Notes under the pieces: model-generated
The model's input: the letters and a program-made list of their open reading frames with translations, nothing else
What the model was told of the DNA's origin: nothing
Database searches by the model: none
Shown: positions 1-40,052 of the stretch, one piece after another
Numbering within the stretch: the first letter of the stretch is position 1
Layout of the letters: the number at the start of each line of letters is the position of its first letter
Program-made: the position numbers and the translations under genes
DNA from: Verrucomicrobiota bacterium
GTDB taxonomy: Bacteria > Verrucomicrobiota > Verrucomicrobiia > Opitutales > Opitutaceae
Assembly: GCA_025352985.1 (NCBI GenBank)
Contig: JANXRL010000004.1
Span: forward strand, 1 to 40,052
DNA: 40,052 nucleotides
Direction of reading: 5' to 3'

Positions 1-1
1 C

Positions 2-526
2 GACGCCAAAGGTCTGCTCAAGTCCGCCATCCGCGATAACGACCCCTGCTTCTTCCTCGAAAACACCATTCTCTACGGTGAGAAGGGCGAGGTCTCCGAC
101 GATCCCGAACTCCTCATTCCCCTCGGCGTGGCCGATGTGAAACGCCAGGGCACCGATCTCACCATCGTCACCTACGGCCGCTGCGTCATCCACTCCCTCG
201 TCGCCGCCGACATCCTTGAAAAGGAACACGACATCTCCGTCGAAGTGGTCGATCTCCGCACCATCCGCCCGCTAGACATCGACACCGTGCTCGCCTCGGT
301 CAAGAAGACCCACCGCGTCCTCATCGTCGAAGAGCAAAAGCCCTTTGCCAGCGTCGGCTCCCAGCTCGCCTACATGATCCAGCGCGAAGCCTTCGACGAA
401 CTCGACGGCCCCATCCACCGCCTCGCCACTATCGACGCCCCCGCCATCTACAGCCCTCCCGTCGAGACCGAGCAGCTACCCAACCCCCAGCGCGTCCTCA
501 AGGCCGCACTCGCCGCCGTCGCCTAA
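2..526 (+). CDS. pdhB: Pyruvate dehydrogenase E1 component, beta subunit (5' truncated by window edge)
   Basis: Frame of the 128..526 ORF is open back to base 2 (DAKGLLKSAIRDNDPCFFLENTILYGEKGEV...); transketolase C-terminal motifs EVVDLRTIRPLDIDTVLASVKKTHRVLIVEE; followed directly by an E2 gene. Confidence 0.93.
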   Translation, partial: DAKGLLKSAIRDNDPCFFLENTILYGEKGEVSDDPELLIPLGVADVKRQGTDLTIVTYGRCVIHSLVAADILEKEHDISVEVVDLRTIRPLDIDTVLASVKKTHRVLIVEEQKPFASVGSQLAYMIQREAFDELDGPIHRLATIDAPAIYSPPVETEQLPNPQRVLKAALAAVA

Positions 527-539
527 CCCGCCGCGTCTG

Positions 540-575
540 GTCTCTCAACTCTCAACCCTCAGCTCTCCCCTTTCC
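540..575. repeat. Degenerate heptanucleotide tract between the E1-beta and E2 genes
   Basis: AACTCTC AACCCTC AGCTCTC CCCTTTC. Confidence 0.6.
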
Positions 576-579
576 GTAA

Positions 580-1872
580 ATGGCCAACATCATCGAAATG
601 CCGAAACTCAGCGACACCATGACGGTGGGCACGCTGGTCAAGTGGCTCAAAAACGAAGGCGACGTCGTCAAATCCGGCGAAATCCTCGCCGAGGTTGAGA
701 CCGACAAGGCCACGATGGAGCTAGAATGCTTCTTCGACGGCACGATCCTCAAGGTCTTCGCCCCCGCCGGCTCCCAAGTCGCCCTCGGCGCCCCGCTCTG
801 CGCCGTCGGCAAGCCCGGTGAAAAAGTTGACGTTCCCGCAGCGCCCAAGACCGCTCCTGCTCCCGCCGCCGAGGCCCCGAAACCGGCCGCCGCCGCCCCT
901 GCCCCCGTCGCCGCTCCCGCCCCGGTTACCGCGCAACCCGCCGCCGCTCCCGCCGCGCCCGCCTCCTTCGGCGAACGCATCAAGATCTCCCCCCTCGCCA
1001 AAAAGCTCGCCGCCGAGAAAGGCATTGATCCCTCCCGTGTTACCGGCTCCGGCCCGCACGGCCGCATCGTGCGCGAAGACGTTCTCGCCGCCGAAAAATC
1101 CGGTTCTGCCAAGACCGGCGCCATCTCCAAGTCCGGCGGCGCGACCTTCGCCGGCGGCGCGGTCGGCGCCAAGGGCCCCATCCAGCAAGAACGCGCCGTC
1201 CCCGTTTCCACCATGCGCGGCGTCATCGCCAAGCGCCTCTTGGAATCGAAGACCACCATCCCGCACTTCTACCTCGAGATCGAGATCGACGCCGAGCCGC
1301 TCATGACGCTCCGCGAGCAGCTCAACAAAGGACTCGAGACCGCCGGCGTAAAACTTTCCGTCAACGACTTCATCCTCAAGGGAAGTGCCGAAGCCCTCCG
1401 CCGCGTGCCCGATGTCAACGCATCCTGGCACGGCACCGAAATCCGCTACCATGCGGCCGCCCACGTCTCCTTCGCAGTAGCCCTACCCGACGGCCTCATC
1501 ACCCCGGTCGTGTTCAACGCCCACGACAAGTCCATCTTCGAGGTCAGCAAGGACGCCAAAAACCTCGGTAAAAAGGCCAAAGACAAAAAACTCACGCCCG
1601 CCGAGTTCACCGGCGGCACGTTCTGCGTGTCCAACCTCGGCATGATGGGCATCCCGAAGTTCTTCCCGATCATCAACCCACCCAACGCCGCCATCCTCGG
1701 AGTCGGCACCACGGTGACCAAGCCCGTCGTGAAGAACGGCCAGATTGCCGTGGGGCAGACGCTCACGCTCACCCTCTCCGCCGATCACCGCGTGGTGGAC
1801 GGCGCGGTGGGCGCGCAGTTCCTCGCCGCCCTCAAGGCTGTGCTGGAAAGCCCCGCACTCCTGCTTGTGTGA
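580..1872 (+). CDS. pdhC: Pyruvate dehydrogenase E2, dihydrolipoamide acetyltransferase
   Basis: Lipoyl domain with VETDKATMELE, Ala/Pro linker, E3-binding domain ISPLAKKLAAEKGIDPSRVTGSGPHGRIVREDV, catalytic SADHRVVDGAVGAQFL. Confidence 0.96.
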   Translation: MANIIEMPKLSDTMTVGTLVKWLKNEGDVVKSGEILAEVETDKATMELECFFDGTILKVFAPAGSQVALGAPLCAVGKPGEKVDVPAAPKTAPAPAAEAPKPAAAAPAPVAAPAPVTAQPAAAPAAPASFGERIKISPLAKKLAAEKGIDPSRVTGSGPHGRIVREDVLAAEKSGSAKTGAISKSGGATFAGGAVGAKGPIQQERAVPVSTMRGVIAKRLLESKTTIPHFYLEIEIDAEPLMTLREQLNKGLETAGVKLSVNDFILKGSAEALRRVPDVNASWHGTEIRYHAAAHVSFAVALPDGLITPVVFNAHDKSIFEVSKDAKNLGKKAKDKKLTPAEFTGGTFCVSNLGMMGIPKFFPIINPPNAAILGVGTTVTKPVVKNGQIAVGQTLTLTLSADHRVVDGAVGAQFLAALKAVLESPALLLV

Positions 1873-1899
1873 ACGCTGTCAACGAGTCAGCTCGTTACG

Positions 1900-1930
1900 A
1901 AAAAGCCCGGCCGAATCGGCCGGGCTTTTT
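1900..1930. terminator. Bidirectional rho-independent terminator
   Basis: AAAAAGCCCGGCCG-AAT-CGGCCGGGCTTTTT: perfect 14-bp inverted repeat, 3-nt loop, A/T tract on both sides, between convergent genes. Confidence 0.95.
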
Positions 1931-1950
1931 GCTGTCTGGGCTTGAAACTC

Positions 1951-3912
1951 TCACCCTTCCGCGCGCTTCTGCGCGTCGGCCTCGATCAGCGCCTTCACGC
2001 GGTCAAGCTCAGCCTTCACCTGCGTCTTCACCGCGGCCAGCTCGGCGGCGGTTTTCACCGGAGCGCTCGCGAACACGTAGAACTTCATCTTCGGCTCAGT
2101 GCCGCTGCCGCGCGCCGCGAAGCTGTAGCCGTTGCTCAGCGTCGCGATGTAAAGATCCTGCTTCGGAATCGCCTCGCCGTCGGCATCCTTGAACACCGTC
2201 ACGCCGAAATCCTGGAACTGCGTCACCGCCAGGTTTCCAAACGCCTTGGGCGGCGCCGAGCGATACGTCTCGAGGATGCGCTTGATCTTTGCCGCACCGC
2301 TCGCGCCCTCGTAGTAGATATTCACCACGCCTTCGAGGTAGAAGCCGTATTTGAGGTAAATCTCATCGAGATACTCCGGCACAGTCTTGCCCTGCGCCTT
2401 CACCGCCGCGCACAGCTCGGCGAACATCAGGCACGCCGCGTTGCCGTCCTTGTCGCGCACCGCGTCGTTGGGCAGGTAGCCGTAGCTTTCCTCGCAGCCA
2501 AACGCGTAGAACGTGCTGTATTTCTGCAGCAGTCTCGCGCGCGCCTCAGCGGTCGTGCCATCGTAGTCGAGCGCCACGCCTGACTCCCTGAGCATCGCCG
2601 CCTTCAACTGCGCTTCGTAGCCGGCGATCTTCGCCGCGATCCACTTGAAGCCGGTGAGCGTGTTGATGACCTTGACGCCATGGCCGCGCCCGATCGCGTC
2701 CTGTAGTTGCGTGGTCACGAAGGTCTTGATGATCGCGACCTTCTCGGAACCCGCCGCCGGGATGACGCCCGTCTCCTTGAACTTTGTGAGGCGATACTCG
2801 GCCAGCAGCGAACCGATCTGGTTGCCGGTGAGCAGATGCTGTCTGCCGTCCTTGCCGCGCACGGCCACGCCCATGCGGTCGCAGTCGGGATCGGTTGCCA
2901 CGACAACGTCAGCGTTTTCCTTTTCGGCCAGCGCGACCGCGAGCGACAGCGCCTCGGCGTTTTCCGGGTTGGGCGACTTGACCGTGGGAAAGCGGGGATC
3001 GAAAGCCACCTGCGCCTGCACCTCGCTCACCTCGCAGCCGGCATGGATGAGCAACGGCACCGACATGACGCCGCCCGTGCCGTGGATGTTTGTGAACACC
3101 ACATGAAGCCTTGTCTTCCGGAAAACCGCCGGGTCAATCGCCGCCTTCGCCGCTGCCGCGAGATAGGCGTCGTCCGCCGGGCGACCCAGCGTGATGACGC
3201 GCGAAAGGTCCTTCTCAAGAAACGCGCCTAGCTCGGAAAGCGGCACAGCGTTCACCTCGGCCACGGTGCCCGTGTCGTGCGGCGACACCATTTGCGCGCC
3301 ATCCTCAAAGTATGCCTTGAAGCCGTTATCGTGGGGCGGATTGTGGCTGGCCGTGATGACCACGCCCGCGTGGGCCTTGAGCAGGCGCACCGAGAAGCTG
3401 AGCTGCGGCGTCGAGCGCGGACCCTCGAAGATGTAGGCATTGCCTCCCAGTCGCGTCCAAGTGGACGCGGCCAACTCGCAGAAATGCCGCGAAAAATGCC
3501 GCACATCGTGGGCAATCACAAGCGCGGGCACTTCAGAGCGACCGGATTTGGCGACCCACGCCCGGGTGTAACGGTGAAGGCCAATGGTGGCGCGTATGAG
3601 CGTGAAATCGTTGAGAATATTGCATCCGATAGCGGCGTGCGCCGGCGTGCCCATGGCGCTCGGCTCGCCCGTCTCGGCCACCGTCGTGACGGTGCCGATG
3701 GTGCGGCCGCGGATGCCACCCGTGCCGAATTCCAGATAACGGTAGAACCGGTCGTTCAACTCGGCCCACGCCGCCTTCGTAACGAGTTCGTCGATGCTGG
3801 ACTCAGCCCAGGCCGGCAGCCCGGCGGACAACCAGTCGGAAATATTTTGAACGGTAGAGGGAAGCAGTTGGCCGGCCTGACCGGCGGCTTGGATTTTGGC
3901 AAGGGTGCTCAT
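1951..3912 (-). CDS. Phosphoglucomutase/phosphomannomutase family protein
   Basis: Starts MSTLAKIQAAGQ; FGTGGIRGRTIG, catalytic-loop-like VVITASHNPPHDNGFKAYF, metal site ATDPDCDRMGVAV, GCEESYGYL, RGSGTEPKMKFY. The annotated ORF extends upstream over the neighbouring gene; start trimmed to 3912. Confidence 0.93.
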   Translation of the reverse strand: MSTLAKIQAAGQAGQLLPSTVQNISDWLSAGLPAWAESSIDELVTKAAWAELNDRFYRYLEFGTGGIRGRTIGTVTTVAETGEPSAMGTPAHAAIGCNILNDFTLIRATIGLHRYTRAWVAKSGRSEVPALVIAHDVRHFSRHFCELAASTWTRLGGNAYIFEGPRSTPQLSFSVRLLKAHAGVVITASHNPPHDNGFKAYFEDGAQMVSPHDTGTVAEVNAVPLSELGAFLEKDLSRVITLGRPADDAYLAAAAKAAIDPAVFRKTRLHVVFTNIHGTGGVMSVPLLIHAGCEVSEVQAQVAFDPRFPTVKSPNPENAEALSLAVALAEKENADVVVATDPDCDRMGVAVRGKDGRQHLLTGNQIGSLLAEYRLTKFKETGVIPAAGSEKVAIIKTFVTTQLQDAIGRGHGVKVINTLTGFKWIAAKIAGYEAQLKAAMLRESGVALDYDGTTAEARARLLQKYSTFYAFGCEESYGYLPNDAVRDKDGNAACLMFAELCAAVKAQGKTVPEYLDEIYLKYGFYLEGVVNIYYEGASGAAKIKRILETYRSAPPKAFGNLAVTQFQDFGVTVFKDADGEAIPKQDLYIATLSNGYSFAARGSGTEPKMKFYVFASAPVKTAAELAAVKTQVKAELDRVKALIEADAQKRAEG

Positions 3913-3913
3913 G

Positions 3914-5344
3914 TTAGGGTTGGAGATAAAGTCCGGCTTTGATTTCAGGCTTGGGTGAAAGTTTTTTCCAAGCGTCGGCAAACGAATCCTCGTCGTAGCC
4001 GAAGAGCGGCGACACCTCGATCGCGAAGGGCGGCAGGCCGATCGTGTCGGCCGGGACGGCGGCACCGTTGGCCTTGAGCCAGCGCGTGAACTGCCGGAGC
4101 TGGTCGTCGGCACAGGTCCGGGGCGAATCGAGTCCATCGGCGTTTTTCACCGGTGAGAAATCATCCTCGCGGCGCGTCTCGATGATGACGGGGTTCTTCG
4201 CGAACGGCAGCGCGTCAAAGACGAACATCTCAAATTTCACACCGTTGGGCTTGTCCGGCTTCACCGCGTTACCCGCCGCGTCGATCGTCGGGATTTTCTT
4301 GTCGGCGCGGTGAAACGGCAGGGCTACGCCCTCGCCGCCGACGGCCATGCGGCGGATGAATTTCGTGTCGAAAATATGGATGGCGATGCTGCCTGCGATG
4401 TATCGAAGGGCGCCGATCGCGGGATCGATTTCCTCTTGGTAGGACTTGGGCAGATCAGAGTATTCGATGACGATCGCCTGTCCGTTCTGCGCGCAGAAGT
4501 GGCCGACTTTTTCGCCGGCATAGGCCTTTGGCACCATCTTGCTGGACATCTCGGAGCCTCGCAGCACATGCCAGCCGATAAAGGCCGGGTCGATGCCGCG
4601 CACGAGGGGGTTGTCCACCTGGAAGTAGCTGAGGATGTCGATGCCCGCCTTGTCCATCAGGTCGAGGGCGCCGCTGCGGTCGAGGGCGCGCAGCGAGCCG
4701 CCGTGGCCATCGGGCGACATCGCGATCACGCCTTTGTCCTCAAGCAGGATTTTGCCCTGCAAGTCCACGGCGGGCATACGGCCCTGGCGGAAAAAATGCA
4801 CGTGCCCGCGATCAAGCCCGAAGAACGCATGCTCGGCGAAAAACGACTCGGTCGCCGCATGGTTCGCGTGACTCGTCATGATGAACCAGGGGAGCGGCTT
4901 GCCGTAGCGCACGCCGACCGCACGGATTTTTTCAGCAAAAACCTGAAAGAGGGTTTTCTTTCTGATCGGCGTAACTGGGAACGTGCCCTTGGGCCCGTCG
5001 TAACCGAGACGCGTGCCCTGCCCGCCCGCCACGGTGAACGCCGCCACGCGGCCGACGCGCAACGCCGCCTCGCCGGCGGTCTTCGCCGCCGTCCACGTTT
5101 TGGCGTCGCCGCCTTTTTCCGGAAGCCGTTCGTAAGGCGCCGGGGCCAGTCCGTCGAGGTTCAGTCCCGTCGTCGCGTCCTTGGCCAGCAGCGTCCGCGT
5201 GAGATGGTCGATCTCTTGCAGGTCGATCTCGGCCGCATCGGCGAGAAGTTGCTTTTGGGCGGCGGGTGCAAGTTGGTCGAAAAACGCAAAAACGTGTCCT
5301 TGTCCTGCGCGTTCAAATGCCTCGACAATCGTGGGTTTGGCCAT
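3914..5344 (-). CDS. UDPGP-family nucleotidyltransferase (UTP--glucose-1-phosphate uridylyltransferase / UDP-HexNAc pyrophosphorylase type)
   Basis: VAAFTVAGGQGTRLGYDGPKGTFPVTPIRKKTLFQVFAEKI, PLPWFIMTSHANHAATESFF, NGVKFEMFVFDALP: UAP1/UDPGP-type motifs. Confidence 0.9.
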   Translation of the reverse strand: MAKPTIVEAFERAGQGHVFAFFDQLAPAAQKQLLADAAEIDLQEIDHLTRTLLAKDATTGLNLDGLAPAPYERLPEKGGDAKTWTAAKTAGEAALRVGRVAAFTVAGGQGTRLGYDGPKGTFPVTPIRKKTLFQVFAEKIRAVGVRYGKPLPWFIMTSHANHAATESFFAEHAFFGLDRGHVHFFRQGRMPAVDLQGKILLEDKGVIAMSPDGHGGSLRALDRSGALDLMDKAGIDILSYFQVDNPLVRGIDPAFIGWHVLRGSEMSSKMVPKAYAGEKVGHFCAQNGQAIVIEYSDLPKSYQEEIDPAIGALRYIAGSIAIHIFDTKFIRRMAVGGEGVALPFHRADKKIPTIDAAGNAVKPDKPNGVKFEMFVFDALPFAKNPVIIETRREDDFSPVKNADGLDSPRTCADDQLRQFTRWLKANGAAVPADTIGLPPFAIEVSPLFGYDEDSFADAWKKLSPKPEIKAGLYLQP

Positions 5345-5413
5345 GGGTTTAAGAGAGAATTGAGCGGGCCGGAAGGACGAGGGGCAACGTCATTTTGGCA
5401 AGCCGCCGCCGCC

Positions 5414-5701
5414 TCACTGGTCCGCCTCGAAGCGGAAAACAAATTCCTCCGGCTTCGCGTAGCCGAGGCGTTTGCGGATGATCATCGCAACGTAGTCGGG
5501 ATCGGTGCGGAGCTTGTGCAGCGTCGATTCCTGTTCCTGCAACCGCTGCTCGGCCTCGCGCAACCGCCGCTGCGTGGACGCCTCGACCAACTTGAGCTGG
5601 TTGTATTCTTGCCGCGTCTGCCAGAAAAATACCGACGATCCCGCGCCCACGCTCAAAAAGAGCAGCAGATAAAAGATGATGATGATCCGACGCAGGTTCA
5701 T
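5414..5701 (-). CDS. Septum formation initiator family (FtsB/DivIC-like) protein
   Basis: 95 aa; one N-terminal TM helix followed by a coiled coil; DPDYVAMIIRKRLGYAKPEEFVFRFE matches the FtsB/DivIC C-terminal signature. Confidence 0.8.
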   Translation of the reverse strand: MNLRRIIIIFYLLLFLSVGAGSSVFFWQTRQEYNQLKLVEASTQRRLREAEQRLQEQESTLHKLRTDPDYVAMIIRKRLGYAKPEEFVFRFEADQ

Positions 5702-5902
5702 GACTGAGAAAAGAGTGCCGGGCGATTCCCATAGACGGGATTTCGAGAATCAAATACCGAGAACGGACCTTGGCATCGTCTCCCCCCGAGGCTCAATTCT
5801 TTATGCGTGAAATCGGAAAGATTCGTGAATTAACGCCCTAACGCGCAATCAATCCGCTTTTGGCGTGCGTTCGTCGTGCCATGCGCCTACTCCCATCAGG
5901 CC

Positions 5903-6718
5903 ATGTATCAGAGCTTCTACGGGTTGAGCGAGATGCCGTTCAACATCACGCCGGACCCGAAGTTTCTTTATCTCAGTCCGACCCATCAGGAGGCGCTTCA
6001 ACATCTCAAATTCGGGGTGCAGGAGCGCAAAGGTTTTATCGTGCTCATCGGCGAGGTCGGCTGCGGGAAAACCACTCTTTGCCGTCGCTTCCTCAACGAG
6101 CTTGATGCCGCCCGCTACGACACCGCGCTCATCCTCAACCCGCGCGTCACCGAGACTCAGATGCTTAAGGCCATCCTCACCGAACTCGGCGAGTCCAAGC
6201 TGGGCCGCAGCCAGAACGACCTCGTCGCGCAGATGAACCGCGTGTTGCTCGAACGCATCGCCCTCGGCCGCGACATCGTGCTCATCATCGACGAGGCGCA
6301 AAACCTATCCTTCGGCGTCCTCGAGCAGATCCGCCTTCTCTCCAACCTGGAGACCGACCAGCAGAAACTTCTCCAGATCGTCCTCATGGGCCAGCCAGAG
6401 CTCAAGGCCGTGCTCGCTCGCGAAGAGCTTCGCCAGCTCCGCCAGCGCATCCTCATCCACTACGAACTTCACCCGCTTAGCCTGAGCGACGTGGCGCACT
6501 ATGTGCAGCACCGGCTCACGCTCGCCGGCAGCATGGGGCGCCCCGCATTCTCCCGCTGGGCGTTGCGCGGCGTCCACCGCTACAGCAAGGGCATCCCCCG
6601 CATCATAAACAATCTTTGCGACAAATCGATGCTCGCGGCCTACATCCGCGACTCCGACCAAGTCACCTACTGGGACGTCCGCCGCGCCCACCGCGACATG
6701 CGCAATCTCACCGAATAA
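5903..6718 (+). CDS. ExeA/GspA-like AAA ATPase (resembles the secretion ATPase of PEP-CTERM loci)
   Basis: MYQSFYGLSEMPFNITPDPKFLYLSPTHQEAL start, Walker A GEVGCGKTT, Walker B IVLIIDEAQNL, ARELRQLRQRI-type region. Confidence 0.9.
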   Translation: MYQSFYGLSEMPFNITPDPKFLYLSPTHQEALQHLKFGVQERKGFIVLIGEVGCGKTTLCRRFLNELDAARYDTALILNPRVTETQMLKAILTELGESKLGRSQNDLVAQMNRVLLERIALGRDIVLIIDEAQNLSFGVLEQIRLLSNLETDQQKLLQIVLMGQPELKAVLAREELRQLRQRILIHYELHPLSLSDVAHYVQHRLTLAGSMGRPAFSRWALRGVHRYSKGIPRIINNLCDKSMLAAYIRDSDQVTYWDVRRAHRDMRNLTE

Positions 6719-6734
6719 CTTCCCACTTCCCGCC

Positions 6735-7463
6735 ATGAGTCTCATCAACGAAGCGCTTAAAAAAGCCCAGCGTCAGCGCACAGACGTCCCTCCGTTCATC
6801 GCCCCCGCCGCCGCCGCGCCCGCCGACAGCCCGCGTTCACCGCGCGTCGTCAAACGCCGCCCCCCCATGCCCGCGCGCGCCCTAATGCTGCTACTTGTGG
6901 GCGGCGGCCTCGTGCTGGTCACGGCCGGTGTCGTCACTTTCGTGCTGTTTAACCTCGATTCCACCCCGGTCATAGCCGTCAAATCCGCCCTCGGTCACCG
7001 CCCCAAACCGGTGCCGCCTGTGGCCGTCACTCCTGCGATCCCCACCGTGACCCTGCCGGCGATTCCCGGATCTGAAGTCACCCCGCCGCCACCGCCTCAA
7101 GCGACCACCCCCATTCCTGTTCCCGCCCCGGTTCCCGCGCCCGTGGTGATTGAGAAACCCGCCCCGATTGTTGTCGTCCCGCCCCCGTCCGTTCCGGTCG
7201 TCAAGACAAGCCCCCCGCCCGCTCCCAAGCCTCTCGCTAACCCCGCAATCAACACCTTTATCGAGGCTCTGCGCATCACTGGCGTGCGCCTGTCCGGCCG
7301 CGATTCCAAAGTCATCATGAACGACCGCATCGTGCGTCTCAACGACTACGTTGACCGCACCCTCGGCCTGCGCTTCACAAAAATAATCGACGCCGCCCCC
7401 GACCATGCCTCCAGTCTCGTTTTCACCGACGAGAACGGCTGCGAATACACCAAGCCGCTTTAG
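6735..7463 (+). CDS. GspB-like secretion-associated protein, single TM, Pro-rich periplasmic linker
   Basis: MSLINEALKKAQRQR N-terminus, TM (ALMLLLVGGGLVLVTAGVVTFVLF), Pro/Val-rich linker, C-terminal domain ITGVRLSGRDSKVIMNDRIVRLNDYV. Confidence 0.8.
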   Translation: MSLINEALKKAQRQRTDVPPFIAPAAAAPADSPRSPRVVKRRPPMPARALMLLLVGGGLVLVTAGVVTFVLFNLDSTPVIAVKSALGHRPKPVPPVAVTPAIPTVTLPAIPGSEVTPPPPPQATTPIPVPAPVPAPVVIEKPAPIVVVPPPSVPVVKTSPPPAPKPLANPAINTFIEALRITGVRLSGRDSKVIMNDRIVRLNDYVDRTLGLRFTKIIDAAPDHASSLVFTDENGCEYTKPL

Positions 7464-7556
7464 ACTCTGGGCGACCACCCCAGGTGCCAGATTCGCTTTA
7501 CGCACCTTTCATTTTTTCATTTTCAGGATTTCTGTTTTTCAGGTTTTATCCAACCC

Positions 7557-9065
7557 ATGCTATCTCGCCCCCACGCCCCTTTCCATATCGACCCGGCCCT
7601 GCAGGCTTTTCGGGGAGAAGCACGGGCGACCGTCAATCTCCATCCATTGGAAAAAGCCTTGCTGGTGATCATCTGCGCCCATCTCGGTTTTACGGTCTGG
7701 GCGCTCGGCGGGGTTTATAACTGGAGCCAGTTCATCAGTCTGGGCTTTGCCGTCACGGGTCTGGTGATATCGCTCATCAACCGTGCATACTCTGCCGAGG
7801 AAGGGAGCGGAGGCGCGTTCACGCTCATCATGTGGCCCAAGCTCGTCCGTTTCCCGATCTTCTGGATCGGGCTGGCTCTGCTGGGCTACATCACGGTGCA
7901 GGCGCTCAACCCGTCCTGGATTTACGCGGTCAACGGCTCCTCCTGGTGGCTCGTGCCCGTCGAGCACATCACATGGCTGCCCACGAGCGTCCTCGCTCCC
8001 TTTGAAAAGATGAACGCATGGCACGCGCTCATGCTCTACGCCACACCATGGCTGGCCATGTGCGCCGTATGGGTGGGCTTCACCCGGCGGATGGCCGTGC
8101 AACACTTGTTCACCTTTGTTGTGGCCAACGGCGCGGTGCTCACCCTCGTGGGCATCCTCCAACGTGTCACCGGCAGCTATAAAATCCTGTGGTTCATCCA
8201 GCCCAAGACCGGTCCGGTTTTTGCCACCATCCTGTATAAAAACCATGCCGGGGCTTACCTCAACTTGGTGTTCATGCTGTGCATCGCCCTGTTTTACCGG
8301 CACTTCGCCCGGGGTGAACGGCGCCTCGAGCGGGCCAACCCCGCCCCGGTCTTCGCCTTCCTCGCGATTCTGATCGGAATGGGCGTGCTCCTCACCGTCT
8401 CGCGGGCCGCCACTTTGCTGCTGCTCGGCTTTGTGCTGATTGCCTTCATCGGCTTCATCATCCGCTGTGCCGTCACGCGCGGCGAGGGCCGCAGCCCGCT
8501 GGCGGTCGGCCTGCTCTGCGGCGGATTCGCTCTTTTCATCGGTCTGGGCGCCTATTTTCTCAATATCGACCGCTCGTTCTCCCGACTGGGCAATCTCATC
8601 CAGAACGGCAGTGCCGATTCCTCCGTCAGCAGCCGGCTGGTCGTCCGGCGGGCCGCCTGGCAGATGGCTCAGGACCGCATCATGACGGGATGGGGCGCGG
8701 GCAGCTTCCGCTACGCTTTCCCGCCCTACCAAAGACAATATCCCGAGATCACTGCCGTGCCGGGGAGACCCGGGGTAACCTATCGCTGGGAACAAGCCCA
8801 CAACGACTACGTGGAACTGCTCGATGAGCTTGGTCTGGTCGGGGCGGGCATGTTTCTCGCCGCGCTCGGCTACGGCCTTTATCAACTTTGGCGCAACCAT
8901 GTCCTCATGAGGCCCCACCTCCTTTTTGTCGTATTGGCCCTCGGCGCCACGCTCGCCCACGCCTTCGTGGATTTCCCCTCCCGGCACCCCGCCACCCTCC
9001 TTCTCTGGTGCGTCTCCGCCGCCTTGCTCGGCCGCTGGGCAGAGCTGGAAAACCAAAGACGGTAA
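7557..9065 (+). CDS. O-antigen ligase / polymerase (Wzy/WaaL-like) family membrane protein
   Basis: Polytopic; conserved C-terminal loop GWGAGSFRYAFPPYQ...QAHNDYVELLDELGLVGAG typical of O-antigen ligases. Confidence 0.9.
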   Translation: MLSRPHAPFHIDPALQAFRGEARATVNLHPLEKALLVIICAHLGFTVWALGGVYNWSQFISLGFAVTGLVISLINRAYSAEEGSGGAFTLIMWPKLVRFPIFWIGLALLGYITVQALNPSWIYAVNGSSWWLVPVEHITWLPTSVLAPFEKMNAWHALMLYATPWLAMCAVWVGFTRRMAVQHLFTFVVANGAVLTLVGILQRVTGSYKILWFIQPKTGPVFATILYKNHAGAYLNLVFMLCIALFYRHFARGERRLERANPAPVFAFLAILIGMGVLLTVSRAATLLLLGFVLIAFIGFIIRCAVTRGEGRSPLAVGLLCGGFALFIGLGAYFLNIDRSFSRLGNLIQNGSADSSVSSRLVVRRAAWQMAQDRIMTGWGAGSFRYAFPPYQRQYPEITAVPGRPGVTYRWEQAHNDYVELLDELGLVGAGMFLAALGYGLYQLWRNHVLMRPHLLFVVLALGATLAHAFVDFPSRHPATLLLWCVSAALLGRWAELENQRR

Positions 9066-9073
9066 AAACTGGA

Positions 9074-10477
9074 TCAATACGCCGACTTCGGCGGAAAGAC
9101 CACCTGGCAGGCGGTTCTGAGCACGATCTGAATATCCAGTGCGAATGACCAGTGCGTGACGTAATAAAGATCCCAGTAAACGCGCTGGTGGAGTTTTTCC
9201 GGCTCGGTGATCTCCCCGCGGAACCCGCTCACCTGGGCCAGACCGGTGATGCCCGGTTTCACGAGGGATCGTATCCGATAGGAGCGGTTTATCTCGCTGA
9301 AATCCGCGTCATGCTGCGGCAGGTGCGGACGAGGCCCCACCACGCTCATGCTGCCGAACAGGACGTTGATGAACTGGGGGAACTCGTCGAGGCTGGTGCG
9401 CCGCAGGAATTGCCCGAACGAATAGACCCGGCTGTCACCCTCGGTCGCCTGCCGGTTGATATCGTGCTCTGCGGAATACATGGAGCGAAACTTGAGCATG
9501 TTGAACGTGGTGCGGTTGATCCCGCCGCGCGGACGCACAAAAAACACCGGACCGGGCGCCTGCCATCGCTGCATGAGCCACACCCAGACAAAAAGCGGCG
9601 GAATGATGAACACCACCACGGGAAGGGAGATGCAGATATCCATAAACCGCTTGCACATGCGATTGAACGGGTCTTCGAGCGGCTCGTCCTGCAACGCGAG
9701 GAAATGCCGCCCACCCTCTTGCACGGGAATCAGCGGCCGTGCGAACCTGGCATCCAGATTGTTGTGGATCATGAAGCGGCAACCCTCCTTCTCGCAGATT
9801 TCGATGATGCGCTCCACCTTCTCCACATCGGACATCCACCCCATCAGCACAACCTGCCGGATTCTGTGCTTTTCGATGACCGCCTCCAGATTTCCGATGC
9901 GACCCAGATAGGGTGCGATAGCCCTTTCCGCGCGCGACGGCTTGTCTTCCGACAAAAACCCCATCGGCCGGATGCCCAGATGGCCGCGATTGCTGATCCA
10001 ATCGTCCAGTTCCTCCATGTCACCCGCGCGACCGACGAAAATTGTCGGAGCCTTCGCGTTGTCCGCAAACAACCCCTTCGCAAGAAACCGGGGAAATTTC
10101 GCGTGGAGAAACGTGAGCAAACCACCAAGCAAGAAAAGGTAGGTGCCCAGAAAAAGACGGCTGAGCGCCCGATCCCTCGTCGCAAACATCAGCGCAAAAA
10201 TACAGGCCGCCACGTAGAAAACCTGTCGGGCCGCCAGTCCACCGCCGCCGAACCAACCCAAAAGATGCAAAGTGTATCCCTTCTGGCGCACATCCCCGAT
10301 GCTCGCCGCCATGCCCACAAAAACGGCGATGCAGTAAGCCAGCAGATTGACCGGTGCCAGAGATTCCGGATATTTCCAAAGCACCACCTGCGCATAAAAC
10401 AATAAAAACGCGACCGCCATGCCATTGATTATGAAGGCATAGACGTTGACGAAACCACGTTGCCGATAGGCGATCAT
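9074..10477 (-). CDS. Exopolysaccharide/undecaprenyl-phosphate sugar phosphotransferase (initiating transferase)
   Basis: N-terminal TM helices, Rossmann-like middle, C-terminal bacterial sugar transferase domain: FNRMCKRFMDICISLPVV, FNMLKFRSMY, RRTSLDEFPQFINVLFGSMSVVGPRPHLP, VKPGITGLAQVSGFRGE. Confidence 0.94.
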   Translation of the reverse strand: MIAYRQRGFVNVYAFIINGMAVAFLLFYAQVVLWKYPESLAPVNLLAYCIAVFVGMAASIGDVRQKGYTLHLLGWFGGGGLAARQVFYVAACIFALMFATRDRALSRLFLGTYLFLLGGLLTFLHAKFPRFLAKGLFADNAKAPTIFVGRAGDMEELDDWISNRGHLGIRPMGFLSEDKPSRAERAIAPYLGRIGNLEAVIEKHRIRQVVLMGWMSDVEKVERIIEICEKEGCRFMIHNNLDARFARPLIPVQEGGRHFLALQDEPLEDPFNRMCKRFMDICISLPVVVFIIPPLFVWVWLMQRWQAPGPVFFVRPRGGINRTTFNMLKFRSMYSAEHDINRQATEGDSRVYSFGQFLRRTSLDEFPQFINVLFGSMSVVGPRPHLPQHDADFSEINRSYRIRSLVKPGITGLAQVSGFRGEITEPEKLHQRVYWDLYYVTHWSFALDIQIVLRTACQVVFPPKSAY

Positions 10478-10501
10478 TGAGAAAGGGAAAAGAGGAAAAA
10501 T

Positions 10502-10550
10502 CGAAACACAGAACCCGAAGACCAAAAGCTAAAAGGTGCGAACTTGAAAT
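10502..10550. repeat. Degenerate heptanucleotide tract
   Basis: CGAAACA CAGAACC CGAAGAC CAAAAGC TAAAAGG TGCGAAC TTGAAAT. Confidence 0.6.
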
Positions 10551-10600
10551 TGCCACTCCTTAAGACCGCTTAAGGTTAGCCTAGGCGCACCGCCTGTAAT

Positions 10601-10635
10601 TGAGTTCTCAATTCTTAACTTTTAACTGCCAGCTC
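10601..10635. repeat. Degenerate heptanucleotide tract overlapping the 3' end of the GT26 gene
   Basis: TGAGTTC TCAATTC TTAACTT TTAACTG CCAGCTC. Confidence 0.6.
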
Positions 10636-11448
10636 AGGCAGTCGCTCGCGGCACCGCCACAGCAGCGGGGCCAGCCGCAACGCTTCCCAGTAACGACGCC
10701 AGAACCTGCGCGGATTGGAAAGCAGGCGCAAAAGCCAGCCGAGCACCAGCCGGTCCGCCCAAGCCGGTATATTAACCTGCCCTCCGGTAAGAAAAGCGAT
10801 GGCCGCACCCAGACAGAGGATACCCGGCCGATACGGCAGTTGCGCGCGCAACGTGCACCCCAGCCGCTCCTGCACACCGCCGCCGATCGCCAGCATAACC
10901 ACCTGCGGCCTCCGCGCCGACAGCCGCTCCACCAGCACCGCGTCAACCAGCTCCCCCGATGCCGGGTAAGCGGGCGCGATGTAGGTGTCGTCTTCCGTCA
11001 CCGGAAAACCTTTCGACATCAACCAAGCGCGGTTGCGCACATCGTCACCCTTCGATGGCATGACCCAAAACACCGCGCCCGGCCGCTTTAATTCCGGGCA
11101 GGCCAGCACCGCCTTCAAAAATTTGAGCCCCGAGTGCCGGGGCAGTTTCTCCCCCGTATAAAATCGCCACAGCAACACCATAAAACCGGAATCAGTCAGC
11201 ACCAGATCGGCGGTTTGCAAAGCCTCCCGGTAGGACGGCGCCCGCACGAGATCGACCGCCAGTCCCGGCGCGGACGGAGCAACCACCAAACCGCCAGTTT
11301 CAGGTTTTTTATTTCCGGCTTCAGATTCCTGATTTCCGATCGCCCGCTTGACCGCCAAGTCCACCGGTCCGATAAAAAAATCAACACCCAGAATGCGTCG
11401 GGACGGAACGGCCGGGGCGGCGTGGAGGGGATTCACTCCATCACTCAA
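10615..11448 (-). CDS. WecG/TagA/CpsF family (GT26) glycosyltransferase
   Basis: ADLVLTDSGFMVLL, GLKFLKAVL, PQVVMLAIGGGVQERLGCTLRAQLPYRPGILCLGAAIAFLTG, PAWADRLVLGWLLRLLSNPRRFWRRY (GT26 C-terminal block). Confidence 0.9.
   Translation of the reverse strand: MSDGVNPLHAAPAVPSRRILGVDFFIGPVDLAVKRAIGNQESEAGNKKPETGGLVVAPSAPGLAVDLVRAPSYREALQTADLVLTDSGFMVLLWRFYTGEKLPRHSGLKFLKAVLACPELKRPGAVFWVMPSKGDDVRNRAWLMSKGFPVTEDDTYIAPAYPASGELVDAVLVERLSARRPQVVMLAIGGGVQERLGCTLRAQLPYRPGILCLGAAIAFLTGGQVNIPAWADRLVLGWLLRLLSNPRRFWRRYWEALRLAPLLWRCRERLPELAVKS
11295..11343. repeat. Degenerate heptanucleotide tract inside the GT26 coding sequence
   Basis: CAGTTTC AGGTTTT TTATTTC CGGCTTC AGATTCC TGATTTC CGATCGC; translated on the minus strand as GNQESEA GNKKPET. 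Confidence 0.7.
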
Positions 11449-11478
11449 ACGGTGCGGCCCGCGACGTCAAACCGTCCG

Positions 11479-13446
11479 TCAACGAAGCCCATGGCTTCCC
11501 TCGCCCTCCACCTCTTTCATGAACGATAATCGCGCGTCCACCGGCTCGTTGGCTTTTCGGTAATAGAACCTGAGCTGAACCTCCCTCACATCTGCGGGAC
11601 GCAGGCGCGGATCCGCTCCGCAACGCCCCCAGAAATAGACATTGAAATCCTCTATGCCCAGCCACACGTCAGGCGAAGGCCGCGCATAATTCATCCCGAA
11701 GTTTTCCCAGATGGAGAAGCGCTGCCCTTTCTTGTCCACAAGATCAACCCGCACTAACGCGACCGATGCCATCGGCCGGTTCAGTTGCAGGCGCAGGAAT
11801 CCCTTAGCCGGCAACCCGTCCACCGCCGCCACCGCCGTCGTCGGGAGCAGCGGATCACGGCTGACCCGACCCACTTGGAAAACCCCTCCGCCCATCGTGG
11901 CGCTCGTCACCTCAAGCCCGTTCAAGGGCGTCCACGGGCCGACCGGTTTACCGGCGGTCGCCCCCCCTTCGAGAGAAACTTTGCCCGCCTGTTTCAAGGC
12001 AAGGGGCGACTCGGTAAAATCCCTCGCCTCCGGCCAGCGCTCCAACCCAAAAGCCACCGGCGAACGCCGTCCGCCTTCCCCCGTAAAAGCCGCCGCCCAC
12101 TCATCGCGAAAATACCCCTGCGCCGCCGGGCTGAACTCCACCGGCACATCGATGCGCCCGCCCGCCGCCACCACCAACTCCGCCGATTGCAACCGCCCGC
12201 CACCCGTCGCGACGAGCGACGACGACACGATCTTCACATGAGGCAACACCCCCGCCTCGATCCGGCCGCACGCGGGCTTCTGCCCGAAATTATAAACCCG
12301 CAACACGCCGCGCACCGGACCGTCCGCGAGGAAGCGGTAGGTGCCCGCGACCTTGTGCGGCACGGTGGTGGCGTTGTCCGGCATCCACTGCGTCACGATG
12401 CGATTGGACGTTGCTTCCGCCCGCACCAGCGGACGCTGCGGCCACGCATGGCCGCGCACATAATCCGCATACACATCCCAGGCAGGCAGCGTGAAATCCG
12501 CCCTGACGGTCATTGCATGCGGGTCATCTTGGTGCACGAGGATGAAGGGCATGAACACCGCCACATCTCGCGCCGCTCGCGCCGCCCGCGCCGTCTCCCG
12601 CGCAAACGCCGCCTGCAACGCCCGACGTTGCGGATTGTAGAAATTGTCTGGCGCCACCGCGTTGATCCCGCATTCCGTGATCCACATCGGCGGCGCGGCG
12701 CGCGGCGCCGCCGCTTGGCTTTCGGGAAACATCGCGCCCGGCCGGCCATGCCGCGCCGCCAGCCCCGAGGGTGGAAACGTCGCTCGCAGCAAAGCCCGGT
12801 GAGCCGCGATCACGCCGGGCAGGTCGCGGGCATGGCCGTAAAAGTGGAAATTATAGGCATCGGTGCATTCGAGCAGGCCGTTGCGTATCGCGCGCTCCAT
12901 CCATGGGCCGGGAGGCAGCGCCAGCGCACCCATCAGCACGACAGTGGTTAGCCCGGCGGCGGCCGCGCCGTCGTGCAGCCCCCAATACATCGCCTTGTTA
13001 AAGGCCGCCAGCCGGTCCGGCAGATCGCGGCAGTAGCCGACATCCGGCTCGCCCGTCATCTCCCACGCATCCACGAGCCCCGCGGCATTTCGCCCCTGTT
13101 TAAAGGCCCCGGCATAGACCGCCCGCAAGTCTTCCGGCAACTCGTTGCCCGCCTGTTCGACCCGCGTCTCAGGCGACCCGGCAAACGCCACCACGTGCAA
13201 CCCCGCCGCCTTCATGGTTCGCAGGCGGCTCAACAATTGTCTGCCGCCCTCCGTCGTTTCGTCGATCCACGCGCCCCTCTCCCGCACCCATGTCACCCCC
13301 GCGTCCTTCAGCAGCCGCACATAAGCCGTAAAGTCTCCATCGGAGGGAGAAAAACAGGTCAGGCAACCGTCAATCCCCCAGTCCGAGACGGGCGCGCCGC
13401 GCGCCACGCCGATCGCCAGAAAAAATGCACAAAAAAAACGCCGCAT
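11479..13446 (-). CDS. Secreted glycoside hydrolase-like protein (clan-A-like, PslG/GH39-like)
   Basis: Signal peptide MRRFFCAFFLAIGVARGA; GVTWVRERGAWID, WEMTGEPDVGYC (candidate acid/base Glu), MWITECGINA (candidate nucleophile Glu); C-terminal beta-rich region; in an EPS locus. Confidence 0.7.
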   Translation of the reverse strand: MRRFFCAFFLAIGVARGAPVSDWGIDGCLTCFSPSDGDFTAYVRLLKDAGVTWVRERGAWIDETTEGGRQLLSRLRTMKAAGLHVVAFAGSPETRVEQAGNELPEDLRAVYAGAFKQGRNAAGLVDAWEMTGEPDVGYCRDLPDRLAAFNKAMYWGLHDGAAAAGLTTVVLMGALALPPGPWMERAIRNGLLECTDAYNFHFYGHARDLPGVIAAHRALLRATFPPSGLAARHGRPGAMFPESQAAAPRAAPPMWITECGINAVAPDNFYNPQRRALQAAFARETARAARAARDVAVFMPFILVHQDDPHAMTVRADFTLPAWDVYADYVRGHAWPQRPLVRAEATSNRIVTQWMPDNATTVPHKVAGTYRFLADGPVRGVLRVYNFGQKPACGRIEAGVLPHVKIVSSSLVATGGGRLQSAELVVAAGGRIDVPVEFSPAAQGYFRDEWAAAFTGEGGRRSPVAFGLERWPEARDFTESPLALKQAGKVSLEGGATAGKPVGPWTPLNGLEVTSATMGGGVFQVGRVSRDPLLPTTAVAAVDGLPAKGFLRLQLNRPMASVALVRVDLVDKKGQRFSIWENFGMNYARPSPDVWLGIEDFNVYFWGRCGADPRLRPADVREVQLRFYYRKANEPVDARLSFMKEVEGEGSHGLR

Positions 13447-13505
13447 ACCCAGGAGAGTCGGCGACGCTTTCCCGTCCCGCAAGCCTCCAACTGCGATCAA
13501 AATAC

Positions 13506-13540
13506 TATGAGCTCTGGGCTCTCAGCTTCGATCCCTTACC
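13506..13540. repeat. Degenerate heptanucleotide tract overlapping a GT4 3' end
   Basis: TATGAGC TCTGGGC TCTCAGC TTCGATC CCTTACC. Confidence 0.55.
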
Positions 13541-14718
13541 TTCTCTGTCGCCATGATCTGGTAGATGTTCGCCAGCATCGAAACGGCGGCGCGCTTCGCC
13601 GTATAGCGGGCCTCAAAACATTTCCTCGCCCGCAGACGCATGGCCGCGACTTGTCCCGCGCTCATGTCCAGCCATTCGACCATCTGCCGTTCAAAATCCG
13701 GCACCGTGTCGTCCGCGGCCGTGCCCGCCCCGTCCACCACAATGTCGGCCCAGATGTTGACTGACTTGGAAATCAGCACCGGCACGCCCACCGACAGCGA
13801 CTCCGCCACTGCGATGCCAAAATTTTCCTGATGCGAAGGCAGCACGAACACTTCCGCGCATTGCAGCGCGCCCCACTTGTCGCCACCCAGCAGCAAGCCC
13901 GTCCACACGATGCTGCCGCCCACGCCCAGTTTTACCGCCAGGCGTTGCAGCCGCGCCGCATAGGCCCCGTCCGCCGGACCGGCCATGATGAGCCGCATCG
14001 CGGCGGGGTCCCAGCGGCCCGCCGCCTGCAGGCGGGCGATCGTCTTGATGATGATGTCGGGGCCTTTTTTGGGATGAACCCGGCCCAGAAACACAAATCG
14101 GCGGAACGGTTTCAGACCGGGATGTTTTTCCAGAAAAGCCGCGCCGTAGTCGATGGCGGCATCCGGAACGCCGGGCGTGCCGTAGTTCACCACGATCTCG
14201 TTGCAATCGTAGAGCCAGAAGGATTTTCGCGCCAGCCGCCGTTCCTCTTCGCAGGTGAAAAACACGCCATGGGCATCGCGCAAAACCGGAAACACCGCCC
14301 AAGGCCAGAACAACCATTTCTTCAGGTGCTTGAATGGAAAACGATACTTGAACCAGGGATCGAGCATCCCATGCGTGTAAACGTAATAGGGCGTCGAGGT
14401 TCCCCGCAGGGCGCGCCATACGCCGATGGCATTGTAGCCCCAGATGCCGTTCACGATCACCACGTCGTAGTCGCGGTGGTGGGCGCGCAACCAAGGCACC
14501 AGGCGCGGGCAATAGGCGTAGTGCGTAAACGACGGTCCCATCGCATGGACAGGGAAGCCAATCTTGTCCAACCACGGGCTGGACGGATCCTCAAGGGTCA
14601 GCACCTCGATGGTATGGCCATAGTCGGAGTTGACCCTCGACAACTGCTTTACGCCCTCGATCGGTCCTCCGGCGGCGGGATTGACACTGCCGATGACGTG
14701 AAGGATGCGGAGGGGCAT
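13522..14718 (-). CDS. Glycosyltransferase family 4
   Basis: MPLRILHVIGSVNPAAGGPIEGVKQLSR, FRRFVFLGRVHPKKGPDIIIKTIARL, VFVLPSHQENFGIAVAESLSVGVPVLIS. Confidence 0.93.
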   Translation of the reverse strand: MPLRILHVIGSVNPAAGGPIEGVKQLSRVNSDYGHTIEVLTLEDPSSPWLDKIGFPVHAMGPSFTHYAYCPRLVPWLRAHHRDYDVVIVNGIWGYNAIGVWRALRGTSTPYYVYTHGMLDPWFKYRFPFKHLKKWLFWPWAVFPVLRDAHGVFFTCEEERRLARKSFWLYDCNEIVVNYGTPGVPDAAIDYGAAFLEKHPGLKPFRRFVFLGRVHPKKGPDIIIKTIARLQAAGRWDPAAMRLIMAGPADGAYAARLQRLAVKLGVGGSIVWTGLLLGGDKWGALQCAEVFVLPSHQENFGIAVAESLSVGVPVLISKSVNIWADIVVDGAGTAADDTVPDFERQMVEWLDMSAGQVAAMRLRARKCFEARYTAKRAAVSMLANIYQIMATEKVRDRS

Positions 14719-14723
14719 TTATT

Positions 14724-14758
14724 AAAACCGAGCGGTCAGCTCCGGGTCTTCAAACCTT
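14724..14758. repeat. Short degenerate heptanucleotide tract
   Basis: AAAACCG AGCGGTC AGCTCCG GGTCTTC AAACCTT. Confidence 0.4.
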
Positions 14759-15265
14759 GGCTTGCGGAGCCGTCACGGAGGCGCAACGCGGGCATTCGCA
14801 CACGGGACGGCTTCTCGGCACGGAGAGCTGTTCAAAAGGCACCCATCGCCCGTCGCTGCCCTGCAACGAACCGCAGCCGTGGCAGACGTTCAGCAGCGCG
14901 CGCATCGCCTCCATGCGCTGCCGGTGCTGTTCCACCACATGCTTAAAGAGCAGGATAAAAACCGCGACCATCGCAAAGACCACGCCACGCGCTCCCGCGT
15001 TGTAGTAAACCACCCACGAGTAGTCGTATTGATATTGGTAACCCGTGAGAAGATTCCCCACCAACCAGAGCCCCGTCGCCAGCAGCACCGAAAAAATCGC
15101 CCCAGGCAGTCCCATGGTGTAGCTGAACGCCGCGACCGGCAGGATATAGAGTGGAAAAAGCGATACGTCGTAGCTCAGCCACATCTGCAACAAAAAGGTG
15201 CCGAGGAAAATCCCCATCGGCAGAACGACGGACATGAAAAGCCGGGAAATATTAAGAAAGCGCAT
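14750..15265 (-). CDS. Small polytopic membrane protein with C-terminal CxxC...CxxC module
   Basis: Start MRFLNISRLFMSVV; about 4 TM helices, cytoplasmic coil VEQHRQRMEAMRALL, then NVCHGCGSLQGSDGRWVPFEQLSVPRSRPVCECPRCAS. Confidence 0.7.
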   Translation of the reverse strand: MRFLNISRLFMSVVLPMGIFLGTFLLQMWLSYDVSLFPLYILPVAAFSYTMGLPGAIFSVLLATGLWLVGNLLTGYQYQYDYSWVVYYNAGARGVVFAMVAVFILLFKHVVEQHRQRMEAMRALLNVCHGCGSLQGSDGRWVPFEQLSVPRSRPVCECPRCASVTAPQAKV

Positions 15266-15272
15266 GGGGGAA

Positions 15273-15377
15273 GGGAAACCTGAGACCGAAAAGCTGAAAC
15301 CCGAGGGGTATAGATAAGAAAAGGCGAGGTATGAAGTTCCGGTTTCATATCTCAACCTTCAACTTTCAGGTTTCCCG
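15273..15377. repeat. Two oppositely oriented degenerate heptanucleotide arrays (inverted)
   Basis: GGGAAAC CTGAGAC CGAAAAG CTGAAAC CCGAGGG ... TTTCATA TCTCAAC CTTCAAC TTTCAGG TTTCCCG; the ends form an 11-bp inverted repeat GGGAAACCTGA / TCAGGTTTCCC. Confidence 0.7.
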
Positions 15378-16224
15378 GCCGCCTGGCCTGCTTCAACTCA
15401 TACTCCTTCACCACGCAGAGCAGTTCATACGTGGCGTGAAGCCGGGCGAAGTGGTAGCCCGCGCGTCCGTCCATGAAGCCCCGCTGCCAGAGATAAACGT
15501 AAAGAAACCGGAGCAGCGGACGACAAGGCAGGCGCTGCGAGAGCCGCTTGATCGTGCGGCGCACGCCCACCGTCTGTGACTGCAGGTGCCCGCTGCCGCC
15601 AGTCAGGCAACCCTCGACCGCCACGCGCGCCTCCCAGTTGGAATAGCGGTTGTGCTTCTCAATGAAGGTGGCCACGTCTGGGAACGCGTAGTGGTCCATT
15701 TCCGACAGCATGCGCGCGGTCTCACCCTGCACGACCACGTGTTCATGGACTTCGTTGTCGCCGCTCTGGGTGTCGCTGCCGGTGATTTTTTCGTAGGCGC
15801 CCAGCCGGTGGCGGAACAGGCGCAGATTCCAGTTGGGATAATAGGCGTGCTTCAGCCATGTCCCCAGAAAACAGAAACGACGGTTGATCCAGTAACCCGT
15901 CAGGCTGCCCGGGGAAGTCACAATGGCGCGCACTTCGAGCTCGGTCGTCGGCGGCAGGACTTCATCGGCATCCAAGATAAAGACCCACTCGTGCGAAAAC
16001 GGCAGGTTGCGCAGCGCCCAGTTTTTCTTTTTCGGCCAGGTGCCGTTGAAGGCGAACTGCACGACCTTGGCGCCGTGCGCGGCAGCGATTGCCCCTGTGC
16101 CATCCGTGCTCGCCGAATCGACGACGAAAACCTCGTCCGCCCAAGAGATGGCCGCCAGGCAACGGTCCAGGTTGCGCTCCTCATTCTTGGCCGGGATCAG
16201 GAAGGATACGGGAACTTTGTTCAC
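15352..16224 (-). CDS. Glycosyltransferase family 2 (WaaE/KdtX-like)
   Basis: VSFLIPAKNEERNLDRCLAAISWADEVFVVDSASTDGT, WPKKKNWALRNLPFSHEWVFILDADEVLP, RLFRH...YEKITG. Confidence 0.92.
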   Translation of the reverse strand: MNKVPVSFLIPAKNEERNLDRCLAAISWADEVFVVDSASTDGTGAIAAAHGAKVVQFAFNGTWPKKKNWALRNLPFSHEWVFILDADEVLPPTTELEVRAIVTSPGSLTGYWINRRFCFLGTWLKHAYYPNWNLRLFRHRLGAYEKITGSDTQSGDNEVHEHVVVQGETARMLSEMDHYAFPDVATFIEKHNRYSNWEARVAVEGCLTGGSGHLQSQTVGVRRTIKRLSQRLPCRPLLRFLYVYLWQRGFMDGRAGYHFARLHATYELLCVVKEYELKQARRPGNLKVEG

Positions 16225-16239
16225 GGTGACGGGATAAGC

Positions 16240-16797
16240 TTATGACGGACGACAGGTCCGCGGCTTGACCGGCTTGGCGGGGTGGCCGACGCACACCATC
16301 CAGGGAGGCGCGTCTTTCACGACCACCGCGCGGGCGCCCACGACCGCGCCCTCACCGATCGTGATTCCCGGGAGCACGAAACACTCCGCGCCCAGCCAGG
16401 CTTCGGCCCCGACCGTGATGGGGCTTGTGATCAACGGGAAACCCGGTTGCTCATGATCATGCGTGCCGGCGCAGAGATGCGCGCCCTGCGAGACGACCGC
16501 GCGCCGGCCGATCGTGATGAAACCTTGGTTGTAAAGGATCGCCCCGCTCGCGACCCCGGCGGCGTCGCCGCACTCCAGGTTCCAAGGCGCCCAAATGCGC
16601 GCGCCGGGATAGATATGCGTGCCCTTCCCCATCCGCGCGCCGAAAAGCCGGAGCAACATCGCCCGCCAGCCGTGCAACGGCCGCGGCGAGGGCCGGAACA
16701 GCGTCCAGTAAACCACCGCCCACGCCACCCGCCCGAGACGGTTCCAGAGCGAAAAACTCGGCTGCGTCCGCGCGTCATTCTTTATGGCTGCGTTCAT
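16240..16797 (-). CDS. WcaF-like colanic-acid-type acetyltransferase (hexapeptide repeat)
   Basis: ARMGKGTHIYPGARIWAPWNLECGD, TIGRRAVVSQGAHLCAGTHDHEQPGFPLIT, AWLGAECFVLPGITIGEGAVVGARAVVVKD. Confidence 0.92.
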   Translation of the reverse strand: MNAAIKNDARTQPSFSLWNRLGRVAWAVVYWTLFRPSPRPLHGWRAMLLRLFGARMGKGTHIYPGARIWAPWNLECGDAAGVASGAILYNQGFITIGRRAVVSQGAHLCAGTHDHEQPGFPLITSPITVGAEAWLGAECFVLPGITIGEGAVVGARAVVVKDAPPWMVCVGHPAKPVKPRTCRPS

Positions 16798-17513
16798 TTT
16801 TTGGCCTCCTCCTCAAGCAGGCCGGTCGGCGCAAGGCTGCGGATGATCTCCGGCCACAACGGACTCGCCGTCAGCTCTGCGATGGTGCGGTTCGTCGTGA
16901 TGCGAATGAAAAACTGTTCCCGCTGGCGGAACCCGAACCAGGTGTTGAGCTGGCTCTCCCACAGGACCGACTGTCGTTCGCGCCAGCGGCTGCTAGGTCC
17001 GAGCACGTAGCCCGACAGCTTCCCGCCCACGAGATGCCAGAACAACACCTCCTGATGAACTCCGTCCGCCGTGCTGAAATCGCGGAATTGCGCGATCTTG
17101 AGAGGCCGTCCCGCACCGTCTTCCAACCGGCTGGCGTAGTCGTGCCGTTGCTCGCGCCAGCCGGCGTTCACCCAGCAGAGGTCCGGACTGTGGATGGCCG
17201 CGTCGCTCGGGTCGATCATGCCGGGCTCCCAGTAGGCCACATAGACGCCCACCTCCGTGTTCCCCCGACGGTAGATGCGGAAAAACGCGTCGTCATAGTG
17301 CAGGATTTTTTTCACCTCTTTGCGCACCAGCTCGGTGTCGCCCATCTTGCGCTCCTCCACGTCCCAGCCCGCCACCGCCTGGGGCGCGATGTTGCCGATC
17401 GGCTGGGGCGGCGTGAAAAACGGCGCACGCTGCTTCGGCGCGAACTGTAGGCCAGTCGCGACCACCAGCAGGATCGCGGCGGAAAGGATGAGCATGCGTT
17501 GCGATGCGGTCAT
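16794..17513 (-). CDS. EpsI domain protein (exosortase-associated)
   Basis: N-terminal TM, FRIYRRGNTEVGVYVAYWEPG...IHSPDLCWVNAGWREQ (EpsI signature with conserved HSPxxCxxxxGW), VLFWHLVGGKLSGYVLGPSSRW. Start ATG at 17513 overlaps the upstream gene stop by 4 nt. Confidence 0.88.
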   Translation of the reverse strand: MTASQRMLILSAAILLVVATGLQFAPKQRAPFFTPPQPIGNIAPQAVAGWDVEERKMGDTELVRKEVKKILHYDDAFFRIYRRGNTEVGVYVAYWEPGMIDPSDAAIHSPDLCWVNAGWREQRHDYASRLEDGAGRPLKIAQFRDFSTADGVHQEVLFWHLVGGKLSGYVLGPSSRWRERQSVLWESQLNTWFGFRQREQFFIRITTNRTIAELTASPLWPEIIRSLAPTGLLEEEAKK

Positions 17514-18691
17514 GGCTTGTGAATGGAAGGGGATGCGGCCTTCGCCACCCGGACGAGCGCCTCGCGATAACACCGGTAGGCGTCCTCGATCTGGAATTCC
17601 TTGCGATAACATTTCAACGCGCTCGCACCCATCGCGGTCCACTCCGCCTTGGGCGTGGCCAGCCAGCGGTCGAGCAGCCGGCTGCAGCCCGCCACGTTAT
17701 CTTTCTCCACATAGCCCGCGCCGTGCGCCTCCACCAGGGAGTGAATGTTGACCTTGTCCGACATCAGCACCGGCAACCCGCACGCCAGCGCCTCGACCGC
17801 CGCGATGCAATAGTTCTCGGTGTAGGACGGGATGACAAAAGCCTCTGCCGACCGGAAGGCGCCCCATTTTTCATCACCCAACATGAGGCCGGTCCACACC
17901 ACGCGGTCGCGAAGCCTTTCGGGGACGAGCGCGCGCAGCACCGAGCCTTCGTTCTCGTCGTCCGGCCCCACCATCACCAACGTCACCTCGGGATGGGCCT
18001 CCGCCCGTTCTGCAAAGGCTTTCATGAGCATCCGAGCGCCTTTTTTCGGATCAAAGCGACCGAGGAACAACAGTATCCTACGCCCGCGCAAACCGGGAAA
18101 CAGTTTCAGGAAAATCTCGCGTTGCTCCTGCGAGTTTTCAGGCGGTTGCTCCAGCCCGTAGGGCACGATCTCCGCGCGCCTCCAACGCAGCGGCCACATG
18201 CCCTTGGTCGCGATCCGCTGCTCCTGCTCGGTGGTGAAGAACACCGCCGCCGCACGCCGCAGCACCCAGAATTCCGCCAGCCACCAATAGATTTGTTTTT
18301 TGAGCTGCTTGCGCCGGCTCACCTTGTTGTGCCCGGGATCGAGCATGCCATGCGTATAGACCACGTAGGGCACCGGCACCCCCGACAACACCCGCCAAGT
18401 CGCGAGGCTGTGGTATTGCCAGATGCCATGGACCACCACCACGTCGTAGTTCTTCGCATGGGCATGAAGCCACGGCTCGAGCTTCGTGGTATAGCCGTAG
18501 AAAGTTGGGCACGGCCCCAGCGCGGTCAGCGGATAGGGGAATTCCCGCGCCGATTCGGTGGAAGGATCGTCGAACGACACCACGTGCAGCCTGTCCCCGT
18601 CGCGGGCTTGGTAGCGCGCGAATTGCTCCAGCACGACCACCGGACCGCCTTGCCCGGGGTTTACCGAGGGGATGAGGATCAGGACTTTCAA
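17510..18691 (-). CDS. Glycosyltransferase family 4
   Basis: LKVLILIPSVNPGQGGPVVVLEQFARY, RRILLFLGRFDPKKGARMLMKAF, AFVIPSYTENYCIAAVEALACGLPVLMS. Probable TTG start at 18691 by alignment with its paralogue; the ATG ORF extends to 18745. Confidence 0.9.
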   Translation of the reverse strand: MKVLILIPSVNPGQGGPVVVLEQFARYQARDGDRLHVVSFDDPSTESAREFPYPLTALGPCPTFYGYTTKLEPWLHAHAKNYDVVVVHGIWQYHSLATWRVLSGVPVPYVVYTHGMLDPGHNKVSRRKQLKKQIYWWLAEFWVLRRAAAVFFTTEQEQRIATKGMWPLRWRRAEIVPYGLEQPPENSQEQREIFLKLFPGLRGRRILLFLGRFDPKKGARMLMKAFAERAEAHPEVTLVMVGPDDENEGSVLRALVPERLRDRVVWTGLMLGDEKWGAFRSAEAFVIPSYTENYCIAAVEALACGLPVLMSDKVNIHSLVEAHGAGYVEKDNVAGCSRLLDRWLATPKAEWTAMGASALKCYRKEFQIEDAYRCYREALVRVAKAASPSIHKP

Positions 18692-18829
18692 TGGGTAAAG
18701 GTAATCAAAAAAGGGACGGATGAGACCAAGGTAAGCAACAGTCACCCGTTTTAACGCTTTCTTGTCCAGTCAGCGTTTGCAGGGGGAAATGTTGAGACTT
18801 AAAACCCGGGATTTTGGCGAATTCCGGTT

Positions 18830-19936
18830 TCAGCCTTCCCGAATCAGCTCCGCCAGCCGCGCCGCATGTTTATCCCAGTTGAGTGCGCCCGCGACATAGG
18901 CGGCGACTCGCGCCTCCCGCTTCGCGCAAGCGCCGACATCCTGCCATTGATCCCAATCGCGGGGCGCACCCTCCGCGCCTGGCGACAGATCAAGCGCCAG
19001 TCCCCCCGCATCATGCCCGGCGCAACCCACCGCGCACGCGTGCGCAAACAATGCGGCCAGTGTGCCCGACTTGCCCGTCTCATCGGCGGCATAAGCGCTC
19101 AACCCCAGATCGGCCCGGACCAGTTCAACACTCACCCCCGCCGCATCTGTCGCGCCCACACGGCGGACACCCGCCCCTGCAAGCTCATCGGCCAAACGGG
19201 CGCCTTTGACCGCGAAGCGATCCGTCTCGTCCCCCGCGCCGAGCAGAACCAACTCCCCCAGCCCACCGCGATTGCGCAGCCAGGAAATAAAAAAACGGTG
19301 TGCCTTCAGCGTCCGCAACCGCGTCTCCGGCAGCCCGAAGATGACGAGACGCAGCTTCGAACGCTTGGGTCCAGGCCCATGGTTCCCGGCAGCCTCCGGG
19401 CTTATATTTGCCGGAACCGGCAGCACCGTGACATCGCACACGTCTCCCAGTTGCGCGGCGTGCCTCCCGCAATTGGTCACCACCACATCCGCCGCGCCGG
19501 CCAGCGCGCGGGCGCACCAGCGCGCAAAAGGCGCAACGATCCCGCGCCGCCTCCATGGCGGACCCTCCAGCCACGTCTCATGAAAAAACACGACAAGCCG
19601 GCGCGCCTCGCGGCCGTAAGAACTCTCGGCTTTGCGCCGCCATCGGCACAATCCGAGCACCAGCCGCCAAGGAATCCCGTCACCGGCGTAACCATACTGG
19701 GTGTAGTGGACGAACAACGTCCCCGTCTCCGGCCACCTTTTCCCGGAGGCATCAACCGGCACCGTCTTTACCGCCCAAACGGGATGAGCCTGAGCAGCCT
19801 CCGCCGCACCGGCCGCCACCCACCATTCGGAAAGTTTTTCCTCCGGCCAATGCGCCGCCAGTTGCTCCGCATAGTCCGCCACTCCGCCCGCGCGCGGCGG
19901 CAGTTCAGGGGTCACCATGTGAATGCGTCCGATCAT
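18830..19936 (-). CDS. Glycosyltransferase (GT4-like, divergent)
   Basis: MIGRIHMVTPELPPRAGGVADYAEQLAAHWP is a GT4 N-terminus; VVVTNCGRHAAQL, LRLVIFGLPETRLRTLKAH. Confidence 0.75.
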   Translation of the reverse strand: MIGRIHMVTPELPPRAGGVADYAEQLAAHWPEEKLSEWWVAAGAAEAAQAHPVWAVKTVPVDASGKRWPETGTLFVHYTQYGYAGDGIPWRLVLGLCRWRRKAESSYGREARRLVVFFHETWLEGPPWRRRGIVAPFARWCARALAGAADVVVTNCGRHAAQLGDVCDVTVLPVPANISPEAAGNHGPGPKRSKLRLVIFGLPETRLRTLKAHRFFISWLRNRGGLGELVLLGAGDETDRFAVKGARLADELAGAGVRRVGATDAAGVSVELVRADLGLSAYAADETGKSGTLAALFAHACAVGCAGHDAGGLALDLSPGAEGAPRDWDQWQDVGACAKREARVAAYVAGALNWDKHAARLAELIREG

Positions 19937-19982
19937 TAATTTCCGCAGATTAAGCCGTTTAACACTGATGGAATACCAGCTC

Positions 19983-20924
19983 CTAGTTTTTCGCCCGGAA
20001 CCGTCGCGGCCGCCATTCGCGGATACCCAGCGCGGCCTTGAGTGTCAGGCGCGCGCGCACCTGCCAGCCCAATCGGCTGCCTTCGCGCCGTAGTATTTCA
20101 CGCGCTTCCTTGAAATTCCCTGCGCGCAACCGCGCATTCACCTCGCCGCGCCACAGCCACGCTTCCTGCTCGCGGAAGCCCGCCATCTCCCGCCAGGCCG
20201 GCGACTGGCCCGCATTCCACGCCATCACCGTCAGCGCCTGGTTCACCAGCGGCGCGCACTCCGTGTATGACCCCGCATGGACACGGTAAAGAATCGGCCG
20301 CCCCGCGCACACCTCCAGGTCGTAACCCGCCGCGGCCGCCCGTAAAAAAAGATCCAGATCGGCCGCCCCGCCCGCCTCGCCGCGAAACCCCAGGCCGCGC
20401 AGCCAGGCCGTGCGATGGAGGCTCGACATGAAAGGCGGCGACGGAAACGCGTTCGCCATTTCGACCCGTTGCAGACCTTGGGTGCGTCCCTTGAGAAACG
20501 CCGCGTGCTCCCACGTGATTTCTGGCAGCGGCCGGCTCTCGACATCGATGATGTCGCGCTCGAAGGCCAGCAGGTCGCCCCGCCCCGCCTTCGCCGTCGC
20601 GAGCATCGCGGCCAGTCCGCCCGGGGCAAACACGTCGTCGTCGCCCATGATAAACAGGTAGCGTCCGCGCGCGCGTTCGACCCCGGCGTTCCAGTTGGCC
20701 GGGATGCCGCCGCCCCCCGGGATGGCGTAGGTGCGCACCTGTTCGGCCGGCAACGGCAACGCCGCCAGCCAACGCCCCGCCGTCTCCTCGCAACCATGAT
20801 AACCCACCACGATTTCCAACGCCTCGTCGCCCCGTAGTGCCAGCGACGCAAACAACTCCGGCAGATAGCGCGTCCGCCCGGCTGTGGGAATCAGGAGCGT
20901 AAGTTCGGGAACTTCGGAGGGCAT
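19983..20924 (-). CDS. Glycosyltransferase family 2
   Basis: LTLLIPTAGRTRYLPELFASLA, GGIPANWNAGVERARGRYLFIMGDDDVFAPGGL (GT-A DDD), FMSSLHRTAWLRGLGF. Confidence 0.9.
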   Translation of the reverse strand: MPSEVPELTLLIPTAGRTRYLPELFASLALRGDEALEIVVGYHGCEETAGRWLAALPLPAEQVRTYAIPGGGGIPANWNAGVERARGRYLFIMGDDDVFAPGGLAAMLATAKAGRGDLLAFERDIIDVESRPLPEITWEHAAFLKGRTQGLQRVEMANAFPSPPFMSSLHRTAWLRGLGFRGEAGGAADLDLFLRAAAAGYDLEVCAGRPILYRVHAGSYTECAPLVNQALTVMAWNAGQSPAWREMAGFREQEAWLWRGEVNARLRAGNFKEAREILRREGSRLGWQVRARLTLKAALGIREWRPRRFRAKN

Positions 20925-20941
20925 GGCGGTGAGGCTTGCAG

Positions 20942-22876
20942 CTAGAAATGGTCCGCCACTGGAACTGGCACGGACAACGGTCGCAACGTGACCCTGAACG
21001 GCTCCCGATACAACCAGCGAGCGGCGACCGCATCAAAGGAGACCGTCCGCACCTTCGCGCTTTGTCCGTGACGCATCCAGTTTTCCAAATCGGCGTTGGA
21101 TGTCAGAAAAGGATAAACCGTCACGCCTTCACCCGCCAGACGCCAGGTGAGCCGGTAAGGGGTGGGTTCCCGCGCTTCATCGGCCACCACGTTGAGCTTG
21201 ATCGATGGCAGGGCGTAGAAAAACCGCAACGCACGTCCAAGCTTCGTCAACGCCAGCTCCGCCTCCATTTGCACGGGCGCGTTGGCAGGGATGGCCAGCG
21301 GCAGCGCTTGCCCGAAGAGGACGGACTCCATCACCCGCACGGGCTCTTGTTTGTCGGATGTTTTCCCAGCGGGCGCCGCATGGCGTCTTAACAACACAAA
21401 AGACTCCACGATTTTTTCCCATTGGTAATCTTGCAGCAGGCGGGTGAGCAGGTGCAGGTTTTCTCCGCCGGCCAGACGGTTGTCGATCGGAGTCAGATCG
21501 ACAAACATCAGATCGGGTTCCGCGCGGAGAAACGCCTCGTAATCTTTCGCCGCCAACGCCGGCGTGTAGGCCGAATAAGGCTGGAGGTTGGGCAGCGGCT
21601 TGAAATCGGCGCGTGCGGCCAGCGACGCGTAGTTTGATCCATACACGCCCACCGTGGCCCCCGCCGGCCACTGCCGGTTGATCGCCGTCTTGCCCATCCG
21701 ATCCAGCGCCTCGTTCGCCGCGTCGCGCCACACGGCATGAGCGTGCCACGGGCGGACGAGCTTCGCCGTATTGCCCGCGAGGTTACCCGCAAAATCGTGC
21801 GCCCTTGCCGCCAGCGCGTCCATGCGGACCATGCACCCGATGGACAACAACGCCAGACCCAGCGCAGCCAGCGTTAGCCGCACGGACCCCGCGCGGCGCG
21901 ACGACTGCGCCAGCAAAAAGAACGGCCACACCGCGATCGCGTAAAACAACCCGGGCAAGTGGCTCCCGTCCCCGCGCACCGTGCCGTGCCTCCACGCGAG
22001 ATAAAGACAGCCTGTCGTCAACAAAAACGTCGCCCACGTTTCCCGGGACACCTTGCGCCCGCAGGTGGCCAGTAGCGAAAGCGCGCAAGTCATCGTCGTC
22101 AGCAACGCGGCGGCGAAAAGCGCCGTCCAACTTCTCCGCAGTTGCATCGCGTCGATGTAGCCGTCCGCGACTTCATACGACCAGCGCACGCTGCCGGCCA
22201 GATCGCCCCATTGCTGTCCCAGCAACTTCCAAAAAATGAGATATCCCGCCGCAAATACCCCGCCGGTGATCATCGCCGCAAAAAAATTTCGCCGCCGCAC
22301 CTGCTCCATCATCGCCACCATTAAGGCAAATCCTGCCGCGAGAAAGAGTGTGAATTTGATCAACGCCAGCGCGGTGAGCACGGCCAGAGCCAGCCCCCGC
22401 CAAGCGCGTCCGGCAGCTTCGTCAAGCAAGGTGAAACCCGCCGCCAGCACCACAAACAACAGGAAGGGATCGACCGGATCGTGGCCCTGGTTCACATAAT
22501 ATAAAAAAGACGCCAGACCGAGTGCGGTCGCGCCCAGCCAGCCCGGCAGGCGCAACGCCAGCCGGGTGACGAGCAACGCGGACGCGGCACGCGAGAGCAC
22601 CTGCCACAGCACTTGCGCCCCATACAGAGCCGGCAGTTGCACATAGTTTTCCAGGGCCCCCAGCGGACCGTAGGTGAAGATCACCTCCCGGCCAAAACGC
22701 CACCCGTGCAGTTGCGCCTGTGAAAGCAAAACCTGCCACGTCTCATCGAGTCCCACATCCGGCACCGCCGGGAAATGCAGCGTGGATAAAAACAGCACCA
22801 CCCCACCCAGCACGGTTGCCCAGCATGCACGCCGGTCGCCGGATAAAAAATAAGAAAACCACTTGGGGGGCATCAT
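20942..22876 (-). CDS. Large polytopic membrane protein with C-terminal soluble domain, possible GT-C-fold glycosyltransferase
   Basis: 644 aa, many TM helices in the first 400 aa, first extracytoplasmic loop FPAVPDVGLDETWQ, C-terminal extracytoplasmic-type region (NYASLAARADFKPLPNLQPYSAYTPALAAKDYEAFLRAEPDLMFVDL). Confidence 0.6.
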   Translation of the reverse strand: MMPPKWFSYFLSGDRRACWATVLGGVVLFLSTLHFPAVPDVGLDETWQVLLSQAQLHGWRFGREVIFTYGPLGALENYVQLPALYGAQVLWQVLSRAASALLVTRLALRLPGWLGATALGLASFLYYVNQGHDPVDPFLLFVVLAAGFTLLDEAAGRAWRGLALAVLTALALIKFTLFLAAGFALMVAMMEQVRRRNFFAAMITGGVFAAGYLIFWKLLGQQWGDLAGSVRWSYEVADGYIDAMQLRRSWTALFAAALLTTMTCALSLLATCGRKVSRETWATFLLTTGCLYLAWRHGTVRGDGSHLPGLFYAIAVWPFFLLAQSSRRAGSVRLTLAALGLALLSIGCMVRMDALAARAHDFAGNLAGNTAKLVRPWHAHAVWRDAANEALDRMGKTAINRQWPAGATVGVYGSNYASLAARADFKPLPNLQPYSAYTPALAAKDYEAFLRAEPDLMFVDLTPIDNRLAGGENLHLLTRLLQDYQWEKIVESFVLLRRHAAPAGKTSDKQEPVRVMESVLFGQALPLAIPANAPVQMEAELALTKLGRALRFFYALPSIKLNVVADEAREPTPYRLTWRLAGEGVTVYPFLTSNADLENWMRHGQSAKVRTVSFDAVAARWLYREPFRVTLRPLSVPVPVADHF

Positions 22877-22888
22877 CAGTATTAAATA

Positions 22889-22930
22889 TCGGAAGCTCTC
22901 AGCTCACCGCTTCTGGCTCAACGCTCCTCA
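22889..22930. repeat. Degenerate heptanucleotide tract overlapping the flippase 3' end
   Basis: TCGGAAG CTCTCAG CTCACCG CTTCTGG CTCAACG CTCCTCA. Confidence 0.7.
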
Positions 22931-24242
22931 TCCGATATGCGCAGTAGCCGACGTTGACGATCACCTGGTGGAACCCGATAGCCACGGCCATCACAAGGAC
23001 GCCTTGGAGGACGCCGAGATCCAGCCAGACGACACAAGCGGCCTGCACAGCTAACATGGAGGCGATACCCACCAGCGGTGGCATATGCCAGCCGCGGGCG
23101 TAACCCAGCGCGAACCCGCTGCCTCCCGCCGCCTGTAGCGTCGCGGCCAGCACCGCCAGCCGCAGCTCGGGGACGATGCCCGCGTAGCTGGAACCCACCA
23201 ACTTCAGGAGAAGCTCCGGCATCCACCAAGCCGCCAGATTCAAAGGCAGGCAAAGCGCCAGGATAAATCCCAGGTAACGCGCATAGGCGCGCGGCAGATC
23301 GGACTTGTTTTCGATGCGGGCGAAACGCGGCGCAAAAACGATCTGGTTCACCGAGATCAGCACCCCGAGCACCACCGCGATGCGGCTCAGTGCCCCGAAC
23401 TGGGCGACCGCCAGTGTGGTGCCCGCCAACGATAGGAAAAAAAGCCCGAACTGCTGGGTGAGCACGCCGTAAATCGCGCTCGGCAGGGCACGGCGCACCA
23501 CCGCGAGGATCGAAGCCTTCATCTCCGGGATGTGAGCTTCCGAGTTCTTGGCTTGTGCAACTTTTAGCCCTAAGCTCTCGGCCTTTAACTTCGGCTTTTT
23601 TTCCTCGACATAGCCGGCTCCCGCCCGGCCGATTTGCCAGCTCGCCCACGCCTGCGCCAGCCCCGTGGCCAGCAGCGCGACCACGCCGATCGGGCAGAAC
23701 GCCAGCGCCAGCCCGGTCAAGGCCGCGCGCCCCGCCGCTTGGATGATGGCGACGCGCTGGGTCACGCGCAGCACTTCATGCAGGCGCAACGGTATTTCCC
23801 ACACCAACTGCCCCAGCCCGGCGACAAAGGCGGCGGCCACCGCCACCGTCCAAAGGACAATTTGCCCCCCGCCCGCCCCGCGCTGGTGGAGCAACGCGGC
23901 CAGCACCGGGAGTGCGACGAGGGCGACCATCCAAGCCCGGCGGCGGCGCAGCTCCCGGGCCGTATTTAAGACCGCGCCCAGCTCCGCCGGCTCGCGCCAG
24001 CATTGCCCGCCCAGCGCCATCGCTCCGGCGACGATGCCCGCGTCACCGAGCAACACCATAACGCCCAGCACCGAAGTCGCGATCGTGTAGAGCGCGTATT
24101 GCTCGGGCGGCAACGAACGCACGACCCAGAGCCCCGTGACCAAAGACAACGCCATCGCCACCCCTTGGGCTGCGATGACCCCCACGATCGGGCGCGCCGC
24201 ACGGTGCCACGCTTGGAGAGCATTTGAATTACGGGCGGACAT
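22899..24242 (-). CDS. Polysaccharide flippase (Wzx-like, MOP superfamily)
   Basis: About 12-14 predicted TM; IVGVIAAQGVAMALSLVTGLWVVRSLPPEQYALYTIATSVLGVMVLLGDAGI typical Wzx N-terminus. Confidence 0.85.
   Translation of the reverse strand: MSARNSNALQAWHRAARPIVGVIAAQGVAMALSLVTGLWVVRSLPPEQYALYTIATSVLGVMVLLGDAGIVAGAMALGGQCWREPAELGAVLNTARELRRRRAWMVALVALPVLAALLHQRGAGGGQIVLWTVAVAAAFVAGLGQLVWEIPLRLHEVLRVTQRVAIIQAAGRAALTGLALAFCPIGVVALLATGLAQAWASWQIGRAGAGYVEEKKPKLKAESLGLKVAQAKNSEAHIPEMKASILAVVRRALPSAIYGVLTQQFGLFFLSLAGTTLAVAQFGALSRIAVVLGVLISVNQIVFAPRFARIENKSDLPRAYARYLGFILALCLPLNLAAWWMPELLLKLVGSSYAGIVPELRLAVLAATLQAAGGSGFALGYARGWHMPPLVGIASMLAVQAACVVWLDLGVLQGVLVMAVAIGFHQVIVNVGYCAYRMRSVEPEAVS
23559..23600. 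repeat. Degenerate heptanucleotide tract inside the flippase coding sequence
   Basis: AACTTTT AGCCCTA AGCTCTC GGCCTTT AACTTCG GCTTTTT; minus-strand protein KKPKLKA ESLGLKV AQ... Confidence 0.7.
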
Positions 24243-24255
24243 GATGGGATTGGGC

Positions 24256-24332
24256 GAAGAGCGTTAAGGCTATGAACGGTTAGCTAATCGCCTTTAGCTC
24301 CGAGCTTCTAGCTCTTACCTTTAATTCAACTC
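24256..24332. repeat. Degenerate heptanucleotide tract between divergent flippase and GT4 genes
   Basis: GAAGAGC GTTAAGG CTATGAA CGGTTAG CTAATCG CCTTTAG CTCCGAG CTTCTAG CTCTTAC CTTTAAT TCAACTC: about 11 in-phase units. Confidence 0.75.
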
Positions 24333-24377
24333 ACTACTCGCCTCCATGGACGACTCGCGGCAAAGGTTGGGCCAAGG

Positions 24378-25574
24378 ATGAAAATCGCGCTTTGGAACAA
24401 CTTGCCCAGCGGAGGAGCCAAGCGGGCTTGGTTCGAAATCGCTTCGGCACTCGTCGCGAGCGGACATCAACTCGAATCCTGGTGTCCACCGACCGCTGAT
24501 CGCGATTTTCTCCCGCTGGCTTCCCTCATGCCCGAGCACGTGATGCCGTATGCGCCCCCGCGGCCGCGAGGGTGGCAGAAACTGGTTCCCGGACCATGGG
24601 GGTATGGCCGCCACCTGCGGGCCATGGACCGACACGCCCGCGCCTGCGCCGAGGCCATCAATACGGGCGGGTTTGATGTGGTTTTGGCCGCCAATTGTCA
24701 GGACCACGGCGTCACCTCCGTCGCTCGTCATGTGAAAATGCCGGCGGTCATTTATTGCCAGGAGCCGAAACGAGATCGCTACGAGGCCACCCTCGGCGGA
24801 GAAGAAACGGTCACCGGCTTGCGGGCCACCGGGGCGATTCAGGCGTTGAATCATTTTTGGCGAGACGTGGATATCCGGCACGAGCGTTTGAATATCAGGG
24901 CTTTCAACCGAGTGCTGGTCAATTCGGCCTTTAGCCGCGAAAGCGTCCTGCGCAGCTACGGGTGCGAATCGCATGTCTGTCCTCTCGGTATTAACACGAA
25001 TTTATTTCGTCCGACCGGAGTCGCACGCGAGCACTTCGTGCTCGGCCTCGGCGCGCTCCAGCGGCACAAAGATCCCGCCACCGCCATCGACGCGGTGGCT
25101 TCGATTCCAGAGGCGGAGCGACCCGAGTTGGTATGGATAGGCAACATGGCTGATGAAATTTATATCGCTGAACTCACCGCACGCGCCACGAGACTCGGCG
25201 TCCGGTTTTCCCCGCGGACGATGGTTTCGGACGCCGAGCTGGTGGACACCCTGAACCGCGCTGCCGTCCTGCTCTGCACCTCGCGCTTGGAGCCGTTCGG
25301 TTTTGCTCCGCTCGAAGCCAACGCATGCGGGACGCCCGTGGTAGCGGTAGCCGAAGGTGGCGTCCGCGAGACCGTGCGGACGGATTTTAACGGCCTGCTG
25401 GTCCCCGACCGCGACCCGCAGGAGCTGGGACGTGCGCTGCTCGCTTTGCTGCGCGATCCGGAGCGTGCCCGGCGACTTGGAGAAAACGGCCGCGCTTGGG
25501 TGAAAGAAGCATGGACTTGGAAAGCCTGCGTGGACCGCATTGAAACCGAGTTGGGGAAAGCTATTAGCTTCTGA
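24378..25574 (+). CDS. Glycosyltransferase family 4
   Basis: MKIALWNNLPSGGAKRAWFEIASALVASGH, FVLGLGALQRHKDPATAIDAVA, AVLLCTSRLEPFGFAPLEANACGTPVVAVAEGGVRETV. Confidence 0.95.
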   Translation: MKIALWNNLPSGGAKRAWFEIASALVASGHQLESWCPPTADRDFLPLASLMPEHVMPYAPPRPRGWQKLVPGPWGYGRHLRAMDRHARACAEAINTGGFDVVLAANCQDHGVTSVARHVKMPAVIYCQEPKRDRYEATLGGEETVTGLRATGAIQALNHFWRDVDIRHERLNIRAFNRVLVNSAFSRESVLRSYGCESHVCPLGINTNLFRPTGVAREHFVLGLGALQRHKDPATAIDAVASIPEAERPELVWIGNMADEIYIAELTARATRLGVRFSPRTMVSDAELVDTLNRAAVLLCTSRLEPFGFAPLEANACGTPVVAVAEGGVRETVRTDFNGLLVPDRDPQELGRALLALLRDPERARRLGENGRAWVKEAWTWKACVDRIETELGKAISF

Positions 25575-25639
25575 TTTCAGCAGTTTAATCCGCAGATCAC
25601 GCAGAGGGTCGCGGATGAAATCCCGACACGCGGCTCTGG

Positions 25640-27034
25640 CTACCCCGCTAGCTCGCGCTGGCTTTTGATCCTATTGCGGATGCGCAGGATTTGGTTTTGA
25701 GTCAGGCTTGTTCTTTTAATTGCCGTGACCATTGCCGCCCAAGCCAAACCGGAAAAGAAGCACAGGAAGCCAAGAGTTGTAGGTTGTTTGATCTGCCCCT
25801 GCGTCATATCGAAGATTACCGTGCCCAGCAAAAGCCACCCGAGGAATTTACCTCCTCGCAGACCAAGCCACGAATAATAGATAAAAACCATTGCTGCAAA
25901 CATCCGCACGCCGATGAGTAAGAAACCGATCAACGGTCCTGCCTCAAATATAATGCGTGCCCATTCCCATTCCGGGGCGATCATCGCTGCACTACCGGTC
26001 ATGATCTTGCCACCCACATTTGTTCCCAGACCGAGCCCGTAGCCCAAGATCGGGGTATTATCTATCCAATAAAATGACTCGATGGGGCCAGCAAATACCC
26101 GTCCGAGCCAATTCCCAGTCACGTATGAGCCTTTCTCCGCCTCGGCAGCACCGGTCCAGCGCTCAATCAGGGTCTCCAGACCAGCATGAGTGGTGGGCAG
26201 GCAATACATTACGGCAAATCCCAGTAAACCGACTAACGCGAACAGCATAAACTTGGGAACGAGCCGAGGGAAATAGGTCAGCATGGGCAATGCGAACATC
26301 AACACGAGAACACACGACATGATGAAAGTGCGGCTACCCGAAACCATCGCTGCCGCCGCAATAGAAAACATCGAAGCCAGCACCAGCCATCGGGGTAATT
26401 GCGGCGTTTTTACCATCAACCCAAATAAGCAAAATGCAAAGATGGTCCTGTAAAATGAAGAGACGCCGGTCGTAAAAGAGAAGGTGCCAGCCGGCCTTAT
26501 GATGTCTCCCGCCGCTGTGATCTGTGTGCCTCCCTCGATGGTAGCCGCATTCAAAAAGCTACTAGAGGGCGAGAGGTATTGGGCTCCCAACAGCACCGCC
26601 ATGGGCAGACTGGCCAACATCATCCATTTCGCAAATTTCAAGATGTCGCTCTGCCTTACCACCTGCGGCATGATGAAGATGAGCGGCACATGCAGCAGGT
26701 AGGTGCGCACGCCGTAGAGTGTCACGATGGGATGCACCCCCATGGTGGAATGGTAGAGTGCCTGGCATACCAGGGTGATTCCCGTGAAAATGAAAATGAT
26801 ATATCGCGAGGTCTCACCCATGAAGCCGCCCCGCGATGCCTGAAGGTAAATCAGAAGAACCAGCGGGTCGCGGATGACGAGCAAGTAATCTGTAAACTGG
26901 GGCAGCACCCACTTGCGAAGGGCGCCTTCAAGAATCAAGAGCCAGAAATAAAGCCAGATCAGCACAAGCAACCGCCGGCGAGCGCCCTCGTTTGGCGCCA
27001 TCATGGGCATAGGTCTGCGGGTTCTTGGGTTCAT
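25640..27034 (-). CDS. O-antigen polymerase/ligase-like (Wzy-type) membrane protein
   Basis: Polytopic; EGALRKWVLPQFTDYLLVIRDPLVLLIYL, PTTHAGLETLIERWTGA, PILGYGLGLGTNVG, EWEWARIIFEAGPLIGFLL. Confidence 0.82.
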   Translation of the reverse strand: MNPRTRRPMPMMAPNEGARRRLLVLIWLYFWLLILEGALRKWVLPQFTDYLLVIRDPLVLLIYLQASRGGFMGETSRYIIFIFTGITLVCQALYHSTMGVHPIVTLYGVRTYLLHVPLIFIMPQVVRQSDILKFAKWMMLASLPMAVLLGAQYLSPSSSFLNAATIEGGTQITAAGDIIRPAGTFSFTTGVSSFYRTIFAFCLFGLMVKTPQLPRWLVLASMFSIAAAAMVSGSRTFIMSCVLVLMFALPMLTYFPRLVPKFMLFALVGLLGFAVMYCLPTTHAGLETLIERWTGAAEAEKGSYVTGNWLGRVFAGPIESFYWIDNTPILGYGLGLGTNVGGKIMTGSAAMIAPEWEWARIIFEAGPLIGFLLIGVRMFAAMVFIYYSWLGLRGGKFLGWLLLGTVIFDMTQGQIKQPTTLGFLCFFSGLAWAAMVTAIKRTSLTQNQILRIRNRIKSQRELAG

Positions 27035-28212
27035 AGGATCGGAGTGTGCATGTTGACCGCCGAGATGATCTGCCGGGCGACCACTTCTTTGGTGAAAACA
27101 GACGGGAGGCTACGCAGCCGGACGGTCGCCCGAATGTCCATGACAAGTTCATGAAATTTGCAAATCGCCGCACCAACGCTTCCCACCGGGATCACCCGCA
27201 CCGTGGGCAGGGTCTCGAATTCCGCATGGCAGCCCACGGCATCGGTGACGATCACACGGCAACCTGCCGCAAGCGCTTCGTTGACCACGAGCCCCCAGGT
27301 TTCCCCCATGCGACGGGAGGGCAGCATCACGATGTCCGTCGCGAGGTAATAGTCGGGGATTTCCTTCTGGTTCACGAACCCGGCGAAAATGCAATTCAGC
27401 CCGCAGGCATCGGCGAGGTCGCGCAGCTTCGCTTCCAATTCACCCGATCCCACGAATAGAAAGGTGGTGCGCTGTTTTTCCTCCGCATTCATGGCTGCGC
27501 CCATACGCAGCAGCAGCTCAGGGTCTTTTTTGGGAATGAGTTTCCCGAAGAATCCCACGCATACGGTGCCCGTTGCAAGGTCCAGCCGCCCGCGCATGGC
27601 GTCACGCCTCGCGCCGGCCTCGCTCGCCGCGAGGGTCATCAGTTCGCCATCCACGCAGTAGGGTGCCCAAATCAAAGGCTTGGTTGTAAAACCGTGGGCC
27701 ACCAGGTGGGCGCGGTTGAGCCGACCGATCCAAAAAGCCCCGCTCAACCAGGAGTAAACAGACCTGAACGCGATTCCCCGCACAAACGAACGCCGGGCAG
27801 TGCGCTCGTTGGCCTCGTCATGCGTCTCCACGCGGAAATACACGGGCACCCCCAGCACCCACGCCGAGAACAGCACCTGGATATCGTAGAGATAAGTCAT
27901 CTGCGACAACAGGATCATGCTCGGCCGAAACTCGCGGATGAGGCGGAAAACCACCCAGCTTTGCAGGGTGAAAAAACCCTTGAGCGGCTCCCCCTTCTCG
28001 CAATTCAGGACTTCATGCGGATAGCCCTCCAGCAGGGGCACATCCCACGTCAGTTTACGGCCGAAGCCGGCGTCGTCGTGCCCGCGCAAGGTGCAATCGG
28101 TCGCATAGACTACGCGCAAGTCGTCGCCCAGTTGACTCGCGATTTCACGATACACCGGTGCCTTGTATTGCACCGGATGGGAATCGAAGATCATCAGCCG
28201 CCCGGTTTTCAC
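27031..28212 (-). CDS. Glycosyltransferase family 4
   Basis: LMIFDSHPVQYKAPVYREIASQLGDDLRVVYATD, TVCVGFFGKLIPKKDPELLLRMGAAM, DIVMLPSRRMGETWGLVVNEALAAGCRVIVTDAVGC. Probable GTG start at 28212 overlapping the upstream TGA (GTGA). Confidence 0.92.
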   Translation of the reverse strand: MKTGRLMIFDSHPVQYKAPVYREIASQLGDDLRVVYATDCTLRGHDDAGFGRKLTWDVPLLEGYPHEVLNCEKGEPLKGFFTLQSWVVFRLIREFRPSMILLSQMTYLYDIQVLFSAWVLGVPVYFRVETHDEANERTARRSFVRGIAFRSVYSWLSGAFWIGRLNRAHLVAHGFTTKPLIWAPYCVDGELMTLAASEAGARRDAMRGRLDLATGTVCVGFFGKLIPKKDPELLLRMGAAMNAEEKQRTTFLFVGSGELEAKLRDLADACGLNCIFAGFVNQKEIPDYYLATDIVMLPSRRMGETWGLVVNEALAAGCRVIVTDAVGCHAEFETLPTVRVIPVGSVGAAICKFHELVMDIRATVRLRSLPSVFTKEVVARQIISAVNMHTPIL

Positions 28213-29366
28213 GGTGTTTTCAAGAGGGTTTGCAAGCTGTCCACCAGGCGGTTGCCCGCCACATCCCAGCCGCCGAGAAAGCGGGCCGTCTGCGTGGCCG
28301 CCGCCGCCATGGTCCGCCGCCGTTCGTCGTCGCACAGCAAAAGGTCGATTTTTTCCGCGAGCGCCCGCGCGTCGCGGATCGGCACGACGAAGCCCTCGCG
28401 TCCGTCGGTGATGATGTCGTCGGCCCCGGTGTTTTCCGTGGCGATGATCGGCAGGCCGAAGCCGAGGGCCTCGCCGACGACCAGCGCCTGCCCCTCCTCG
28501 ATGGAAGGCAGGACGAAGATATCGCTCTGGGCAAACATCGCGCCGAGATCGCCAGCCTTGAGCACGCCGTGGAATTTCACGCCGGCCGGCAGGCTCATAT
28601 TTTCCAACCCCGTCGCGCCTGTCATGGGGCCGACGATGTCGAGCGTCACGCCGGGCCGTTTTATAAGCCTCAGCGCCTCGACAAGGTAGCGCAGCCCCTT
28701 CCTTACGCTCACCGACCCCACGTAAAGAAGCCTCGTTCCGTTCCGCTCGTCCTTAGGACGCCCGTCGGTCGGGATGCGGCGGAAGCCGTAGCCGTTCTTG
28801 AGGATTTTCGCCTCGGGTATGCCGCGGGCTATTAGGCTGCGGGCAACAAAAGACGACGGGCAGAGGATATGGTCGCAGATTTGGTATTCCTCCAGACGCC
28901 GCCGTTTTTCCGCTGGGAAAACCCCCTTATACGGCAGACCGCAGCGGTCGTGCTCATCGGCCAATAATTCGTCTTGGCAGGACACATGGGAGTTCACGAC
29001 CTCCAGCACGCGCCGCGTGCCGGAACCCTGCAAGGCGGCGAAGGAAGACAGTGCGCAGCCGTTGTAGGAAAGGAAGACATCGGCTTCGCGAGCCCAGCGA
29101 AGGGAAGCCCGGTCGAGGTGGCATTTGCTCAGGTAGGCGAGCCATTCGGCCGGTCTTTGCCGGAGGAACGGCGTGCGCAACGCGGCGAGATAGAGCAGTT
29201 GCACAGAGTCGCGGCGTTTCAACGCGCCGGCGGGCAGATCGAGGGCGGCCTGTTTTCCAAAACGGGGAAAACCGGAGACAAAGGCCGCGAGTGCGCCGCG
29301 CGCGGCGAGGGCCGCCGCATACGGATAGTGGTGCGACCGGTTGGGTGCGGTGTAGACGATCTTCAT
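28209..29366 (-). CDS. Glycosyltransferase family 4
   Basis: TRLLYVGSVSVRKGLRYLVEALRLIKRPGVTLDIVGP, DIFVLPSIEEGQALVVGEALGFGLPIIATENTGADDII. Confidence 0.93.
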   Translation of the reverse strand: MKIVYTAPNRSHHYPYAAALAARGALAAFVSGFPRFGKQAALDLPAGALKRRDSVQLLYLAALRTPFLRQRPAEWLAYLSKCHLDRASLRWAREADVFLSYNGCALSSFAALQGSGTRRVLEVVNSHVSCQDELLADEHDRCGLPYKGVFPAEKRRRLEEYQICDHILCPSSFVARSLIARGIPEAKILKNGYGFRRIPTDGRPKDERNGTRLLYVGSVSVRKGLRYLVEALRLIKRPGVTLDIVGPMTGATGLENMSLPAGVKFHGVLKAGDLGAMFAQSDIFVLPSIEEGQALVVGEALGFGLPIIATENTGADDIITDGREGFVVPIRDARALAEKIDLLLCDDERRRTMAAAATQTARFLGGWDVAGNRLVDSLQTLLKTP

Positions 29367-29422
29367 ACTACTAATGCACCCTTCCCATTATTGCGTATAA
29401 GTTGATTCAAAATAATATTATT

Positions 29423-30514
29423 TTATAGGCACATAAAATCCATCCACTTTCGAGAAACTACATGAGGACTGAAATTCTTTTCATAAACCAAACGTTGCGC
29501 CACACGGATAGTGACTCCGCTCAAAATGTCGGTAGCGAAACGACGGGTAGCCATCGCTAATTGATCAATGGATGAATTCATATCCACCAATCTCGAATTC
29601 ACAGGATCAATTGCCAGTTCCGTCGTGCCGCCTCTGTCCGTGGCGATCCAAGGCAAGCCGGCAGACATTGCCTCTATAAGTGCCAAAGGCCGCCCCTCCG
29701 AATGTTTTGTGTATAGAATAACCCCATCCAAGTTCCGCAGAATTTTTTTATAATCATCCAAACCTGCATACGGGCCATGGTAATAAACGCCGGGATACGC
29801 TGAAAAATATTTAGGGCCATAACCAACACCAGAACCATGAATGTGCCATGAGATATCGGCCAATTCAGGGCGCTTACTCAATTCACATATTACGTCGATG
29901 CCTTTTTCTGCAATCAATCGACCACAAAAACCAAGTTTAATTTTGGGATCTTCGCTGCGCCGGAATTCAGCCCACTCTTCAATCGAAAAAAGATCAGCCG
30001 TAACATAAGATAAGACTTCCACATCATTACGTCCGGTCACACGAGATATATTTTTAGCCGCGGAAAAACTATTGGAAACCAACAACGGTGCTGTCTTTAA
30101 AACACGAAGGAATGAAGCACCCCAAAATTTTTGTTCAGCTAGATCGGCTGATGTATGGTGATGATGCAGAATCCGTGTTCCAGCATGACCCAAAACCCAC
30201 AGAACTCTCGCCAAGCCACCCTGCCCATTTGTATAAATTACGTCCCAGCGGCTTTTTTTTAGTGAAATTAACTTAAATGTTAACCAAGCAAGTTTTCGAG
30301 CACGGCTCGCAGAGCCGCAAGGGTAATCAAGTTCGATAAGACGGCACCCGCCTTCTGCGAGTAAATTCCTCATTGGCAAACCGAGGGAATTGCTGGTTGT
30401 AATCAGCGTAACAAGATGGCGTGCGACACCTAAATGTCGCGCCAAGAGGCAAAGATGCTGCTCGATCCCGCCATAAGCGGCCAACTGGGGTGAATAAATC
30501 AAAATATTCTTCAT
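29423..30514 (-). CDS. Glycosyltransferase family 4
   Basis: MKNILIYSPQLAAYGGIEQHLCLLARHLG, IKLGFCGRLIAEKGIDVICELSKR, GVILYTKHSEGRPLALIEAMSAGLPWIATDRGGTTELA. Confidence 0.93.
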   Translation of the reverse strand: MKNILIYSPQLAAYGGIEQHLCLLARHLGVARHLVTLITTSNSLGLPMRNLLAEGGCRLIELDYPCGSASRARKLAWLTFKLISLKKSRWDVIYTNGQGGLARVLWVLGHAGTRILHHHHTSADLAEQKFWGASFLRVLKTAPLLVSNSFSAAKNISRVTGRNDVEVLSYVTADLFSIEEWAEFRRSEDPKIKLGFCGRLIAEKGIDVICELSKRPELADISWHIHGSGVGYGPKYFSAYPGVYYHGPYAGLDDYKKILRNLDGVILYTKHSEGRPLALIEAMSAGLPWIATDRGGTTELAIDPVNSRLVDMNSSIDQLAMATRRFATDILSGVTIRVAQRLVYEKNFSPHVVSRKWMDFMCL

Positions 30515-30562
30515 TTTAAATGAAATTCAACCCAAGTGAAAACGCCTGACTATTCGATAATT

Positions 30563-31489
30563 TCATGCCTTTAAGAGCCCCATAATTTGATATTTAAGCG
30601 AAAATCTAAGGCGTGGAATAACCTTGGGGCCCAAAATCGGAAGAAGAATTATCGCCATCAAAACTCCCGGATATACACGCGCGCCCCTTAACGAAAAATA
30701 CGCAAAATAAAGAGGCAATTGCCAAGCCGGAAGCCATTTCCTCGCCAAATAGCCCAAATTCCATAATCGCCTGGCCGCAGCATCACCATATAAATCTCTT
30801 CGCCCGTCGCCGGCTGGCCGATGACTTGTATGATGTATTACCACAATTTCATTACTGTATAAAACATTAAATCCCCCGCGCCTGATACTGCAACATAAGT
30901 CAATTTCAGTGCCTACTTCGGCGCCGTAATAAACCAATTTTTCATCAAATTTAAAATTTTTCAGACAAGATCTTCTGAACGACATATTCACACCCTTTAA
31001 AACGTGAATCAAGCAAGGAGATCGCAAACATCCCCGATGATGATTACCCGCAAGATTTCCAAAAAAATTAAAGCAACCTACTGTATCCGCCATAGGAGAA
31101 TTTCCCAATTCGGGGCAAGTCGGATCTATAATGATATCACGTCCCCCGACGGCACCCAACATGTCGTCTTTCGCATAAAATGATTTGATACTTTCAAGCC
31201 AGTTTGCAACCGGAGCAGCATCATCATCCGTAAAACATACGATATCACCGGTGACTGCGTTTAATCCTATGTTAAGGGCGACAACAAAGCTCGGTTTAGG
31301 CGATTCCAGAATTTGAAGATTTTTCAGCACATTAACATATTTCTCAACAATTATCGTGGATTCGATATCGTTTGGGCCGACAACAATGACCACTTGGTCA
31401 AATTGAATTGTTTGATTCTTGATGGCGTCAAGCAAACGCACAATATCCACGTGCCTTTTATAGGTCGGAACTAATAACGAACATTTCAT
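30563..31489 (-). CDS. Glycosyltransferase family 2
   Basis: MKCSLLVPTYKRHVDIVRLLDAIKNQ, ALNIGLNAVTGDIVCFTDDDAAPVANWL. Confidence 0.93.
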   Translation of the reverse strand: MKCSLLVPTYKRHVDIVRLLDAIKNQTIQFDQVVIVVGPNDIESTIIVEKYVNVLKNLQILESPKPSFVVALNIGLNAVTGDIVCFTDDDAAPVANWLESIKSFYAKDDMLGAVGGRDIIIDPTCPELGNSPMADTVGCFNFFGNLAGNHHRGCLRSPCLIHVLKGVNMSFRRSCLKNFKFDEKLVYYGAEVGTEIDLCCSIRRGGFNVLYSNEIVVIHHTSHRPAGDGRRDLYGDAAARRLWNLGYLARKWLPAWQLPLYFAYFSLRGARVYPGVLMAIILLPILGPKVIPRLRFSLKYQIMGLLKA

Positions 31490-31525
31490 TGGAAAAATAT
31501 TTAACCGACAAAAACAAACACTCGG

Positions 31526-32617
31526 TTATTTCAGGATCACAAATTTACCCAATAGGATCGTAAATAAACTACGATACAATGATCGGGACTTTTCGGCAAA
31601 ATAACCAAAAGCAAATGACGATGCCAAAACCCCAATCGAAACGCAAATGACAATGGCGGGCACCGTGCAATTATTACCCATAACGGCATATGCGAATACT
31701 AGCAACGGATAGTGAAATAAATACAATGGAAACGTCAAATCCGCAATTCGCCTGATAAGATTATTCCGCGTCCCATTTTTGACGATCGATACTCCTTGCG
31801 TTAAAGAATTAAAAGCGCCAATCGCACAAGCCACAAAGAAAGCAATTGTCCAATCACTCACAAAAGCCCCGGAATAATTCAATTTACGATTTACGCCTGC
31901 GTGATAAGGGATATGAGGGAAACAAAGAGTTACAAATAATACAAAAAGCAAACTAATACTTAAAGTAACCAGTGGCCATTTGCACAAACCCCCGAATTTA
32001 TGAATGTATTTTGAAGAATAAAGGCCTGCTAACCAGCACGGCAATAAAATAATAATGGGCAGACCTACAATCATTGTAACAATGATTAAAATCGCGCATT
32101 TGTATTTTCGATTTTTAACGAAAAGCACAATTCCCAATATTGCGTAATACCAAAATTCATAGGAAAGCGACCACAAAGGACCGTTAGTAACTGGGGACGC
32201 AGACATCGACCAAATATTCTGAAGGAAGACCACCGATATAAGATACCTCAAACCCTCTCCTCCTCTAAAGAGGGATTGATAGAATTCCGGATTGGCACGC
32301 TCCCCAACGTAGTCCAGCACGCATGTAAGCAAAATTGCTGGAAAAACTATTGAATACAGTTTAGACAACCGGGCCACTGCATAAGATTTCCAGTCAACAC
32401 CTGGACGATTTGCCGATTGAAAAATGACATGCCCAGATAACACAAAGAAAACAATTACGGCCGTATGAGAATATGCAGATATGAGATAAAAAAATTCCGG
32501 CCTAAATACTTGGATAACGTGCGAGATAAACACCACCAGAGCGGAAAATATCCTCAGTATATCAAGAAATACCGAAGTCGAAGATGAAAACGGCGTCGTT
32601 TGTTTAATATTCTGCAT
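31526..32617 (-). CDS. Acyltransferase 3 family (OafA/YrhL-like) membrane protein
   Basis: FLDILRIFSALVVFISHVIQVF, FFVLSGHVIF, NGPLWSLSYEFWYY, TFPLYLFHYPLLVFAYAV. Confidence 0.92.
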   Translation of the reverse strand: MQNIKQTTPFSSSTSVFLDILRIFSALVVFISHVIQVFRPEFFYLISAYSHTAVIVFFVLSGHVIFQSANRPGVDWKSYAVARLSKLYSIVFPAILLTCVLDYVGERANPEFYQSLFRGGEGLRYLISVVFLQNIWSMSASPVTNGPLWSLSYEFWYYAILGIVLFVKNRKYKCAILIIVTMIVGLPIIILLPCWLAGLYSSKYIHKFGGLCKWPLVTLSISLLFVLFVTLCFPHIPYHAGVNRKLNYSGAFVSDWTIAFFVACAIGAFNSLTQGVSIVKNGTRNNLIRRIADLTFPLYLFHYPLLVFAYAVMGNNCTVPAIVICVSIGVLASSFAFGYFAEKSRSLYRSLFTILLGKFVILK

Positions 32618-32668
32618 CAGACGATTTCATCCCTTAAAATTTTCCGGTATATTTAAACCAATCAAAAA

Positions 32669-33778
32669 CTATAAATTCCAAAATGCAGCCCGTTTTTCTT
32701 TTAACATGAACTCACGCCGTGCAAGATCTTTGGCAGAATAGGCGATGCTTTCTCCTGATCTTATAATATTTTCTATGCTGGAATGCATAGCCTTTGAATC
32801 ACATGAGGTGCAAAGGACTGCAGCACCCGCTTCAGCCAACATACGAGCCAAACATGAATCAGCGGGGCCATGATACAAAATCGTGCCTGGAGCGCCTAGA
32901 TACCCTATCATTTTTGTGGACAGGCTATATCGGTAAAAATTTGGATTATTGAACATCAGCGGCAGATATAATACATCCGCTTCATTCCTTTCCTTTAATA
33001 ATACGGCATCATCGATACAAAATGGTCTATATTCAATTTTAAATTCAATATCCTTCAGAAATTCCAACTTTTGAGTCCCCCGCAATATTAGTTTAACATC
33101 AACTCCTAACTTTTTAAAATCCATTAAAGAGTGAACTAGAACCCGAAAAAGGTCATAGTATCCGATATGAAGAAGCCCCGCAAAATATACCGTGATGGAC
33201 CCTGGAGATGTTTTTTTAACTTGCTCAATTTCGGAATCCAATAATCCATCCGTTAAAATACTCCACGGTAAATCCCCAAATTCTTTCGCATACAAAAGCC
33301 CCATTTCTTTCGATATTACAAATCGCCTGTCTGCTTTACGCCATAATTTATCACATTGATATCTTGGCATTTTTATCGATTCATAGTGGTCATGAAATGA
33401 TACCCAGTGGGCAGCATTCCTAACATCAGCCAAATCCGCCAAGGCATCGGCAAACGGGCCATGCGCATGTGTATGCAAGATGGTCCATTCAATCTTCTCG
33501 GCTGCCGCAACGATTCTTTTTTTTGTCAGTGGATAAAAAATGTTACCGCGCACGAAACTCATAATTTGACGCAGAACGCTTCGATAAATTGGCCTATGTA
33601 TTGGAGTTAATGGAATTATTTTCTCTTGGTTTTTTATATCAACGCAATTCTCCCGAGCATACCCCAAACCCAACGAGAAAACCTGATCTATTTTTTCTCC
33701 ATACAGCCGTCTGAATATTCGAGAACTTCCACCATTCCCATAGAGTGAAAACGGCTGATAGGATAAAATTTTATTCAT
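32669..33778 (-). CDS. Glycosyltransferase (GT4-like)
   Basis: Start MNKILSYQPFSLYGNGGSSRIFRRLYGEK; TILHTHAHGPFADALADLADV, GSITVYFAGLLHIGYYDLFRVLVHSLMDF, VLYLPLMFNNPNFYRYSLSTKMIGYLGAPGTILYHG. Residues upstream in the 506-aa ORF are an alternative frame of the epimerase. Confidence 0.8.
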   Translation of the reverse strand: MNKILSYQPFSLYGNGGSSRIFRRLYGEKIDQVFSLGLGYARENCVDIKNQEKIIPLTPIHRPIYRSVLRQIMSFVRGNIFYPLTKKRIVAAAEKIEWTILHTHAHGPFADALADLADVRNAAHWVSFHDHYESIKMPRYQCDKLWRKADRRFVISKEMGLLYAKEFGDLPWSILTDGLLDSEIEQVKKTSPGSITVYFAGLLHIGYYDLFRVLVHSLMDFKKLGVDVKLILRGTQKLEFLKDIEFKIEYRPFCIDDAVLLKERNEADVLYLPLMFNNPNFYRYSLSTKMIGYLGAPGTILYHGPADSCLARMLAEAGAAVLCTSCDSKAMHSSIENIIRSGESIAYSAKDLARREFMLKEKRAAFWNL

Positions 33779-33804
33779 TTTATTATAATTAGATGCGCCG
33801 GATG

Positions 33805-34878
33805 CTATTGACCGCTGGTCGCGTTGCGCGTTTCCCAGGCGGCGACGATCTGGCGGAGGGTGTCTTCGAGGGACTGGGTGATGTCCCACTGCGGGTAGTG
33901 GGCGCGCATCTTGCGCAGGTCGGAGTAGTAGCAGATGTGGTCGCCGGCGCGGTTCTGGTCCACGTAGGTGAACACCTGCGCCTTCCCGGTGATCTTCTCC
34001 ACGGTCGCAAACGCCTCGAGGATGGACGTGCTGTTGGCCTTGCCGCCGCCGAGGTTGTAGACTTCGCCGGCGCGGGGCGCCGACACGAACGCGGCCATGA
34101 AGCGGGCGACGTCGAGCGAGTGGATGTTGTCGCGCACCTGCTTGCCCTTGTAGCCGAAAACCTTGTATTCGCGACCCTCGAGGTTGCACTTCACGAGGTA
34201 GGACAGGAAGCCGTGCAGCTCGACCCCGGAGTGGTTGGGCCCGGTGAGGCAGCCGCCGCGAAGGGCGCAGGTGGGCAGGTTGAAGTAGCGGCCGTATTCC
34301 TGCACCATCACGTCGGCCGCGACCTTAGAGGCTCCGAAAAGCGAGTGCTTCGACTGGTCGATCGTGAAGGTTTCGGGGATGCCGTGCGCGTAGGCCGGAT
34401 CGGCGTAATCACAGCGGGTCCCCTATTCGCGCAGGGCGATGCGGTTGGGGGCGTCGCCATAGACCTTGTTGGTCGACATGTGCACGAACGGCGACTCGGG
34501 ACAGGCCTGGCGCGCGGCCTCGAGCAGGTTGAGCGTGCCCACGGCGTTGGTGTCGAAATCGTCGAAGGGAATCGCGGCGGCGCGGTCATGCGAAGGCTGG
34601 GCGGCCGTGTGCACGATGACGGACGGGCGCACCGTCTTCACAAGCGCGAGCACTCCCGCGCGATCGCGGATGTCCAGCTCGTGGTGGACGAAGCCCGGGA
34701 GCTCGGTGGCGAGGCGTTGCTGGTTCCAGCGGGTGTCGCCCTGGGGGCCGAAAAAGACGGCCCGCTGGTTGTTGTCCACACCGTGAATGGTGTAACCGAG
34801 TTCGCGCGCAAAATGCATGCAAACCTCAGAACCGATGAGGCCGGAGGAACCGGTGACGAGCAGAGTTTTGGTATTCAT
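33805..34878 (-). pseudogene. NAD-dependent epimerase/dehydratase (CDP-paratose 2-epimerase-like), interrupted by one in-frame TAG at 34423-34425
   Basis: ORFs 34423..34878 ([23 protein letters not shown]...[20 protein letters not shown]) and 33805..34311 ([71 protein letters not shown]...) share one frame (358 codons in total). Sequence between them reads on: [38 protein letters not shown]. Confidence 0.85.
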
Positions 34879-34893
34879 ATTTATCAGTTTAAA

Positions 34894-36066
34894 TTAATTG
34901 CTACAAAACGACGCCAATCCCTCATTCCATCGCCTATACATAACAGCTACGGAGCACTCCTCCAAAACAAGTCTTTTCGCATTTACAAGGACCCCCCCCC
35001 TAACTTTACCATCGAGTATTTTATCAAAAATATCACCGGGCTCATCCAAAAATAATGCCGCCTTATACTTACTTATAATTACCCGCATGGCCGCATAATC
35101 GGGAGCAATAACCAAAACCATCGTTCCACTGGATAAACATTCGCTCATTTTCGTCGCCACATTAATCTCACTCATATTGCGAAGATTTGATAAACCACTA
35201 ACAGGCAACACAACAGCGTCATATTTAGACATTTCATGTTTCACATCCGCACCACCGACAAACCCTCCATAAATTACATTATCGCAATTCAATCCTGCGG
35301 GTAATTTTTTTGTTGAGCTATATATCGTCAAACTATGGTGCGTCCCCCTTATTTTATCCATCAATGAAATCAACGCATCCTCTTGCCACGCGGCTACTGC
35401 CCCAAAATAAGCCAGCCTGCAGCCTTCTCCAAGTCGACACGGCAAAATATTTAAATGCCCAACGTGATCAGAAGGCCCATACAAAACAGAAGATGAAACC
35501 TTAAATTTTTCTTTATAAATTTCAGCCAATACATCACTGATCACAAACCTGAATACCGCATTTCTCAAATGAAAAGCCATTAAATCATGCGTCACATTTG
35601 AATAAACCCACTTTCCATTATTAAATCTAATCAGATGGTCATCCATAAACCAAGTAATGTATTTTATTTTTTTAATACGCCCCAATGCTTCAATAACCAA
35701 AAGAGACTGCACCGACTGCGGAATAACCAAAACATTCAATGTCTCCTTAGATTCAAACGACGTCGCAATTTTTCTCGCCGTCCAAAAGGCACGAAAACGC
35801 GCCATAAAAGCCCTGCGATTAATCCAATACGCCAGTCTATTTCCCATAATAGCCCTCGCCATTTTGCTTTCAAAAATCCCGATATAGTGACGTGTCTTTT
35901 TTTTGGTTTGTTCATTTGGCGGATAACTCAGGCCAAACATCCCCAAAACAGCATATTGGGTGATTTCATTCAACTGATCACCCAAAATTCTCTGCAGTGT
36001 CAACCCACCTCCATGAAAATCCGAAACTGATATTTCGGATACATATAAATCTATTTTCATACGCAT
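34894..36066 (-). CDS. Glycosyltransferase-like protein (divergent GT4-like)
   Basis: 390 aa; CRLAYFGAVAAWQEDALISLMDKIRGTHHSLTIYS and YDAVVLPVSGLSNLRNMSEINVATKMSECLSSGTMVLVIAPDYAA resemble a GT-B C-terminal donor site; located between GT and flippase genes. Confidence 0.65.
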   Translation of the reverse strand: MRMKIDLYVSEISVSDFHGGGLTLQRILGDQLNEITQYAVLGMFGLSYPPNEQTKKKTRHYIGIFESKMARAIMGNRLAYWINRRAFMARFRAFWTARKIATSFESKETLNVLVIPQSVQSLLVIEALGRIKKIKYITWFMDDHLIRFNNGKWVYSNVTHDLMAFHLRNAVFRFVISDVLAEIYKEKFKVSSSVLYGPSDHVGHLNILPCRLGEGCRLAYFGAVAAWQEDALISLMDKIRGTHHSLTIYSSTKKLPAGLNCDNVIYGGFVGGADVKHEMSKYDAVVLPVSGLSNLRNMSEINVATKMSECLSSGTMVLVIAPDYAAMRVIISKYKAALFLDEPGDIFDKILDGKVRGGVLVNAKRLVLEECSVAVMYRRWNEGLASFCSN

Positions 36067-36086
36067 ACCTCCAAATAATTAATGAA

Positions 36087-37391
36087 TTAATCGGCAACAG
36101 CTACCGCTTTACCTCCAGGTAAAAATCCAACAAATCCAATTACAATCTGAAGTATTAAACCAACACAACCGGACAGCACCCCCATTTTAAGAACCCCTGC
36201 CGTCGTTCCAAGATCAAGAATCATCGAAGAAACTACGATAACCGCGACATTAGCCGTTATATAAAAAAATGTCGCCCAGCCCCACACCCATTTGCGCGCC
36301 GCGTGCATTGTCCACATCAGCGCTGCCAGATAAAATATACAGGAAGCAGTAATGGCCCAAAATAATTCCTGAGTTAAATGGGAATATTTTGAACCCAATA
36401 CCCATAGCAACGCCCCCGGATAGAGCTCCGCAACCAACATGATTACAGCCACCACTCCCACACCACATAAAATAAACAGAGCGTAACGCCTAAAAAGAAG
36501 CCGTCTTGAAACCCCAGCTATATAAGGCTCAATTACAACAGAGTTAAAAGCACTTAGAACGACAAAAAGTTGGCCAATACGCCCCAAAGCGGTGACTTCT
36601 GCAATATTAGCAGCCTTCCCCACGAAAGTTATAATAACCACCATAACTTGCCCCTGGATCGAATTATAAATAAGCCCGGGAATCATTGGCTTAAGATACC
36701 GAATCATTTCACCATTGCTAACAGGATCATCACGAAACGCTTCCTCGAAAAACGGCTTTGCCTTAATTTTATAGCCAATGCCAATGATCAACAGACCAAT
36801 CGCTCCCATAAATGAGGCTAGCACCGCCGTCAAAAAACCAATGGCATGCAAAAATGAACAGACGGCCAAGCGCGACAATGCGCTGATTGCCTGAACGCCG
36901 TAATATGATTTTAAATCGCGATGCGCCAAAAGCGGAGCACTATACATGCTTAAGCCGGCAAAAGTTACGGCAAACAAGGCAGATAATAGCAGAAATAATT
37001 TTGTGAGCAAGCTCCACGGTTGATTCCATGTCACCACTGGAAACGAAATAAAAGCAAAAATAGAAACAACCAGAAGCATTCTATTCCTATAATACTTGGC
37101 TGATCGAATATATGCACCCAGAACCTTAGCATCTCCCTTCTTTTCTCCCGCCAAGGCTATGATTGATCCGGAAAACCCCAAATCCACGAGCCCGCTAATC
37201 GTAGTTTGAAATGCAAAAGCAACGCCAAACATGGCGTATTGATCAATACTAAGCCACCGTATCAAAAGAAATCCCGTCACAAGATTCAGTAATTGAACCA
37301 AAGGCTGACCAATGGCAAATGCTGCCAAAGTGCCTTTCCATTTATTAAAACGTGTCTTCAACTTGAGTTTTTTTAAGTTAGATCGGGACAA
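36087..37391 (-). CDS. Polysaccharide flippase (Wzx-like)
   Basis: About 12 predicted TM; FAIGQPLVQLLNLVTGFLLIRWLSIDQYAMFGVAFAFQTTISGLVDLGFSGSIIAL. Confidence 0.88.
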   Translation of the reverse strand: MSRSNLKKLKLKTRFNKWKGTLAAFAIGQPLVQLLNLVTGFLLIRWLSIDQYAMFGVAFAFQTTISGLVDLGFSGSIIALAGEKKGDAKVLGAYIRSAKYYRNRMLLVVSIFAFISFPVVTWNQPWSLLTKLFLLLSALFAVTFAGLSMYSAPLLAHRDLKSYYGVQAISALSRLAVCSFLHAIGFLTAVLASFMGAIGLLIIGIGYKIKAKPFFEEAFRDDPVSNGEMIRYLKPMIPGLIYNSIQGQVMVVIITFVGKAANIAEVTALGRIGQLFVVLSAFNSVVIEPYIAGVSRRLLFRRYALFILCGVGVVAVIMLVAELYPGALLWVLGSKYSHLTQELFWAITASCIFYLAALMWTMHAARKWVWGWATFFYITANVAVIVVSSMILDLGTTAGVLKMGVLSGCVGLILQIVIGFVGFLPGGKAVAVAD

Positions 37392-37394
37392 TCC

Positions 37395-38564
37395 TTATAC
37401 ACTTCGTATTTCATTCATATAGCGCTCCTTGATTCTATCAAACTCGGCCAGCGCCATGCCGACGACCTGGTCCATATTGTAGTAGCGATAGGTCGCCAGC
37501 CGACCCACAAAGGACACGTTGGGCTCCGCCTCGGCGAGCGTAGCGTATTGCTTATAAAGCGCCTGGGTGTCCGGAGCCGGGATGGGATAATACGGCTCCA
37601 TGCCCGGGCCGTAATCCGCCGGGTATTCGCGAACGATACTCGTGCCAGTGCAGGCCTGCCCGGTCGCATGCTTCATCTCCACAATCCGAGTGAACGCGTT
37701 GTCGTTGGGATAATTGACCTGCAACTCCGGCTGCCAGTGTCCCGGCTTGCGGCTTACGGACTCGCGCCCGACCAATTGTTGAGCGGTGAAATGCTCCTGC
37801 TCGAAGCGCAGGCTGCGGTAGGGCAGCGGCCCGTAGCGGCAGTCGTAAAACTCGTCGATCGGCCCGGTGTAGATCATGCGCTTCCATTTCACCTCCTGCA
37901 TGACCTCGCGGTAATCGGTCCTGAACAGGATCTTCAAGCCGGGCGAGGCCGCGACCATGTTCTCAAACATCCGCGTGTAGCCGGCCTTGGGCAGGGCTTG
38001 AAACTCGTCGTTGAAATACCGGTCGTCCGCCCCGGTGCGGACGGGGATGCGGCCGCATACGGAGGCGTCCAGATCCTTGGGATGCCGTTTCCATTGCTTG
38101 AGGGTGTAGCCCTTGAAGAACTTTTCGTAGAGCTCCCACCCGACCTGGGAAACGATGACCTCCTCGGAGTTTTTCGGCTCGGCGACGGGCACGCGGTTCT
38201 TTTCCAGATAGGCGACAAACTCCGCCTCGGTGGACGGACGGCCGACCAACTGCTCGTAGGTTTTGAGATTAATGGGGAAGCTCCAGTATTTCCCGTTGGA
38301 AAACGACTGGACGCGGTAGGTGACCTGATGCCACTCGGTGAAGGCCGAGAGATAGTCCCGTATCCTCGGCGCGTTGGTGCGGAAATAATGCGGCCCGTAG
38401 GTGTGGATGAGAACGCCGTGATCATCGTAGGCGTCGTAGCAGTTGCCACCGATATGAGGGCGCTTTTCCACCACCAGGCAGCGTTTGCCGGTGGAGCTCA
38501 GTCGCTCGGCTAAAACCATGCCGGCCAGACCGGCACCGACTATCAGGTAGTCTGCTTTGAGCAT
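37395..38564 (-). CDS. glf: UDP-galactopyranose mutase
   Basis: MLKADYLIVGAGLAGMVLAERLSSTGKRCLVVEKRPHIGGNCYD, HTYGPHYFRTN, YTGPIDEFYDCRYGPLPYRSLRFE, YPNDNAFTRIVEMKHATGQ, YYPIPAPDTQALYKQY, FVGRLATYRYYNMDQVVGMAL. Confidence 0.96.
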   Translation of the reverse strand: MLKADYLIVGAGLAGMVLAERLSSTGKRCLVVEKRPHIGGNCYDAYDDHGVLIHTYGPHYFRTNAPRIRDYLSAFTEWHQVTYRVQSFSNGKYWSFPINLKTYEQLVGRPSTEAEFVAYLEKNRVPVAEPKNSEEVIVSQVGWELYEKFFKGYTLKQWKRHPKDLDASVCGRIPVRTGADDRYFNDEFQALPKAGYTRMFENMVAASPGLKILFRTDYREVMQEVKWKRMIYTGPIDEFYDCRYGPLPYRSLRFEQEHFTAQQLVGRESVSRKPGHWQPELQVNYPNDNAFTRIVEMKHATGQACTGTSIVREYPADYGPGMEPYYPIPAPDTQALYKQYATLAEAEPNVSFVGRLATYRYYNMDQVVGMALAEFDRIKERYMNEIRSV

Positions 38565-38609
38565 ATTCCTTAAATAAAATAGGCAGACCCCCAATCGGAG
38601 GCTTAGCCG

Positions 38610-39881
38610 TTACACTAGGCAGTCTCCGACAAAAGCAGCCACATCAGAGGCGGAAACCTCCACCGCCGCCGCCTGCGCATGTCCGTATGTGGCGATCCCT
38701 TGGGCACGGGCATCGTCGCAGTAGGCGAAGTATCGCAGGCCGAGATCCCGGCAGAGGCTCCAAAAACTGGTCACGATGAAATCGGGCGCGAATATCTCTA
38801 TGACCACCGTGCCGGGACGGGAGAAAATGAGGTTGGTGAGACCCGCCCCGTGGAAGGCCACCACGACCTCGGCATCCCGAAACAGGGCCGCCTGCTCGGG
38901 CACGGAATAATCCTCCAGGCACACCGCCTTGAAGCCGAGCGGCGCCAGCAACTCCAGGATGGCCGCCTCGGCTGCCACCGTGCGCCGCGCCTTGGCACGC
39001 GACACAAAAATACGCGGGGCCTTTCGCTCGGGCGCAAGGGACGCGTTTTCAACCAGGCCGGACACAAAACGAAGCTGCTCGGCTCGGTGCCCGTAGCGCA
39101 CCATGTTGAGGCTGGGGTTCACGTATGACGGCACCACCAGCGACTCCGCCTCGACATGCAGGCGCGGAGTGATGCCGACGACGGAGGCGAACCGCATTCC
39201 GGCCGCCGACAGGCGAGAGAGCATATATTGCTGATACTTGGACCGACCACCGGGGATGTAGAGCGTCGCGTCGCCCTCGCCCACCCCGGTCTGTGCCAGA
39301 GCCCAGAAGCGGGTCATGTGGTCGAGCATCCAATGGGCGTAATTGTTGTCGGCGCAGCGGGTGGCCACGACCACGGCCATGCCGGTGCGCACGACGGGGG
39401 GAAGGCGGAGCGCGCTCAGGGCGTTGTGAAAACGAGGATCGGCCTCGTTGCGCGGCGGCGAGTAGGGGCGCACGACCTTGTCGTCGTGCGAAATCACCAC
39501 CCCGCCTACGCCCAGGCCGGCGAAACGGGCCTGCGTGAGAGCGGCAACGTGACATTCGGCGTATTCGGCATTCAGGCAGCGGCCGAATTCAGCCCGCACC
39601 CGTTCGCTGTTGGTCACGGGAAGCGACCGGTCAAACGTTTCCACGGGTAACAAAGGCTCCACCCGCACCATGGGCCGGCCGGATACCGGGGGAATGGAGA
39701 CGGTCGTGAGATGGATGCCACGAGGAGGCCCCCATGTCTTGGAGCTGCCGGGCAACCAGCGCAAGGGATAGGCCATGCGCCGCCCCCACTTGCCGCAGGC
39801 CAGCCGAAGACCGTTCAACCAGGGTGCGCGCCGGAACAGCGCGATCATCCAAGGGGAGGTCTTGAGGTTAGCAACTGACAT
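38610..39881 (-). CDS. Glycosyltransferase family 61 (DUF563) protein
   Basis: NNYAHWMLDHMTRFWAL, APRIFVSRAKARRTVAAEAAILELLAPLGFKAVCLEDYSVPEQAALFRDAEVVVAFHGAGLTNLIFSRPGTVVIEIF. Start 39881 or 39905. Confidence 0.9.
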   Translation of the reverse strand: MSVANLKTSPWMIALFRRAPWLNGLRLACGKWGRRMAYPLRWLPGSSKTWGPPRGIHLTTVSIPPVSGRPMVRVEPLLPVETFDRSLPVTNSERVRAEFGRCLNAEYAECHVAALTQARFAGLGVGGVVISHDDKVVRPYSPPRNEADPRFHNALSALRLPPVVRTGMAVVVATRCADNNYAHWMLDHMTRFWALAQTGVGEGDATLYIPGGRSKYQQYMLSRLSAAGMRFASVVGITPRLHVEAESLVVPSYVNPSLNMVRYGHRAEQLRFVSGLVENASLAPERKAPRIFVSRAKARRTVAAEAAILELLAPLGFKAVCLEDYSVPEQAALFRDAEVVVAFHGAGLTNLIFSRPGTVVIEIFAPDFIVTSFWSLCRDLGLRYFAYCDDARAQGIATYGHAQAAAVEVSASDVAAFVGDCLV

Positions 39882-39917
39882 TCCGCTTTTTGATAATTGT
39901 GCCAAAGCTATCTGCGA

Positions 39918-40052
39918 CTATATCGCCAATCTAAACTTTGATTTTAGACGCAAAAACGGCTTTTCGATAAAATAATGCGAAACAAGCCCCAATATAATAA
40001 CCGCCAGATAGTTAAACGGGAAGATATTTACCCACCACTTCCCTGATTCATT
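39918..40052 (-). CDS. Acyltransferase 3 family membrane protein, C-terminal fragment truncated by window edge
   Basis: Translated from the 3' edge: NESGKWWVNIFPFNYLAVIILGLVSHYFIEKPFLRLKSKFRLAI*; the SHYFIEKPF motif is typical of the OafA-like C-terminus. Not in the supplied ORF track. Confidence 0.8.
   Translation of the reverse strand, partial: NESGKWWVNIFPFNYLAVIILGLVSHYFIEKPFLRLKSKFRLAI

What the first reader, a model, noticed from the sequence alone, without database searches (positions are those of the whole stretch)
10502..24332. Family of degenerate heptanucleotide-period tracts scattered through the polysaccharide locus
At least nine tracts (540-575, 10502-10550, 10601-10635, 11295-11343, 13506-13540, 15273-15377, 22889-22930, 23559-23600, 24256-24332) share an exact 7-nt phase but little exact sequence identity. 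Units look like CTNNNAG, RRCYYTN or NNGAAAC and their complements. Clearest case is 24256-24332 with about 11 consecutive in-phase units. The 7-nt spacing is not a codon period, so coding bias does not explain it. It resembles the STRR heptanucleotide repeats known from cyanobacteria, but the words differ. Function unknown; candidates are RNA-level pausing, recombination seeds for shuffling glycan genes, or decayed mobile repeats.
Basis: partly seen in the sequence, partly recalled or inferred. Interest (0 to 1): 0.72.

Follow-up and report, generated by a model that had tools for sequence, protein, structure and literature searches.

The report
Periodic-arm hairpins between operon genes
The odd 7-letter rhythm in this bacterial DNA is real: it marks worn-down arms of small hairpin elements that sit between neighbouring genes of an operon throughout the family Opitutaceae, and related species carry completely different versions at the same spot, which suggests that the shape rather than the sequence is what is kept.

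Summary
All nine tracts are period-7 (shuffle P about 0.001 or lower each; other periods near background) and share one heptamer once oriented, Y-A-R-Y-T-Y-T (CAGCTTT/CAACTCT). They are not specific to the polysaccharide locus. In unselected Opitutaceae DNA, period 7 alone is clearly enriched, mainly in gaps between codirectional genes (47/619 versus 0.6 expected). The tracts are mostly arms of intercistronic stem-loops: stop codon, purine-rich periodic arm, loop, complementary pyrimidine-rich arm, 2-18 nt, start codon. Intact copies occur in relatives (fold z about -9); the window's copies are decayed (one clean hairpin, 15266-15380). Words differ by genome (CTACTCR, CATTGGN, CAGCTYT; also 8- and 9-mers). 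At pstB-phoU, 10 of 12 congeneric genomes carry a periodic tract or stem-loop, of at least five word families, between genes 78-90% identical; two control junctions have none. Two window tracts lie inside genes; the WecG one is an in-frame loop insertion absent from several relatives. Closest known: cyanobacterial STRRs, TAACTGA repeats of Beggiatoaceae, and REPINs; each fails a defining feature. Best reading: dispersed, interchangeable intercistronic stem-loops in an SD-poor lineage; spread mechanism and function are inferred. New variant of a known kind.

The parts
540..575 (+). Pyrimidine-type period-7 arm (CAACTCT/CAGCTCT) filling the gap between the E1-beta stop (526) and the E2 start (580) of the pyruvate dehydrogenase operon; no purine arm here
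   Evidence: score 0.65, P 0.00005; the same junction is periodic in 30 of 57 family loci scored (20 at period 7); E2 is Pfam 2-oxoacid_dh
10601..10635 (-). Purine-type arm, read on the minus strand, at the 3' end of the WecG-like gene 10615-11448(-)
   Evidence: P 0.0002
10480..10550 (-).
   Evidence: arms partly pair, but the fold is no more stable than shuffles (z -0.3)
11295..11343 (-). Period-7 tract inside the WecG-like gene: in-frame insertion encoding ~NQESEAGNKKPET in a length-variable loop
   Evidence: P 0.00005; alignment of 12 sequences, several of which lack any insert
13506..13540 (-). Purine-type arm overlapping the stop codon of the glycosyltransferase gene 13522-14718(-)
   Evidence: P 0.00005; local hairpin z -3.2
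15338..15377 (-). Purine-type arm (read on the minus strand) at the stop of gene 15352-16224(-)
   Evidence: pairs with 15273-15308
15273..15308 (-). Pyrimidine-type arm about 7 nt before the ATG at 15265 of gene 14750-15265(-); the best preserved stem-loop in the window
   Evidence: stem-loop 15266-15380, MFE -39.9, z -3.7
22889..22930 (-). Purine-type arm at the stop of the flippase-like gene 22899-24242(-), flanked by ATATCGGA/TCCGATAT
   Evidence: P 0.0001; fold z -0.9
23559..23600 (-). Weak period-7 tract inside the flippase-like gene, purine-rich on the sense strand
   Evidence: score 0.45, P 0.0011
24256..24332 (.). Inverted pair (arms 24256-24285 and 24285-24332) between the start of gene 22899-24242(-) and the divergent gene 24378-25574(+); decayed
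   Evidence: P 0.00005; fold z -0.6

Best explanation
The tracts are mostly decayed arms of small dispersed inverted-repeat elements that occupy gaps between codirectional genes. Intact form: stop codon, purine-rich arm of tandem 7-mers (other families 8- or 9-mers), unique loop of about 20-130 nt, complementary pyrimidine-rich arm, 2-18 nt, start codon. SHOWN: periodicity, arm pairing, orientation and position relative to stop and start, genome-specific word families, replacement at orthologous junctions, junction specificity. INFERRED: (1) elements spread by copying an existing word family within a genome, since one word recurs with the same non-repeat flank but unrelated loops; (2) units then decay by point mutation, giving the degenerate tracts of this genome; (3) at the RNA level the stem-loop separates two cistrons while the G-poor pyrimidine arm gives an open, Shine-Dalgarno-free entry region before the start, so many words are interchangeable and selection keeps the architecture at certain junctions (pdh, pst). 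In-gene tracts are copies tolerated in loops.
For: Period 7 alone enriched in unselected family gaps: codirectional 47/619 versus 0.6 shuffled; divergent 6/214; convergent 6/167. Junction specificity: E1-beta 17/49 and E2 20/57 period-7 versus about 0.3 expected; gene after E2 0/23. pstB-phoU periodic in 10/12 congeneric genomes with at least five word families; two control junctions 0/11 and 0/12 at period 7 (genes identified). Word families with clean reversed-pattern controls: CTACYCR 131 matches in G004, 129 in G007, 2 in own; CATTGGN 156 in G009, 119 in G002, 0 in G010. All 17 CTAC-type hairpins examined that could be oriented have one orientation to a downstream start 2-18 nt away, nearly all with CGAGCAT after the purine arm and with unrelated loops. 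Inverted gap ends 15/294 versus 0.4 expected and 3 direct. Fold z -8.6 (G007) and -9.1 (G009). SD motifs at shuffled level in the family.
Against: No RNA or protein data. Most window copies no longer fold better than shuffles. Only about 5% of longer codirectional gaps show strongly inverted ends. Many tracts are single pyrimidine arms, which need no stem-loop. pstB-phoU was chosen because one genome had an element, and the controls because the own genome had none. No mobilising enzyme identified: Y1 transposase counts do not follow element counts. Gene calls were home-made.
Confidence: 0.55

Rival explanations
1. Plain heptanucleotide microsatellites: arrays are born by replication slippage, which favours 7-nt units in bacteria, survive only where coding allows, and decay. 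The pairing of arms is secondary.
For: Heptamer SSRs are over-represented in many bacteria and slippage has been proposed (PMC4692102). Perfect long arrays exist in relatives (G052, G016). Copy number differs at the E2 junction in the genus (about 1.5, 4 and 5 units). Mismatches between units show only a mild transition excess, as expected of ordinary decay.
Against: Does not by itself explain complementary arms at both ends of one gap, a shared non-repeat flank CGAGCAT and one orientation in 17/17 copies, 8- and 9-mer families with the same layout, or the swap of words at one junction within a genus.
Confidence: 0.22
2. They are REPINs: pairs of GTAG-tagged REPs moved by a RAYT (Y1) transposase.
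For: The CTAC family begins AAGTAG and ends CTACTT; conserved ends with a spacer resemble REPINs (PMC3116915); Opitutus terrae is rich in GTAG repeats (PMC3733652); Y1 transposases occur in 41/56 relatives.
Against: An arm is a tandem 7-mer array with no palindrome of its own; CATTGGN, CAGCTYT and CACGAAACA families lack GTAG; G006 and G012 have 52 and 71 CTAC matches but no Y1 hit, while G018 has 13 Y1 hits and no CTAC match.
Confidence: 0.1
3. They are binding sites of an RNA-binding protein or ribosomal component that reads a 7-nt period near start codons, as proposed for TAACTGA repeats in Beggiatoaceae; stem formation is incidental.
For: Strong placement just before start codons, SD-poor context, and reversed orientation inside ORFs, all as in BOGUAY (PMC4679880; here).
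Against: Words differ completely between congeneric genomes at one junction and the period itself varies (7, 8, 9), which one sequence-specific reader would not tolerate.
Confidence: 0.12
4. Chance periodicity picked out by eye.
Against: Per-tract P of about 0.001 or lower; orthologous junctions show lag 7, 14 and 21 peaks of z 14.8, 8.4 and 4.9.
Confidence: 0.01

Closest known systems
TAACTGA heptamer direct repeats of marine Beggiatoaceae (MacGregor 2015, PMC4679880)
   Same: Tandem 7-mers mostly between genes, oriented towards and ending just before a start codon, mostly without a ribosome binding site; in-ORF copies are in reverse orientation.
   Different: There one word and almost no inverted repeats; here many genome-specific words, degenerate units, 8- and 9-mer families, complementary arms at both ends of a gap, and replacement between congeners.
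Cyanobacterial STRRs and G-rich heptamers of Nostoc and Xanthomonas (PMC4692102)
   Same: Short tandem 7-mers in intergenic DNA, some heterogeneous (GGGANTN)n, variable in copy number between relatives, sometimes as inverted repeats.
   Different: Those words are G-rich and quadruplex-forming; the words here are not; the stop-to-start stem-loop layout was not found described in the passages read.
REPINs / GTAG-tagged REPs (PMC3116915, PMC3733652)
   Same: Dispersed short hairpin elements with conserved ends and a spacer, mostly outside genes, in families whose numbers differ between strains.
   Different: REPs have their own palindromic core and a linked RAYT; the arms here are tandem arrays without a core, in several unrelated word families, with one orientation to the downstream start.

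Membership tests
Heptanucleotide simple sequence repeats (STRR-like) | Tandem units of exactly 7 nt | tested here: met
   Lag 7/14/21 peaks in all tracts and at orthologous junctions
Heptanucleotide simple sequence repeats (STRR-like) | Near-identical units within an array | tested here: not met
   Window tracts about 53% match between neighbouring units; relatives' arrays 71%
Heptanucleotide simple sequence repeats (STRR-like) | Known cyanobacterial STRR words | tested here: inconclusive
   Window consensus is YARYTYT; no full list of STRR words was at hand
TAACTGA repeats of Beggiatoaceae | The word TAACTGA | tested here: not met
   Words found are CAGCTYT, CTACTCR, CATTGGN, CTTANNG, CGAWCTS
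TAACTGA repeats of Beggiatoaceae | Located just upstream of start codons, poor in RBS | tested here: met
REPIN / REP | Each unit has an imperfect palindromic core | tested here: not met
   Arms are tandem 7-mers without internal palindrome; pairing is only between arms
REPIN / REP | GTAG tag at one end | tested here: inconclusive
   Present in the CTAC family only; absent in CATTGGN and CAGCTYT
REPIN / REP | Associated RAYT transposase | tested here: inconclusive
   Y1 hits do not follow element counts, but the genomes are incomplete
REPIN / REP | Transposition or excision observed | not testable with these tools
   Needs population sequencing
Rfam RNA families | Match at gathering score | tested here: not met
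   No match in the window; only tRNAs in 17 element-bearing loci

The most novel reading that the evidence does not exclude
Opitutaceae operons use a class of interchangeable intercistronic modules, stem-loops whose arms are tandem 7-, 8- or 9-mers, whose architecture is under selection at particular junctions while their sequence is replaced wholesale by unrelated word families between congeneric species. They form a mobile or copy-spreading class of intercistronic element not described so far, and part of how an SD-poor lineage arranges its operons.
Probability: 0.4. Interest if true: 0.8.

Novelty: new variant of a known kind. Interest (0 to 1): 0.62.

Why it matters
Heptamer arrays have been noted in cyanobacteria, Xanthomonas and Beggiatoaceae for years without an accepted role. 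Here orthologous operon junctions in one genus show the shape kept and the sequence swapped, which separates architecture from sequence and makes function testable with simple reporters. It also bears on how spacers in operons turn over and on start-site choice in a lineage whose codirectional starts show no more Shine-Dalgarno motif than shuffled sequence.

Tried and rejected
De novo cyclic-profile EM on own-genome intergenic DNA found only composition (AT-rich) and no period. The profile from the nine tracts, against column-permuted profiles on held-out own-genome gaps, gave no significant excess, so this genome has few other tracts. Averaged lag spectra over all own-genome gaps show nothing. 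The reversed-pattern control for YARYTYT is not clean, because AA words fit both readings. A protein scan with the flippase found no relatives. A first test of inverted gap ends was spoiled by overlapping ends in short gaps and was repeated on gaps of 112-350 nt. RAYT as mover: counts do not agree. Selection on wobble pairing: transitions among unit mismatches are 0.45-0.58, no more than a mutation bias could give. A stop codon in all frames as the reason for period 7 was considered; it fits several words but not CGAACTC or the 9-mers, and was dropped.

Full report
OBSERVATION. The window is bases 1-40052 of contig C18 of a 2.88 Mb, 199-contig assembly whose nearest named relatives are Opitutaceae, Verrucomicrobiota. 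All nine tracts are period-7. The combined match at lags 7, 14 and 21 is 0.40-0.65 against 0.25-0.35 in shuffles, with P between 0.00005 and 0.0011; other periods stay near background; at most 0.5% of same-length intergenic windows elsewhere in the genome score as high. Oriented and phased, the tracts share the heptamer [CT]A[GA][CT]T[CT]T. Some listed tracts are inverted pairs rather than single arrays. Two lie inside genes.

NOT A POLYSACCHARIDE FEATURE. Tract 540-575 lies between E1-beta and E2 of pyruvate dehydrogenase. At that junction in some 60 relatives, fetched by the E2 protein and not by periodicity, lag-7, 14 and 21 matches stand at z 14.8, 8.4 and 4.9, yet the words differ: CAACTCT, CTTANNG, CGAACTC, CTTCTGA, CTACTCG, and also 8-mers, 6-mers and 9-mers. 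The E1-beta junction is similar (17/49 at period 7), while the gene after E2 has none (0/23). Over all unselected gaps, only period 7 is clearly enriched: 47 of 619 codirectional gaps against 0.6 in shuffles; divergent 6/214 and convergent 6/167.

ARCHITECTURE. Whole-genome searches show genome-specific words with clean reversed controls: CTACYCR in triplicate gives 131 matches in G004 and 129 in G007, but 2 in the window's own genome; CATTGGN gives 156 in G009, 119 in G002 and 0 in G010 (overlapping matches are counted separately, so these are not element counts). Hits often come as inverted pairs. In the CTAC hairpins examined in G032 and G034 the sense-strand order is always the same (17 of 17): purine arm beginning near AAGTAG, then in nearly all CGAGCAT, then a loop unrelated between copies, then the pyrimidine arm often ending CTACTT, then a start codon 2-18 nt on, usually with an upstream reading frame ending near the first arm. 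Among unselected codirectional gaps of 112-350 nt, the two ends are inverted repeats in 15 of 294 against 0.4 expected from mixing gaps and 3 for direct repeats. This goes with periodicity: 7 of 34 gaps with period 7, 3 of 15 with period 8 and 5 of 27 with period 9 (classes overlap) have inverted ends, against 3 of 229 without any of these periods. Folding is strong in recent copies (z -8.6 and -9.1) and weak in most window copies, apart from 15266-15380 (z -3.7) and 13490-13545 (z -3.2).

TURNOVER. At pstB-phoU (PhoU and an ABC ATPase by Pfam) in 12 congeneric genomes, with phoU 78-90% identical in nucleotides to the G007 copy, three genomes carry CTAC hairpins with different loops, two a 9-mer CACGAAACA hairpin, others different 7-, 8- or 9-mer arms, the window's own genome a degenerate CTAGNNC tract, and two have none or only remnants. 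Two control junctions, chosen because the own genome had no tract, show no period-7 tract in 11 and 12 genomes. The E2 junction of the same genus likewise shows about 1.5, 4 and 5 units of CTCTCAA, a CTACTCR array, an 8-mer array, a 9-mer hairpin, or nothing.

IN-GENE COPIES. Tract 11295-11343 is an in-frame insertion in a hypervariable loop of a WecG-like protein; L070, L072 and L073 lack any insert and others have unrelated ones. On the sense strand it is purine-rich, encoding polar residues. The tract 23559-23600 in the flippase-like gene has the same strand sense but could not be compared, as no relative was found.

WORKING MODEL. Shown: periodicity, pairing of arms, placement, orientation, word families, replacement. 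Inferred: spread by copying within a genome, then decay; function as an intercistronic RNA stem-loop whose pyrimidine arm leaves an open, SD-free start region. In the family the SD motif before codirectional starts is at shuffled level (4.7% versus 5.2%; E. coli sample of 14 gaps 43%), and periodic gaps are poorer in G and richer in pyrimidines. Purine-first, pyrimidine-second is a property of the palindrome on both strands, so that order alone does not show orientation; the CGAGCAT flank does. An out-of-frame ATG that the reverse orientation would place before the start (ATGCTCG) could explain the orientation by selection alone.

KNOWN RELATIVES. TAACTGA repeats (PMC4679880) share position and RBS poverty but are one word almost without inverted repeats. 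Heptamer SSRs of Nostoc and Xanthomonas (PMC4692102) share the unit length. REPINs (PMC3116915, PMC3733652) share hairpin and spacer, but their palindromic core is missing here and Y1 transposase counts do not follow element counts. Rfam has no match.

LIMITS. About 20% of the own genome and samples of relatives were read; gene calls and starts came from a simple codon-usage caller; several genomes are incomplete metagenome assemblies; pstB-phoU was chosen on one positive genome; the E2 junction was chosen because the window has a tract there.

Noticed in passing
L005:3321-3393 and L307-L317, upstream of panB (ketopantoate hydroxymethyltransferase): A conserved motif, roughly GAGTTGGCTTTTGCC...GACCTGCGAGAGT, stands just before the start in most of 12 congeneric genomes; no Rfam family matches. 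Possible unrecognised leader RNA.
   Followed up: partly
codirectional gaps of all sampled Opitutaceae: Shine-Dalgarno-like motifs before starts are at shuffled level (4.7% versus 5.2%), against 43% in a small E. coli sample.
   Followed up: partly
L034:4454-4572 and L012:17683-17846 (own genome): Stem-loops in codirectional gaps with 9-mer (CACGGAACA-like) and 8-mer (GGAAAGCT/GGAAATCA-like) arms, same layout as the 7-mer elements.
   Followed up: partly
L016:5726-5814 (own genome): Inverted pair TGTAGGAGCCTGCTTGCAGG...CCTGCAAGCAGACTTCTACA in a codirectional gap; looks like a GTAG-tagged REP doublet.
   Followed up: no
L041:5319-5353 (own genome, contig C74): The best period-7 array of the own genome sample, AAAAGCTGAGAGCTAAGAGCTGAGAGCTGAGAGCT, lies at the 3' end of a predicted gene.
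   Followed up: no
G016:C1:716875-717013 and G052:C1:2383530-2383613: Long perfect heptamer arrays (CATTGGT, CAGCTCT) of more than ten units, apparently recent expansions.
   Followed up: no
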